Origin: an uncultured Flavobacteriaceae bacterium
Lineage (GTDB): Bacteria; Bacteroidota; Bacteroidia; Flavobacteriales; Flavobacteriaceae
Assembly (NCBI GenBank): GCA_913045325.1
Contig: CAJWPZ010000003.1
Coordinates: 51,505-115,504, forward strand
DNA length: 64,000 nucleotides
Direction of reading: 5' to 3'
The notes below the pieces were generated by a model. It did not search any database. It was not told the DNA's origin and saw only the letters and a list, made by a program, of their open reading frames with translations. Shown here piece by piece: positions 1 to 64,000 of the stretch. Every line of letters begins with the position of its first letter. The first letter of the stretch is position 1. The translations under genes and the position numbers were made by a program.

Positions 1-254
1 TTATAAAACAATTACAACAATCAGAAATCCAGAAAAAAATAAAAGAAAGTGCCTCCAAACAGCAAGCGCTTTTTGACAATGGCAGTATTACCCTACTTGG
101 CACAAATAAACATCCAAACCCGCTAGATCTTATGAAAGAAAACTTAGAACTGTTTCCTTTCTTGAAGAGCAATCCTAGAAAAACATTGATTCAACCCATT
201 ATAGCAAAACGTTTGGCAGAAGCTATAGAACAAGAAAGACTTAGCCATGAGTAG
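1..254 (+). CDS. methylmalonyl-CoA mutase small subunit, C-terminal end (truncated by window start)
   Basis: Open frame from nt 3 ([44 protein letters not shown]...[13 protein letters not shown]). Its stop overlaps the ATG of the large subunit by 8 nt. Confidence 0.75.
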
Positions 255-2385
255 AAAAGATGTATCCAATATAACCCTGCAAAACACCACCCAAAGTGCT
301 GTCTCTGGTGATAAAAAAACTGCTTTCAAAACTGCAGAGGGCATTGCCATTAAAAATCGGTATAGCAAACAAGATGTAACGCAGTTAAAACATCTAGACT
401 TCGCTGCAGGCATTGCGCCAAATCTCAGAGGTCCTTATTCAACAATGTATGTTAGAAGACCCTGGACCATTAGGCAATATGCTGGATTCTCTACCGCCGA
501 GGATAGCAATGCTTTTTATAGACGTAATCTAGCAGGGGGTCAAAAAGGGCTTTCTGTTGCCTTTGATTTGGCTACCCACAGAGGGTATGATAGTGATCAT
601 GAGCGAGTTGTTGGAGATGTTGGTAAGGCAGGAGTTGCTATAGACAGCGTTGAGGATATGAAAATTTTGTTTGATCAAATTCCTTTAGACAAAATGAGCG
701 TGTCGATGACCATGAACGGTGCTGTGCTACCCATTATGGCATTTTATATTGTGGCTGCTCAAGAACAAGGTGTGGATTTAAAGGATCTAGCTGGTACCAT
801 TCAAAACGATATTTTAAAGGAGTTTATGGTACGTAACACCTACATCTACCCTCCTAGCCCATCAATGAAAATTATAAGTGATATTTTTCAATACACGTCC
901 AAGAACATGCCTAAGTTTAATAGCATTTCTATATCTGGATATCATATGCAAGAGGCGGGTGCCACCTGTGATATAGAACTAGCATACACCTTGGCAGATG
1001 GCCTAGAATACATTCGTAAAGGCTTAGATGCAGGTATGGATATTGACACCTTTGCCCCTCGCCTATCTTTCTTTTGGGCCATAGGTATGAATCATTTTAT
1101 GGAAATCGCTAAAATGCGAGCTGCAAGAATGTTATGGGCAAAGCTGGTGAAACAGTTTAATCCAAAAAATTCAAAATCACTAGCCTTAAGAACCCATTGC
1201 CAAACAAGTGGCTGGAGCCTAACAGAGCAGGATCCTTTTAATAATGTTGCGCGCACATGTATTGAAGCATCTGCAGCCGCCTTTGGAGGAACACAATCTT
1301 TACACACCAATGCCTTAGATGAGGCTATTGCCTTACCCACAGATTTTAGTGCTCGTATAGCAAGAAACACCCAAATATATTTACAGCAAGAGACCCATAT
1401 CACAAAAACAGTTGATCCTTGGGCAGGTAGCTATTATGTAGAAAATCTAACCAACGATATTGCAGAAAAAGCTTGGTCACTTATTGAGGAAGTAGAAGAA
1501 CTGGGCGGCATGACAAAAGCCATTGAGGCTGGCATCCCAAAACTACGTATAGAAGAAGCGGCTGCAAGAAAGCAGGCCCGCATTGATAGCGGTCAAGACA
1601 TTATTGTTGGAGTTAATAAATATAGACTAGAAAAAGAAGACCCATTGCAGATTCTAGATGTAGATAACCAAATGGTTAGAACCGCTCAACTAGAGCGATT
1701 AGCTAACATCAAAGCCACTAGAGATAACCAAAAGGTAGCAGAAAGTTTAAAAGCTTTAACGCATGCTGCTACATCTGCAACAGAAAATTTACTAGATTTG
1801 GCAGTAGTAGCAGCCAAACAAAGAGCTACCCTTGGTGAAATTAGTGATGCACTAGAGGTGGCCTTTGGCAGATATAAAGCACAAATTAAATCATTTAGTG
1901 GCGTGTATAGTAAAGAAATAAAAAAAGATCCCTCATTTGCAAAGGCAAGAGAACTCGCAAATAAATTTGCCGAGCTAGAAGGGCGTAGACCAAGAATTAT
2001 GATTGCTAAAATGGGGCAAGATGGTCATGACCGTGGTGCCAAAGTTGTAGCAACTGGCTATGCAGATGTGGGCTTTGATGTAGATATTGGGCCCCTTTTT
2101 CAAACACCAAAAGAAGCCGCACAACAAGCCATAGAAAATGATGTGCATATTTTGGGTATTTCCTCCCTAGCAGCTGGGCACAAAACACTAGTGCCGCAGG
2201 TTATTGCACAAATGAAAGAACTTGGCCGTGAAGATATCATGGTAATTGTAGGGGGTGTGATCCCTGCTCAAGATTATCAATTTTTATTTGATGCAGGCGC
2301 GTTAGCAGTCTATGGACCTGGAACAAGAATTAGTGACGCAGCCATAGAAATGTTGGATATCCTAATAGACTCTGTGGCAGAGTAA
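247..2385 (+). CDS. scpA: methylmalonyl-CoA mutase large subunit
   Basis: 712 aa; mutase TIM-barrel sequence ([48 protein letters not shown]) and B12-binding [30 protein letters not shown]. Confidence 0.97.
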
Positions 2386-2580
2386 TACAATCCAAAACCA
2401 AAGAATATTTGAGAGTTTAAAGTAAAATACTCTCTCAATAAACACCTTACACCTTATCACTTTAAATCTTAAAAACACATTGTCTTTTTAACCCTAAAAA
2501 GATGTTCACTATCTGTTAACAAAAATGATTTTAGATTCGGTTATTAAATAGTATTTTTACTCTTAAATCAAGACAATTTA

Positions 2581-3345
2581 ATGGGTAAAATAATTGCAAT
2601 TGCTAACCAAAAAGGAGGCGTAGGAAAAACTACTACTTCTATTAATCTAGCAGCATCGTTGGGTGTTTTAGAAAAAAAAGTGCTTCTAATTGATGCAGAT
2701 CCACAAGCCAATGCCACCTCTGGTTTGGGCATAGATGTAGAGGCGGTAACCAATGGCACCTATCAATTACTTGAGCATTCTACAACGGCTAAACAGGCCA
2801 TTGTAAAAACAAGCTCTCCAAATCTTGATATAATTCCGGCTCATATAGATCTTGTTGCTATTGAAATTGAATTAGTAGATAAAAAAAATAGAGAGTACAT
2901 GCTCAAGCAAATGGTCACAGATCTAAAAAAAGACTATGACTATATCATTATAGATTGCGCTCCATCTTTAGGATTATTAACACTAAATGCGCTAACTGCC
3001 GCAGATGCTGTTATCATACCTATACAATGTGAGTATTTTGCACTAGAAGGGCTTGGTAAGCTTTTAAACACTATTAAAAGCGTACAAAAAATACACAATC
3101 CAAATCTTGACATTGAAGGTTTACTGCTAACGATGTATGATTCTAGATTAAGATTATCAAATCAAGTGGTAGAAGAGGTGAAAAAACATTTTGACGCAAT
3201 GGTATTCAATACAATCATTCAGCGCAATGTCCGTTTAAGTGAAGCCCCTAGTTACGGAGAGAGCATCATTAGTTATGACGCAAGCAGTAGAGGCGCCAAC
3301 AATTACTTGAGTTTGGCAGAAGAATTAATTAAAAAAAATAAATAA
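2581..3345 (+). CDS. parA: ParA/Soj chromosome-partitioning ATPase
   Basis: Deviant Walker A KGGVGKTTTSINLA; LLIDADPQANATSGLG; followed by parB. Confidence 0.96.
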   Translation: MGKIIAIANQKGGVGKTTTSINLAASLGVLEKKVLLIDADPQANATSGLGIDVEAVTNGTYQLLEHSTTAKQAIVKTSSPNLDIIPAHIDLVAIEIELVDKKNREYMLKQMVTDLKKDYDYIIIDCAPSLGLLTLNALTAADAVIIPIQCEYFALEGLGKLLNTIKSVQKIHNPNLDIEGLLLTMYDSRLRLSNQVVEEVKKHFDAMVFNTIIQRNVRLSEAPSYGESIISYDASSRGANNYLSLAEELIKKNK

Positions 3346-3370
3346 AGGGCAATCATCTAGCAAATACAAT

Positions 3371-4270
3371 ATGGCTAAAGCAACAAAAAAACAAGCACTA
3401 GGACGCGGCCTTTCTGCCCTTTTGAAAGACCCTTCCAACGACATTGAATCTGCCAAGGATAAAAATGAAGACAAGGTTGTGGGCAGTATTGTTGAGTTAG
3501 AACTCACTGCAATTCAGGTAAATCCATTTCAACCTAGAACCAGTTTTAACGAAGATTTGCTTTTAGAACTAGCCTCTTCTATAAAAGAATTGGGTGTTAT
3601 ACAACCTATCACAGTGCGTAAACTTGGTTTTAACCAATACCAACTCGTTAGTGGCGAAAGACGCTTTAGAGCATCCTCCCTTATAGGACTTAAAAGCATA
3701 CCAGCCTACATACGTATTGCCAATGACCAAGAATCTTTGGAAATGGCACTAGTAGAAAACATACAACGCGAAGATCTTGACCCTATAGAAATTGCACTCT
3801 CCTACAGACGCCTTATAGAAGAAATTGATTTGACACAAAGCCAAATGAGTGATCGTGTTGGTAAAAACAGATCAACTATTGCCAACTATTTGCGATTACT
3901 GAAATTAGACCCTATCATACAAACCGGAATGAGAGACGGTTTTATTACCATGGGTCATGGTAAGGCGCTTATAAATTTAGAAAACCTAGACATGCAGCTT
4001 GAAATTTATGCAAAAATTCTAGCTGATAAATTATCTGTACGTGAAACAGAAACTTTAGTGAGAGGTAAAAAAGGAGCAACATCTTTATCAAAAAAAGGGA
4101 TCAAAACAGTACCTAAATATGCGCTCAAAGCAAAAAAACAGTTAATCAAAGCATTTAACTCTAACATAGATGTTAAAGTAAATGAGGCAGGTAAAGGGCA
4201 GTTTATACTACCTTTTAAAAACAAAGAAGATTTTGACCGCCTACTCAAGCTACTCTCTCGTGAAGTATAA
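3371..4270 (+). CDS. parB: ParB/Spo0J partition protein
   Basis: GRGLSALL N-terminus; VSGERRFRASSLIGLKSIPAYIR; ALVENIQREDLDPIEIA; HTH region KNRSTIANYLRLLKL. Confidence 0.96.
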   Translation: MAKATKKQALGRGLSALLKDPSNDIESAKDKNEDKVVGSIVELELTAIQVNPFQPRTSFNEDLLLELASSIKELGVIQPITVRKLGFNQYQLVSGERRFRASSLIGLKSIPAYIRIANDQESLEMALVENIQREDLDPIEIALSYRRLIEEIDLTQSQMSDRVGKNRSTIANYLRLLKLDPIIQTGMRDGFITMGHGKALINLENLDMQLEIYAKILADKLSVRETETLVRGKKGATSLSKKGIKTVPKYALKAKKQLIKAFNSNIDVKVNEAGKGQFILPFKNKEDFDRLLKLLSREV

Positions 4271-4850
4271 CCTGTTCTATATCATTTTATTTTTAGCAAG
4301 CATGCCGTTGTTTGCCCAAGAGGAGATAAATGCTGTCTCCAAACAAATTAATCTTGTTGTTGAAGACACTATTACTGAAAAACAAGCCTATGATCCACTA
4401 GCGCCTGCTAGAGCTGCTTTTTACTCTGCGGTACTACCAGGACTTGGTCAAGCAGACAATGGAAAATACTGGAAAATACCCCTAATCTATGCAGGGATTG
4501 GAACAGGAGTGTATTTTTATATCAAAAATAACACAGATTATAATCGTTTCAGAGATGCTTATAAAAGAAGGCTTGCTGGGTATACAGATGATGAATTTTA
4601 TGGCTCAGGCAGCACACCGCTAATTTCAAACAATAGATTAATTGACGCTCAAAAAAGCACCCAAAGAAATAAAAATGTAAGTATAATTGTATCTCTTGGG
4701 TTTTATTTATTGAACATTATAGATGCAAACGTAGATGCCCATTTAAAGCAATACGATATAAGTGATGATCTTTCTATAACACCAAAACTAAACACTACTA
4801 ATATAACCCAGCCTAGTTATGGGCTAAGCCTTAGATATACACTAAAATGA
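4260..4850 (+). CDS. DUF5683-type membrane protein with signal peptide
   Basis: ORF track starts at 4182, but GTG at 4260 gives a signal peptide (MKYNLFYIILFLASMPLFAQ) and only an 11-nt overlap with parB. PARAAFYSAVLPGLGQADNGKYWKIPLIYAGIG matches the family. Confidence 0.75.
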   Translation: MKYNLFYIILFLASMPLFAQEEINAVSKQINLVVEDTITEKQAYDPLAPARAAFYSAVLPGLGQADNGKYWKIPLIYAGIGTGVYFYIKNNTDYNRFRDAYKRRLAGYTDDEFYGSGSTPLISNNRLIDAQKSTQRNKNVSIIVSLGFYLLNIIDANVDAHLKQYDISDDLSITPKLNTTNITQPSYGLSLRYTLK

Positions 4851-5545
4851 AAATAGCACTCTTAGGATACGGTAAAATGGGAAAAACTATAGCCAATATG
4901 GCAATAGAAAGAGGGCATGAAATTGTTTATAAGAGTAGTGCATCTACACAAATCGGAAATTTCAAACAGGCACAAATTGCCATAGAATTTTCTACTCCAG
5001 AGGCTGCCATAGGAAATATAACAAAGTGTTTTAATGCGCAAATTCCAGTAGTATCTGGCACTACAGGCTGGTTAGATCAAAAAAAAATCATAGAAGAGGC
5101 TTGTTTAAACAGTAATGGTAGTTTTATTTATGCTTCAAACTTTAGCATTGGCGTGAATCTGTTTTTTAATCTAAATGAACATTTGGCCAAATTAATGAAG
5201 CCTTGGAGTGAGTATCAGGTATCTATAGAAGAAATACATCATACAGAAAAAAAAGACGCTCCTAGTGGTACTGCCATAACCCTAGCTCAAGACATATTAC
5301 CTCATACAGATAAAAACACCTGGAGTTTAAATCATACCACACCAGACGCTGTAGAGATAAAATCTAGTAGAGAAGCAGATGTTAAAGGCACCCATAGTGT
5401 TGCTTTTACATCAAAAATAGACACCATAACTATTAACCACCAGGCGCATAGTAGAGAAGGTTTTGCAATGGGGGCCATTATAGCTGCAGAATTTCTTATT
5501 GATAAAAAAGGAATTTTTACCATGAAAGATGTATTAGGGTTGTAA
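4847..5545 (+). CDS. dapB: 4-hydroxy-tetrahydrodipicolinate reductase
   Basis: MKIALLGYGKMGK; EEIHHTEKKDAPSGTA motif; SREADVKGTHSV. Confidence 0.96.
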   Translation: MKIALLGYGKMGKTIANMAIERGHEIVYKSSASTQIGNFKQAQIAIEFSTPEAAIGNITKCFNAQIPVVSGTTGWLDQKKIIEEACLNSNGSFIYASNFSIGVNLFFNLNEHLAKLMKPWSEYQVSIEEIHHTEKKDAPSGTAITLAQDILPHTDKNTWSLNHTTPDAVEIKSSREADVKGTHSVAFTSKIDTITINHQAHSREGFAMGAIIAAEFLIDKKGIFTMKDVLGL

Positions 5546-5638
5546 CAATAAAGACAAATTATGACTTATAGCGATGATATATTGTTCAAAAAACGAACAA
5601 ACAAACAAAGAAGTTGTTTTTAAAGAAAAAAATATAAT

Positions 5639-7252
5639 ATGAGTTTAGTAAACTGGTTGGCATTTATTGCCATAATACAAGTTGTACACTTTTTAGGTAC
5701 TTGGAAATTTTATGTTGCGGCAGGCAAAAAACCTTGGCAAGCAGCAGTTCCTGTATATAATGCTGTGGTGTTAATGCAAATCTTAAAACGCCCGTGGTGG
5801 TGGACACTGCTTTTATTTATACCTATAGTAAACCTTATTATGCTTCCGGTTTTATGGGTAGAATTATTAAACAGATTTGGTAAAACAAGCATAAAAGATA
5901 CCCTTTTGGTAATTGCATCTGGAGGTTTGTATTTGTTTTATGTTAACTACACTCAACAGCTTACTTATTTACAGGATGAAGATTTAAAAAAATCAAACGC
6001 ACTGGTAGAGTGGTTCGGATCTCTCGCATATGCTATAGTAGCGGCCACCATAATACACACCTATGTTATGCAACCCTTTGTAATACCTACTTCATCACTA
6101 GAGAAAACACTCTTGGTGGGTGATTTTCTATTTGTAAGTAAGTTTCACTTTGGTGCGCGTACCCCTATGACACCTATTGCAATGCCAATGATGCATGATG
6201 TATTTATGGGCACAAGAGCAAAGTCTTATATTCCAAAGCCGCAGCTGCCAAGTCTAAGAATACCTGGTTTTGAAGATATTGAGCATAATGATATTGTGGT
6301 ATTTAACTGGCCTATTGATAATTTTGTAGATATAGGGCCACCTCCCTCTGGAGAAATGTATAAGCCTATTGATAAAAAATCAAATTATGTAAAACGTTGT
6401 GTTGGCCTTCCTGGAGACTCTCTAGAGGTACGTGATGGATATGTGTATATAAACGGCACAAAGAACGATTTGCCAGATCGTGCAAGATTACAATTTGCCT
6501 ATACCATTAGATCAAAAAGTGTTCTAGTAAAAATTGACGGCCAAAGAAGACTTTTGCCAGAGCCAAATAATTACTTCTCTAATAGATATGGAGTAAGCGA
6601 TATGTATGCTACAGCACTAGATAGAGCTACGGGAGTATATACATATACTGCTCATTTAACAGATAAAGCATACCAGGGCATAAAAAACTACCCAGATGTA
6701 ATAAGTGCAGAAAGAAAGATGGCAGAAAAGGGCATGAAAGATCAAGGGATATTCCCTCAGACTGCTGCAAATTCATGGAACAATGATCATTTTGGGCCAA
6801 TCTATATCCCACAGGCAGGAAAAACAGTTGCAATAACCCCTGAGAGTATTGCTTTTTACAAGCGTATTATTGAGGTGTATGAAGGAAGTGAACAGGGCAT
6901 AGAAAATACCATAACACAAAACGGCACCACGGTACTATTAAACGGAAACCCGATTACCCAGTATACCTTTACTATGGATTACTATTGGATGATGGGAGAC
7001 AACCGAAACAACTCCCAAGATGCCCGTTCTTGGGGCTATGTACCCATGAATCATGTGGTAGGGAAACCTGTTTTTGTATGGATGAGTTTCAATAATAAAG
7101 CAAAAGGCTTACTCAATAAAATACGTTGGGATCGTTTCTTTACTACCGTTAGTGGTAAGGGAGAAACAACTTCTTACTTTATCCCGTTTTTAATTGCACT
7201 TGCTGGTTGGATTGGTTTTCGCTGGTTTCAAAAAAGAAGAAGGAAATCATAA
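5639..7252 (+). CDS. lepB: signal peptidase I with extra N-terminal membrane domain
   Basis: VIPTSSLEKTLLVGDFLFVSKFHFG (Ser box), YVKRCVGLPGDSLEVRDGYVYING (Lys box), MMGDNRNNSQDARSWGYVP. Confidence 0.94.
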   Translation: MSLVNWLAFIAIIQVVHFLGTWKFYVAAGKKPWQAAVPVYNAVVLMQILKRPWWWTLLLFIPIVNLIMLPVLWVELLNRFGKTSIKDTLLVIASGGLYLFYVNYTQQLTYLQDEDLKKSNALVEWFGSLAYAIVAATIIHTYVMQPFVIPTSSLEKTLLVGDFLFVSKFHFGARTPMTPIAMPMMHDVFMGTRAKSYIPKPQLPSLRIPGFEDIEHNDIVVFNWPIDNFVDIGPPPSGEMYKPIDKKSNYVKRCVGLPGDSLEVRDGYVYINGTKNDLPDRARLQFAYTIRSKSVLVKIDGQRRLLPEPNNYFSNRYGVSDMYATALDRATGVYTYTAHLTDKAYQGIKNYPDVISAERKMAEKGMKDQGIFPQTAANSWNNDHFGPIYIPQAGKTVAITPESIAFYKRIIEVYEGSEQGIENTITQNGTTVLLNGNPITQYTFTMDYYWMMGDNRNNSQDARSWGYVPMNHVVGKPVFVWMSFNNKAKGLLNKIRWDRFFTTVSGKGETTSYFIPFLIALAGWIGFRWFQKRRRKS

Positions 7253-7259
7253 ATAAAAA

Positions 7260-7886
7260 GTGAAGCAACATATCCTAATTTATCCTAGCTACTTCCCACC
7301 TATTGCAACTATGGTTGCAATAGCAAAAGCAGATAAAATAACCCTAGAGATACAGGATAATTATCAAAAGCAGACCTATAGAAACAGAACTTATATAGCC
7401 CACAGTAATGGGAAGTTATTATTAAACATTCCTATTGAGCATTCAAAAAATGCACTGCGTCAAAAAACAAAAGAGGTTGGTCCAGATAATAACTTCCCTT
7501 GGCTGTCAGAACACTGGAAATCTATACAAGTAGCCTATAGAACATCTCCTTACTTTGAGTATTATGAGGATGATTTGGAGCCCCTTTTCAAAAAACCTAT
7601 TTTAAATCTACAAGATTTCAATATTAAAATAGTAGATACAATTGCAGAGCTCATTGGTCTAGAAGCTGTTTTTTTAACATCAAGTGTGTTTGAAAAACAA
7701 ACCCAATTAAAAGATATGCGCCACTTGGTAAATTGTAAGAAAGAGCCTAAATATAACTTCGATACATACCATCAGGTATTTGAGGCCAACCATGGTCATA
7801 TCGAGAATTTATCTATTTTAGATTTGTTGTTTAATGAGGGACCAAATACATTGCATTACCTGCAAAACCAGACTTTAGAGAACTAG
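7260..7886 (+). CDS. WbqC family protein
   Basis: GTG start; IYPSYFPPIATM...NRTYIAHSNGKLLLNIPIEHSK; typical lepB neighbour in Flavobacteriia. Confidence 0.85.
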   Translation: MKQHILIYPSYFPPIATMVAIAKADKITLEIQDNYQKQTYRNRTYIAHSNGKLLLNIPIEHSKNALRQKTKEVGPDNNFPWLSEHWKSIQVAYRTSPYFEYYEDDLEPLFKKPILNLQDFNIKIVDTIAELIGLEAVFLTSSVFEKQTQLKDMRHLVNCKKEPKYNFDTYHQVFEANHGHIENLSILDLLFNEGPNTLHYLQNQTLEN

Positions 7887-7887
7887 C

Positions 7888-8919
7888 CTATTTGGGTATT
7901 GCAAAAACAGCTGCAATAGGAAAATGATCTGAGAAGGTTTGCTCTAAAGAAGTGAATTTTAAAACCTCTAAGGGTTTTGATCCAAATATGTAATCTATAC
8001 GCATTGGGTAAGAATCAAACATAAAAGTAGTACCCAAACCACTACCCTTTTCAACAAACGCATCTTTCATGCCTTTTTGAAGCTTTCTATAGACGTAAGA
8101 AAATGCCGTGTTGTTAAAATCACCTGCCAAGACAATAGGATGTTTTGTGGTATTCATATGCTTTAATATGACCTCAGTATGTTCTTGTTGCATTTCAAAG
8201 GCAGTCGCTATTCTTTTAAATAATTTTTCTTTGTCTTGTTCTTGCAGGGAATTTACAGAGGGTGTTATCCCTAAAGATTTTAAATGCACATTGTAAAGCC
8301 TTAAGGTATCAGTTCCTTTTACTAAATCAGCATAGAGGCTATTGTTATTTGTGTTTTTAAAATCAAAAGAACCTGTATTAATTAATGGATATTTTGAAAA
8401 AATGGCATACCCTAGGCCAATTTTTTTGTTTTTAAAATGAATATAACGGTATGGGTACCCCAGGAACTTTTGTGTTGCTTTTCTGTAATATTCTTGAATA
8501 AAGACAACATCAGGTTTGGCTATTTTAAGGGTGTTGTCTAATACTTCTGAAATTTCAGCACTATCAATGTCTTTCTGGTAGGCATTAAACAATCGTACAT
8601 TATAACTTAGTACAGAGATTGTATTGTTATAGGTATCTGAAACTGTAGTAGTGGGAAACTTATAAAATGGATTAAAAAATAAATATGCCGCCACAAGCAT
8701 CACAGTAGATAGTATAAATTGTTTTTTTAACTTAACTAACCAATACACGCCAAACAAAAAAGTAAGCACTATAAGGGGTGATACGCCAAGACTAAGTAAA
8801 GATAAACTCGAGAATTGTTTTGGAGCAAGATAGGGTACTATAAAAGACACCAAAAGCAACACTACTACAATGCTATTGCACCAAAATAATATCTTCCCAA
8901 AAAATGATAGCTTTTTCAA
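7888..8919 (-). CDS. endonuclease/exonuclease/phosphatase family membrane protein
   Basis: N-terminal TM segments, then SVLSYNVRLFN, DVVFIQEYY, LAGDFNNTAFSYVYR, RIDYIFGS, SDHFPIAAVF. Confidence 0.9.
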   Translation of the reverse strand: MKKLSFFGKILFWCNSIVVVLLLVSFIVPYLAPKQFSSLSLLSLGVSPLIVLTFLFGVYWLVKLKKQFILSTVMLVAAYLFFNPFYKFPTTTVSDTYNNTISVLSYNVRLFNAYQKDIDSAEISEVLDNTLKIAKPDVVFIQEYYRKATQKFLGYPYRYIHFKNKKIGLGYAIFSKYPLINTGSFDFKNTNNNSLYADLVKGTDTLRLYNVHLKSLGITPSVNSLQEQDKEKLFKRIATAFEMQQEHTEVILKHMNTTKHPIVLAGDFNNTAFSYVYRKLQKGMKDAFVEKGSGLGTTFMFDSYPMRIDYIFGSKPLEVLKFTSLEQTFSDHFPIAAVFAIPK

Positions 8920-8930
8920 AATTGTGTGTG

Positions 8931-9800
8931 TTATTTATCTCCAGCTTTAAATAAAAAATCCTTTTCTTGTTTGGTCAAACTATCATAGCCACTTTTACCA
9001 ATTTTATCTAAGATGCCATCTATCTTTATTTGACGGTCATCTTTAACTACTGTTGCTTTTTTATTTGTAGTGTTTTTTGGTGTTTTATGAACTTTTCTAA
9101 AAGGAGTACTTTTTCTTGTCTTAAACAAATTGGCCACGCCAGCAACTATTTTTTCAAACCAAAGACCAATATCATTTCCTTTTGCTAATTGTACTGCGTA
9201 TAGATACCCAAAAACACCCCCACCTATGTGAGAGAGCATACCTCCTGGGTTGGTACCAGAGCCTAACCTAAATAAATCTAATAAAAATAATCCTACCGCA
9301 AGTTGCCATAGTTTTATAGTCACCATAAAAAACCGAAAGGATATATTGGGAGAATACGTTGCAGCAAAGACCATCAGTGCAGATACCGATGCAGAAGCTC
9401 CCAGAAGATATCCTGCTTTGCTTACAAACACAGGAAACACATTATAGGCCGTCACAAATAAAAGACCACCATACAGGGCACCCAATAGATATATCGTTAG
9501 AAAGCGTTTCTCGCTAAAGAGGTTCAGCACAAATTTAGAAAAGAAATTAAGCCAAATCATATTAAACAAAATATGCATAAAACCACCATGTAAGAAGCTA
9601 TAGGTAAGTATAGACCAGGGTTGTTTTAATACCTCGATAGGCCCTTCTGGCAAGACAAACCACTGCATTAACACATCACTTGAGGTATTAAATAAAAATG
9701 AAGCAATAAAAAACAATAAAAAGACCCCGATGTTGATCACAATCAATTTGTTGGCAATGTTCAGTGTTTTAAATTTATATACTAAGTCTTGTCTTTGCAT
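8931..9800 (-). CDS. rhomboid family intramembrane serine protease
   Basis: HGGFMHILFNMIWLNFF; LLGASASVSALM (GxSx); MLSHIGGGVFGYLYA (His). Confidence 0.88.
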   Translation of the reverse strand: MQRQDLVYKFKTLNIANKLIVINIGVFLLFFIASFLFNTSSDVLMQWFVLPEGPIEVLKQPWSILTYSFLHGGFMHILFNMIWLNFFSKFVLNLFSEKRFLTIYLLGALYGGLLFVTAYNVFPVFVSKAGYLLGASASVSALMVFAATYSPNISFRFFMVTIKLWQLAVGLFLLDLFRLGSGTNPGGMLSHIGGGVFGYLYAVQLAKGNDIGLWFEKIVAGVANLFKTRKSTPFRKVHKTPKNTTNKKATVVKDDRQIKIDGILDKIGKSGYDSLTKQEKDFLFKAGDK

Positions 9801-9803
9801 AGG

Positions 9804-10553
9804 TTAATCCCAACGGGTATGATTTAAATCGTTTTTCTTCCAGTAATAGGCCATAACAAAACCAAATAAAGCCCCGCCAATGTGCGCCCAATTAGCAATG
9901 TTTTCTCCAAACAAAGAAAAACCTGTTAGACCAGAAAATAAATCCATTAGTAATAATCCTGGTATAAAGTATTTCGCCTTAATAGGAAATGGTAAAAATA
10001 GTAACATTAGCCCAGTGTTTGGAAACATAAGGCCAAAGGCCACTAGGATTCCGTACAAAGCACCCGAGGCTCCTACCGCTGGGGTGTTAAATTCTATAAA
10101 TAATTGCTCTATGGTTTGCAGAGGCACTGTATTTAAAAAAGCGGTATTATACTGTCCCGAGCGTATGAGTTCATTAACATCATTTTGAGATATACCCGCA
10201 TTTAGTAGTGCATCCATAGCACTATGTACCTGATAATACCCAACCAAAGAATGAATAAAAGCAGCGCCTATACCTGCTGAAAAATAAAAGAATAAAAACT
10301 TTTTTTGTCCCCAACGCTCCTCTAAGGGAGATCCAAACATATACAAGCCAAACATATTAAAGAATATATGCATCAAGCCATTTCTATCATGCATAAATAA
10401 ATGGCTAATGGGTTGCCAGATTTGAAAATCAGGATGTTCAAAATAATATAAAGAAAATAATCGATACGCAACATCGCCTACAAAGACAGAGCCTGCATAA
10501 ACAATGATATTGATTATAATTAATATTTTAACGGTATCTGTTATTCTTCCCAT
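9804..10553 (-). CDS. rhomboid family intramembrane serine protease
   Basis: GLMHIFFNMFGLYMFG; AVGASGALYGIL; WAHIGGALFGFVMAY. Confidence 0.92.
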   Translation of the reverse strand: MGRITDTVKILIIINIIVYAGSVFVGDVAYRLFSLYYFEHPDFQIWQPISHLFMHDRNGLMHIFFNMFGLYMFGSPLEERWGQKKFLFFYFSAGIGAAFIHSLVGYYQVHSAMDALLNAGISQNDVNELIRSGQYNTAFLNTVPLQTIEQLFIEFNTPAVGASGALYGILVAFGLMFPNTGLMLLFLPFPIKAKYFIPGLLLMDLFSGLTGFSLFGENIANWAHIGGALFGFVMAYYWKKNDLNHTRWD

Positions 10554-10588
10554 ATAGTGTCCTTTACAAAAGGATGATATTTTATTCT

Positions 10589-12445
10589 TTATATAAATTT
10601 TTTATCTAAATCGTTTGCATCTAGGGTGATTATAACCGCCTGGTTTGAGGGAGAAATACTAGGTTCTTTGCACATAAACAATTGATTTACCAAATGCTCT
10701 CTTTCTTCACTATTTAAAGAAACTCCCGTTTTAATAGCCATACTTTTTGCCATAGAGCGCACCAATAAGTCATTTTGGCTAAATCCAGCATCTGGAACCT
10801 CATCCATGATGTCCTTAATTAACTGTTCTAAAACCATACTGGCTTGCCCCTCCAACAAAGCCGCAGGAATACCCTTTATAGACAAAGTGTCTTCTCCAAA
10901 AGCGCCAAAAACAAAACCAGTGTGCTCTAGTTGTTCTTGAATTTTTTGAAGCGCCTGTATGTCTGGGATAGAAAAAGTAAGCTCCAGAGGGAATAATAGT
11001 TGCTGGCTTACCGCCTGATGCACTGTAATGTTTTTAAGTAACTCTTCATACAAAATACGCTGATGTGCCAAATGCTGATGTATTACCATCATACCACTTT
11101 TTATAGGGCTTATAATATATTTATTTTGAAGTTGAAATGTAAGCCCACCACCAACAGGGCTTTGCTCCTCAAAAAGTGACCCTGTTACTTGATCACTTTC
11201 AAAGGTAAGGTGTGTTTCTGGAGAATAAGAACCTTCTGTGGTTTTGGTATCATTTAACCCAACGTATAGAGAATCCCAGTGAGCGGTATCTTTATCTCTT
11301 TTGTAAGGAAAATTAATGTTTTTTTGTTTAGCGCTTGTACTAAAAGGATTGAAATCTCTATCTACATCAATGGTTGGAGAGATTGGCTTCTTGTTGCTAT
11401 AGTCATAGGGAGTATCTAAGCTACTCTCTCTGTTAAAATCTAACACAGGAGCAATACTAAATTGACCTAAACTATGCTTTATCGTTGCCCTAACCATAGC
11501 ATAAAGTGCATGCTCATCATCAAATTTTATTTCGGTTTTGGTTGGGTGTATATTAATATCTATAGATTGTGGATCTACCTCTAAAAAAAGAAAATAACCA
11601 GGGTGCAAAGATGGTTTTATTAAACCCTCAAAGGCAGCATTTACAGCATGATTAAGATAAGGACTCTTAATAAAACGATCATTCACAAAAAAGAACTGTT
11701 GCCCCCTACTCTTTTTGGCAAAATCTGGTTTTAAAACAAAGCCATCAATTTTTAAAATAGCTGTAGTCTCCTCAACAGGTACTAATTTCTCATTTGTTTT
11801 AGATCCGAATATATTTACGATACGCTGTCTTACATTACTTGGCGGTAAATTAAAGACAAGGTCATCATTGTGGGTCATGGTAAAGGAAATACTCGGGTGG
11901 GCAAGTGCTACGCGATGAAACTCATCTATAATATGGCGGGTTTCTACAGGGTTTGATTTTAAAAAATTACGCCTGGCTGGAATATTAAAAAACAAATTCT
12001 TAACAGCAATGGTTGTACCCTTTGGAACAACAGCTGGTTCTTGGGCCACTACCTTACTGCCCTGAACATTAATCTTGGTACCAATTTGCTGATCCTGCTG
12101 TTTTGTTTTTAAAGAGACATGTGCAATGGCAGCGATAGAGGCCAAGGCTTCTCCCCGAAACCCTTTGGTGTTGAGTTTAAATAAATCTTCAGCAATTTTA
12201 ATTTTTGAAGTTGCATGACGCTCAAAACTCAACAGCGCATCTGCAGGACTCATTCCTGTGCCATTGTCTGTGACCGAAATAAGCGTTTTTCCTGCATCTT
12301 TAAGCAAAAGTGCAATACTTGTAGATGATGCATCTATAGCATTCTCTAACAACTCTTTAACTACAGAGGCGGGTCTTTGAACAACTTCTCCTGCAGCAAT
12401 TTGATTTGCAACGTGGTCTGGTAATAATTGTATAATATCTGGCAT
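10589..12445 (-). CDS. mutL: DNA mismatch repair protein MutL
   Basis: IIQLLPDHVANQIAAGEVVQRPASVVKELLENAIDAS; DNGTGM; ATSKI; TKGFRGEALASIAAI. Confidence 0.97.
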   Translation of the reverse strand: MPDIIQLLPDHVANQIAAGEVVQRPASVVKELLENAIDASSTSIALLLKDAGKTLISVTDNGTGMSPADALLSFERHATSKIKIAEDLFKLNTKGFRGEALASIAAIAHVSLKTKQQDQQIGTKINVQGSKVVAQEPAVVPKGTTIAVKNLFFNIPARRNFLKSNPVETRHIIDEFHRVALAHPSISFTMTHNDDLVFNLPPSNVRQRIVNIFGSKTNEKLVPVEETTAILKIDGFVLKPDFAKKSRGQQFFFVNDRFIKSPYLNHAVNAAFEGLIKPSLHPGYFLFLEVDPQSIDINIHPTKTEIKFDDEHALYAMVRATIKHSLGQFSIAPVLDFNRESSLDTPYDYSNKKPISPTIDVDRDFNPFSTSAKQKNINFPYKRDKDTAHWDSLYVGLNDTKTTEGSYSPETHLTFESDQVTGSLFEEQSPVGGGLTFQLQNKYIISPIKSGMMVIHQHLAHQRILYEELLKNITVHQAVSQQLLFPLELTFSIPDIQALQKIQEQLEHTGFVFGAFGEDTLSIKGIPAALLEGQASMVLEQLIKDIMDEVPDAGFSQNDLLVRSMAKSMAIKTGVSLNSEEREHLVNQLFMCKEPSISPSNQAVIITLDANDLDKKFI

Positions 12446-12744
12446 TAGCTAGAGAAAATTGATATTTCAAAATCAATAATATATAAGAATATAAAGATCA
12501 AGACAGCCATTACAATCAATACTGTTTTATTGAAGGCTATGTTGTTACGATTGCGGTTATGAACTCTTGCATTTTGCCACTGCCCTGCATAATCATTCTC
12601 ATTGTAGGTGTCTGCATAGGCATCAAACTTTGTGGTTTGCTTTGAATCTTCAACCCCTTGTTTTCCTTTATAGTAACGTGGGGTATAGTTAAAGCGGTTG
12701 TTCGACTTTAACTTTTTTATAATTGTAAATTTTATAGGCCCCAT
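12445..12744 (-). CDS. small single-pass membrane protein of unknown function between ribH and mutL (family often labelled 'riboflavin synthase subunit beta')
   Basis: MGPIKFTIIKKLK...C-terminal TM (TVLIVMAVLIFIFLYII). ORF-track start at 12756 is a TTG; ATG at 12744 is preferred because a TATCTTTG -7 element lies immediately upstream. TAA overlaps the mutL ATG (TAATG). Confidence 0.65.
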   Translation of the reverse strand: MGPIKFTIIKKLKSNNRFNYTPRYYKGKQGVEDSKQTTKFDAYADTYNENDYAGQWQNARVHNRNRNNIAFNKTVLIVMAVLIFIFLYIIDFEISIFSS

Positions 12745-12899
12745 ATTTACGTGCAATTATATCAAAGATACCTAAAAATTGAGTTTTGTTGTAGGCCTAA
12801 AGCTGACAATTTTTTAACAATATAAAATTTAGTTAAAACCAGTAGAAATAGCATGTATAGCTTTTTGTAATGCTTAAAAAACTATTAAAAAAAAGGGCT

Positions 12900-13397
12900 T
12901 TAGAAGTTTGCGTCTTTACGCAACTGAGCCATTTTTATTGCAGCTATAGCGGCCTCCACTCCTTTGTTACCGTGCGCTCCACCACTTCTATCGATGGCCT
13001 GTTGCATGGTGTGATCTGTTAGTACACAAAATATAACTGGTATATCACCTTGAACATTTAGGTCTTTAATGCCTTGAGAAACACCTTGACAAACAAAATC
13101 AAAATGCTTTGTTTGGCCTTCTACAACACTTCCTATAGCAATAACTGCATCTAGCATATCATAGCTTTGTGTCATTTTTTTACATCCGTAAATAAGTTCA
13201 AAGCTTCCTGGTACATCCCATCTAACAATATTCTCCTTGATACCACCACAATCTAAAATTGCGTCAAAGGCACCTTGAAACATCCCGAGGGTTACCTCAG
13301 GATTCCATTGAGAAACAACAATCCCAAACCGAAAATTTTTCGCATTTGGGATTGTTGCTTTATCGTATACAGATAAGTTTGTATTTTTTGTAGCCAT
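12900..13397 (-). CDS. ribH: 6,7-dimethyl-8-ribityllumazine synthase
   Basis: FRFGIVVSQWNPEVT; WDVPGSFELIYG; AVIAIGSVVEGQTKHFDFV; GGAHGNKGVEAA. Confidence 0.96.
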   Translation of the reverse strand: MATKNTNLSVYDKATIPNAKNFRFGIVVSQWNPEVTLGMFQGAFDAILDCGGIKENIVRWDVPGSFELIYGCKKMTQSYDMLDAVIAIGSVVEGQTKHFDFVCQGVSQGIKDLNVQGDIPVIFCVLTDHTMQQAIDRSGGAHGNKGVEAAIAAIKMAQLRKDANF

Positions 13398-13417
13398 ATT
13401 AGATGGAAAACTAGGTA

Positions 13418-14191
13418 TTACATTTGTTTTGCTTTACTAAGGTACGCTTTTGCTTTTACAGCCTCGGTTGATTTAGAATACATCTGAGTAATGCTTGTAA
13501 AATGAGCTACTGCTTTTACTGTATTTCCAGTTTCTAAAGCTACAACACCAGCTTTTAATAAAAAACGAGGGGTCGTAAACTCATTATCCTGCATACTTGC
13601 AGCACTCTGGTAATACTCAAGAGCTTTATCCATTTGGTTTAACTGTACAAAGGCATCTGCGATAGCTCCTTTAGCTAAAGGTCCTAACATCGCATCATCG
13701 CTACTAAAAGCATCTAGATATATAATAGCATTTTTGTAGTCATTGATATTTAAATAAGCTACTCCTGCATAATAGTTTGATACGTTAGCTGCTTTAGTAC
13801 CACCATAGTTTTCTATGATGTCTAAGAAACCGTATTTACTATTTCCTCCATTAAGGGCAAGGTTGTATAAAGAGTCACTTGCAACAGGGGCTGTTAATGC
13901 CTGGTCAAAATACTCTTGTGCTTGGTACATTTCGCTCATGGCCTCTTTCTCTTTAGGCTCTTGTATTACATTTACAAAACCTAAATAAGCCAATACAATA
14001 AGGGCGATAGCACCTACAGCTATTAAAATAACTTTTTGGTTTTTCTCAACCCACTCCTCCGTTTTGTTAGCAGTTTCATCTAAGGTATTAAATACCTCAG
14101 CTGTTGTACTTTCTCCCTCTAAAAGCTCAGAATCATTTACTGCTTCTGACTTTGATTTTATTTTTCCGCCTCGTTTTTTGTACGTTGCCAT
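13418..14191 (-). CDS. membrane-anchored tetratricopeptide-type protein (YfgM-like)
   Basis: ORF track starts at 14266; MATYKKRGGKIKSK at 14191 is preferred because a TATTTTTG -7 element lies inside the extension. One TM segment and C-terminal TPR-like repeats. Confidence 0.75.
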   Translation of the reverse strand: MATYKKRGGKIKSKSEAVNDSELLEGESTTAEVFNTLDETANKTEEWVEKNQKVILIAVGAIALIVLAYLGFVNVIQEPKEKEAMSEMYQAQEYFDQALTAPVASDSLYNLALNGGNSKYGFLDIIENYGGTKAANVSNYYAGVAYLNINDYKNAIIYLDAFSSDDAMLGPLAKGAIADAFVQLNQMDKALEYYQSAASMQDNEFTTPRFLLKAGVVALETGNTVKAVAHFTSITQMYSKSTEAVKAKAYLSKAKQM

Positions 14192-14342
14192 AGATTGATT
14201 TTTTATGTACCGCAAAAATAAAATTTTTATCAGAATATAAAAGCTAAAAGATTTGTTATTTTTCAATAATTTGCAGAAAGAAAAACAAGACCAAAATAGA
14301 TAGCTATTTTATTGTCAAATAGTCTGTAAACATCATATTACA

Positions 14343-15422
14343 ATGCAATTAGAGCAACTTTCTTTACTTAACTATAAAAACTTTGAATCGCAGTCTTTCT
14401 CCTTCGATGCAAAGATAAATTGCTTTGTTGGGCAAAATGGAGTAGGAAAAACCAACGTATTAGACGCTATTTATCACCTATCCTTCGGAAAGAGCTATTT
14501 TAATCCAATAACTGGGCAAAACATGCGCCATGGTACAGATTTCTTTGTTATTGAAGGTAGCTATATAAAAAATGAAAGGCCAGAAAAAATCAATGTGAGT
14601 GCCAAACGTGGCAATAAAAAAATATTAAAACGCAACGCTAAGGTTTATGAAAAATTTAGCGAACACATTGGTTTTTTACCTCTTGTAATGATTTCTCCTG
14701 CAGATCGTGATTTAATTGTGGAAGGAAGTGACACAAGAAGAAAATTTATAGACGGTGTTATTTCTCAAGCAGATCCATCCTACCTGCAGCATTTAATTAA
14801 CTACAACAAAGTGCTGTTGCAGCGTAATTCTTTGCTAAAGTATTTTGCGGCAAACCAAACACACAATCAAGACACCCTAGATATCTATGATGAGCAGCTC
14901 ACACAATATGGAACTGCCATATTTGAGAAAAGAGCCGCTTTTCTAGAAGAGTTTCTACCTATATTTTTAGCCCGCCATAAAGTAATAAGCAACAGCGCAG
15001 AAAAGGTTTCACTCATATACAAAAGCCAACTAGAAGATGCCACATTACTGAGTCTACTCAAAAATAATATCTCCAAAGATAAAATGATGCAGTATACTGG
15101 CTTTGGAATTCATAAAGATGATTTGGTTTTTGAAATAGATGGCCATCCTATTAAAAAATTTGGATCTCAAGGGCAACAAAAATCATTTTTAATTGCCTTA
15201 AAACTAGCACAGTTTGACTTTATAAAAAAATTAAAAGGGGTCACCCCCATCCTACTTTTAGATGATATTTTTGATAAACTTGACCAACAGCGTGTTGCAC
15301 AAATAATAAAACTAGTTCATGATGACAGCTTTGGACAAATTTTCATTAGTGACACCCATGCCCAAAGAACAGAAGCTGTCGTAAAAGAAATTCACAAAAG
15401 CTATATGCTATTTAAATTATAG
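14343..15422 (+). CDS. recF: DNA replication/repair protein RecF
   Basis: [71 protein letters not shown]. Confidence 0.95.
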
Positions 15423-15425
15423 AAG

Positions 15426-15851
15426 ATGAAAAAGTATGTACTTATTGGTTTGTTAGTGATTGTATCTACAAGCCTTTTTAGCTGTCAACAAAACACAAAG
15501 GAGCTTAAAGAAAACCTTTCTGGCTATTGGGAAATTAAAAAAGTAACCACATTAGAGGGAGAAACTAAAGAATTTAAAATTAGCACCGTTATAGATTATA
15601 TTACTGTAGAGGGAAATACTGGAAAGAGAACCAAGGTTAGCCCGCAACTAGATGGGAGTTTTAAAAATAATGGCGCCACAGAATCTTTTACTATAGATGG
15701 ATCTTCAGGGGAGCTAGTCTTGAGGTATCAAAACCCAGAGAGTATGTGGGTTGAAAAAGTGAAAGACGCAACCAAAGAAAAACTCCGCATTGTAAACAAG
15801 CAAGGCAAAGAATATAGCTACAAACGTTTTGAGAAATTTAATTTTTATTAA
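15426..15851 (+). CDS. small lipoprotein, lipocalin-like, unknown function
   Basis: Lipobox-type signal VSTSLFSC; LSGYWEIKKVTT...; 141 aa. Confidence 0.7.
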   Translation: MKKYVLIGLLVIVSTSLFSCQQNTKELKENLSGYWEIKKVTTLEGETKEFKISTVIDYITVEGNTGKRTKVSPQLDGSFKNNGATESFTIDGSSGELVLRYQNPESMWVEKVKDATKEKLRIVNKQGKEYSYKRFEKFNFY

Positions 15852-15866
15852 ACACCAATAAACATC

Positions 15867-16163
15867 ATGGCAAAAAGAAAAACAGAACAATCCACCATCG
15901 GTGATGTGCTAAAGGCTTTTATTGGCAAAGGAAAGCTTGCAAAAGGATTAGACAAAGTAGATGCTAAAAATGCTTGGTTAAAAGTCATGGGGCCAGGAGT
16001 TGCTAATTATACCACAGAGGTAATCTTGGAGAGAGATATTCTCTATGTGCAACTAAGCTCCTCTGTACTAAGAGAAGAATTGAGCTATGGAAGAGAAAAA
16101 ATAATACGCCTATTAAACCAAGAGTTAGGCAAAAACCTAATAGACAAAGTAGTACTTAGATAA
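15867..16163 (+). CDS. DUF721 domain-containing protein
   Basis: TIGDVLKAFIGKGKLAKGLDKVDAKNAWLKVMGPGVANYT...LYVQLSSSVLREELSYGREKIIRLLNQELG. Confidence 0.88.
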   Translation: MAKRKTEQSTIGDVLKAFIGKGKLAKGLDKVDAKNAWLKVMGPGVANYTTEVILERDILYVQLSSSVLREELSYGREKIIRLLNQELGKNLIDKVVLR

Positions 16164-16182
16164 GTTTAATAGTTTAAAAAAT

Positions 16183-16221
16183 AAAAAGCCGTTTATCATA
16201 ATTGTGATAAACGGCTTTTTT
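16183..16221. terminator. bidirectional intrinsic terminator between convergent DUF721 gene and ndk
   Basis: AAAAA-GCCGTTTATCA-taattg-TGATAAACGGC-TTTTTT: perfect 11-bp stem, A-run and T-run on opposite sides. Confidence 0.88.
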
Positions 16222-16240
16222 AATAGGGTATGTTTTAGTA

Positions 16241-16660
16241 CTAAAACATCTCTCTAGCTGAGAAATGAAACGCTCCTTCAATAGCAGCATTTTCATCGCT
16301 GTCACTTCCATGAACAGCATTCTCTCCCATAGAGGCAGCATATAGCTTACGGATTGTACCCTCAGCAGCATCTGCTGGGTTAGTTGCTCCAATTAAGGTT
16401 CTAAAATCTGCAACTGCATTTTCCTTTTCTAAAATAGCTGCTACAACAGGGCCACGTGTCATATACTCAACCAACTCTCCATAAAATGGACGCTCGTTGT
16501 GTACTGCGTAAAACTCCTGCGCATCTTGCGTAGTCATGTGTGTTAATTTCATAGCAACGATTCTAAAACCTGCTGCATTTATTTTGTCTACAATAGCTCC
16601 AATGTTTCCTTTTTCAACACTGTCAGGCTTTAACATTGTAAAGGTTCTGTCTGTTCTCAT
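16241..16660 (-). CDS. ndk: nucleoside-diphosphate kinase
   Basis: [59 protein letters not shown]-track start at 16741 is over-extended; canonical start is at 16660. Confidence 0.96.
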
Positions 16661-16811
16661 AATTTTATTAAATTTTGTGCAAAAATAAACTTTTATGTTA
16701 CAATTTAATCCACAATAGTAAAAAAGTAACATTATTAACAATTATTTTAAACTCAGAGGGTCTTGCCATGGCAAATTTAGAGCACTAAAAAACAATGAAC
16801 CTTTACATTTT

Positions 16812-16844
16812 TTGAAGTATATATTGTTATTAATTGTATCTTCG
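16812..16844 (+). promoter_or_regulatory. Bacteroidota-type promoter for the nrnA-like gene
   Basis: TTG at 16812-16814 (within TTTTTTG), 22-nt spacer, TATCTTCG at 16837-16844 (consensus TAnnTTTG, 7/8 match), ending 6 nt before the ATG at 16851. Confidence 0.5.
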
Positions 16845-16850
16845 TAGTCT

Positions 16851-17861
16851 ATGAACACAGCGCTAACTACTGAAATAAAAGAACTTCTTTCTACACCAAA
16901 AAATTGTGTGATTATTGGGCATAAAAACCCAGATGGCGATGCTATAGGGTCTTGTCTTGGCTTAGATTTATACTTAAAATCTATAGGTCAAAATAGTCAA
17001 GTTGTGATGCCCAATGATTTCCCTGATTTTTTAAAATGGCTCCCGAGTACCAGTACCATTTTTAATTTTGAAAAACACAACACACAATCTCTCCAAGCTA
17101 TTAAAAGTGCAGATGTAATTTTTACCTTAGATTTTAACTCTTTGAGTCGCGTTGCAGATATGCAAGGCGTCTTAGAAAAAAGCGAGGCTGCCTTTGTGAT
17201 GATAGATCACCATCAACAGCCTGATAATTACGCCCTTATAACTTATTCTGACACCTCTATGGGCTCTACCTGTGAAATGATATTTCATTTTATAACCGCC
17301 CTTGAAGGCCAACAACATATTACGCCACAAATTGCTACCCTACTCTACACGGGTATTATGACAGATAGTGGCTCTTTTAGATTTCCATCCACGACAGCCC
17401 TTACCCACAGAGTAATAGCCTCTTTGATAGAACATGGAGCCAAAAATGCTGAAATTCATCAAAATGTATATGACACCAACTCCAGTTCAAGAATAAAGCT
17501 GCTGGGAGTTGCCCTAGATAATCTAGTTGTACTGGAGGAGTATCATACTGCTTATATTACCATATCTCAAAAAGAACTTGATGACAATAATTTTAAAAAG
17601 GGAGATACAGAAGGCTTTGTAAACTATGCCTTGTCTGTATTGGGCATTACTTTTGCTATTATCTTTATCGAAAACAAGCAAGAAAATATTGTAAAGATTT
17701 CTCTTAGAAGTAAAGGTGATTTCTCTGTAAATGAATTTTCTAGAACCCATTACAATGGCGGAGGACACACCAATGCTGCTGGTGGAAGAAGCCTGTTATC
17801 CTTAAAGGAAACAGTAACTCAATTTATTAGTATATTGCCCAATTACAAAGATCAACTATAA
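16851..17861 (+). CDS. nrnA: DHH/DHHA1 phosphoesterase (NrnA-like oligoribonuclease / pAp phosphatase)
   Basis: IIGHKNPDGDAIGSCLGL; MIDHHQQPD; C-terminal HYNGGGHTNAAGG. Confidence 0.9.
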   Translation: MNTALTTEIKELLSTPKNCVIIGHKNPDGDAIGSCLGLDLYLKSIGQNSQVVMPNDFPDFLKWLPSTSTIFNFEKHNTQSLQAIKSADVIFTLDFNSLSRVADMQGVLEKSEAAFVMIDHHQQPDNYALITYSDTSMGSTCEMIFHFITALEGQQHITPQIATLLYTGIMTDSGSFRFPSTTALTHRVIASLIEHGAKNAEIHQNVYDTNSSSRIKLLGVALDNLVVLEEYHTAYITISQKELDDNNFKKGDTEGFVNYALSVLGITFAIIFIENKQENIVKISLRSKGDFSVNEFSRTHYNGGGHTNAAGGRSLLSLKETVTQFISILPNYKDQL

Positions 17862-17862
17862 T

Positions 17863-18414
17863 ATGATGCGTACTTTTATTGCATATTGTTCACTTATTTT
17901 TCTAGTAACTAGCTGCCAAAACCCTCAGGTTAGAACTCCTACTAAAACTAGCTCTGGAAGTTTTATAGAGGCATCTGTGGCGCGCAATAAGTTAATTTAC
18001 AAGCAAGAGAAGGCTACTATCGAGACCTTAATCAAAACAGATAGTCTGCGGGATTATATTTCTTCAGAAAGTGGGTTTTGGTATACTATAATACAAAAAG
18101 ATAGCGCAGCATCAAAACAATACCCTGTAGTTGGAGATCTTATAACTTTTACTTACAACGTGAAAAATCTAGCAGGAAATGTTATCGTTTCAGTTTTAGA
18201 AAACGGAATTCAGACCTATAAGGTAGATCAATCAAACCAAGATTTAATTTCTGGAATTAGAGATGGCGTAAAATTATTAAGCCCTGGAGAAAAAGCCACT
18301 TTTATATTCCCCTCATACAAGGCCTATGGATATTATGGCATTGAAAAAAAATTAGGAACCAACCAACCCATTACCAGTGATATTACATTAGTATCAATAA
18401 ATAAAAATCAATAA
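17863..18414 (+). CDS. gldI: gliding motility-associated FKBP-type peptidyl-prolyl isomerase GldI
   Basis: Lipoprotein signal (IFLVTSC) plus a degenerate FKBP domain (VGDLITFTYNVKNLAGNVI...LLSPGEKATFIFPSYKAYGYYG). Confidence 0.82.
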   Translation: MMRTFIAYCSLIFLVTSCQNPQVRTPTKTSSGSFIEASVARNKLIYKQEKATIETLIKTDSLRDYISSESGFWYTIIQKDSAASKQYPVVGDLITFTYNVKNLAGNVIVSVLENGIQTYKVDQSNQDLISGIRDGVKLLSPGEKATFIFPSYKAYGYYGIEKKLGTNQPITSDITLVSINKNQ

Positions 18415-18430
18415 ACTTAGTTCAATTATC

Positions 18431-19534
18431 ATGAAAAAAATCTCATTAGTACTTTTATTAGCATTGACAATTGGTTCATGCCAAAACAAATACCCAGATC
18501 TTCCAAACGGAGTATACGCAGAAATCATTACAAACAAAGGAACCTTTGTTGCAAAACTATACAACGAGGCCACCCCTCTTACGGTAGCCAACTTTGTATC
18601 TCTAGCAGAGGGAACCAACCAAATGGTGGATGACAAACACAAAGGGAAAAAGTTTTATGACAGTGTTATATTTCACCGAGTGATTAAAGATTTTATGATT
18701 CAAGGAGGAGACCCAACTGGAACAGGCTCTGGAAATCCTGGATATAAATTCCCTGATGAAATTGTACCCTCACTTGTGCATGACAGAAAAGGAATCTTAT
18801 CTATGGCAAATAGTGGCCCTGCAACCAACGGTAGCCAGTTTTTTGTAACACTTAAAGAAACACCATGGTTAAACGGTAAACACACCGTTTTTGGTGAGGT
18901 TGTAGATGGTATTGAGATCGTTGACGCTATTGGTCTGGTTGATGTGCAACCACAGAGCAATAAGCCCTTAGATGATGTAATGATCAAAACGGTAAACATC
19001 ATTAACAAAGGAGGACAGAAAATCACTTCTTTTACAGATGTAATGACCAAAGTAGAAAAGGAAAACAAAGCAAAACAAGCTGCAATTTCAAAATATGCAG
19101 CGGGTATGAAAACAAAATTTGATGCCTTGAAAGAAGCTGCTCAAAAACTACCTTCTGGTCTTGTTATACACTGGGACACAAAAACAGAAACCCAACAACC
19201 AGCAGAGGGCACTAAGGTACTAGTAAACTATGCAGGATTTTTGGAAGATAACGGAATGTTATTTGATACAAACAGAGTAATTTTGGCTAGAGATTACAAC
19301 ATGATCAATCCCCAACGTGAGGCTCAAAATGGATACACACCAATTCCTATGACCTATAGCAAAGACGCACAATTAAATCCAGGATTTCTGGAGGCCTTAT
19401 TATTAATGTCTGTGGGAGATAAAGTTACTGCATACATTCCGTCATATCTAGGATATGGTGAACGCGGCGCTGGAGAAGTAATTCCACCAAATTCAGACCT
19501 AGTATTTGAAATAGAAATTACAGCCCAGAAATAA
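18431..19534 (+). CDS. dual-domain peptidyl-prolyl isomerase: cyclophilin + FKBP lipoprotein
   Basis: Lipobox (ALTIGSC); cyclophilin YDSVIFHRVIKDFMIQGGDPTGTGSG...SQFFVTL; C-terminal FKBP VLVNYAGFLEDNGMLFDTN...SVGDKVTAYIPSYLGYGERGAGEVIPPNSDLVFEIEI. Confidence 0.92.
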   Translation: MKKISLVLLLALTIGSCQNKYPDLPNGVYAEIITNKGTFVAKLYNEATPLTVANFVSLAEGTNQMVDDKHKGKKFYDSVIFHRVIKDFMIQGGDPTGTGSGNPGYKFPDEIVPSLVHDRKGILSMANSGPATNGSQFFVTLKETPWLNGKHTVFGEVVDGIEIVDAIGLVDVQPQSNKPLDDVMIKTVNIINKGGQKITSFTDVMTKVEKENKAKQAAISKYAAGMKTKFDALKEAAQKLPSGLVIHWDTKTETQQPAEGTKVLVNYAGFLEDNGMLFDTNRVILARDYNMINPQREAQNGYTPIPMTYSKDAQLNPGFLEALLLMSVGDKVTAYIPSYLGYGERGAGEVIPPNSDLVFEIEITAQK

Positions 19535-19554
19535 GATCATTTAAAAAAAAACAT

Positions 19555-19591
19555 AAAAAATCCCGATGGTAACACCATCGGGATTTTTTTT
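19555..19591. terminator. bidirectional intrinsic terminator between convergent PPIase gene and pepD
   Basis: AAAAAA-TCCCGATGGT-aac-ACCATCGGGA-TTTTTTTT; 10-bp perfect stem. Confidence 0.9.
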
Positions 19592-19611
19592 CTTAATAAA
19601 TTAAATTCGAT

Positions 19612-21063
19612 TTATTTTAGAGGTATATTTTTTAATATCTCTAAAACAAATTTCCAATATTTTTGAGCGCTAGATATACTAGCACGCTCATCTGGAGAAT
19701 GTGCTCCTTTAATGGTTGGTCCAAAGCTTATCATGTCCATCTTTGGATAATTTTGCCCCAGTATACCACACTCCAAACCTGCGTGACAGGCAGCCACATT
19801 TGGTTTTTCTCCATGAAGAGAAACATATAGCGATTCTACTACCTTTAGAATAGCACTGTCCATATTTGGAGCCCATCCAGGATAATGACCACTACAATCT
19901 ACATCATAGCCTGCCAAGTCAAAAACGGCTGTTAGTGTTGCCGCCATATCATCCTTAGAAGAGTCTACAGAAGATCTTGTAAGACATTCAATTTTTAAAG
20001 TACCGTTATCTAAAGTAACCTTTGCAATATTGTTGGACGTTTCTACCAATCCCTCAATGGCTGGACTCATTCTATACACACCATTATGGGTTGCATATAC
20101 TGCATTTATAAACATGATTTGATCTTTAGGGGCCATAACCATCTGTGGATCTTCTATTTTCTGAGTTTCTATACTTAACTCTGGCTCAAGTAACCTGTAC
20201 TCCTCCACCAAGTTAAATTGAAGTTTCTCCATCTGCAGTACAAACTCAGAAATATGTTCTGTTTTAACTACTACAGTAGCAGTGCTCTCTCTAGGAATTG
20301 CATTTCTAAGAGACCCGCCGGCAATAGATGCAATGTGTGCTATCTCTTTATTTGCTGCCAATAAACGATTCATCATTTTATTAGCATTTCCTAACCCTTT
20401 TATGATATCCATCCCACTGTGTCCTCCTTGCAAACCTTTTACAGTAATACGATACCCTTGCCCATTTGGAGCTGGAACTTGGTGGTAACTACCACTTGCG
20501 GTAACATCTACACCACCGGCGCATCCTACTCCAATTTCATCGTCTTCTTCTGTGTCTAGGTTGAGTAAAATTTCACCTTCAAGCAAACCGCCTTTAAGGC
20601 CAATGGCTCCTGTCATGCCAGTTTCTTCATCTATAGTGAATAAGGCTTCAATGGCTGGATGAGCAATGGTATCACTATCTAAAACAGCCATAATTGTTGC
20701 TACTCCTAGCCCATTATCTGCCCCTAGGGTTGTTCCATTGGCACGAACCCAATCTCCATCTACATACATCTGTATGCCTTGTGTATCAAAATCAAAAACT
20801 GTATCATTATTTTTTTGATGCACCATATCCAAATGAGACTGCATTACAATAGCTTTTCTGTGCTCCATACCATCAGTGGCTGGCTTTTTTATAATAACAT
20901 TTCCAACTTCATCCTCAAAGGTTTCAAGCCCTAGAGAGGCGCCAAAATCTTTCATGAACTTAATTACACGCTGTTCTTTTTTTGAAGGGCGTGGCACTGC
21001 ATTTAAATCTGCAAATTTATTCCAAAGTGGTTTTGGAGATAGGTTTCTTATAGCATCACTCAT
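19612..21063 (-). CDS. pepD: aminoacyl-histidine dipeptidase (PepD, M20 family)
   Basis: MQSHLDMVHQKN; GADNGLGVATIMA; LFTIDEETGMTGA; GLQGGHSGMDI. Start at 21063 (MSDAIRNLSP) preferred over 21090, which lies inside a predicted -7 element. Confidence 0.94.
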   Translation of the reverse strand: MSDAIRNLSPKPLWNKFADLNAVPRPSKKEQRVIKFMKDFGASLGLETFEDEVGNVIIKKPATDGMEHRKAIVMQSHLDMVHQKNNDTVFDFDTQGIQMYVDGDWVRANGTTLGADNGLGVATIMAVLDSDTIAHPAIEALFTIDEETGMTGAIGLKGGLLEGEILLNLDTEEDDEIGVGCAGGVDVTASGSYHQVPAPNGQGYRITVKGLQGGHSGMDIIKGLGNANKMMNRLLAANKEIAHIASIAGGSLRNAIPRESTATVVVKTEHISEFVLQMEKLQFNLVEEYRLLEPELSIETQKIEDPQMVMAPKDQIMFINAVYATHNGVYRMSPAIEGLVETSNNIAKVTLDNGTLKIECLTRSSVDSSKDDMAATLTAVFDLAGYDVDCSGHYPGWAPNMDSAILKVVESLYVSLHGEKPNVAACHAGLECGILGQNYPKMDMISFGPTIKGAHSPDERASISSAQKYWKFVLEILKNIPLK

Positions 21064-21087
21064 TATATTGTCATTAAAATTTAAATA

Positions 21088-21095
21088 CAAAGGTA
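21088..21095 (-). promoter_or_regulatory. -7 promoter element for pepD
   Basis: Reverse strand reads TACCTTTG (consensus TAnnTTTG), about 25 nt upstream of the preferred ATG. Confidence 0.45.
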
Positions 21096-21244
21096 ACCTA
21101 TTTGATATTTTTTAAACATTGATTTTAAGCTAAGATTTTACAATTGCTGTTAAGATTTGTGATATAAAAACCAATGAAATGGTCAAATAATAAATACCTG
21201 AAACTAATGATTTTAATGTAAGATGGTTTTAGTATTTTGCTATC

Positions 21245-22315
21245 ATGTTTAAAAAGAAATCTACACTTATCATTGCACTACTGCTGCCGGTGCAAATTAT
21301 ATTGATACAGTCTTTAAAACAGTATCCCTCATTTATAGAGAAATGGTATAGCCTAGGGCTGTATCCTTGGATTGGAAAAATCTCTAGAAGCCTATGGGGT
21401 TGGGTTCCTTTTTCTGTAGGAGATGTTTTTTACACCTTGATTTTTATACTAGTGGCACGTTGGATGTATAAAAACTTTAAAGGCTTTAGGTATGAGCCTG
21501 TAAAGTTAGTTTTTGAAATTACCGCCCACCTATCTGTGGTGTATTTTATGTTTCATTTATTATGGGGTTTTAATTATTACAGAGAGCCCTTACATACCTC
21601 ACTCAATCTAGGCAATGATTACACCACCGAGCAGCTCATAGATATTACCAACAGGGTTATTAAAAAATCGAATGAACTTCATACCGCCCTGGGGTATGCC
21701 GATAGTGTTAAGATTGACTTGCCCTATTCTCAAAAACAAATGCTTGATCTTACACAAAACAGTTATACAAATCTTCAAAAAACCTTTCCAAGTCTTTCTT
21801 TGCAACCTAGAAGTGTTAAAAAAAGTCTTTGGAGTTTAGGACTTACCTATATGGGGTATAGTGGGTATTTAAATCCATTCTCTGGAGAAGCGCAGGTAAA
21901 TGGGCTTATAAAATCTTATAAATTCCCGGTTGTGGCTTGTCATGAACAAGCACACCAGTTGGGATATGCAAAGGAGAATGAAGCAAACTTTATTGCAACT
22001 CTTGCAGCCTTGCACAATGACGACAGTTACATTAAATACACAGGTTATATTTTTGCACTCAGGTATTGTGTGAATGAATTATCTTACAGAGATAAAGACC
22101 TATACTTAGAAACATTAGAAACCATACATCCTGGAATTTTAAAGAGTTATAAAGAAATGCGAGATTTCTGGGACAGCTATGACAACCCAATGGAGGAACT
22201 CTCTAAGGCATGGTACAATCTATTTTTAAAAGCAAATAACCAACCTAAAGGAATTAAAACATACAGTTACATGGTGGCTTTGATGGTAAATTATTTTGAC
22301 AACAGAGCACTTTAA
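21245..22315 (+). CDS. DUF3810 family membrane protein, zincin-like HExxH variant
   Basis: N-terminal TM segments; VVACHEQAHQLGYAKENEANFIATLAA. Confidence 0.85.
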   Translation: MFKKKSTLIIALLLPVQIILIQSLKQYPSFIEKWYSLGLYPWIGKISRSLWGWVPFSVGDVFYTLIFILVARWMYKNFKGFRYEPVKLVFEITAHLSVVYFMFHLLWGFNYYREPLHTSLNLGNDYTTEQLIDITNRVIKKSNELHTALGYADSVKIDLPYSQKQMLDLTQNSYTNLQKTFPSLSLQPRSVKKSLWSLGLTYMGYSGYLNPFSGEAQVNGLIKSYKFPVVACHEQAHQLGYAKENEANFIATLAALHNDDSYIKYTGYIFALRYCVNELSYRDKDLYLETLETIHPGILKSYKEMRDFWDSYDNPMEELSKAWYNLFLKANNQPKGIKTYSYMVALMVNYFDNRAL

Positions 22316-22429
22316 GGTGTATTTGAAATATTTTTTAATTTCAATTATGATATTTTTAACTATCGCAATTACCCTATGAAATACCTTATAATGGTATCTT
22401 TAAGAAAAAAATAACAAATCTTCAATACT

Positions 22430-25399
22430 ATGAAAAAAAACATACTTCTGTTGCTTGTACTATGTATTTCGCATATTGGTATTTCACAAGAATACTTTCC
22501 TAAAAACGATGGTGTAAAAGAGAACACCGCTCACTACACCGCTTTTACTAATGCAACTCTATTTGTCTCTCCAACAAATAAAATAGAAAATGCAACCCTA
22601 CTAATAAAAGACTCAAAAGTAATCGCCTCTGGTAAAAACGTGACAATTCCCAGTAATACTGTTGTAATAGATTTGGAAGGGAAATTTATGTATCCATCAT
22701 TCATAGATCCTTACACAAATTTTGGTGTTAAGAATCCAGAGCGTAGCTCTAGAGGAGGTCGCTCTCCCCAATATAGCGCTTCACGAGAGGGGTTTTACTG
22801 GAATGACCATATTATGCCAGAGAAAAACGCCATAGACCATTTCGCCTATGATTTAAAAACAGCTAAGGCAATGCGTAATGAAGGTTTTGGTGTTGTAAAT
22901 ACCCACAGCATGGATGGTATTGCTCGTGGTACTGGAGTACTTGTAGCCCTTAACGATCAAGCCAGCCAGGCCATGCGCATTATAGATGATGCTTTAGGGC
23001 AACACTACTCATTTTCTAAAAGTGTGACTAGTAGACAATCCTACCCAGGTTCTTTGATGGGAGCCATGGCGCTGTTGCGTCAAGTATACCATGATGCAAA
23101 TTGGTATGAAAAAGGAAACATCCCAACCAAAGACAGATCTTTAGAAGCATTACTAAAAAACAAAAACAAAGTTTCCATCTTTGAGGCAGGAAACAAAAGC
23201 AACAATCTAAGAGCCGCTAAAATTGGAAATCAGTTTGGAGTTAACTACCTTATTGTTGGTGGCGGTGATGAGTATGAGATGATGCAACAAACCAAAGCGA
23301 GTAATGCTAGTTATATCATTCCATTAAATTTCCCAGATGCCTATGATGTGAGTAATCCCTATATGGCTAGTTATTTATCTTTAGAGGATATGCGCGCCTG
23401 GAATCAAGCGCCAACAAATCCAAAAGCATTACAAGATAACGCCGTGCCTTTTGCCCTTACCACCTTTAAATCTAAAAAACCAAAAGATTTTACTAAAGAT
23501 CTTTTAATTGCAATTAAATACGGTCTAGATAAAACAAAGGCTCTTGAAGCATTAACCACAGCACCTGCTGGTATGCTACAAATAAGCGATAAGGTAGGAA
23601 CTCTAGAGAATGGTAAGTATGCAAACTTTTTAATTACCTCTGGCCCTTTGTTTGAAAAAGGAACTACACTCCACGAGAACTGGGTACAAGGAACAAGAAG
23701 TGTTATCAATACCATGGATCAAACAGATATAAGAGGATCTTACAACCTAGCTCTTGCAGGGGTTAGTTATACTCTAGAAATCTCTGGAGAAGCTTCAAAA
23801 CCAAAAGCGAGCCTAACTAAAGGTGAAACAGAATTTTCAGCAAAACTTATCTATAAAGATAATTGGATAACCCTTTCTTTTACTGACAAACAAACCAATG
23901 ATGTGTACCGCACCACTGCAATTATTGAGAAAAACACCATGAGTATTTCAGGTAAAGCAGTGCTACCAAGTGGCGTAGAGACCACTTTTACTGCAAATAG
24001 AAACATGGGAGCTGCCAAAGCCATTTCAGATAAAAATAAAGATATTACAAGTACCGATGTACTGCGTGAAATTATGCCCATAACCTACCCAAATGTAGGT
24101 CTTGGAAATAGCACCCAACCAAGCCAGCAAACCCTACTGTTTAAAAATGCAACCGTTTGGACTAGCGAAGTGGAAGGGATTTTAAATAATACCGATGTGC
24201 TAGTAAAGGATGGTAAAATTTCTAAAATTGGAAAAAACCTATCTTCTAAAAGTGCCATAGAAATTGACGCCACAGGAAAACACCTCACTGCAGGTATTAT
24301 AGATGAACACAGTCATATAGCTGCGCTTTCTATCAATGAAGGAGGGCAAAACTCCTCTGCAGAGGTTACCATAGAAGATGTTGTAGACCCTGAAGATGTA
24401 AATATTTACCGCAACCTAGCGGGTGGGGTTACCTCTATTCAAATACTTCATGGATCTGCAAACCCTATTGGTGGACGTTCTGCCATTTTAAAACTAAAAT
24501 GGGGAGAAGATGCAGATGGACTACTTTATGACAACAGTCCTAAATTTATCAAGTTTGCACTTGGAGAAAATGTAAAGCAATCTAACTGGGAGAGTTACAG
24601 CCGTTTTCCACAAACGCGTATGGGTGTAGAGCAGTTGTATGTCAACTATTTTAACCGCGCTAAGGCCTACGATGAATTGAAAAAAAGTGGCAAACCCTAC
24701 CGCAAAGATGATGAGCTGCAAACCTTAGCTGAAATTTTAAACGGGGAGCGTTTTATAAGTTGCCACAGTTATGTACAAAGCGAGATTAACATGCTCATGA
24801 AAGTTGCCGAGAAATTTAATTTTCGCATCAACACATTCACCCATATTTTAGAAGGCTATAAAGTAGCAGATAAAATGGCTGCTCATGGAGTAGGCGCCTC
24901 TACCTTTAGTGATTGGTGGGCCTATAAGTATGAAGTAAATGATGCCATTCCTTACAATGCAGCAATTATGGCATCTCAAGGAGTTACCGTAGCCATCAAT
25001 AGTGATGATGGAGAAATGTCTAGACGCCTTAATCAAGAGGCTGCAAAGACTTTTAAATACGGAGGTATGAGCGAACAAGAAGCCTGGAAAACAGTAACTA
25101 TAAACCCTGCTAAGCTATTACACCTAGACCATAGAGTTGGGAGTATTAAAATAGGAAAAGATGCAGATTTGGTGCTATGGAATGGCCACCCGATGTCTGT
25201 GTATTCTAAAGCAGAAAAAACAATTATAGAAGGTAAAACCTATTTTGATTTGGCCTTAGACCAGCAAAAAAGAATCGCTATACAACAAGAGCGAAATACC
25301 CTGATGACCATGATGCTTAACGAGAAAGAAAATGGAGGTAAAACGAAACCCCCGGTCAAAAAAACAAACAAGAACTTTCACTGTGATACAGAATTTTAA
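22430..25399 (+). CDS. secreted double-domain amidohydrolase family protein
   Basis: Signal peptide; N-terminal amidohydrolase-like half and C-terminal half with HSH (ITAGIIDEHSHIAAL-type) and NSDDGEMSRRLNQEAAK. Confidence 0.9.
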   Translation: MKKNILLLLVLCISHIGISQEYFPKNDGVKENTAHYTAFTNATLFVSPTNKIENATLLIKDSKVIASGKNVTIPSNTVVIDLEGKFMYPSFIDPYTNFGVKNPERSSRGGRSPQYSASREGFYWNDHIMPEKNAIDHFAYDLKTAKAMRNEGFGVVNTHSMDGIARGTGVLVALNDQASQAMRIIDDALGQHYSFSKSVTSRQSYPGSLMGAMALLRQVYHDANWYEKGNIPTKDRSLEALLKNKNKVSIFEAGNKSNNLRAAKIGNQFGVNYLIVGGGDEYEMMQQTKASNASYIIPLNFPDAYDVSNPYMASYLSLEDMRAWNQAPTNPKALQDNAVPFALTTFKSKKPKDFTKDLLIAIKYGLDKTKALEALTTAPAGMLQISDKVGTLENGKYANFLITSGPLFEKGTTLHENWVQGTRSVINTMDQTDIRGSYNLALAGVSYTLEISGEASKPKASLTKGETEFSAKLIYKDNWITLSFTDKQTNDVYRTTAIIEKNTMSISGKAVLPSGVETTFTANRNMGAAKAISDKNKDITSTDVLREIMPITYPNVGLGNSTQPSQQTLLFKNATVWTSEVEGILNNTDVLVKDGKISKIGKNLSSKSAIEIDATGKHLTAGIIDEHSHIAALSINEGGQNSSAEVTIEDVVDPEDVNIYRNLAGGVTSIQILHGSANPIGGRSAILKLKWGEDADGLLYDNSPKFIKFALGENVKQSNWESYSRFPQTRMGVEQLYVNYFNRAKAYDELKKSGKPYRKDDELQTLAEILNGERFISCHSYVQSEINMLMKVAEKFNFRINTFTHILEGYKVADKMAAHGVGASTFSDWWAYKYEVNDAIPYNAAIMASQGVTVAINSDDGEMSRRLNQEAAKTFKYGGMSEQEAWKTVTINPAKLLHLDHRVGSIKIGKDADLVLWNGHPMSVYSKAEKTIIEGKTYFDLALDQQKRIAIQQERNTLMTMMLNEKENGGKTKPPVKKTNKNFHCDTEF

Positions 25400-25420
25400 T
25401 AACCATAGCACGTAAATAAT

Positions 25421-26710
25421 ATGAACACTTTAAGACACTTACTAATTGTAATAACGGCTATAACTGGAGTATCTGTAGCCGCACAACAGACCCCTGCCCC
25501 TTCTCAAAAAGGAGCAATTACCATTACTGGAGCCACAGCGCATCTTGGAAATGGAAGTACCATTGAAAACGCAACTATTATTTTTGAAGATGGAATTTTA
25601 ACTTCTGTTGGAAATTCAAGTATAAACCCAAAAGGGACTCTTATAAACGCCACAGGAAAGCATGTGTATCCTGGCTTTATAGCACCTGCAAAATCATTAG
25701 GTCTTATTGAAGTGAATGCGGTAAGGGCTAGTAATGATCAAGATGAAATTGGTGATATGATTCCTCACATTAGAAGTATCATTGCCTACAATGCTGAGAG
25801 TAAAGTGGTAGAATCTATGCGTCCAAATGGGGTGCTTATTGGGCAAATCACACCTCAAGGTGGCACCATCTCTGGAAGTTCATCTATTGTACAGTTTGAC
25901 GCTTGGAACTGGGAAGATGCTGCTATTAAAACAGATGATGGTATACACCTTCATTGGCCAAGCACCTTTAGAAGAGGAAGATGGTGGGCTGGAGAACCAA
26001 GAGGATACCAACCTAATAAAAACTACACAAAACAAACACAAAAAATCACAAGCTACCTTAACAATTCTAAGGCTTTTGGAATGGGAGAAGACCAACCAGC
26101 AAACGAATCTTTTAAAGCAATGCAAGGACTCTTTGATGGATCTAAAAAACTGTATGTCTATGCAGATGGAGAGAAGGAAATTATAGATGCTATTACACTA
26201 AGTAAACAAGCGGGTGTAGATCAAATTGTTTTAATTGGGGCCTACCAAGGGTACAAAGTAATTCCTTTTTTAAAGCAGCATAATATACCTGTACTAGTAC
26301 AGCAAACACATGCACTTCCAAATAGCGCAGATGATCATTATGACCTGCCTTACAAACTTCCTAAGTTACTAGTAGATGGCGGCTTATTGGTAGGACTTCA
26401 AAATAGTAGCATGTCTAATTTCCAGACCAGAAACCTACCCTTTTATGCAGGGCAATTGGTTGGTCAAGGCATGGATAAAGAGACAGCATTGCAGCTTATT
26501 TCTGGTAATACAGCAAAAATTTTAGGATTAGATAATTATGGAAGTCTTGAAGTAGGAAAAAGTGCTACTTTGTTTATTAGCGAGGGAGACGCTCTTGATA
26601 TGATGGGAAATAGGCTAATTAAAGCTTTTATTGATGGGCGTGATATTTCTTTAGAAACCCATCAGACAGAGCTATGGAAACGCTATATGAGTAAATACAA
26701 CCAAAAATAA
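25421..26710 (+). CDS. secreted amidohydrolase-like protein lacking the HxH motif
   Basis: Signal peptide; HVYPGFIAPAKSLGLIEVNAVRASNDQDEIGD; C-terminal LISGNTAKILGLDNYGSLEVGKSATLFI. Confidence 0.85.
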   Translation: MNTLRHLLIVITAITGVSVAAQQTPAPSQKGAITITGATAHLGNGSTIENATIIFEDGILTSVGNSSINPKGTLINATGKHVYPGFIAPAKSLGLIEVNAVRASNDQDEIGDMIPHIRSIIAYNAESKVVESMRPNGVLIGQITPQGGTISGSSSIVQFDAWNWEDAAIKTDDGIHLHWPSTFRRGRWWAGEPRGYQPNKNYTKQTQKITSYLNNSKAFGMGEDQPANESFKAMQGLFDGSKKLYVYADGEKEIIDAITLSKQAGVDQIVLIGAYQGYKVIPFLKQHNIPVLVQQTHALPNSADDHYDLPYKLPKLLVDGGLLVGLQNSSMSNFQTRNLPFYAGQLVGQGMDKETALQLISGNTAKILGLDNYGSLEVGKSATLFISEGDALDMMGNRLIKAFIDGRDISLETHQTELWKRYMSKYNQK

Positions 26711-26746
26711 CAGTCCTTAAAACACAATTAATCGTTTTAGAAAGTT

Positions 26747-27538
26747 ATGTATAAAAAAATAGACAGCGCCCAAAACAGCTTAATTAAACAGTGTTTGGTA
26801 TTGTTAGATAAATCAAGAGAGCGCCGTAAACAAGGTATTTTCTTGGTAGAAGGGCAACGAGAAATACAACTTGCCATTGAGGGAGGCTATGAGATACAAA
26901 CCCTGTTTTTTTGTGAGTCGCTGTTTTTAAATAACATGAGCCAGTTTGCCACTGCAACTACTCAAATTATTGAAATTTCTTTAGAGGTATATCAAAAACT
27001 GGCCTATCGCAAAACCACCGAAGGGGTGCTGGCCATCGTAAAAACAAAAGAACTCTCTTTAAATAAATTAGAGTTTAAAAGCAAAAATCCTTTGATACTC
27101 ATTGCAGAGGCTCCAGAAAAACCAGGAAATATCGGGGCTTTACTGCGCAGTGCAGATGCAGCAAATCTAGACGGTTTTATTATTGCCAATCCTAAGACAG
27201 ACCTTTATAACCCTAATATTATTAGAAGTAGTGTTGGCTGTTTATTTACAAATAACATTGCAACGGGAAGCACTCAAGAAATTATTGATTTTCTAAACCA
27301 GCACAACATCCAACTCTTTAGTGCTATTTTACAAGAATCTAAGCCCTACCATAGTCAAGATTTTACCAAACCAACTGCTATTGCTGTGGGTACAGAAGCA
27401 ACTGGTTTGTCTGATATTTGGCGTACTCAAAGCTATCAAAACATTCACATCCCAATGCAAGGTGCCATTGATAGTATGAATGTATCTGTGGCTGCTGGTA
27501 TTTTAATCTTTGAAGCAAAAAGACAACGAGGCTTTTAA
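26747..27538 (+). CDS. TrmH/SpoU family RNA 2'-O-methyltransferase
   Basis: EAPEKPGNIGALLRSADAANLDGFII; AVGTEATGLSD; IPMQGAIDSMNVSVAAGILIFEA. Confidence 0.94.
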   Translation: MYKKIDSAQNSLIKQCLVLLDKSRERRKQGIFLVEGQREIQLAIEGGYEIQTLFFCESLFLNNMSQFATATTQIIEISLEVYQKLAYRKTTEGVLAIVKTKELSLNKLEFKSKNPLILIAEAPEKPGNIGALLRSADAANLDGFIIANPKTDLYNPNIIRSSVGCLFTNNIATGSTQEIIDFLNQHNIQLFSAILQESKPYHSQDFTKPTAIAVGTEATGLSDIWRTQSYQNIHIPMQGAIDSMNVSVAAGILIFEAKRQRGF

Positions 27539-27637
27539 TTACTTGTTAATTGACGGCTTGTTAACGCCTTCGTTTTTTTATTTAAAAATTAAACTCTTAT
27601 AATTTTTTTTAAAAATTGGAAGTTGTATTTTTAATCT

Positions 27638-29842
27638 ATGACAGAAATTGATATAGAGCAGGAAAATAAAGCTATAGCAAAACAGTATAAGGCGCTTCTC
27701 AAGATAAGTTATCGTATTTTATCTAAGGAAGATAAGAAACTTATACGTTCTGCCTTTGATGTTGCTGTAGACGCACATAAGCACCAGCGCAGAAAAAGTG
27801 GTGAGGCTTATATTTTTCATCCTATTGCTGTGGCTAAAATTGTGGCCAGTGAGATTGGACTTGATGCCACATCTATAGCCGCTGCCCTACTCCATGATGT
27901 TATTGAAGACACCAAATACACCTTTGCAGATATTGAGCAACTATTTGGAGAGACTGTTGCCCGTATTGTACAAGGGTTAACAAAAATTTCTAAAATGCCT
28001 TATGAGGGTGATGTGTCTTTGCAGGCAGAGAATTTTAGAAAAATGCTTTTAACTCTCAATGAAGACATTAGAGTTATTATCATAAAAATTGCAGATCGAT
28101 TGCATAACATGCAAACAATGGATGCAATGCCAGGTTATAAACAAGAAAAGATTGCAAGTGAAACCTTATATATTTATGCTCCAATGGCGCATCGTATTGG
28201 TTTATATAAAATAAAATCTGAACTAGAAGATTTAAGCTTAAAATATACCGAAAGAGAAATATACGATGATATTTTAAGTAAAATTAAAGACAGCAAACAA
28301 GAGCAAGATGCTTACATAAGAGCCTTTTCAAAAACTATTAAAGATGCTTTAAGCGTCGAAAACTTATCCTACGAAATAAAAGGAAGACCCAAATCAATTC
28401 ATAGCATACGTAGAAAAATTGTGGCTCAAAACGTAAGCTTTGACGAGGTCTATGACAAGTTTGCGGTACGTATTATATACAAAAGTGATCTTGCCAATGA
28501 AAAATTCTTGGCCTGGAAAATATATAGCATTGTTACAGATAATTTTAGACCAAATCCAGTGCGATTAAGAGATTGGATTTCATCTCCTAAATCTACAGGT
28601 TATGAGGCCCTGCATATTACTGTTATGGGCCCAAAAGGAAAATGGGTAGAAGTACAAATACGCAGTGAGCGCATGAATGAAATTGCAGAAAAAGGGTTTG
28701 CTGCGCACTATAAATATAAAAATGACCATAGTGATGATGGGGGTCTTGATCTGTGGCTTAATAAATTACAAGACACCCTAGAGAATCAAGATATTAGCGC
28801 AGTAGATTTTGTAGAAGAATTTAAACTTAGTTTGTACGCAAAAGAGATTTTTGTGTTTACGCCTAAAGGAGATTTATACTCATTGCCAAAAGGCGCCTCT
28901 GCCCTAGACTTTGCATTTCATATACACACAGAGGTAGGCATGCACACAAGAGGTACAAAAGTGAATGGAAAATTAGTGCCTTTGAGTCACTCCTTGCAAA
29001 GTGGAGACCAAGTCGAGGTCATAGTATCTAATAATGCAAAACCTACAGCAAACTGGCTAGATTACGCCTCTACAAGTAGGGCGCAATCAAAAATAAAATC
29101 CTCTCTCAAAGAAGAGCGAAAGCAAATTGCCAATGAGGGAAGAGAAATACTGCGCCGTAAATTAAAATCACTTAAAATTAATCTTGACGATAAAACCATC
29201 AACCAATTGGTTCAATTTTATAAAGTAAAAACAAGTCTTGATTTGTTTTATAGAGTGGGCGCTGGTATTATAGACAACAAACAACTAAAAGATTTTGCAG
29301 CCTCAAGATCAAATTTGTTGGTTAGTTTTATTAAAAATAAAATTAGAAAACAACCCAACCCAAACGAGGTAAACAAAGAAGAAATTACAGAAAAATTTGA
29401 TCAATTGGTTTTTGGAAAAGATGAGCAACAACTTGATTACAAAATAGCAAATTGCTGTAATCCTATTGCTGGAGATGATGTATTTGGTTTTTTAACCGTT
29501 ACAGAAGGAATTAAAGTACACAAGAAAAATTGTCCAAATGCCGTGCAACTCCAGGGTAGTTATAATTACAGAATTCAAAAAGCAAAATGGATAGACTCAT
29601 CCCAGAGAGAGTTTAAAGCAGAATTACTCATTACGGGAATTGACGGTCTGGGCTTGGTTAACAACGTAACAAAAGAGGTGTCAAACAATTTAAATATTGA
29701 CATGAAACGGGTACATTTTGACACCGATGACGGCATATTTAAAGGGAATATAGTGGTCGTGGTTAAAAACAAAAATATTCTTGATAACTTAGTTCAAAAC
29801 ATTAAAAAAATAAACGGAATTGATAAAGTAACTCGTTTGTAA
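27638..29842 (+). CDS. RelA/SpoT family (p)ppGpp synthetase/hydrolase
   Basis: HD domain (AALLHDVIEDT), synthetase (YEALHITVMGPKGKWVEVQIRSERMNEIAEKGFAAHYKYK), TGS (IFVFTPKGDLYSLPKGASALDFAFHIH), C-terminal ACT-like region. Confidence 0.96.
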   Translation: MTEIDIEQENKAIAKQYKALLKISYRILSKEDKKLIRSAFDVAVDAHKHQRRKSGEAYIFHPIAVAKIVASEIGLDATSIAAALLHDVIEDTKYTFADIEQLFGETVARIVQGLTKISKMPYEGDVSLQAENFRKMLLTLNEDIRVIIIKIADRLHNMQTMDAMPGYKQEKIASETLYIYAPMAHRIGLYKIKSELEDLSLKYTEREIYDDILSKIKDSKQEQDAYIRAFSKTIKDALSVENLSYEIKGRPKSIHSIRRKIVAQNVSFDEVYDKFAVRIIYKSDLANEKFLAWKIYSIVTDNFRPNPVRLRDWISSPKSTGYEALHITVMGPKGKWVEVQIRSERMNEIAEKGFAAHYKYKNDHSDDGGLDLWLNKLQDTLENQDISAVDFVEEFKLSLYAKEIFVFTPKGDLYSLPKGASALDFAFHIHTEVGMHTRGTKVNGKLVPLSHSLQSGDQVEVIVSNNAKPTANWLDYASTSRAQSKIKSSLKEERKQIANEGREILRRKLKSLKINLDDKTINQLVQFYKVKTSLDLFYRVGAGIIDNKQLKDFAASRSNLLVSFIKNKIRKQPNPNEVNKEEITEKFDQLVFGKDEQQLDYKIANCCNPIAGDDVFGFLTVTEGIKVHKKNCPNAVQLQGSYNYRIQKAKWIDSSQREFKAELLITGIDGLGLVNNVTKEVSNNLNIDMKRVHFDTDDGIFKGNIVVVVKNKNILDNLVQNIKKINGIDKVTRL

Positions 29843-29856
29843 TTTTGCTATTTTTG
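29840..29856 (+). promoter_or_regulatory. two adjacent -7-type elements upstream of fur
   Basis: TAATTTTG (29840-29847, with a TTG 17 nt upstream) and TATTTTTG (29849-29856), both matching TAnnTTTG. Confidence 0.45.
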
Positions 29857-29972
29857 AACCATAAGTCCTAAAATAATTTAGGTGTACAATTTTTAGTAGT
29901 TCCTGTAATTATATGTTACTTGTAGGATCACTAAAATTGCATTAATATAGCTAAGCGATTCATTGCCAAACC

Positions 29973-30431
29973 ATGAGTGCAAAAACTGAAGCAAACAATC
30001 AAGATATTGTAAAAAATGTATTTACTGCATTTTTAGAGAAAAAAGGGCACCGTAAAACACCCGAACGCTTCGCTATACTCCAAGAAATATACGATCAAAA
30101 AGAGCATTTTGATATTGAGGCTTTATATATCATAATGAAAAACAAAAACTATCGTGTAAGTCGTGCAACACTCTACAACACAATAGAATTATTGTTAGAA
30201 TGCATGTTGGTGCGCAAACATCAATTTGGACAAAACCAAGCACATTACGAAAAATCATATTTTGACAAACAACATGATCATGTTATTCTAGACAATGGAG
30301 AGGTCATAGAATTCTGTGATCCTAGAATACAAAATATTAAAAAAACCATAGAAGATGTTTTTGATATTACCATCTCTAAACATTCGCTATATTTTTACGG
30401 AACAAAAAACACAAACAACCCAGAACAATAG
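29973..30431 (+). CDS. Fur family transcriptional regulator
   Basis: [60 protein letters not shown]. Confidence 0.93.
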
Positions 30432-30448
30432 GGAAATACATTTCAATT

Positions 30449-31720
30449 ATGGCAGTAGACTTACTACTTGGATTACAATGGGGAGACGAAGGAAAAGGAA
30501 AAATCGTTGATGTACTAACAGCAGATTATGATATCATTGCTCGCTTTCAAGGCGGTCCTAACGCAGGGCACACCCTAGAGTTTGATGGTATTAAACACGT
30601 TTTAAGAACCATCCCGTCAGGAATTTTTCACAAAACAGCCATGAATGTCATAGGTAATGGTGTGGTGATAGACCCAGTTGTTTTTGTAAAAGAATTGGAA
30701 GGTTTAGATCAATTCGATATAGACTACAAAGCAAAGTTAATCATATCAAGAAAAGCGCATCTTATTTTGCCAACCCATAGACTTTTGGATGCAGCTAGTG
30801 AGGCTAGTAAGGGCAAAGCTAAGATTGGCTCTACACTAAAAGGAATAGGGCCTACCTATATGGATAAAACAGGTAGAAACGGAATTCGTGTTGGTGATCT
30901 GGAGATGAAAGACTGGAAAACAAAATACCGCCAATTGGCTAATAAACACGAGGGCATGATTTCGTTTTATGATGTAGATATTCAGTACGATTTAGAAGAA
31001 ATGGAAGCCGAATTTTATGAGGCTGTAGACCGCCTTAAAGAATTAACCTTTATTGACAGTGAACAATATTTTCATGAGGCAATAAAAGCTGGAAAAACAA
31101 TATTGGCAGAAGGGGCACAAGGATCTTTACTTGATATTGATTTTGGAACCTACCCTTTTGTGACATCTTCAAACACAACAGCAGCGGGCGCTTGCACAGG
31201 TTTAGGAATTGCGCCTAATAAAGTAAAAGAAGTTTACGGAATCTTTAAAGCTTATACCACACGTGTTGGCTCTGGCCCATTCCCTACCGAGCTTTTTGAT
31301 AAAGTAGGTATTGAAATGGCAAAAATAGGACGTGAGTTTGGAGCGGTAACAGGAAGACCCAGACGTTGTGGATGGTTGGATTTAGTAGCCTTAAAATATA
31401 CCTGTGAGGTAAATGGAGTTACTCAATTAAACATGATGAAGGGAGATGTACTCTCTGGATTTAGCACCCTTAAGGTATGTACGGCATACAAATACAAAGG
31501 AAAAACAATCACGCACCTACCCTACAACATCGAGCCAGAAAATGTAACACCAATCTACACAAGTTTCCCTTGTTGGAAAGAAGACTTAACAAAAATGAGA
31601 GCGGTATCTGAGTTCCCTAAAGAACTTAACCAATACATCGATTTTCTAGAAAAGGAACTTGAAATACCTATTAATATAGTTTCAGTAGGTCCAGATAGAA
31701 CCCAAACAATACACCGTTAA
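30449..31720 (+). CDS. purA: adenylosuccinate synthetase
   Basis: LLGLQWGDEGKGKIVD; GGPNAGHT; GIGPTYMDKTGRNGIRVGDL; KVCTAYKYKGK. Confidence 0.98.
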   Translation: MAVDLLLGLQWGDEGKGKIVDVLTADYDIIARFQGGPNAGHTLEFDGIKHVLRTIPSGIFHKTAMNVIGNGVVIDPVVFVKELEGLDQFDIDYKAKLIISRKAHLILPTHRLLDAASEASKGKAKIGSTLKGIGPTYMDKTGRNGIRVGDLEMKDWKTKYRQLANKHEGMISFYDVDIQYDLEEMEAEFYEAVDRLKELTFIDSEQYFHEAIKAGKTILAEGAQGSLLDIDFGTYPFVTSSNTTAAGACTGLGIAPNKVKEVYGIFKAYTTRVGSGPFPTELFDKVGIEMAKIGREFGAVTGRPRRCGWLDLVALKYTCEVNGVTQLNMMKGDVLSGFSTLKVCTAYKYKGKTITHLPYNIEPENVTPIYTSFPCWKEDLTKMRAVSEFPKELNQYIDFLEKELEIPINIVSVGPDRTQTIHR

Positions 31721-31745
31721 AAAGAATCTACAACATATAGCGCTA

Positions 31746-33485
31746 TTGCTAACACTCCTTATTACAGGAGTTTTAACAGCACAACCCGGTCAAGAAACAG
31801 AGAAATCAAAGGTTGATATTCAGTCTGGATATTTAGAGCGAAAGCCAGAATTACCAGATGCTTTCATATACACCAAAGACACAGAAGGACAAGTATATAT
31901 TGTCCATCAGGGTATTGAAATGTGGTGCAATCAAGCCTATGTATATTTAAAAGACAACTTTGTAAAAGCCTATGGCGAGGTTAAAATTAAACAAGGAGAT
32001 ACTATTTCCATGAATAGTAATTATGCAGAGTATAACGGAAATACTCAATTTGCATTTGCCAGTGGTGATGTTGTCTTTAAAGAACCCAAAACAACATTAA
32101 AAACAGACACCCTCTACTTTGATAGAATAAAACAAGAGGCCTACTACAGAAGCGGTGGCAGGGTTATAGATACAGCTAGCACCCTAACCAGTAGAATTGG
32201 CAGGTATTATGCCGAAGCTAAAAACTATCAATTTACCAGCGATGTAAAGATTGTAAACCCCAAGTACACTATTAACTCCCAGCAGCTTAATTTTTATTCT
32301 CAAACGGGTGCAAGTTACCTCTATGGCCCTTCTACTATAGTGAGTGACTCGAGTACTGTGTATTGTGAACGAGGTTTTTATGATACCAGAGAAGACACCG
32401 GGTATTTTGTAAAAAACTCTAAAGTAGACTATCAAAGCAGAACACTTTATGGAGATAGTATTTACTTTGATAGAAATAGGAGTTTTGCTTCTGCAACCAA
32501 TAATATTAAAGTAATAGATACAAGTAATCAAAGCATTATACGCGGGCATTATGCAGAAGTTTTTAGACAAAAAGATTCTGTTTTTATTACCAAAAGAGCC
32601 TTGGCTATAACCCTACAAGAACGTGATTCTGTATACATTCATGCAGATACATTACAAATTACAGGAAAACCAGATAATAGAATTCTTAAAGGGTTTTACA
32701 AAGCGCGCTTTTTTAAACAATCCAGCAATCCACAGCAGGCACCAACCAGTGGGAAATGCGATTCTATATTTGTTAACCAGAAAAAAGGAATTACAAAACT
32801 TATACATCGTCCCGTTCTTTGGACTGGCGAAAACCAGATGACTGGTGATACCATTCATTTAATTAACAATACTAGAACAGAACAACTTGATACTTTAAAA
32901 GTATTTAACAATGCATTTTTAATACAAAAAGATTCTTTGGGGTATAATCAAGTAAAAGGAAAACGCCTTATAGGCCTTTTTACAAACAATGAGCTAGATA
33001 CCATAAACATTGATCAAAACGCACAAGTAATTTATTTTGCGCGTAATGACAAAGACGAGCTCATTGGCATAAACAATACGGTGTCAAGCGCTATACAGAT
33101 GTACATGGAAAATCAAGCCATTGAAGGAATACGTTTTATAAAAAAGGGAACTGGAAAAATATATCCACTCTCAAAACTACCTCCAGAGGCAAGAATATTA
33201 TCTGGTTTTGTTTGGCGAGCAGAGGAGCGATTACAGGATAAAAATGCATTGTTTGATGGAAAACAAGTACCCATACTTCCAAAAATAAAAGGCATACCGC
33301 TTCCTAAATTTCAAGAAGCCTTTTTTGATGAAAAAAGTCAAGAACAATTAAATCTTCCCCGGGCCTCAAAGCTTAATGCTGAAGTTTTTAAAAATAGACC
33401 CCAAGACAACCCTGTGCAGGATAATCTTTTGGAAGAAAACGACACCTTAGATCAAAAAAGTAAGATAAAACCCGAGAATTATTAA
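31746..33485 (+). CDS. OstA-like / LptA-type LPS transport-related periplasmic protein
   Basis: Repeated OstA-type segments (NQAYVYLKDNFVKAYGEVKIKQGDTISMNSNYAEYNGNTQFAFASGDVVFKEPKTTLKTDTLYFDR). Start (TTG 31746) uncertain. Confidence 0.82.
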   Translation: MLTLLITGVLTAQPGQETEKSKVDIQSGYLERKPELPDAFIYTKDTEGQVYIVHQGIEMWCNQAYVYLKDNFVKAYGEVKIKQGDTISMNSNYAEYNGNTQFAFASGDVVFKEPKTTLKTDTLYFDRIKQEAYYRSGGRVIDTASTLTSRIGRYYAEAKNYQFTSDVKIVNPKYTINSQQLNFYSQTGASYLYGPSTIVSDSSTVYCERGFYDTREDTGYFVKNSKVDYQSRTLYGDSIYFDRNRSFASATNNIKVIDTSNQSIIRGHYAEVFRQKDSVFITKRALAITLQERDSVYIHADTLQITGKPDNRILKGFYKARFFKQSSNPQQAPTSGKCDSIFVNQKKGITKLIHRPVLWTGENQMTGDTIHLINNTRTEQLDTLKVFNNAFLIQKDSLGYNQVKGKRLIGLFTNNELDTINIDQNAQVIYFARNDKDELIGINNTVSSAIQMYMENQAIEGIRFIKKGTGKIYPLSKLPPEARILSGFVWRAEERLQDKNALFDGKQVPILPKIKGIPLPKFQEAFFDEKSQEQLNLPRASKLNAEVFKNRPQDNPVQDNLLEENDTLDQKSKIKPENY

Positions 33486-33555
33486 TTTATTTTTCAAATA
33501 AAAATAGCCTCGACACCATTGTTAGTCTCTATTTTTACAATCTAGTTATAGCCCA

Positions 33556-34731
33556 TTGAAAAAAGATTTTTACAAACACCAAACACAAACCACCCAGCAC
33601 CCATTGGCCATGGAAATTTCTCATGGAAAAGGCAGTTATATTTATGATACCAAAGGAGTTGCGCATCTAGATTTTGTTGCAGGGGTATCTGCATGTAGCC
33701 TTGGTCATAGCCATCCTAGAGTGGTAGAGGCTATTACACAGCAAGCCCAAAAATACATGCATGTGATGGTTTATGGAGAGTATATCCAAAGGCCAGCAGT
33801 ATCACTTACAAAACTACTGGCAGCGCATCTACCCGCCCCTTTAGAGACTACCTATTTGGTAAATAGTGGTACAGAGGCCATCGAAGGCGCTTTAAAACTT
33901 GCGCGCCGTGCAACTGGTAGAGCAGAAATTTTATACGCAAATCTTGCCTATCACGGAAACACAATGGGGGCTTTAAGTGTTATGGGCTATGAGCAAAGAA
34001 AAGAAGCCTTTAAACCTTTGTTACCCCAGTGCAAGGCTATCTTATTTAACTCTGAAACTTGCTTGGAGCAAATAACAAACAATACTGCAGCTGTTATACT
34101 AGAGACTATTCAAGGGGGTGCTGGTTTTATAGAACCAACTAATGGGTATTTAAAAAAAGTAAAAGCAAGATGCCAAGAGGTGGGCGCACTTTTAATTTTA
34201 GATGAAATACAACCTGGATATGGCCGTACCGGAAAACTTTTCGGTTTTATGAATTATGATGTCGTGCCAGATATTCTAGTGATGGGAAAAGGTATGGGCG
34301 GCGGATTACCCATTGGAGCTTTTACAGCATCCAAACCCCTAATGGACCTATTGCAGGAAAAACCAAAATTAGGGCACATAACAACCTTTGGAGGCAATGC
34401 TGTTATTGCCGCGGCGGCACTAGCCACACTTAAAGAAATAACCCAGAGCTCTTTAATGCAACAAACCCTGGAAAAGGAAATTTTAATTCGCAGTTTACTT
34501 GTACATGATGCCATAAAAGAAATTCGAGGAACTGGTTTAATGTTAGCCCTTATTATGGAAACCCCAGCCATTGCAAACCAGGTCATATTAGGATGTAAAG
34601 ACAAAAATTTAATTCTGTTTTGGTTACTTTTTGAGCCTAGAGCTATCAGAATTACACCCCCTCTTACCATTTCTAAGGCAGAAATTGTAGAAGGATGCGC
34701 TATCCTAAGACAAGTACTCAACGAAATATAA
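33556..34731 (+). CDS. class III aminotransferase (acetylornithine/ornithine-type)
   Basis: TTG start; VAGVSACSLGHSHPRVVEAI; LVNSGTEAIEGALKLAR; ILDEIQPGYGRTGKLFGF; MGKGMGGGLPIGAF. Confidence 0.93.
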   Translation: MKKDFYKHQTQTTQHPLAMEISHGKGSYIYDTKGVAHLDFVAGVSACSLGHSHPRVVEAITQQAQKYMHVMVYGEYIQRPAVSLTKLLAAHLPAPLETTYLVNSGTEAIEGALKLARRATGRAEILYANLAYHGNTMGALSVMGYEQRKEAFKPLLPQCKAILFNSETCLEQITNNTAAVILETIQGGAGFIEPTNGYLKKVKARCQEVGALLILDEIQPGYGRTGKLFGFMNYDVVPDILVMGKGMGGGLPIGAFTASKPLMDLLQEKPKLGHITTFGGNAVIAAAALATLKEITQSSLMQQTLEKEILIRSLLVHDAIKEIRGTGLMLALIMETPAIANQVILGCKDKNLILFWLLFEPRAIRITPPLTISKAEIVEGCAILRQVLNEI

Positions 34732-34883
34732 TTCTTCAAAAATTGTTTTAATCAATTGTATTTCATTTGGTTATGCCTGTTTTTGGGCTGTTAACATCTC
34801 GTTAACAACAATCGCGGTATATCTCAAGAGCTGTCAATATCCTCACTATCTTTATTTAAAGAGAAACCAATAAATAACTGCGT

Positions 34884-36299
34884 ATGCAATTGCCAACCCC
34901 AGACGAGCATAACAACGTATCACTTAGCAAATTTGAGTCTATGCTCAAGACCAATAATATCCTCTTTTTTGATGCAGATCAATTTGAGGAAATTATTAAT
35001 CATTATCTTGAAAATGGTAAAATAGCCCTTGCCAAAAAGGCAACAAAACTTGGTTTACAACAACACCCAAGCTCTACTACCCTTAAGTTATTTCAGGTTG
35101 AAATGTTCATATTTGAAAATGAGCTAGATATTGCAGACATCCTATTAGATGAGTTATATCAAATAGAGCAATCTAACGAAGAAATATACATTCAGAAGGC
35201 TAATATTCTCTCTAGAAGAGACCAACACAAACATGCCATTGTATTACTTAAAAAAGCATTAGAAATTACCTTAGAACAAGGGGATGTTCTATCTTTAATA
35301 GGCATGGAGTATTTGTTTTTAGAAGATTATGAAAATGCAAAAAACTATTTTATTAGGTGTTTAAATGATGAAGAGGATCAGTTTCACACAGATTATTCTG
35401 CCCTTTACAATGTAATTTACTGTTTTGAATACTTAGAACAAAATCAAGAGGCCATAAACTATCTAAATGTCTTTTTAGATAAAAATCCATATTCTGAAGT
35501 TGCTTGGCACCAAATAGGAAAGCAGTATAGCATCTTAAAACAATACAAAAAAGCGTTAGCATCCTATGACTTTGCTATTATTAGTGATGACCGCTTTATT
35601 GGGGCATACCTAGAGAAAGGGAAAGTACTTGAAAAGATGAAGCGCTATGAAGAGGCCATAGAGAGTTTTATTATCACCCTTGGTCTTGATGACCCAACAT
35701 CCTTTGCCCTATTGCGTATTGGTAGATGCTATGAAAAAATCAATAACGATGAAATGGCCTTGCAGTATTACACCAAATGTGTTGAACAGGATAGCCTTCT
35801 AGACAAGGGATGGATTGCCATCACAGATTTTCATTACAAAAAGAAAGACTATGAAAAAGCACTTTATTTTATAGACAAGGCCATCAATATAGATTCAGAA
35901 AATGTACTGTACTGGAAAAGGTATGCCAAAATTAATAAAAAACTTCAATGGTTTGAACAGGCTGAAGTAGGCTATAGAAAAGCGCTAGAATTTGGAAACT
36001 ATGAGCAAAACACATGGCTCACTCGTTGTGATATTTTAATTAAACTTGGAGAATTTGAAGGAGCTATAAATAACCTAAACCAAGCAGCAGAGTTTTATCC
36101 AGATTCTGCAGAAATAGAATTTAGGCTAGCAGGGCTTTATTACGATATTCTCAAAGAAGAAACTGGAGCATTTCATCTTAGAAATGCCCTTGATATTGAG
36201 CCTGAATTTCTACTTATTTTAGAGGAAATATTCCCTCATATTTTAGAAAAAATGAGTGTAAAAGAAATTATAGAGAATCACAAAAAAACTACCCTTTAA
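34884..36299 (+). CDS. tetratricopeptide repeat protein
   Basis: Multiple TPR units (e.g. AWHQIGKQYSILKQYKKALASYDFAI; ALLRIGRCYEKINNDEMALQYYTKCVEQD). Confidence 0.9.
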   Translation: MQLPTPDEHNNVSLSKFESMLKTNNILFFDADQFEEIINHYLENGKIALAKKATKLGLQQHPSSTTLKLFQVEMFIFENELDIADILLDELYQIEQSNEEIYIQKANILSRRDQHKHAIVLLKKALEITLEQGDVLSLIGMEYLFLEDYENAKNYFIRCLNDEEDQFHTDYSALYNVIYCFEYLEQNQEAINYLNVFLDKNPYSEVAWHQIGKQYSILKQYKKALASYDFAIISDDRFIGAYLEKGKVLEKMKRYEEAIESFIITLGLDDPTSFALLRIGRCYEKINNDEMALQYYTKCVEQDSLLDKGWIAITDFHYKKKDYEKALYFIDKAINIDSENVLYWKRYAKINKKLQWFEQAEVGYRKALEFGNYEQNTWLTRCDILIKLGEFEGAINNLNQAAEFYPDSAEIEFRLAGLYYDILKEETGAFHLRNALDIEPEFLLILEEIFPHILEKMSVKEIIENHKKTTL

Positions 36300-36330
36300 T
36301 CTGTATTTTTGGGCGTAAAACAACACTAAT

Positions 36331-37302
36331 ATGCCCAAACGCAGTTTTAAACAATCATTAAGTATTACTATTAAAGGTCTAGCCATGGGCGCTGCAGATG
36401 TAGTTCCAGGTGTTAGTGGCGGTACTATTGCCTTTATTTCTGGCATATACGAAGAGCTAATTGCTACGATACATGCATTAGATTTTGGTGTTTTTAAAAC
36501 CCTTAAAAAAGAAGGATTTAAAAAAGTTTGGCAACAGTACAATCTTGGTTTTTTAGCTTCTTTATTTACTGGAATTGCCATTAGTATTTTATCGCTTGCC
36601 AAATTAATAACTATGCTCTTGGGGCAATATCCTGTCTTGGTATGGTCATTCTTCTTTGGTTTGGTTATTGCAAGTATTATATACATTGCAAAACAGATAA
36701 CAAACTACAGCCCTAAAGCTATTATCGCCCTTGTACTTGCGGCAGTATTATCTTACGGCATAACCCTTGCACAGCCTATTGCAGACACACAAAGCATTTG
36801 GTTTTTATTTCTTGCAGGTTTTATTGCCATTATAGCGATGATATTACCAGGTATTTCTGGAGCCTTTATACTGCTACTTATTGGCGGATATACTATCGTT
36901 ATTGGCGCTATAAACCAACTTATAGAGGCTATAAGTACATTTAATATCAGCGCCCTTGGTAATGCTTTATTAAAAATTGGAGTCTTTGCAGTAGGTGCTA
37001 TTGTTGGTCTTAAAGTTTTTTCTGGGGTATTAAACTGGATGTTTAAAAACCATAAAAACACTACCCTAGCTGTTTTAACGGGATTTATGATTGGTGCACT
37101 TAATAAAATTTGGCCCTGGAAAGAAGTATTACAATACCGCAAAAATAGTCATGGTGAAGAAATACCTTTTATTGAAAGAAGTATTCTTCCTGGCGGTTAT
37201 CAGGGAGATCCTAAAGTGTTTACGGCCATTTTATGTATGCTTGCTGGCTTTATGATTATTTTTCTTTTAGAATTTATTGCAAACAAAAAAAAACCTAACT
37301 AA
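36331..37302 (+). CDS. DUF368 family membrane protein (PopT-type polyprenyl-phosphate transporter family), copy 1
   Basis: IKGLAMGAADVVPGVSGGTIAFISGIYEELI; AMILPGISGAFILLLIGGY. Confidence 0.9.
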   Translation: MPKRSFKQSLSITIKGLAMGAADVVPGVSGGTIAFISGIYEELIATIHALDFGVFKTLKKEGFKKVWQQYNLGFLASLFTGIAISILSLAKLITMLLGQYPVLVWSFFFGLVIASIIYIAKQITNYSPKAIIALVLAAVLSYGITLAQPIADTQSIWFLFLAGFIAIIAMILPGISGAFILLLIGGYTIVIGAINQLIEAISTFNISALGNALLKIGVFAVGAIVGLKVFSGVLNWMFKNHKNTTLAVLTGFMIGALNKIWPWKEVLQYRKNSHGEEIPFIERSILPGGYQGDPKVFTAILCMLAGFMIIFLLEFIANKKKPN

Positions 37303-37311
37303 TAAATTACT

Positions 37312-38334
37312 GTGAATACAGAGAGAACCCCTTTAGATAAGTTCTGGTTAATTCTAAAAGGGATTACCATGGGAGCTGCCAATAAGGTTCCTGGAGTCTC
37401 TGGAGGATTGGTAGCTTTTGTTGCCGGGTTTTATGAAGAATTTATTTACTCCCTTCAAAAAATAAACAGAAAGGCTTTTAAACTATTACTTAAAGGGCGT
37501 TTAAAAAGTTTTATACAATACACAAACGCAGGCTTTGTTAGCCTACTTTGTCTTGGGATGATAATTAGCTATTTTAGCGTTTCCAAAATACTTGATTATC
37601 TACTACTTGGCTACGAGCTGCAAGTTTGGAGTGCTTTTTTTGGGATGATAATAGGCTCTATAATATACATTACCAAAGATTTCGGCCCCTGGAATAAAAG
37701 AAATATTGGATACTTGACCTTTGGTATTATTGCAGGTATCGCTATTAGCTTTTTAGAGCCTGCTGGAGAAAACGACAATCTCATTTTTGTTTTTTTATGC
37801 GGTATCATTGGGGTTTCTGGAATGACACTCCCGGGGTTATCTGGCTCTTTTATCTTGATTATTTTAGGTAATTATGTACTGCTACTAGTAGACTCAGTAA
37901 ATGCTTTGTTTGACACCCTATCTGAAATGGTAGTGGGTGATTTTTCTTTTAAAAACAATACCCAACGTGTAAGACTCTTAAAAGTGTTGGTGGTATTCTC
38001 ATTGGGTTCTGTAACAGGATTAGTGTCTTTATCTCACCTACTGGGTTTTGTCTTGAAAAAATACAAAAAAGCGACCTATGCTGTTATCATAGGGTTTATA
38101 ACCGGTTCTCTTGGTGTGGTATGGCCATGGAAAGAGAAAATATACAGCCGCAACGCTATTGGAGAAATTAACCTTGATGCAAACGCAAGAGAAATTATAA
38201 CAGGTTACAATAGGTATTTCCCCTCAGAGGTTTCTTGGGCTACACTTTTTGCAATTATGTTTATACTTCTAGGGATTCTTGGAGTGCTTAGCATTAACTG
38301 GTATCATATGTATAAAAAAAGAACCAATGGCTAA
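37312..38334 (+). CDS. DUF368 family membrane protein, copy 2
   Basis: GTG start; LKGITMGAANKVPGVSGGLVAFVAGFYEEFI; GMTLPGLSGSFILIILGNY. Confidence 0.9.
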   Translation: MNTERTPLDKFWLILKGITMGAANKVPGVSGGLVAFVAGFYEEFIYSLQKINRKAFKLLLKGRLKSFIQYTNAGFVSLLCLGMIISYFSVSKILDYLLLGYELQVWSAFFGMIIGSIIYITKDFGPWNKRNIGYLTFGIIAGIAISFLEPAGENDNLIFVFLCGIIGVSGMTLPGLSGSFILIILGNYVLLLVDSVNALFDTLSEMVVGDFSFKNNTQRVRLLKVLVVFSLGSVTGLVSLSHLLGFVLKKYKKATYAVIIGFITGSLGVVWPWKEKIYSRNAIGEINLDANAREIITGYNRYFPSEVSWATLFAIMFILLGILGVLSINWYHMYKKRTNG

Positions 38335-39058
38335 CTACGGACTCATCGGGAAAAACATAGCGTATTCTTTTTCTAAAAAATTTTTCAATGAAAAATTTAA
38401 AAAAGAAAAACTAACACATAGCTACCAAAACTTTGATATTGACACCATTGAACTGTTTGAAAAAATTATAAAAGAAAACACTGGTATTAAAGGCTTAAAC
38501 GTGACAATTCCATACAAAGAAAAGATCATACCATATCTTGACACTTTAGACAATCAGGCGCGTATAATTGGGGCTGTAAATACTATTAAGGTTTTAGAAG
38601 ATGGTAGCTTAAAGGGATACAATACAGATCATTACGGTTTCAGTAAAGCCCTGAGTAGCTACCCAGCTATTACAAACAAAACAGCACTTATTTTAGGGAA
38701 TGGCGGCGCCTCAAAGGCAATTAGATATGCGCTTGATACTTTAGGATATGCCTGCACAACAGTTTCTAGAAACAAAACCCAAGATACTATTAGCTACAAA
38801 CAGGTAACAAAACAGGTGTTAGAAGATCATTTGCTTATAGTAAATACAACTCCTTTGGGAGTAGCCCCAGATGTTTTAAAATGTCCAGAGATACCCTATA
38901 GACATCTTACTAAAGAACACTTCTTGTTTGATCTAATATACAACCCGCAAAAGACTGCCTTTTTAAAGCATGGACTCGCCAAAGGGGCAACAATAGCCAA
39001 TGGCAGCAAGATGCTAGAGTACCAAGCCCAAGAGGCCTGGAGCATCTGGAATAGTTAA
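38327..39058 (+). CDS. aroE: shikimate dehydrogenase
   Basis: MANYGLIGKNIAYSFSKKFFNEKF; GLNVTIPYKEKI; GAVNTIK; GYNTDHYGF; ILGNGGASKAIRYAL. Start at 38327 (overlaps upstream stop by 8 nt) rather than 38279. Confidence 0.95.
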   Translation: MANYGLIGKNIAYSFSKKFFNEKFKKEKLTHSYQNFDIDTIELFEKIIKENTGIKGLNVTIPYKEKIIPYLDTLDNQARIIGAVNTIKVLEDGSLKGYNTDHYGFSKALSSYPAITNKTALILGNGGASKAIRYALDTLGYACTTVSRNKTQDTISYKQVTKQVLEDHLLIVNTTPLGVAPDVLKCPEIPYRHLTKEHFLFDLIYNPQKTAFLKHGLAKGATIANGSKMLEYQAQEAWSIWNS

Positions 39059-39093
39059 AATGTAAGGGACGGGGTCAATAAACATCTAGAATC

Positions 39094-39124
39094 TTGGCAA
39101 TCTTATGGGGAGTTAGTATCTTGA
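39094..39124 (+). promoter_or_regulatory. Bacteroidota-type promoter for the DUF349 gene
   Basis: TTG (39094-39096), 20-nt spacer, TATCTTGA (39117-39124), a partial match to TAnnTTTG. Confidence 0.3.
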
Positions 39125-39149
39125 GCCCTCATAAATATGAACTTTAACA

Positions 39150-41138
39150 TTGCAAAATATGTCTGACCAAATCAATTCTACAGAAGAAGATAACACACCT
39201 ATTGAAAAAAGTGTTACCAAAACAAAAGCTACACAGAGCCAGGAAGAAACTCCAAAACAGATGCCTTCTATAAAAGCAGATACCCCAATAGAGAAACCAT
39301 CTAAGGCTGCAAATGTTGAGCCTGAAGTAGCCGCGGCCCCTACCCCAGAAATAACAGAAGTGCAAGAGGTGGAAAGCTCAGATGCTATAGCCCAGATAGA
39401 AACAGTGTTGGAAAAGGAGCCTACCGATTACAGCAACCTAAATAAAGTAGAACTTACTACTGCACTAGAAAATCTTATTAGTAGTGGCGCTATAGATAAC
39501 ATAAAAGAGGAGGCAGAAGAGATAAAAACAGAGTTTAACAACTTGTTTCAGGAAGAACTTACCCAAAAGAAAGAAGCATTTCTTGAACAGGGAGGAAATA
39601 TTATAGATTTCCACTATACCTCTACAGAGAAAAAAGCATTTAATGATATTTTTAATGACTACAAAACAAAACGAAATGCTCATTTTAAGAAGTTAAAACA
39701 AGATCTAGAGGGAAATCTTGAAGTTAGAAACCTATTAATTGAGGAGATTAAAGGCTTATTAGATTCTAAACAAAGTGTAAATAGTAATTATAAAAAAATT
39801 AAAGACATACAAGATCGTTGGAAACAAACTGGAGCCATTCCTAGAGATAAGTATAATACGGTGTGGAATAACTACCACCATTATATGGAGACCTATTATG
39901 ATGCCCTGCAGCTAGATAGAGAGTTTAGAGATCTAGACTTTAAGCACAATCTTGAAGAAAAACAAAAACTTATAACGCGCACACAGGAACTTGCAAAACA
40001 GAGTAATATTGACAAAGCCTTTAGAGAATTACAATTAATACACAGACGTTGGAAAGAAGAGATTGGGCCTGTAGCTAGAGAGATTCGTGAAGAGTTGTGG
40101 GAAACCTTTAGTGCTGCCACAAAGATCATTCATGACAAAAAAATGATTGCAGAAGCGGCTTTAGAAGAAACATTTATTGAAAATTACGCTATTAAAAAAG
40201 AACTGATTGGTCTTATAAATAAAGTGCAAGAAGAAACAAAATCTTCTCACTCTGCATGGCAAAATGCGATGAAACAAGTGCAAGAAATTAGAGATGTGTT
40301 TTTTAGTGTTGGCCGAGTACCTAAAGATAAAAACAAAGAGATTTGGGCTAGCTTTAAAGATACTACACGTAGCTTCAACAAAGCAAAAAATGATTTCTAC
40401 AAACATCAAAAAAGTGCACAATATGATAATCTTGAACAAAAGAGAAAACTCATAAAGCTTGCCCAGGATAATAAAGACACAGAAGATTTTGAAAAAGCTA
40501 CACCGCTGTTCAAAAAAATACAGCATGATTGGCGTGAAATTGGGCATGTTCCAAGAAAAGACAGTGATGTTATTTGGAAAGAGTTTAAAGCGGCTTGTAA
40601 TCACTATTTTGATAGATTACACGCTTTAAAAGATGAAGAAAACAAGGGAGAGGTTGAAAATCTAGCGCAAAAACAAGCCCTACTAGATTCTATGAAAACT
40701 ATCTCTTTATCTGGAGATCATAAGCAAGATATTCAAACCATAAAAGTTACAATTAGCCAATGGAAAAACATTGGACGCGTTCCTTTTAAGAAAAAGAGTA
40801 TCGATCAAAAATTCAATAAAGCTTTAGATGCTTTATTTAACACACTAGATTTAGACAAAAAAGAGGCTGAGCTTATTAAGTTTGAAAATAAGCTACATGC
40901 AATGGCTAGTGAGGATGATACTAGAAAATTACAAAACGAGCAATTCTTTATAGGTAAAAAGATTGATGAAACTAAATCAGAAATTTTACAACTTGAAAAT
41001 AACTTACAGTTTTTCAAGCATGTAGCCAAAGACAACCCTCTTGTAAAAGAGGTATATAAAAACATTGATAATCACAAAGAACAATTGGCACTTTGGAAAG
41101 AAAAGCTAGTGAAAATTAAAGCAATACAAAATGGGTAA
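39150..41138 (+). CDS. DUF349 domain-containing coiled-coil protein
   Basis: Repeated ~70-aa units with W (IQDRWKQTGAIPRDKYNTVWNNYHHYMETYYDAL; IQHDWREIGHVPRKDSDVIWKEFKAACNHYFDRL). Confidence 0.9.
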   Translation: MQNMSDQINSTEEDNTPIEKSVTKTKATQSQEETPKQMPSIKADTPIEKPSKAANVEPEVAAAPTPEITEVQEVESSDAIAQIETVLEKEPTDYSNLNKVELTTALENLISSGAIDNIKEEAEEIKTEFNNLFQEELTQKKEAFLEQGGNIIDFHYTSTEKKAFNDIFNDYKTKRNAHFKKLKQDLEGNLEVRNLLIEEIKGLLDSKQSVNSNYKKIKDIQDRWKQTGAIPRDKYNTVWNNYHHYMETYYDALQLDREFRDLDFKHNLEEKQKLITRTQELAKQSNIDKAFRELQLIHRRWKEEIGPVAREIREELWETFSAATKIIHDKKMIAEAALEETFIENYAIKKELIGLINKVQEETKSSHSAWQNAMKQVQEIRDVFFSVGRVPKDKNKEIWASFKDTTRSFNKAKNDFYKHQKSAQYDNLEQKRKLIKLAQDNKDTEDFEKATPLFKKIQHDWREIGHVPRKDSDVIWKEFKAACNHYFDRLHALKDEENKGEVENLAQKQALLDSMKTISLSGDHKQDIQTIKVTISQWKNIGRVPFKKKSIDQKFNKALDALFNTLDLDKKEAELIKFENKLHAMASEDDTRKLQNEQFFIGKKIDETKSEILQLENNLQFFKHVAKDNPLVKEVYKNIDNHKEQLALWKEKLVKIKAIQNG

Positions 41139-41143
41139 GCAGT

Positions 41144-41773
41144 ATGCAAAATTGTATCCTATGCCAATCACATAAAACAGCCTTATACTATCAAGACCAC
41201 AACCGCAGGTATTGCAATTGCAATACCTGCGGTTGTGTTTTTATACCCCAGCAGTCGCTTCCTGGAGCCATGAAAGAAAAAGAGCGGTATTTGTCACATC
41301 AAAACGATGTAGAAGATAGCGGTTTTCAAAAATTTGTAAGCCCAATAGTAAGGGCTATAAAAGCCAATCACAGCCCTAAAGACAAAGGGTTAGACTTTGG
41401 TGCTGGAACGGGACCTGTAGTTAGTAAATTACTGGAAGACCTTAATTATAAAATGGCGCTGTATGACCCCTTTTTTCATCCCAGTAAAGCACCATTACTC
41501 AACACCTATGACTTTATAGTGTGCTGTGAGGTAATAGAACATCTGCACCATCCATTAAAAGAATTTGTGCTTTTAAAAAAATTATTGAAAAAAAATGGAG
41601 TGTTATACTGCATGACAGATTTATTGCCAAAAAAGGAAGATTTTAAAAACTGGTACTATAAAAATGACTTTACCCATGTTATTTTTTATACGCCAAAAAC
41701 ACTGCAATGGATACAAAAAAAAGTAGGCTTTAAACATCTTGAGATAGACAACAGATTAATTAGGTTTTATTAA
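41144..41773 (+). CDS. class I SAM-dependent methyltransferase with N-terminal Cys-rich zinc-ribbon-like motif
   Basis: CILCQSHK...YCNCNTCGCVFIPQ; GLDFGAGTGPVVSKLL; FIVCCEVIEHLHHPLKEF. Confidence 0.87.
   Translation: MQNCILCQSHKTALYYQDHNRRYCNCNTCGCVFIPQQSLPGAMKEKERYLSHQNDVEDSGFQKFVSPIVRAIKANHSPKDKGLDFGAGTGPVVSKLLEDLNYKMALYDPFFHPSKAPLLNTYDFIVCCEVIEHLHHPLKEFVLLKKLLKKNGVLYCMTDLLPKKEDFKNWYYKNDFTHVIFYTPKTLQWIQKKVGFKHLEIDNRLIRFY
41198..41237. repeat. perfect 40-bp palindrome (20-bp arms, no spacer) inside the methyltransferase CDS
   Basis: CACAACCGCAGGTATTGCAA|TTGCAATACCTGCGGTTGTG; right arm is the exact reverse complement of the left arm. Confidence 0.98.
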
Positions 41774-44688
41774 TCTATAATAGCTTCATAAATAGCTGCT
41801 TGTATATTACTTCTAAGGTTTGTTTCCACCATCTTTTTATTCTCTGCACTTGGGTAGGTCCTGTTAGACATAAATACATATACAATTTCCTTTTCTGGAT
41901 CTGCCCAGGTAAAAGTGCCTGTAAAGCCACTATGGCCAAAGCTTGACATAGAAACACAGCCGCAGGTTGGGCCACTATCTTCTAGTTGAGGCTTATCAAA
42001 GCCCATACCCCTGCGTACGTTTTGATCACAGTAATAACAGGTGTTAAAATCATCAATAACCTTAGAGGATAGATATTGTTGCCCCCCATAACTACCACCG
42101 TTTAAAAACAGTTGCATCATTTTAGCAACATCATTGGCTGTACTAAAAACTCCGGCATGACCACTTACCCCACCTAGCATAGCAGCTCCTTGATCATGCA
42201 CATAGCCATGTATCTTTTGCATTCTAAAATAAGTATCCTCTTCTGTAGGTACAATGGTATTAATATCAAATGTATCAAGTGGATTATACGTCATACTATA
42301 GGCGCCAAGAGATGCATAGAAATGCTGTTTTACAAGGGTGTCTAATGAGACCTGGTAATACCGCTCTAGGTATTTCATTAATAAATAATAAGGTAAATCA
42401 CTATACTTATATTCTTGATTTTCTCTTAACTCGCTTTCTCTTATAAAGCGATAAATACTGTCTTTATACTCTCGTTTCAGGTACATTTTAGAGGCCACCT
42501 TGTATGGGAAATCTTTACTATAAGAGGGTTTGTACCATTTTGCTTTTGGTTTGTTTGTAAGGCTATCCATAGTATTAACATAGTAAGGGATCCAAGATTT
42601 TAATCTAGCGGTATGCGTTAGCATCCTGCGCAGGGTAATGTTGGCCTTATCTGTTTGTTTGTATTGCGGGAGTAACTCAGAGAGGGTAGTCTCCATGGTT
42701 ATAACACCTTTATCAACCAGCTGCATTACCAAAGGAAGCGTCGCGATAATCTTTGTTAAAGAGGCTACGTCATACACATCGGTTTGTAAAACTGGCTTTA
42801 TTTTATTTTGGGTGTGATGGCCAAAGGTCTTGTTGTATATAACTTTTCCTTTTCTAGCAACAAGAATTTGAGCTCCTGGCATCATCCCCTCTTTAATCCC
42901 TAAAGATGCAATAGAGTCAATTTTTTGTAGCCTGGCACTTGAGAGCCCTACACTCTGTGCAGCCCCATAGGTGAGCCTTTGTATAGCCTTTGTTTGTATG
43001 TGTGTATGTATTGGGAAATCAGCTCCTAAAGACACTGGAAGTCTTCCCTTTGCTGCTCTAGCGCCAAAAATGAGTTGTGCAGAAAGTTCTTGAGAGACCT
43101 TACTGTTTTGATAAGACATAATAACTGCATCAAAATTGGTAGTTGTTTTAAAATCTAACAGGCTATATGGCCTTGCAAATACATCTAAAATTAATGTATT
43201 TGTTCTAGCAATTTCATGCAACCACACCAGCTCTTTATTTGTAAATTTATATCCCTTCCATGGGGTTTGATTAGACTTATGGAACCCTGCAATAACATAA
43301 TCATAGCCTTTGAGCTTGATGATATAACTGGCAAGATCATCTGCTTTAACAAAGTCTATAGGGGCATATAATTTAAGTTGGTTTAAAAAGTCAGTACCAG
43401 AAGCATCCCCAAAATTAACATAGGCTATTTTTTTATGTTGTAGGTTTTTTATGGGCAGTAGTTGGTCTTTATTTTTTAACACCGTCAATGCGTTTTCTAT
43501 GGCCTGTTCATACAAAGCATCATCTAAGGGTGTGTTTAAATCTTCAACAAGATTGCTTTGATCTACGGGGAGGTAGTGGTGCAAGCCTACTTTATACTTT
43601 GCATACAGTATTTTTTTTACAGAATGTGCTAAGCGCTCTTCTGAAATAACTTTTTCTTGATAGGCTTTTACTATAATCTGGTGTGCTTTAGGGATGTTTT
43701 CTGAAATTAATAGCACATCATTTCCTGCCAAAAAAGCAGCAAGATCTATCTCTCCTGGTTTATCAAAATTTGCTGCCCCTTTCATGTTTAAGGCATCAGT
43801 GAAAATAAGGCCATTAAAACCAAGATCTCTTTTTAAAATATTTGTCACAATGATTTTTGACAATGAAGATGGCAAGCCATTTTGTGGCTCAAGAGAGGGT
43901 ACATTTAAATGGGCAACCATTACACTAGATAAGCCCTTGTTAATTAACTGTTTGTAGGGATAAAGCTCAATACTATCAATACGCTTTTTGGAAAAATTAA
44001 TAGTGGGTAATGTTTTGTGAGAGTCTGTATCTGTATCTCCATGGCCAGGAAAGTGTTTGGCATTGGCAAGAATTCCTGCAGATTGCATTCCTTTAGTAAA
44101 TGCAATAGATTTTTGTGTAACGTTGTCTGCATCTTCTCCAAAAGAGCGGTTACCGATAATAGGGTTTTTTGGGTTGGTATTAATATCTACAACTGGAGCA
44201 AAATTAATATGTACTCCCAATCTTTTACAGTGCTCCCCTATTCTACGGCCCACTTTTTCAATAATACTGTTATCTTTTATAGCCCCAAGAGTCATATTCC
44301 ATGGATAGGCAAATGTAGAATCTAGACGCATTGCTAGGCCCCACTCTGCATCCATAGCGATCATTAATTTTGTTTTTGATAGTCCTTGAAACTCATTGGT
44401 AAGTTTTGCTTGCCTTATGGGTCCTCCCTTAGAAAAAATAACACCACCTATATGGTACTGTGTGATGAGTTTTTTAATTTTATCTGTTTTTACTTTGGGA
44501 TCTTTAGAGAATACATCTACCATAAATAGCTGCCCAACCTTTTGCTTTAAAGACATGTTACGATACACACTATCTACCCAAATTTGTTGATTTACGCGAT
44601 CATTTTCTACAACTAAAGGACTTATTTGTTGAGAAATAGCTGGAATACAGCCTAGGATAAAAAGGAAGAATAAAAGGGGTTTTTGCAT
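41770..44688 (-). CDS. GH3 family (NagZ-like) beta-N-acetylhexosaminidase fused to a class C beta-lactamase-type serine hydrolase
   Basis: GH3: AKHFPGHGDTDTDSHKTLP, GLIFTDALNMKG. Serine hydrolase: DVASLTKIIATLPLV (SxxK), YKYSDLPYYLL (Y-x-[ND]), FGHSGFTGT. Confidence 0.93.
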   Translation of the reverse strand: MQKPLLFFLFILGCIPAISQQISPLVVENDRVNQQIWVDSVYRNMSLKQKVGQLFMVDVFSKDPKVKTDKIKKLITQYHIGGVIFSKGGPIRQAKLTNEFQGLSKTKLMIAMDAEWGLAMRLDSTFAYPWNMTLGAIKDNSIIEKVGRRIGEHCKRLGVHINFAPVVDINTNPKNPIIGNRSFGEDADNVTQKSIAFTKGMQSAGILANAKHFPGHGDTDTDSHKTLPTINFSKKRIDSIELYPYKQLINKGLSSVMVAHLNVPSLEPQNGLPSSLSKIIVTNILKRDLGFNGLIFTDALNMKGAANFDKPGEIDLAAFLAGNDVLLISENIPKAHQIIVKAYQEKVISEERLAHSVKKILYAKYKVGLHHYLPVDQSNLVEDLNTPLDDALYEQAIENALTVLKNKDQLLPIKNLQHKKIAYVNFGDASGTDFLNQLKLYAPIDFVKADDLASYIIKLKGYDYVIAGFHKSNQTPWKGYKFTNKELVWLHEIARTNTLILDVFARPYSLLDFKTTTNFDAVIMSYQNSKVSQELSAQLIFGARAAKGRLPVSLGADFPIHTHIQTKAIQRLTYGAAQSVGLSSARLQKIDSIASLGIKEGMMPGAQILVARKGKVIYNKTFGHHTQNKIKPVLQTDVYDVASLTKIIATLPLVMQLVDKGVITMETTLSELLPQYKQTDKANITLRRMLTHTARLKSWIPYYVNTMDSLTNKPKAKWYKPSYSKDFPYKVASKMYLKREYKDSIYRFIRESELRENQEYKYSDLPYYLLMKYLERYYQVSLDTLVKQHFYASLGAYSMTYNPLDTFDINTIVPTEEDTYFRMQKIHGYVHDQGAAMLGGVSGHAGVFSTANDVAKMMQLFLNGGSYGGQQYLSSKVIDDFNTCYYCDQNVRRGMGFDKPQLEDSGPTCGCVSMSSFGHSGFTGTFTWADPEKEIVYVFMSNRTYPSAENKKMVETNLRSNIQAAIYEAIID

Positions 44689-44708
44689 CTTTTAAAAATA
44701 TCAAAAAA

Positions 44709-45194
44709 TTAGGCTAAAAACCGACTGTGCCAACTATCTTTTGCGGGCACCTCCCAGTTTTCTATGTATTCTGCTTTTGTATTGACAAGGTTATTAAAAA
44801 CAACTGTATTTGCAGACACCGATTTATTTTTTGCCATTTTTCTGAAATCCAGCAAACTTTTATGCGCTATAAAAGCGCCATTATAGTAGGTAACATTCAT
44901 TTTATCTAGTAAATCCACGCCCATTTTTTCTTGTAACTCTTGCACAAAATGAACAGAGGCATCTATACTACATCCAGATGCAGATGCATTTTCTTGGTTA
45001 AGACCCAATACAATAAAACGTTCGTACTTGATTTCAAAACCAGCCTCAAGGTCTGTGCCGTGGGCTGTCCACTGGGTTAAAAAATAGCGTGTCTTTGCTT
45101 GTATGTATTCAAGCTCTTCTGGCGTGAATTTACGGTTAGATTGATACACCCATATTCTGGAGGTATCTGGAAGATTGTTGAATTCTATAAGCAT
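44709..45194 (-). CDS. conserved hypothetical protein (family labelled 'ABC transporter ATPase' in Flavobacteriia, but without a Walker motif)
   Basis: MLIEFNNLPDTSRIWVYQSNRKFTPEELEYIQAKTRYFLTQWTAHGTDLEAGFEIKYERFIVLGLNQ. ATG at 45194 preferred; the upstream extension is arginine-rich and overlaps the next gene. Confidence 0.72.
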   Translation of the reverse strand: MLIEFNNLPDTSRIWVYQSNRKFTPEELEYIQAKTRYFLTQWTAHGTDLEAGFEIKYERFIVLGLNQENASASGCSIDASVHFVQELQEKMGVDLLDKMNVTYYNGAFIAHKSLLDFRKMAKNKSVSANTVVFNNLVNTKAEYIENWEVPAKDSWHSRFLA

Positions 45195-45217
45195 GGGTGT
45201 ACTATCTATTATGTTTG

Positions 45218-46009
45218 TTATAACTCTGAGGCGTTTGCTATCATTTCGGCTACGTCCATAACCTGTACTTGGTCTTCTTTTTCTTTGTGTTTCACACCGT
45301 CTGTCATCATAGTATTGCAAAAAGGACATCCCGTTGCTACAATACTAGCTCCTGTATCTACAGCTTCCTCTGTGCGTTCTACGTTGATGTCTTTATTTCC
45401 TGGCTCAGGTTCTTTAAACATTTGCGCGCCTCCTGCCCCGCAGCAAAGTCCGTTTGTTTTACAACGTTTCATCTCTACGAGTTCTACTTCTAATTTACGC
45501 AATAAATCTCTTGGCGCTTCATACTCCCCATTGGCACGTCCTAAATAACAAGGATCGTGAAAGGTTATTTTTTTACCTTTGAATTTTCCACCCTCTACTT
45601 TAAGGCGGCCATCGTTTAACAAGGTTTTTAAAAACTGAGTATGGTGCATTACCTCAAAATTACCTCCTAGTTGGGGGTATTCATTATTAATGGTATTAAA
45701 ACAATGAGGACAGGCTGTTACTATTTTCTGAACCTTATAGGCATTAAGCACCTCTATGTTAGTGACTGCTTGCATCTGAAACAAGAACTCATTCCCAGCT
45801 CTTTTTGCTGGATCTCCAGTACAGCTCTCTTCGGTACCTAGTACAGCAAATTCTACACCAGCATTGTTTAATAGTTTTACAAAAGCTTTGGTTATTTTTT
45901 TTGCTCTGTCATCAAAACTCCCAGCGCAACCAACCCAAAATAAAACTTCAGGTTGCTTTCCTTGAGCCATGAAATCGGCCATTGTTGGTACTTTTAATAA
46001 ATCACTCAT
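45218..46009 (-). CDS. CCG (cysteine-rich, HdrB-like) domain (Fe-S)-binding protein
   Basis: VGCAGSFDDRA...ESCTGDPAKRAGNE...TACPHCFNTI; DPCYLGR...GLCCGAGG...ATGCPFCNTMM: two cysteine-rich repeats. Confidence 0.9.
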   Translation of the reverse strand: MSDLLKVPTMADFMAQGKQPEVLFWVGCAGSFDDRAKKITKAFVKLLNNAGVEFAVLGTEESCTGDPAKRAGNEFLFQMQAVTNIEVLNAYKVQKIVTACPHCFNTINNEYPQLGGNFEVMHHTQFLKTLLNDGRLKVEGGKFKGKKITFHDPCYLGRANGEYEAPRDLLRKLEVELVEMKRCKTNGLCCGAGGAQMFKEPEPGNKDINVERTEEAVDTGASIVATGCPFCNTMMTDGVKHKEKEDQVQVMDVAEMIANASEL

Positions 46010-46058
46010 AGTAATTGTTTTATTGTATACTGAAATACAAGTATTTCAGGGGTATGTT

Positions 46059-46550
46059 TTAATCTTCAAATACTTCAATGGTGACATCCTTTTGCACCAA
46101 TTCTGTAAATTTACCGTTGTATCTAGTGGCTTTTACTAAATGATTATCAATCCAGTGATAATTTCCGCCTCTGGGTTTTCCCATTAAAAGAGAGTGAAAT
46201 TTAAAGCCGTGCTGGTGTAACCAAGCTGTTGTAACAGCTCTATGCTCCTCTGTTCTTGAAGTAAAAAAACAAATGACATGTCCTTGGTCATACCAGCCGT
46301 TTAATGTTTGTAAAGCATCTGGAAAGGGAAGACAAGTTGCCATACGCTCTGGCTCTTCATTTGGAACATCTTCTGTAACGGTACCATCTATATCAATTAA
46401 ATAATTTTTTACATGTGCTGGTAATATTGGAGAGGCATTTTCACCTTGTGCATCTTTTATGGTGTGTAAAGGCTCATTGGTGATTGGCGTTTTATACACG
46501 CTATCTTTAACTTGTCCTAATTCGTTGATGGTTCTGTCTTTAGATGTCAT
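46059..46550 (-). CDS. HAD-like (DxDGT) phosphatase-type protein, family sometimes labelled 'phosphoheptose isomerase'
   Basis: NYLIDIDGTVTEDVPNEEPERM; VICFFTSRTEEHR; YHWIDNHLVKA. Confidence 0.72.
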   Translation of the reverse strand: MTSKDRTINELGQVKDSVYKTPITNEPLHTIKDAQGENASPILPAHVKNYLIDIDGTVTEDVPNEEPERMATCLPFPDALQTLNGWYDQGHVICFFTSRTEEHRAVTTAWLHQHGFKFHSLLMGKPRGGNYHWIDNHLVKATRYNGKFTELVQKDVTIEVFED

Positions 46551-46571
46551 TTTTTATTAATTGTAAGTGTA

Positions 46572-47897
46572 TTACTCTTTTGCCCAATTTAAACGGTCCA
46601 TTTGGTTAAAAGGCCAAGGAGCCCCATTGTTTTCTATATTGGTCATTGTTCCATTAAGCTCTGAGGGCGCCGCAGATTGTTCCATTACTAAATACTGGCG
46701 CATGTCCATAATTATAGACAAAGGATCAATACTCAAAGGGCAAGCCTCTACACAAGCATTACAGGTGGTACAAGCCCAAAGTTCTTCTGTGGAGATATAA
46801 TCTTTTAAAAGCTGTTTTCCATCTGGCACAAAAACACCAGCGTTGGCATCTATGTTTTTACTCACCTCTTGGAGCCTATCTCTGGTATCCATCATTATTT
46901 TTCTGGGTGATAACTTTTTACCCGTTTGGTTTGCAGGACACTCACTGGTACACCTACCACACTCGGTGCAGGTATATGCATTTAAAAGTTGTACCTGGGT
47001 TAAATCCATGACATCGCTAGCTCCAAATTTAGGAGGTGGTGGTGCATCTGGCGCAGGGGCTGCAAAGGGATCTGCAGAGGGATCCATCATCATTTTAACC
47101 TCAGCGGTTACTGCTTGGTTGTTTTTAAATTGTCCTTTTTGGGTGACAGATCCAAAATACACGTTTGGAAAAGCTAGTAAAATATGTAGGTGCTTTGAAA
47201 AGTATAAGTAGTTTAAGAAAATTAAAATTCCTGTAATATGCAGCCACCAAGCAGTTCTCTCTATAACAATCAAACTACTTTGGCTCATAGTATCAAAAAT
47301 TCCTGCAAACAGAGAACTCACAGGGTAAGACCCGGCCTGGGTGTAATGGGCCGCTCCCATTTGCTGTAGGGCATAATCTGAGGAGTTCATCAGTAAAAAC
47401 AAACCCATCAATACTACCTCAAAATATAAAATAATGTTTCCGTCTTGTTTTGGCCAACCTTTCATCTCTGGAGATAGAAAACGTTTTATTTTAAGTACGT
47501 TTCTACGTGTCCAAAATAAAACAACACTCACCAAAACCAAAAGGGCTAATATTTCAAAGGTTGCAATCAAAAAGTCATAAAAACCACCTAAAAAAGCAAA
47601 GATTCTATGGGTGCCCAAAAGGCCATCTATAATAATCTCTAATACTTCTATATTAATAATAATAAATCCTAGATAAACAATAGCATGCAAAGCGCCAGAG
47701 ATAGGACGCTTTAAAAGTTTTGATTGCCCAAGTGCTATGCGGGCTACATTGCCGTACCGCTCTTTTTTGTGATCACTAATTGCCACTGGGATTCCTAGTT
47801 TGATGTTTCTTACGACCGTACGTATATTCTTGGTAAAGTAACCAACTCCAGCTACCAGTAGAAGAAAAAACAAAATATTAGGTAAGTATTGCATCAT
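46572..47897 (-). CDS. membrane (Fe-S)-binding oxidoreductase: NarI-like N-terminus + 4Fe-4S dicluster
   Basis: Several TM segments; CTECGRCTSECPANQTGKKLSPRKIMMDTRDRL and CTTCNACVEACPLSIDPLSIIMDMRQYL. Confidence 0.9.
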   Translation of the reverse strand: MMQYLPNILFFLLLVAGVGYFTKNIRTVVRNIKLGIPVAISDHKKERYGNVARIALGQSKLLKRPISGALHAIVYLGFIIINIEVLEIIIDGLLGTHRIFAFLGGFYDFLIATFEILALLVLVSVVLFWTRRNVLKIKRFLSPEMKGWPKQDGNIILYFEVVLMGLFLLMNSSDYALQQMGAAHYTQAGSYPVSSLFAGIFDTMSQSSLIVIERTAWWLHITGILIFLNYLYFSKHLHILLAFPNVYFGSVTQKGQFKNNQAVTAEVKMMMDPSADPFAAPAPDAPPPPKFGASDVMDLTQVQLLNAYTCTECGRCTSECPANQTGKKLSPRKIMMDTRDRLQEVSKNIDANAGVFVPDGKQLLKDYISTEELWACTTCNACVEACPLSIDPLSIIMDMRQYLVMEQSAAPSELNGTMTNIENNGAPWPFNQMDRLNWAKE

Positions 47898-48851
47898 CTA
47901 TTGTTCTGGATTGTCAGGTTTTGTGTATTGCTTGTTGTTTTTTCCAAAGACAGATATATGGATGTAACGTTTTGGATTTAATTTTACGTCTTCAAGCAAT
48001 TCATCAAGTTGCTTGGAAGCACCTTTTAGATTTTCATATAGCTGCTCATCTTTCAGTAATTTACCCATACTACCTTCTCCATTTTCTAGTGCTGAGGCTA
48101 TCGTATCAAAACGGGTAACTACGCTTTGGAATTCTGAAAATAATTTTCCTGTCTCCAATTTTGATAAGGAATCAGAAAGGCTATTAAAGTTACTGGCCAT
48201 TTCATCAAGATTGGTAAAGGTGTTGTTTAACTTACCTGTATTTTCTTTTAAAAGACCATTTAAAGAATTGGAGGCGCCATTTAAAGACTCCATAGTTGTA
48301 TTTAAATTAGCTATTGCTTGTTGGAGGTTAGCGCGAGTTTTAGGGTCTAGCAAATCTGTAATAGAGTTTAAAAGCACATCCAAGGTAGCTAGTGTATTAT
48401 TTACCTTATCCTCTAAAGGCCCCAGGGCTTTGGTTACAGCCACAAGCATGTCATCTTCTATACTCCCAACTAGGGTGTCACCAGAGACAGCCATATTTTC
48501 TGGATCATATTCTGGATACAGCCCTAAGGATTTCCCACCCAAAAGACCACTACTGTAAATACGAACCAAACTATTTTTTGAAAACTCAAAATCTGGCTCT
48601 TTTATAGAAAATGAAACCAACAGTTTACCTTTATTATTTAAAAACGCTATATTTTTTACTTTACCTACCAAAAGACCATTAATAGTAACAGGAGATGAAT
48701 TTGCAAGCCCCTCTACGTTATCGTAGGTTACAAAAAAAGTTCTGTCTTTATCTAGTATATTAGTTCCCTTGAGAAAGCTATATCCAAAAATAAATAGTAG
48801 AATTGTTCCTATGGCAAGTACAGCGGTTTTAACTTCTTTGGAGCGTCTCAA
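47898..48851 (-). CDS. MlaD/MCE family protein
   Basis: Single N-terminal TM; FFVTYDNVEGLANSSPVTINGLLVGKVKNIAFL...SSGLLGGKSLGLYP; long helical C-terminus. Confidence 0.92.
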   Translation of the reverse strand: MRRSKEVKTAVLAIGTILLFIFGYSFLKGTNILDKDRTFFVTYDNVEGLANSSPVTINGLLVGKVKNIAFLNNKGKLLVSFSIKEPDFEFSKNSLVRIYSSGLLGGKSLGLYPEYDPENMAVSGDTLVGSIEDDMLVAVTKALGPLEDKVNNTLATLDVLLNSITDLLDPKTRANLQQAIANLNTTMESLNGASNSLNGLLKENTGKLNNTFTNLDEMASNFNSLSDSLSKLETGKLFSEFQSVVTRFDTIASALENGEGSMGKLLKDEQLYENLKGASKQLDELLEDVKLNPKRYIHISVFGKNNKQYTKPDNPEQ

Positions 48852-48892
48852 AAGGTTTGGTTTTAGTTAGACAAATTTAACAATAATTCTTA

Positions 48893-50014
48893 TTATTTTG
48901 GGCCCTTGGCGAGTACTTCTGAAAGTTTAACCTTTTCTCCATCTCTAAAGGCCACTACATAGGCCGAAGCGTAGCCTTTTTCTTGGGCAAATGTTTTTAA
49001 AAGCTGAATCTCTGTATAGTTAGATGTTCTGCCGTAGAAATACCTATATAGCTTCCCAAGTTTTTCACGTGATACATTTTTTAATCCTTTAAAGTTATAG
49101 GCCTTAGTTGCTATTTTTTTTGAACCTGCAGCCAACTGTACTTTAAAGATTATATCCTCATAAATTTTTTCTTGCGAAACTTTAATGGCCTGATCTATCT
49201 CATCTTGGGTAATGACGGGATTTTGAGCATTACTGGTTCCAAGGGCGATATTTTGTTTGTACATTAAAATACCATTGGCAACTTGTGTGGCCAACTCTCT
49301 TCTCCCCTTTTTCGAATTTACATAAGGGCCTTCTTTATTATTGGTCAAAAAACCTAGCTCAACCAAAACACTAGGCATGTAAGAGCTATGTAAAACCCAA
49401 AAGGGAGCAGATCTAACACTTCTGTCTTTTCTTTTTAAATTGGTGACAATATTAGACTGTATCAAACCAGCAAGGGTAATGCTTTGATCTAGGTACTCTT
49501 CCTGCATAAGAGTGAGACCAATTAATGATTCTGGACGGTTGGGATCAAACCCGGCGTAGCGCTCTTGATAATTGTCTTCTAGAAAAATTACCTCATTCTC
49601 TTTTTTTGCTGTATTCAAATTCTTTCCAGATTTGTCAACCCCCATGACAAATGTACCTACACCATAGGCCTGATTTGTAAAGGCGTCACAATGTATAGAT
49701 ACAAAAATATCTGCATCAACTTCATTGGCAATGGGTCCTCTTCTGTATAAATCAATTAGTACATCCGTTTTTCTAGTATACACTACTTTAATACCCGGAA
49801 CTTTTTCTAAAATGGCGCCAATTTGTAGGGTGACATCTAATACAATATCTTTTTCAATAAAACCATTGCCAATGTTTCCTGAATCCTTACCACCGTGGCC
49901 AGCATCTAAAACAACAACAAAAGGTTTTTGGGTATCATTTTTGATTATAGAAAAGGAAGCAAATAAAGCTGCTGCAAGCAGCAATATTAAAAGGGATGCT
50001 AATTTGGTTTTCAT
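48893..50014 (-). CDS. N-acetylmuramoyl-L-alanine amidase
   Basis: VVLDAGHGGKDSGNIGNGFIEKDIVLDV; ADIFVSIHCDAF; SVLVELGFLTNNKE. Confidence 0.95.
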   Translation of the reverse strand: MKTKLASLLILLLAAALFASFSIIKNDTQKPFVVVLDAGHGGKDSGNIGNGFIEKDIVLDVTLQIGAILEKVPGIKVVYTRKTDVLIDLYRRGPIANEVDADIFVSIHCDAFTNQAYGVGTFVMGVDKSGKNLNTAKKENEVIFLEDNYQERYAGFDPNRPESLIGLTLMQEEYLDQSITLAGLIQSNIVTNLKRKDRSVRSAPFWVLHSSYMPSVLVELGFLTNNKEGPYVNSKKGRRELATQVANGILMYKQNIALGTSNAQNPVITQDEIDQAIKVSQEKIYEDIIFKVQLAAGSKKIATKAYNFKGLKNVSREKLGKLYRYFYGRTSNYTEIQLLKTFAQEKGYASAYVVAFRDGEKVKLSEVLAKGPK

Positions 50015-50128
50015 ATAGGTATAAACGCTGATTTTTAAAATTTGTTTTTTTACAGAGTTGCCAAAAAAATATGCTTAATTTTGATGAATCAAAATCTAAG
50101 CTAAAATACAAAATAATACCTGCAAGGA

Positions 50129-52861
50129 GTGCCATATAAACAGCATTTATTAATTATTTTATTCACAGTATTTCTATGCTGTACTAGGCTTGTATTTGGT
50201 CAAGAAATCCCTCCAAAAGACACGCCCATTATCCCTCTTGTAGAGGCAGAGCAAGAACAAAAAAATGACAGCTTGTCTAGCAATATGCCAGTTATTGATC
50301 AAATCAATGAGCGCGCCACAGATACCATACAAGTAGATAGTATAATACCGCCCAAAGAAGCATTTACAGATATCGTGGAGTACTTTGGAGAGCAATATGT
50401 ATACCTAGACAAAAAAGCAAACAAGGTGTATATGTATGATAAAGCCTATATTATTTATGGGGATGTACGTATAGACGCAGGTCTTATAGTGCTAGACTAC
50501 AACACCAATGAGGTGTATGCAAAAGGAATTGATAGTGCAGGAACCTATAGCCAGCGGCCCGTCTTTAAACAAGGTGCCAATATAGTTGAGCCAGATTCTA
50601 TAAAATACAATTACAACTCTGAGAAAGCTCTTGTACACAACTCAAGAGGTGAGGAACAAAGCTTTAGATACATTGCTAAAACAACAAAAAAAGTAAATGA
50701 CTCTGTTATATACTTAAGTAATGTGAAGTTTACTACCTCTAAAAACATAGACAATCCAGAATACTACTTTTTTACAAGAAGAGCCAAATTTGTACCAAAA
50801 AAGAAAATTATAACTGGGGTTACCAACATGTACATTGCAGATGTGCCTACCCCCATAGGGCTTCCTTTTGCCTTTTTACCGCTAGGTGAAGACAGACAAT
50901 CTGGATTTATAATACCAACGATCGGAGAAAATAACAATCGTGGTTTTTTCTTTCAAAATGGTGGCTACTATCTAGCCCTCTCAGACTATGTAGACCTTAC
51001 CCTTCTTGGAGATTATTACACCAATGGAAGCTATGGCCTTAGGGCAGAATCTAGTTATGCTTTAAAATATAAATTTCGAGGAAATGTAAACATGAGGTAT
51101 GAAAGCCTCATTAACAGTGAAAGGGGCTTCCCAGACTATAGCCAAAGTTCTTCTTATAATATACAATGGAATCACTCACAGGATCAAAAATCAAGTCCTA
51201 GCTCCCGCTTTAATGCATCTGTAAACTTTGGTAGCAGTCGTTACTTCCAGCAATCTATCAACCAATTTAACAACTCTAGCGCACTTGTAAACACCCTTAA
51301 CTCTTCTGTGAGCTACTCTAAGACTTTTGAAGGAGAACCACAGATAAACACATCGGTGGCCCTTAATTTACAACAGAATACGCAAACCGAAAAGATCAAC
51401 CTATCCTTGCCAAATATAAATGCAAACATGGCCAGGGTATTTCCGTTTGCTCCCAAAAATGGAAGTAAAAAAGGAATTATTCAGAACATTAATTTTCAAT
51501 ATGACGTAACAGCTCAAAATAGAATACAAACCACAGACTCCTTATTTTTAAAGTCTGAAATGTTTGACAAAGCACTTATTGGGGTACAGCATAGAATACC
51601 GCTGAGCACAAATTTTAAAATTCTAGACCACCTGAGCGCCTCTGCAAGTACAACGTATACAGAAACTTGGAGTTTCACCACCTTTAATCAAAGGTATGAC
51701 CAAAGTCTAAACCAGGGCAGCGGAGGAGTTACAAGAGATACTGTTAGTGGTTTTGACAGCTATAGAACATATAATTTCAACATGAGTCTGGGAACCACAC
51801 TCTACGGTACTTTTAATGTTGGAGACAAGGATAGTAGAATACAAAAAATACGCCATGTAGTAAGACCTTCTGTATCTTACAATATTAATCCTAGTTTTGA
51901 ACAGTACTATGATCAATACGTGGTACCTGTTACCGCAGATCCAGAAATAAATGAAGAAATAGTCCAGTACTCTAGGTTTGAAAACACGCTCTACGGGGCT
52001 CCTGGACAACGTTTCTCAAGCAACATAGGTATTGGCCTTAGCAATACCCTTGAGGCCAAGGTTAGAGACCCTGATACCAATGCCCTAAAACCAAAGAAAA
52101 GAATACTACTTAACAATTTAAATTTTGGTACCGCTTATAATGTTGCTGGAGATTCCTTGCAATGGAGCGCTGTTAATGTTTCTGGGGCCATCCCTATTAT
52201 CCCAAAACTTGATGTTAATTTTAGTGGATCTCTAGATCCTTATGCCCTTAACAACAACAACCAGCGCATTGATGTATTTAACATAGATAACGGGGGGAGT
52301 TTGTTTAGGCTTACAAGAGGTAACATTAGCCTTAATTACTCTTTTTCTAGTAAAGATTTTAAAGAAAAAAAGAGTGATAAAGATAGTGATGACCAAACCT
52401 TTAGAAATGGAGGGCGTCAAGATGATCTTTTTGGAGATAATACCACAAGATTTGGGGATAACACCTTTGATGACGATCAAAACGAACAGCAACAAGCGGT
52501 AACAGGTAAAGACTGGTACAACTTTACCATACCCTGGGATTTCCGCATGGCATACACCATTACCTACGGAAATCAAAAAAGAGAAAATGCGATCTCATCA
52601 CAATCATTGATGTTTAGTTCTAATCTAGAATTAAGCCCACGCTGGAAAGTTGGAATGTCTTCAGGGTATGACTTTAAAAACAAAGGGGTTACCACAACAC
52701 AGTTTAGGTTTCAACGCGATTTAGAAAGCTGGAAAATGAGCTTTAACTGGACTCCTATTGGCTCTGTTAACACCGCATGGTACTTTTTTATTGGTATTAA
52801 ATCTAGTGTTTTGAGTGACATTAAATACGATAAACGTAGAGAATCAGACAGGCAGCTATAA
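50129..52861 (+). CDS. lptD: LPS-assembly protein LptD
   Basis: GTG start; N-terminal OstA-type repeats; PIGLPFAFLPLGEDRQSGFIIPTIGENNNRGFFFQNGGYYLALSDYVDLTLLGDYYTNGSYGL; C-terminal beta-barrel. Confidence 0.93.
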   Translation: MPYKQHLLIILFTVFLCCTRLVFGQEIPPKDTPIIPLVEAEQEQKNDSLSSNMPVIDQINERATDTIQVDSIIPPKEAFTDIVEYFGEQYVYLDKKANKVYMYDKAYIIYGDVRIDAGLIVLDYNTNEVYAKGIDSAGTYSQRPVFKQGANIVEPDSIKYNYNSEKALVHNSRGEEQSFRYIAKTTKKVNDSVIYLSNVKFTTSKNIDNPEYYFFTRRAKFVPKKKIITGVTNMYIADVPTPIGLPFAFLPLGEDRQSGFIIPTIGENNNRGFFFQNGGYYLALSDYVDLTLLGDYYTNGSYGLRAESSYALKYKFRGNVNMRYESLINSERGFPDYSQSSSYNIQWNHSQDQKSSPSSRFNASVNFGSSRYFQQSINQFNNSSALVNTLNSSVSYSKTFEGEPQINTSVALNLQQNTQTEKINLSLPNINANMARVFPFAPKNGSKKGIIQNINFQYDVTAQNRIQTTDSLFLKSEMFDKALIGVQHRIPLSTNFKILDHLSASASTTYTETWSFTTFNQRYDQSLNQGSGGVTRDTVSGFDSYRTYNFNMSLGTTLYGTFNVGDKDSRIQKIRHVVRPSVSYNINPSFEQYYDQYVVPVTADPEINEEIVQYSRFENTLYGAPGQRFSSNIGIGLSNTLEAKVRDPDTNALKPKKRILLNNLNFGTAYNVAGDSLQWSAVNVSGAIPIIPKLDVNFSGSLDPYALNNNNQRIDVFNIDNGGSLFRLTRGNISLNYSFSSKDFKEKKSDKDSDDQTFRNGGRQDDLFGDNTTRFGDNTFDDDQNEQQQAVTGKDWYNFTIPWDFRMAYTITYGNQKRENAISSQSLMFSSNLELSPRWKVGMSSGYDFKNKGVTTTQFRFQRDLESWKMSFNWTPIGSVNTAWYFFIGIKSSVLSDIKYDKRRESDRQL

Positions 52862-52897
52862 CGCCCCGTAAGGCTATAAAATTACAATACAAAAATT

Positions 52898-53278
52898 ATG
52901 AAAAAAATAATCCACACAGATAAAGCGCCTGCTCCTATTGGGCCCTATAGCCAAGGGGTGCAATTCGGTAAGATGCTCTACACTTCAGGGCAAATTGCAA
53001 TTAACCCGGCAACAGGTGAGTTAGAAATAGAAGATATAACTAGAGAGACAACCCTAGTGATGGAAAATCTAAAGGAAATTCTAAAGGCAGCGGGCATGAA
53101 TTTTGAGCACGTACTAAAGGCAAGTATTTTTGTGAGTGATATGCATAACTTTGAAGCTATCAATAAGGTATATGCAACTTACTTTAATCAGGCAACCGCG
53201 CCAGCCAGAGAGACTGTAGAGGTCGCAAACTTGCCCAAGTTTGTAAATGTAGAAATCTCTGTGATTGCTAGTTTATAA
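52898..53278 (+). CDS. ridA: RidA family reactive intermediate/imine deaminase
   Basis: APAPIGPYSQGVQFGKMLYTSGQIAINPATGEL; RETVEVANLPKFVNVEISVIA. Confidence 0.96.
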   Translation: MKKIIHTDKAPAPIGPYSQGVQFGKMLYTSGQIAINPATGELEIEDITRETTLVMENLKEILKAAGMNFEHVLKASIFVSDMHNFEAINKVYATYFNQATAPARETVEVANLPKFVNVEISVIASL

Positions 53279-53284
53279 AAAAAC

Positions 53285-56200
53285 TTATTTCCTTTTTTTA
53301 TCTTTATTAAAATTGGCTGGAAAACTTGTGTCATCTGGCACAAAAGGGGCATCCAAGCCATCACCCTCAAGGGTCAGCTTTTTATTAAATAGTTTTTCTA
53401 TAAGCTCACTTAGGGTATTAAAATCTACATTGTAGGACATCCCTAGACCTTGTTCAAAAATTTGATCTTCACCAATGAACTGAATATCTGCCTGACGGTT
53501 AAAGAAGTTCATCCTAAGTGTTCCGTCTTCATTGATGAGCCATTGCACTTCAATATCTCCAGCAATTGCGGTTTCATTGGCCCCACCAACAGGTATACCC
53601 ACTTTACCATTAATTAAGATACGCTCATTTATTTTACTTTGAAGAGAAATACCAACGCGGTCTGCGGTTTGTTGATTGGGCAATCTACTACCTTGAGAAT
53701 AGTCTAGCCCTACATTAAATTTACCCTCTTCATCTGCAAATAAACCATTTACTAAATTACTAACTCTATCTGCCAGGGTACCTGCAAAATTTGCACCTCC
53801 CATTCCTTCATTCACAAAACTACCCGTGGTTAATAAAAAAATAGCCTGTTTCTCTATCTCTTCTTTGCTTTGCAATTTAAATTCTAATTCGCTTTTTACC
53901 GTTGAGCTGGTTCTGGGAAAATCTATACTGAAATTTAAAGCTGGTTGTATGATTTCTCCAGATAAATCTACCAAAACATCCACAGGTATTTTCCTGTTAA
54001 AAGAAGGGTTATCAAGCAGCACCGATGGGTTTGCTTGTATAGCGTACTTTGCGCTAATGTTTAATCTAGCCCTATCTGGCTCTCCATCCCAGTTAATGTT
54101 TCCGCCAGGGATTACGGCTATCTTTTTTTGAATAATACCACCGTATCTAAAATCATACAAGCCCTCAATTACCGTAAACTCACCCCACATGTTAAACTTA
54201 CCTTTTGTATCAAGGCGTATTAACAAGGTTCCAGCTCCGCGCCCCTTTAGGGTAGAATTGTTCACCTTATCTATTACTACCTCAACCTCTGCATTTTCAT
54301 TGATATCTAAATCAAAATCTACGGAGAGCCCTTTAATTTCTTTTTTAACAATTTGTTGGCCACTTATACGGGTGCGTTTCTCTTGTGGAGATAGAAATTT
54401 AATAAAACTATCATCACCAATAGACTCTGTATCACTAAGGGGTATTTTAAATGTTGTTCCTTTCTGGGTGGCTGCAAAGACTTTGATGTCTAATTCATCA
54501 ATAGGGCCTTGTATTACTGCGTTACCACTAATGAAAGACGTACCGTAATACAACTCATCCTCATCTGGAGGAGTATCTAAAACAAGCAACCTCTGTGGAG
54601 CATCAATCTTAAGGTTTAAATTCCAATCCCGGTAGTTAGCATGTGTTGCAACACCAGAGAAAACTCCTTTTGTATCAAATTTTGTATCTGTAATGTCTGT
54701 AGAGATAATTTTAAGCGAATCACTGGAAACAATCATTTGAGTGCTGTTTGCTATATCAAAATCTGTATTGAGATACGGAACTTTTAATCCGCTATTTTTC
54801 AAATTAATGGTACCTAGTATTTTTGGTTCCCGATAGTTACCCATTACCTGTAAAGCGCCAGAGGCCTCACCTCTTATGTCTGTAATTACATTAGCTCCAA
54901 AGGGGGTCAAGGCCTTTAGGTTAAAATCATTCAATCTCACATCCAGATCTAATTGAGAAAATTTTGGAGCAAAATCAATACTGCCAAGGGCATTAAAAGA
55001 GCGAACATCGTTATTTGTAAGGGAGCTAGAGATTTGGTATTTGGTAAGGTCTTGGTTACCGTCAATAGCTAGGGTGAGATCTCCAAAACCAATGGTGTTT
55101 ATAATAACATTATCAATTGTTACATTGCTTTTGGGGAAATAAGCACCGTCTTGTTGCAAAAAAGATAAGGTTCCGTTTGTATTACCAGATAATTGCAAAC
55201 TATCTACGGGAGGAAGTATATTACCAATATTTACATCTTTAAAACGAACCTTTAAGTTTTTATAGGTTGAGTCTCTAATTACACCTGCAAATGCAATTTG
55301 CTCTTGTTTATAATTGAGCTGTAATGAGTCTATGGCAATGGCAGAAAAACGATCATCAAAGACCACTTTATTTTTTTTATTATTGTCTTTATTTAAATAC
55401 CATAGATTGTCTTTATATGATATTTCAGACTTTTTAATTCCAACAACAGAGTTCCCTTGTGGGTTAATTGTGTAGTATAAAGCAAGGTCAAAAAGATCGT
55501 TTTTTGTACGTCCTCCTTTAAATACAGACTGCACATACAGGGTGTCATTATAAGTCTTATTGATCAAGCTGAAATCTTTTAAATCATAGACACCAGTATA
55601 TACAGAATCTACACTTATATATGTGTTATACAATGGGTTATCGTTATCTACCTGAACATTTACTTTACCTAAATAATTATTAAACAAAAGCAGTTCGGGA
55701 GATTTAAAATCTAACTGAAATTTAGATTTATCTGAAGAAACAGAACCTCTTAATCGAGAATTTTCACCTACTTGTAATTCTGGCACAAAGACTTCTATAA
55801 TTTTACTATACACAGAGAGGTCGTAATCTATGTATTGATTTGTGGTTACCTCTCGAGGGACATAATTGGCATACATACTCCCTAGTCCATTTCTAAATAA
55901 ATTTGCGATATCTTTTATTAAAAAATTTCCAGAGACCTGCCCATCACATATATCTGGTGAATTAATAGCTATGATGCGCTTTTTATCCTTAAAAGAAGAT
56001 GCTATTTTAAAATCATCAAAATAAAAATCATCGTCTTGATTTTGGTAAAATGTCTGCTGAAAAGAAAAAGATCCCACAACATCATCTATAGTAGTCCCGT
56101 CCATATCTACAACAACCTTACCTGCAAAAACAGAAATACTATCTCTTGTTACAAGTTGCAGCTTGTTTAATTCGGCAAAGTGAACATCTGCCTGAAAATC

Positions 56201-57670
56201 ATACTGATTAAAGGATTTTGACACATCTACAAGGCCTTTAAAATCTAGCTGTACATTAGGGTCGTCTATAGATAGATCTCCATTAAAAACAGGATTTTTT
56301 AAGGCCCCTTGCAGGCTAATGTTTTTATAATCATAGTCTTGAAAAGAAAACGAAGATATTACACCACTTAGCTCTGTATCTATGGTTTTTTGAGTAAAAC
56401 CACGACCATCAACACTTACATTAGCAGATACCTCTCCCAAAGAAGGCTCCTTAGTTAAAGTTCCAATATCAAAAGAAGATAAGGAGATATCTCCTTTATA
56501 ACTTGCAAGGGCAACATCTGTGTAATTATCAATAGATAGACTAACCTGGGCAAGTCCAAGGTCACTTGTAAAATTAGCCTGTGTGGTAAATGTATTGCTG
56601 TTAATTTGTGAAGTACCATCATAATCAAAAACACCTAATGTGCTAAGTTGTTGTGGTAATACACTGCCTAGAATGTTTGGTAAAAACCGGCGTAAATCAT
56701 AGTAACTCGTTGTAATATCATGACGCCTAAGATTTATAGTAAAAGCATCGGCGCCTTTTAAAACATCTTTAAAATAATAATTACCAGCTACCTTGGTATT
56801 TGCAGTGGTAATAGCTGCTTTTGTTAAAGAGAAGTCATTCAAGACCCCTTTAAAGTTTCCTTTAAAGCCAATAGTTTGATTTGCGCCAAACTCATTATAA
56901 AAACCGTTTAGATCATTGGTTGCTAGACTAGAGGGGGAAAAACTTGCGGTAAAAACAACTGTATTATAAAAATCTGAGTAGCCATTGGCACTATAATCCA
57001 TGACAAGATCTCCATCTAGGGTGCTTTGAGAGGTTTGAAGCTCCATGTTTTTTAAGGTCATTTGCTGGGTAGTGTAAGAGAATTGAGAGCTAAGCCCTGT
57101 AATCTCAAAACCCCGTTTACTGGACAAACCTAAAGAGGTAATGTTGGCATACACATCTGGGCCTACTATTTTAAAATCTACAGCAGCAGCCTTTACATTA
57201 GTGAGATCAAACAACAAAGGTGTTGCTAGGTTCTGGTCTGTGATTTTAATAGCACTATTTTCTATAAAAACCTGGTCTGCACTGAGCTTAAAAATGGTAT
57301 TGGCTTTTGCTCGATTATTAAATTTTTCAGAGAAGATAGACATGTTATCTCTAGCTTCATTTTTATAGGTTTTTACAAAAAGTTTTGTGTCAGAAAGTGT
57401 AACATCTCCTAGAGATACGTCTTTTTTTAGAAGAGTAGAAAAACTTAATATACTGGTTTGAAGTTGCCCGGCATAAATTAATGTATCTTGATGATGGTCT
57501 TCAATGTACAAATCGCGAAGATCTATAGCACCTTGCCAATTGAGCCCTATTCTATCTATAGTTATGCTTGTATCATAGGTTTGATTGAGGTAGCTAGTGA
57601 GTCTATCGGCGAGTTTTGTTTGGACACTTGGTAAAGAAAAAACGACCACCAACAGCAGGACAAGTAACAC
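53285..57670 (-). CDS. tamB: TamB/AsmA-like translocation and assembly module protein
   Basis: N-terminal hydrophobic anchor; very long beta-rich protein; conserved C-terminus (AIFLLTTGSFVNEG...LRMNFFNRQADIQFIGEDQIFEQGLGMSYNVDFNTLSELIEKLF). GTG start at 57670 uncertain. Confidence 0.9.
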   Translation of the reverse strand: MLLVLLLVVVFSLPSVQTKLADRLTSYLNQTYDTSITIDRIGLNWQGAIDLRDLYIEDHHQDTLIYAGQLQTSILSFSTLLKKDVSLGDVTLSDTKLFVKTYKNEARDNMSIFSEKFNNRAKANTIFKLSADQVFIENSAIKITDQNLATPLLFDLTNVKAAAVDFKIVGPDVYANITSLGLSSKRGFEITGLSSQFSYTTQQMTLKNMELQTSQSTLDGDLVMDYSANGYSDFYNTVVFTASFSPSSLATNDLNGFYNEFGANQTIGFKGNFKGVLNDFSLTKAAITTANTKVAGNYYFKDVLKGADAFTINLRRHDITTSYYDLRRFLPNILGSVLPQQLSTLGVFDYDGTSQINSNTFTTQANFTSDLGLAQVSLSIDNYTDVALASYKGDISLSSFDIGTLTKEPSLGEVSANVSVDGRGFTQKTIDTELSGVISSFSFQDYDYKNISLQGALKNPVFNGDLSIDDPNVQLDFKGLVDVSKSFNQYDFQADVHFAELNKLQLVTRDSISVFAGKVVVDMDGTTIDDVVGSFSFQQTFYQNQDDDFYFDDFKIASSFKDKKRIIAINSPDICDGQVSGNFLIKDIANLFRNGLGSMYANYVPREVTTNQYIDYDLSVYSKIIEVFVPELQVGENSRLRGSVSSDKSKFQLDFKSPELLLFNNYLGKVNVQVDNDNPLYNTYISVDSVYTGVYDLKDFSLINKTYNDTLYVQSVFKGGRTKNDLFDLALYYTINPQGNSVVGIKKSEISYKDNLWYLNKDNNKKNKVVFDDRFSAIAIDSLQLNYKQEQIAFAGVIRDSTYKNLKVRFKDVNIGNILPPVDSLQLSGNTNGTLSFLQQDGAYFPKSNVTIDNVIINTIGFGDLTLAIDGNQDLTKYQISSSLTNNDVRSFNALGSIDFAPKFSQLDLDVRLNDFNLKALTPFGANVITDIRGEASGALQVMGNYREPKILGTINLKNSGLKVPYLNTDFDIANSTQMIVSSDSLKIISTDITDTKFDTKGVFSGVATHANYRDWNLNLKIDAPQRLLVLDTPPDEDELYYGTSFISGNAVIQGPIDELDIKVFAATQKGTTFKIPLSDTESIGDDSFIKFLSPQEKRTRISGQQIVKKEIKGLSVDFDLDINENAEVEVVIDKVNNSTLKGRGAGTLLIRLDTKGKFNMWGEFTVIEGLYDFRYGGIIQKKIAVIPGGNINWDGEPDRARLNISAKYAIQANPSVLLDNPSFNRKIPVDVLVDLSGEIIQPALNFSIDFPRTSSTVKSELEFKLQSKEEIEKQAIFLLTTGSFVNEGMGGANFAGTLADRVSNLVNGLFADEEGKFNVGLDYSQGSRLPNQQTADRVGISLQSKINERILINGKVGIPVGGANETAIAGDIEVQWLINEDGTLRMNFFNRQADIQFIGEDQIFEQGLGMSYNVDFNTLSELIEKLFNKKLTLEGDGLDAPFVPDDTSFPANFNKDKKRK

Positions 57671-57763
57671 AAGTATTACAAGTAATCGAACTATTATTTT
57701 TCTTAATTTTTTGATACGCTTATAAAGTTATAATTTTACAACCAATAAATATGCCCTAATCTC

Positions 57764-58786
57764 GTGATAGAAAAAAATTGTTATATCCTAGGTATTGAAT
57801 CTTCTTGTGATGACACTGCTGCAGCTGTGATTAACAACGGTGTTGTATTGAGCAATGTTGTAGCTACACAAAAAATTCATGAGGCCTATGGTGGTGTGGT
57901 TCCAGAACTTGCCTCTAGAGCACATCAACAAAACATTGTTCCGGTAGTTCACCAAGCATTACAACACGCAAATATCGATAAAAAACAACTAAGCGCCATA
58001 GCCTTCACCAGAGGGCCAGGACTTATGGGTTCTTTGCTGGTAGGTACCTCGTTTTCAAAGTCTTTAGCCTTTGGTTTAGACATACCTTTGTTGGATGTAA
58101 ACCACATGCAGGCGCATATTTTGGCGCATTTTATAAAGGCCCAGGGGCAAAAGCCACCTAGTTTTCCTTTTTTGGCACTCACCATCAGCGGTGGGCATAC
58201 TCAAATTGTAAAGGTCTCAGATTATTTTGATTTAGAGGTAATTGGTCAAACCATTGATGATGCGGTAGGAGAAGCTTTTGATAAAAGCGCTAAAATTTTA
58301 GGACTACCCTACCCTGGAGGGCCTTTAATTGATAAACATGCACAACAAGGAAATCCTAAAAAATTCATTTTTCCAAAACCAAAAGTAAGCCCCTTAGATT
58401 TCAGCTTTAGTGGTTTAAAGACTGCTGTTTTATACTTTGTACAAAAAAATGTTGCGCAGAACCCTGGTTTTATTGAAGAAAACTTGGCAGATATCTGTGC
58501 AAGTTTGCAATACACCATTGTTGAGTATTTAATGGATAAACTAAAAAACGCTGTAAAACAAACGGGAATTACCCAAGTTGCTATAGGAGGCGGGGTTTCT
58601 GCCAATAGCGGTATTAGAGAAGCCTTAGTGACGGCAGAGCAAAAATACGGCTGGCGTGTACACATTCCTAAATTTGAATTTTGCACAGACAATGCAGCCA
58701 TGATCGCAATGGTAGGAGAATTAAAGTACAAGCAAAAGCAATTTGCAGATGCCAATGTAACGGCTAATGCGAGAATGAAACTATAA
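57764..58786 (+). CDS. tsaD: tRNA N6-adenosine threonylcarbamoyltransferase TsaD
   Basis: GTG start; ILGIESSCDDTAAAVI; PGLMGSLLVG; NHMQAHILAH; ISGGHTQIV; IGGGVSANSGIREAL. Confidence 0.97.
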   Translation: MIEKNCYILGIESSCDDTAAAVINNGVVLSNVVATQKIHEAYGGVVPELASRAHQQNIVPVVHQALQHANIDKKQLSAIAFTRGPGLMGSLLVGTSFSKSLAFGLDIPLLDVNHMQAHILAHFIKAQGQKPPSFPFLALTISGGHTQIVKVSDYFDLEVIGQTIDDAVGEAFDKSAKILGLPYPGGPLIDKHAQQGNPKKFIFPKPKVSPLDFSFSGLKTAVLYFVQKNVAQNPGFIEENLADICASLQYTIVEYLMDKLKNAVKQTGITQVAIGGGVSANSGIREALVTAEQKYGWRVHIPKFEFCTDNAAMIAMVGELKYKQKQFADANVTANARMKL

Positions 58787-58814
58787 GTAATACTTAAAAA
58801 AAAACGTAGCCCTA

Positions 58815-59531
58815 ATGCAATTATTTTATAGCCAGGACCTTAGCCCAACTGATGCTAAGTTTAGTTTCAGCAAAGAAGAAAGCAGACATATTGCAAAAGT
58901 TTTAAGAAAACAAATAGGTGACACCTTACATCTTACCAATGGTAAGGGAGACTTGTTTAGCGCCACTCTTCAAAGGGGTGACCCTAAGTGTTGCGTGGTA
59001 GCTATTACAAATGTTGAACAAAAAAAGCCACTATCCTACGGCCTGCACCTAGCAATTTCTCCAACAAAACTCAACGATCGGTTTGAGTGGTTTTTGGAAA
59101 AAGCCACCGAGATAGGCATCACACAAATAACTCCCATACGCTGCCAACACAGTGAACGTAAAATTATTAAGCCCCAGCGGTACCAAAAAATCATTTTAAG
59201 CGCCGCCAAACAATCTTTAAAATATCATTTTCCAGTACTTCATCCTATGTGTAGTTTTAAAGATTTTATAGAAAATCATCAAGAGCTACCACACCAAAAA
59301 CTCATTGCGCATTGTCAAGAGATAGAAAAAAAATCGTTAAAATCATTACTTAAACCAAAGGGCAACCACATCATACTTGTTGGGCCAGAGGGAGACTTTT
59401 CTAGCGAAGAAATCACCCTGGCAACATCCATGGGTTATACTGGAGTTAGCCTTGGAGATAGTAGACTAAGAACAGAGACGGCGGCCATTGTAGCGTGCCA
59501 CAGCGTTGCCTATAGCAATGAGATTGAATAA
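58815..59531 (+). CDS. rsmE: 16S rRNA (uracil-1498-N3)-methyltransferase RsmE
   Basis: SKEESRHIAKVLRKQIGD; KATEIGITQITPI; ILVGPEGDFSSEEI; SLGDSRLRTETAAIVA. Confidence 0.95.
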   Translation: MQLFYSQDLSPTDAKFSFSKEESRHIAKVLRKQIGDTLHLTNGKGDLFSATLQRGDPKCCVVAITNVEQKKPLSYGLHLAISPTKLNDRFEWFLEKATEIGITQITPIRCQHSERKIIKPQRYQKIILSAAKQSLKYHFPVLHPMCSFKDFIENHQELPHQKLIAHCQEIEKKSLKSLLKPKGNHIILVGPEGDFSSEEITLATSMGYTGVSLGDSRLRTETAAIVACHSVAYSNEIE

Positions 59532-59624
59532 CCCTTGTCTGGGACTGTTTGAGTAGCTATGGGTTATAAAATTTCTTTTTAGAGAGTAAGGTATCCCCTT
59601 TTTGTTTTTTGTACTTTTACGGCT

Positions 59625-60266
59625 ATGAGCTTACGCATAACTATTGTACTGTTTTTTTTGCTGCAATTTTGCCATGGGCAAGATATTGCTGTTTTAAAAT
59701 ATGGCGGCGGCGGTGATTGGTACAGCAACCCATCTGCCCTAGAAAACTTAGCTGCTTTTTGTAATAAAGAGCTGAATACCACCTTGAGCCCTACTCCAAA
59801 AATTGTGGCTCCAAATAGCATCGATATTTTTGAATACCCATTTTTGCACATGACAGGCCACGGAAATGTAGTGTTCTCTGAGCAAGATGTAGAAAACCTA
59901 AGGGCATACCTAAACAGTGGTGGGTTTTTACATATTGATGATAACTACGGAATGGATCAATACGTGAGGGGAGAAATTTCTAAACTATTTCCAAACCAAG
60001 AACTAAAAGAGCTGGCTGTTAATCATCCCATATTTTCAACTGCTTTTAAATTTCCAAAAGGCTTGCCCAAAATACACGAGCATGATAAAGCTAGAGCACA
60101 GGGGTTTGTTATAGAAAAACAAGGAAGAATTGTACTGCTGTACACCTTTGAGAGTGATCTTGGAGATGGCTGGGAAGACAAAGAAATGCACAATGACCCA
60201 GACCAGGTGCGGCTAATGGCCCTGCGTATGGGTGCCAATATTATTAAATACGCCTTTGAGCATTAA
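59625..60266 (+). CDS. DUF4159 domain-containing secreted protein
   Basis: Signal peptide; IAVLKYGGGGDWYSNPSALENLAAFC; GHGNVVFSEQDVENLRAYLNSGGFLHIDDNYGMD. Confidence 0.88.
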   Translation: MSLRITIVLFFLLQFCHGQDIAVLKYGGGGDWYSNPSALENLAAFCNKELNTTLSPTPKIVAPNSIDIFEYPFLHMTGHGNVVFSEQDVENLRAYLNSGGFLHIDDNYGMDQYVRGEISKLFPNQELKELAVNHPIFSTAFKFPKGLPKIHEHDKARAQGFVIEKQGRIVLLYTFESDLGDGWEDKEMHNDPDQVRLMALRMGANIIKYAFEH

Positions 60267-60269
60267 CAA

Positions 60270-60779
60270 GTGGCCGAGCAACTCACACATAACAGTACTC
60301 ATTTTACAGCAGTAAAAACACCTACGGTACTTGTATGTGATGGTGTTACTAGCCCTGCTAATATTGGCGGGCTCTTTAGACTCTGTGACAGCTTTGGAGT
60401 AGATAAAGTCTATTTCTGTAACACAAAGGTAGATCTTAGCAGCCCTAGAATTAAAAGAACATCTAGAAGCACACACCAATTGGTGAGCTACAAAGATGAT
60501 CTGGACACCCTTGCCGTATTAAAACACCTTCTAAAACAAGGGTACACCCCCCTAGCCCTAGAATTAACCACTAAAAGCCAGACTCTGGAAGATCTACTGA
60601 TTATAGATAAAAAACCTCTTGCCCTTTTTATTGGTAATGAAAAAACGGGCATTTCTGCCAAAGTGCTAGCCCACATTGATACTCATTTACACATACCAAT
60701 GCAAGGAAATAATAGTAGCATGAACGTTACCCATGCCGCCGCTGTTGGCCTATATGCCCTTTCATTAAAAACCAAATAA
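60270..60779 (+). CDS. TrmH/SpoU family RNA methyltransferase
   Basis: GTG start; VTSPANIGGLFRLCDSFGVDKVYF; LFIGNEKTGIS; IPMQGNNSSMNVTHAAAVGLYAL. Confidence 0.93.
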   Translation: MAEQLTHNSTHFTAVKTPTVLVCDGVTSPANIGGLFRLCDSFGVDKVYFCNTKVDLSSPRIKRTSRSTHQLVSYKDDLDTLAVLKHLLKQGYTPLALELTTKSQTLEDLLIIDKKPLALFIGNEKTGISAKVLAHIDTHLHIPMQGNNSSMNVTHAAAVGLYALSLKTK

Positions 60780-60846
60780 ATTTAATGTATATAATCTACC
60801 CTCTAGGTAGTATCTTTATAAACCAAACTAGCAAAACACAGACCAT

Positions 60847-62025
60847 TTGTTTGATCATTTATTACAAAAAGAGGTACAAGATTATATCAAGGAATTTAAG
60901 CAAGAGCTGTCACGCCTTGCCTTCTCGGGTAGCCCTTTTACTGAGGTGAGCACCAAAGAGCTTTTGCAACAAATAGAAAGCAGACAAAAAGCAAAAGCAA
61001 AACTACCTACTTGGTTTAACACCCCAAATATTATATATCCTGCAAAACTGCATCTGGAGCAAACCTCATCTGAGGCAACAGCCACATACAAGCAAAACAT
61101 TGTTAAGGGCAAAACCCTTGCAGATATTACAGGCGGCTTTGGAATAGATAGTTATTATTTTGCGCAAACATTTGAGCAAGTACATCATTTTGAAATACAA
61201 CAGCACCTTTGCGATGTTGTAACTCACAATTTGAAACATTTGCCAAATAAAAGTTTTAAAAGCCAATTAAAAGACGGCCTAAAGGCAATTGAAAACAAAA
61301 CTTTTGATGTTATATACGCAGATCCATCTAGGCGTCATGATAGTAAAGGAAAGGTGTTTTTTCTAGAAGATTGCGAGCCAAACATACCAAAAAATCTAGA
61401 TTACCTATTGCAAAGATGTACTACATTACTTGTAAAAACCTCTCCAATGCTAGACATTTCGGTTGCCATAAAGGCCCTTGATAATGTTGCTGAAATACAT
61501 ATTATTGCCTTGCAAAATGAGGTAAAAGAAGTGTTATGGACACTAGGTAAAGGGCATACAAAAACCCCAGAAATACACACGGTAAACATCACCAAAGCAG
61601 GGACACAAAAATTTACATTTTCATGGAACAGCCCTGCTCAAATTAGCCTTAGTACTCCTCTAAGCTACCTATATGAGCCTAATGCAGCAATTCTAAAAAG
61701 TGGCGCCTTTAACCATATGTGCGGCGCTTTTAAGGTATTGAAGTTGCACAAACACTCTCATCTGTACACCAGCCAAGACCTTGTTGATTTTCCTGGCAGG
61801 AGATTTAAAATTGAGAAGGTGGTGCCCTACTCAAAAAAGCAAATGCGCTCTAGTATTGATTTTGATAAAGCAAACATTAGCACAAGAAATTTTCCAGAGA
61901 CTGTGGCTAGATTACAAGAAAAATGGAAGCTACAACAAGGGGGTGCTCGGTATTTGTTTTTTACAACTATTGAAAATGATAAAAAAATAGTATTAATTTG
62001 CTCAAAAATTATTGATGAAATATAA
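60847..62025 (+). CDS. class I SAM-dependent methyltransferase with THUMP-like C-terminal domain
   Basis: TTG start; ADITGGFGIDSYYFAQTFEQVHHFEI; VIYADPSRRHDSKGKVFFLEDCEPNI. Confidence 0.85.
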   Translation: MFDHLLQKEVQDYIKEFKQELSRLAFSGSPFTEVSTKELLQQIESRQKAKAKLPTWFNTPNIIYPAKLHLEQTSSEATATYKQNIVKGKTLADITGGFGIDSYYFAQTFEQVHHFEIQQHLCDVVTHNLKHLPNKSFKSQLKDGLKAIENKTFDVIYADPSRRHDSKGKVFFLEDCEPNIPKNLDYLLQRCTTLLVKTSPMLDISVAIKALDNVAEIHIIALQNEVKEVLWTLGKGHTKTPEIHTVNITKAGTQKFTFSWNSPAQISLSTPLSYLYEPNAAILKSGAFNHMCGAFKVLKLHKHSHLYTSQDLVDFPGRRFKIEKVVPYSKKQMRSSIDFDKANISTRNFPETVARLQEKWKLQQGGARYLFFTTIENDKKIVLICSKIIDEI

Positions 62026-62581
62026 TTTGTTATTGGCACTACTTTTTATGTACTGCCTAGGTGCTGCTCAAAGCAGTTGTGATTATAAAATAAATGTAGA
62101 TACCCAGCAGGAGGTTTTTCAATTAACCCAAGAATCACTTATTGACTTTACCGTAGGAGAGAAAAAAACAATATTTGTTTATTTCTCACTCATGAAACAG
62201 GACAGTGTAAAATCTGTGGTGCTTAGTATTTCTTTAAACAGTCAAGAAATACCGCCGCTTATTTGCTACGATAAAAAAAGCAGACTTTCTTTCAAACTTG
62301 AAGATGGTACCTATGTCTCTGCACCCTACCTTGGAGTTGATGTTTGCGCAAGGCAAACCAAGGCAGAAAACACGATGCATAACAGCACTAGCGAGGCTTC
62401 TTTTTATCTTGACTCTCTTGCCCAAAAGAGGCTATCTACATCTGCTATAGAAAGTTTGCGTATAGGGTCTGTAAACACAAATTTTGATCTAAAACTTATA
62501 GAGGTTATAAGTAATGAGCAGCTAGCAAACCCAATTTACCCAAAAGAGTTTTTTATAAATAACCTGCCTTGTATTGAATAA
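62012..62581 (+). CDS. hypothetical secreted protein
   Basis: Signal peptide (LLLALLFMYCLGAAQ); no family recognised; overlaps the upstream CDS end by 14 nt. Confidence 0.55.
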   Translation: MMKYNLLLALLFMYCLGAAQSSCDYKINVDTQQEVFQLTQESLIDFTVGEKKTIFVYFSLMKQDSVKSVVLSISLNSQEIPPLICYDKKSRLSFKLEDGTYVSAPYLGVDVCARQTKAENTMHNSTSEASFYLDSLAQKRLSTSAIESLRIGSVNTNFDLKLIEVISNEQLANPIYPKEFFINNLPCIE

Positions 62582-62668
62582 TAAATACTCCTTTGATTTG
62601 AGTATGAGATACCTACTAAAATACTCGAATTTATTTCTTTAAATTATTTAAAAAATGTTGTTTTTAGT

Positions 62669-62699
62669 TTGCACGAATGTTTTTTAAAAATTACATTTG
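62669..62699 (+). promoter_or_regulatory. Bacteroidota-type promoter for the tRNA cluster
   Basis: TTTG (TTG 62669-62671), 20-nt spacer, TACATTTG (62692-62699) matching TAnnTTTG; tRNA-Ser begins 32 nt downstream. Confidence 0.7.
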
Positions 62700-62730
62700 C
62701 ACTCGCAATTTTAATTATTTTAATTGCAAA

Positions 62731-62819
62731 GGAGAGGTGCCTGAGTGGCCGAAAGGAGCGGTTTGCTAAATCGTCGTACCCTAACAAGGGTACCCAGGGT
62801 TCGAATCCCTGTCTCTCCG
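62731..62819 (+). tRNA. tRNA-Ser (GCT)
   Basis: GGAGAGG...TCTCTCC acceptor pairing, long variable arm (GTACCCTAACAAGGGTAC), anticodon loop TTGCTAA, GGTTCGAATCC T-arm. Confidence 0.96.
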
Positions 62820-62882
62820 CTAAGTAACCGAATATTTTAAATTTCGGTTTCATTGACATAGTACAGTATAAAAGATAAGTCA

Positions 62883-62957
62883 CGGGGTGTAGCGTAGCCC
62901 GGTTATCGCGCCACGTTTGGGACGTGGAGGCCGCAGGTTCGAATCCTGCCACCCCGA
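62883..62957 (+). tRNA. tRNA-Pro (TGG)
   Basis: CGGGGTG/CACCCCG acceptor, CCACG-TTTGGGA-CGTGG anticodon arm, CAGGTTCGAATCCTG T-arm. Confidence 0.97.
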
Positions 62958-62974
62958 CTTTTTTTTATTGCTAC

Positions 62975-63048
62975 GGGCTCGTAGCTCAGCTGGATAGAGC
63001 ACCTCCCTTCTAAGGAGGCGGTCACAGGTTCGAATCCTGTCGGGCTCA
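62975..63048 (+). tRNA. tRNA-Arg (TCT)
   Basis: GGGCTCG/CGGGCTC acceptor with two G-U pairs, CCTCC-CTTCTAA-GGAGG anticodon arm, ACAGGTTCGAATCCTGT T-arm. Confidence 0.97.
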
Positions 63049-63054
63049 CAATTA

Positions 63055-63077
63055 ATCTCCTTTTGGAGATTTTTTTG
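63055..63077 (+). terminator. intrinsic terminator after the tRNA cluster
   Basis: ATCTCC-tttt-GGAGAT followed by TTTTTTG; 6-bp stem. Confidence 0.7.
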
Positions 63078-63133
63078 TTTACACCCTACCCACTCAAATT
63101 TTATAAAACCTACCAATTAGTAATTTTGTTAAG

Positions 63134-63141
63134 TATCTTTG
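63134..63141 (+). promoter_or_regulatory. -7 promoter element for kdsA
   Basis: TATCTTTG matches TAnnTTTG 18 nt upstream of the ATG; no clear -33 TTG. Confidence 0.45.
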
Positions 63142-63158
63142 CAGAATAAACTACCGTT

Positions 63159-63977
63159 ATGCAACTATCTCAAATACCCAATATACAACACACCAAGGCT
63201 AACAACTTTTTTTTACTTGCTGGCCCCTGCGCCATTGAGGGTGAGGATATGGCCATGCGTATTGCAGAAAGAGTATTAGAGATTAGCAATAAACTTGAAA
63301 TCCCGTACATCTTTAAAGGAAGTTTTAAAAAAGCAAACAGATCTCGTATAGATAGTTTTACGGGTATTGGAGATGAAAAAGCCTTAAAAATATTACGCAA
63401 GGTCTCAGAAACATTTAAAATACCAACGGTTACAGATATACATCAGGCAAGTGATGCAGCAATGGCAGCAGCCTATGTAGATGTATTGCAAATTCCTGCT
63501 TTTTTGGTACGCCAAACAGATTTGGTGGTGGCCGCAGCAAAAACCGGAAAAGTAGTAAATCTTAAAAAAGGACAATTTATGAGTCCTGAGGCTATGCGAC
63601 ATGCGGTACAGAAAGTAAAAGATACAGGAAGCGATAAGGTATGGATTACAGATAGAGGTACCATGTTTGGATACCAGGATATGGTGGTAGACTTTAGAGG
63701 CATACCCACTATGAAACAGTACGCTCCAGTAATTTTGGACGTTACTCATAGCCTGCAGCAACCCAACCAAAGCATTGGCGTTACAGGAGGAAGACCCGAG
63801 ATGATAAGCACCATTGCTCGCGCAGGTATTGCAACGGGCGCAGATGGACTGTTTATAGAAACTCATTTTGATCCTGCAAATGCAAAGAGTGATGGCGCTA
63901 ATATGCTAGATATAGCCAATCTTGAAAAGCTACTTACAGATCTTGTTGCCATTAGAAAAACAGTAAATACTCTATAA
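63159..63977 (+). CDS. kdsA: 3-deoxy-8-phosphooctulonate synthase
   Basis: LLAGPCAIEGEDMAMRIAERV; YIFKGSFKKANRSRIDSFTGIGDEKALKIL; VTDIHQASDAAMAA; DVTHSLQQPNQSIGVTGGRPEMI. Confidence 0.97.
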   Translation: MQLSQIPNIQHTKANNFFLLAGPCAIEGEDMAMRIAERVLEISNKLEIPYIFKGSFKKANRSRIDSFTGIGDEKALKILRKVSETFKIPTVTDIHQASDAAMAAAYVDVLQIPAFLVRQTDLVVAAAKTGKVVNLKKGQFMSPEAMRHAVQKVKDTGSDKVWITDRGTMFGYQDMVVDFRGIPTMKQYAPVILDVTHSLQQPNQSIGVTGGRPEMISTIARAGIATGADGLFIETHFDPANAKSDGANMLDIANLEKLLTDLVAIRKTVNTL

Positions 63978-64000
63978 TACTTTTTACAGGGCTACTGCCC

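Follow-up and report, generated by a model that had tools for sequence, protein, structure and literature searches.

Palindromes within bacterial open reading frames are known from the Rickettsia palindromic elements, whose arms lose their identity over time. In the mitochondrial genes of Nematomorpha, perfect inverted repeats are found within genes such that both arms encode conserved protein (PMC6649704). These coding palindromes are many and extend up to 284 bp, with template switching proposed as their origin, and coding inverted repeats in which first codon positions pair with one another (phase 1) are the least constrained and are favoured (PMC6649704). In E. coli, terminators located no more than 100 bp into a coding region retain most of their efficiency because the ribosome is still behind RNA polymerase (PMC4824070), and inverted repeats are enriched approximately 25-60 bp past start codons (PMC6060812).

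The window discussed here, a stretch of 64,000 nucleotides from an uncultured Flavobacteriaceae bacterium, contains an exact inverted repeat of 40 bp without a spacer, CACAACCGCAGGTATTGCAA followed directly by TTGCAATACCTGCGGTTGTG, near the start of a methyltransferase gene (Table 1). The bases that flank it (C41197 and T41238) do not pair. It extends from codon 19 (His) to the first base of codon 32 (Val), in a register that pairs first codon positions with first and second with third. The initial annotation had reported this loop-free palindrome at the correct coordinates and codons, and its claim that well below 1e-6 such repeats would be expected in 64 kb is borne out by an expectation of approximately 2e-7 for 20-bp arms, computed from the base composition of this genome (pair probability 0.267). 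Coding palindromes of modest size (arms of 8-10 bp) do occur at about the chance level, as a product of codon usage would, and codon shuffles roughly match the count of short spacer-less palindromes but not of long ones. Given the expectation for 20-bp arms and the lack of any arm longer than 13 bp in 60 codon shuffles of 678 genes, codon usage as the source of the palindrome is refuted by the counts and retains next to no probability.

Table 1. Features of the methyltransferase locus, in positions of the window.
Feature	Position	Strand	Remarks
DUF349 gene	39150..41138	+	5 bp upstream of the methyltransferase gene; tight pair conserved across Flavobacteriaceae
Host gene, SAM methyltransferase (Methyltransf_23)	41144..41773	+	N-terminal Cys4 (C4, C7, C26, C29) zinc-ribbon-like motif
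Block of low synonymous change, codons 17-35	41192..41248	+	1 variable codon against 6.9 expected, four species
Terminator-like unit	41198..41242	+	18-bp RNA stem, AAUU loop, then TTTTT(ATA)
Palindrome, left arm	41198..41217	+	Codons 19-25: H N R R Y C and two bases of N
Palindrome, right arm	41218..41237	+	Last base of codon 25 to first base of codon 32; carries C26 and C29
GH3 glycosidase / beta-lactamase-fold fusion gene, convergent	41770..44688	-	Stop overlaps the methyltransferase stop

The methyltransferase is a protein of 209 amino acids, to which no solved structure is matched by sequence and for which an NCBIfam search returned matches below the cut-off only. The four Cys residues of its N-terminal motif are conserved without exception in all 106 aligned relatives, so that the right arm of the palindrome encodes half of a zinc-ribbon-like motif, presumably one that binds metal. 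Both of the additional cysteines to which the initial annotation drew attention are present, but their distributions differ, as C31 is found in six of six close species and C24 is limited to the four that have the GCAATTGC centre. The overlap of the methyltransferase and GH3 stop codons is seen in the window and in close relatives, and it leaves no room for an intergenic terminator. Within the GH3 gene, on the minus strand at 41953-41973, the sequence ACCTGCGGCTGTGTTTCTATG encodes TCGCVSM and is identical at 18 of 21 positions to the right arm and tail of the palindrome (TCGCVFI), a likeness for which ectopic copying and coincidence are both possible explanations.

The palindrome is found at the homologous site in five other species, which together with that of the window form a marine Flavobacteriaceae clade of six, sampled mostly as MAGs. 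The arms are perfect in the window, and its relatives carry one or two mismatches or more. There is one mismatch in G006 and G010 (CACAACCGCAGGTATTGCAATTGCAACACCTGCGGTTGTG) and two in G004 (as CACAACCGCAGGTATTGCAATTGCAACACCTGCGGTTGTG but with ...AACTCC...), while G008 has 16-bp arms around an 8-nt loop (...GGTATTACCAATGCAATACC...) and G172 retains a decayed copy, CACAACCGCATGTTTTTAAATTGCAATACCTGCGATTGTG, that folds at -10.9 kcal/mol within an intact methyltransferase gene. The outer 12 bp of the arms are invariant in five species. Within the clade the palindrome is present as one copy per genome, and a relaxed pattern, searched in 400 genomes drawn from the family, found it in no other genome save G172. 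This alignment of orthologues at the nucleotide level, which the initial annotation had proposed, indicates that the palindrome itself is inherited, and not the free divergence with no structure conserved that would have spoken against it. The same annotation had allowed for an assembly or read artefact; chimeric joining can yield perfect short palindromes and the genome is a draft of 51 contigs, yet the site recurs in five other species, assembled separately and showing species-specific differences, the frame is open and the Cys motif is intact, so that this option has negligible probability and is regarded as excluded. A mobile palindromic element of the Rickettsia type, inserted in frame, would accommodate a palindrome that lies within the coding frame, but it was rejected as very improbable, as there is a single copy and the gene aligns without gaps to its relatives, with C26 and C29 in register and no insertion.

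Trees were built from the DUF349 and GH3 genes of the locus and rooted on G007, and they give the topology ((G010,G004,G006),(window,(G008,G172))). The key branch, which unites the window with G008 and G172, received support of 82/85 from DUF349 DNA, 99/97 from DUF349 protein and 92/97 from GH3. Because the window groups with G008 and G172 apart from G004, G006 and G010, parsimony suggests that the common ancestor of the six species carried the perfect palindrome. A scheme in which the 16-bp arms and loop of G008 were ancestral and the window centre arose by a recent template switch was dropped after the trees grouped the window with G008 and G172. Thus the template switch put forward by the initial annotation stays plausible as the origin of the palindrome, but not as a recent event. 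The nearest outgroup, G007, has no methyltransferase gene. Its DUF349-GH3 gap contains two inverted repeats, neither of which passes a strict terminator scan; the gap (L094:2834-2990) holds the repeat AGTAAAGCAATACC..GGTATTGCTTTACT, whose 8-mers GGTATTGC and GCAATACC also occur in the window palindrome, but with their order reversed. In G006 (L082 and L088), stop codons and a frame change interrupt the DUF349 gene, which reflects either an assembly error or a pseudogene.

The frequency of such palindromes was surveyed in 842 kb of the 1.88-Mb assembly (approximately 45%), as the initial annotation had also recommended. This sample contains 47 inverted repeats with arms of at least 13 bp and loops of 0-8, of which 43 lie wholly or partly between genes and mostly resemble ordinary A-run/T-run terminators. 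The remaining four lie inside genes. Among these the window palindrome greatly exceeds the rest in length, and it is both the longest spacer-less palindrome and the longest intragenic inverted repeat in the 842 kb. Five spacer-less coding palindromes with arms of at least 12 bp were observed, against 0.12 in codon shuffles of the 678 genes; the four others, at L114 (15-bp arms) and at L116, L147 and L148 (12 bp each), have no T-run after them, which hints at a general mutational process that generates spacer-less coding palindromes rather than a dedicated element. Two of the four are also found in related species. The 24-bp palindrome of L148 (3953-3976, AACTTTTGGTTTAAACCAAAAGTT) has one or two mismatched pairs in G004, G006, G008 and G010, and in that of L116 (7392-7415, 24 bp), within a gene whose product resembles by eye a nicotinate-nucleotide adenylyltransferase, the second pair of G010 has T-A in place of A-T, both sides having changed. 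Those of L114 (11225-11254, 30 bp) and L147 (13207-13230, 24 bp) each lie within 75 nt of the start of the ORF, in signal-peptide-like regions; the latter is perfect in the window's genome only, and the former was found in one other species. Three of the five coding palindromes are situated no more than 100 nt into a gene, and all pair first codon positions with first.

These counts bear on the possibility that the palindrome is a neutral relic, in which a one-time template switch homogenised a short coding inverted repeat that has no cellular role, and whose arms are held mainly by the encoded protein and by occasional arm-to-arm correction as they slowly decay. In addition to the excess of coding palindromes, at least two others (L116 and L148) are common to several species that differ by arm mismatches, and the decay states in G004, G006, G010, G008 and G172 are as such a history would leave them. 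Template-switch homogenisation of inverted-repeat arms in genes is on record (PMC8604942), and template switching can both create and maintain hairpins (PMC8794818). Nor was any SbcCD found in the genus to oppose palindromes. In none of the genus's 11 genomes did SbcC or SbcD score above its family cut-off, a result for which the SbcD control was sound (8 of 14 over the cut-off), while only one of 14 SbcC controls passed the strict cut-off, making the absence of SbcC less firm. The argument of the initial annotation that SbcCD-type nucleases would render the palindrome unstable is accordingly unsupported. Additionally, 40 bp is far below the palindrome lengths that destabilise replicons.

At the RNA level, the palindrome has the geometry of an intrinsic terminator. 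The segment 41190-41250 folds at -34.9 kcal/mol (z approximately -10), with 10 G-C among the 18 pairs of the stem and a loop of 4, and the tract after the stem, TTTTTATA, has 6 T in 8. The hairpin occupies nt 55-94 of the methyltransferase gene and its tail nt 95-99, and this is the sole terminator-like site on the plus strand within 41144-43200. A stable GC-containing stem, a short loop and a U-rich tract are thus all present, but the location is within a coding region, where intrinsic terminators usually lie between genes at transcript ends. The palindrome probably folds into an RNA hairpin that may end transcription early, an element of a known type in the unusual setting of a protein-coding sequence. 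The one coding palindrome of this size also has terminator geometry, which counts against a neutral relic. A search of Rfam returned nothing above threshold; its sole match was to a microRNA, on the minus strand, at 28.9 bits where the gathering score is 80, and was set aside as a chance hit expected of any long hairpin.

Synonymous change is low across the palindrome. In the window, G006, G010 and G008, codons 19-32 have 1 variable synonymous codon where 5.0 are expected (P=0.012), and the longer block of codons 17-35, a region chosen after inspection, ranks third lowest of 3286 windows from the genes around the locus. Windows with similarly low synonymous change are found elsewhere in the locus, and because of this likeness and of the post hoc choice of the second region, the low synonymous change is taken as moderate evidence of constraint. 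It nevertheless speaks against a neutral relic, as the synonymous sites are unusually constant also outside the arms, at codons 17, 18 and 33-35. In this pairing register, a synonymous change in one arm can almost never be matched in the other without altering an amino acid, which may explain the absence of compensatory changes in the close clade.

Beyond the clade, the cultured species Patiriisocius marinus (G003), whose methyltransferase has approximately 50% protein identity in an ungapped alignment, contains a weaker hairpin in the same register. Here 15 of 20 positions are paired, including one G-U, the fold has a z of -4.9 to -5.7, and a T-run follows the stem. Pairs 14 and 16 are changed on both sides with pairing kept, which again runs counter to a neutral relic, although this covariation comes from one divergent sequence, is matched by 26 of 500 shuffles and is weak. 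A 6-bp ACCGCA/TGCGGT repeat at the palindrome site could, conversely, resemble the seed of such a relic. These pairs also bear on whether the palindrome is a DNA site bound by a dimeric protein, for which the exact dyad symmetry and the invariant outer 12-bp arms would be suited; P. marinus keeps the pairing at pairs 14 and 16 and not the sequence, the palindrome is much longer than usual operators and is single-copy in each genome of the clade, and a binding site is consequently considered unlikely. Otherwise, the homologous centre in 89 distinct relatives pairs at about the chance level, typically at 8 or so of 20 positions. The strict terminator scan, which misses the interrupted stem of P. 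marinus, flagged only close-clade members among 45 loci with the DUF349-methyltransferase pair, and no terminator-like hairpin was found in the methyltransferase gene of 38 more distant relatives with the pair. No intergenic terminator was found between DUF349 and methyltransferase among the relatives' loci that have a gap. In a relative of a different genus (L203), a strong hairpin (z -5.75) forms at an offset position within the corresponding region of the methyltransferase gene and may have arisen independently.

The sequence comparisons show the palindrome to be an inherited coding hairpin. The favoured reading, at a probability somewhat short of even, is that it acts as an early intragenic terminator or attenuator, and a neutral template-switch relic is nearly as likely. 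The synonymous conservation, the P. marinus hairpin and the T-run with terminator-like geometry point to the former, and lend moderate support to the mRNA hairpin near the 5' end that the initial annotation had listed among its explanations. Against a terminator, the T-run is partly dictated by the protein motif (V32-F33), G172 retains the T-run without the stem, and most relatives with the DUF349-methyltransferase pair have no such hairpin. The stem also loses pairs in G004, G006, G010 and G008, and as it is mostly lost in G172 though the gene is intact, the perfect form is not essential.

Under the terminator or attenuator reading, an older inverted repeat with imperfect arms would have been made perfect by template switching from one arm to the other, in the register with first codon positions paired, where the weakest protein constraint would have allowed a palindrome. 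On the transcript that runs from DUF349 into the methyltransferase gene, the 18-bp stem and U5 would then form an intrinsic terminator or attenuator within 100 nt of the gene start, and termination would act before the ribosome catches up with RNA polymerase. Some transcripts would end just past DUF349, yielding less methyltransferase and a DUF349 mRNA with a stable 3' end, and those that escape would give the full enzyme. A more specific proposal, and a rather doubtful one, is a natural attenuator within Cys4 zinc-ribbon codons, in which the DNA would double as metal-binding motif and as conditional terminator of the DUF349-methyltransferase operon, conserved in the genus and perhaps sensing translation of the methyltransferase start.

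The locus offers a long, perfect bacterial coding palindrome that is traceable across species, with protein and hairpin on the same bases, and could be used to ask whether palindromes are kept by RNA selection or by template-switch mutation alone. Whether spacer-less coding palindromes are in excess where SbcCD goes undetected, as seems to be the case in this genus, could likewise be tested across many genomes. Among known systems, the documented cases of template-switch homogenisation comprise clustered changes that raise arm complementarity, and stems that are created and maintained in this way (PMC8604942; PMC8794818). Unlike these, a template switch here would predate the six-species split, and thus the mutational step cannot be reconstructed. 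The Rickettsia palindromic elements (mentioned in PMC6649704) are similar as bacterial ORF palindromes that lose arm identity, whereas the window palindrome is not an insertion and is not repeated in the genome. With terminators located early in coding sequence, no more than 100 bp in (PMC4824070), it has in common a hairpin and U-tract, here at nt 55-99, inside a downstream gene of an operon, a position at which such terminators work despite translation; in contrast to that engineered E. coli construct, the window hairpin is natural, encodes conserved residues and is a candidate terminator. A perfect inverted repeat far above chance in an intact gene is what characterises the coding palindromes of Nematomorpha (PMC6649704), and the window palindrome resembles them in being perfect and intragenic, with phase 1 pairing, conserved protein in both arms and a proposed origin by template switching, but differs in being short, bacterial, inherited across species and followed by a T-run.
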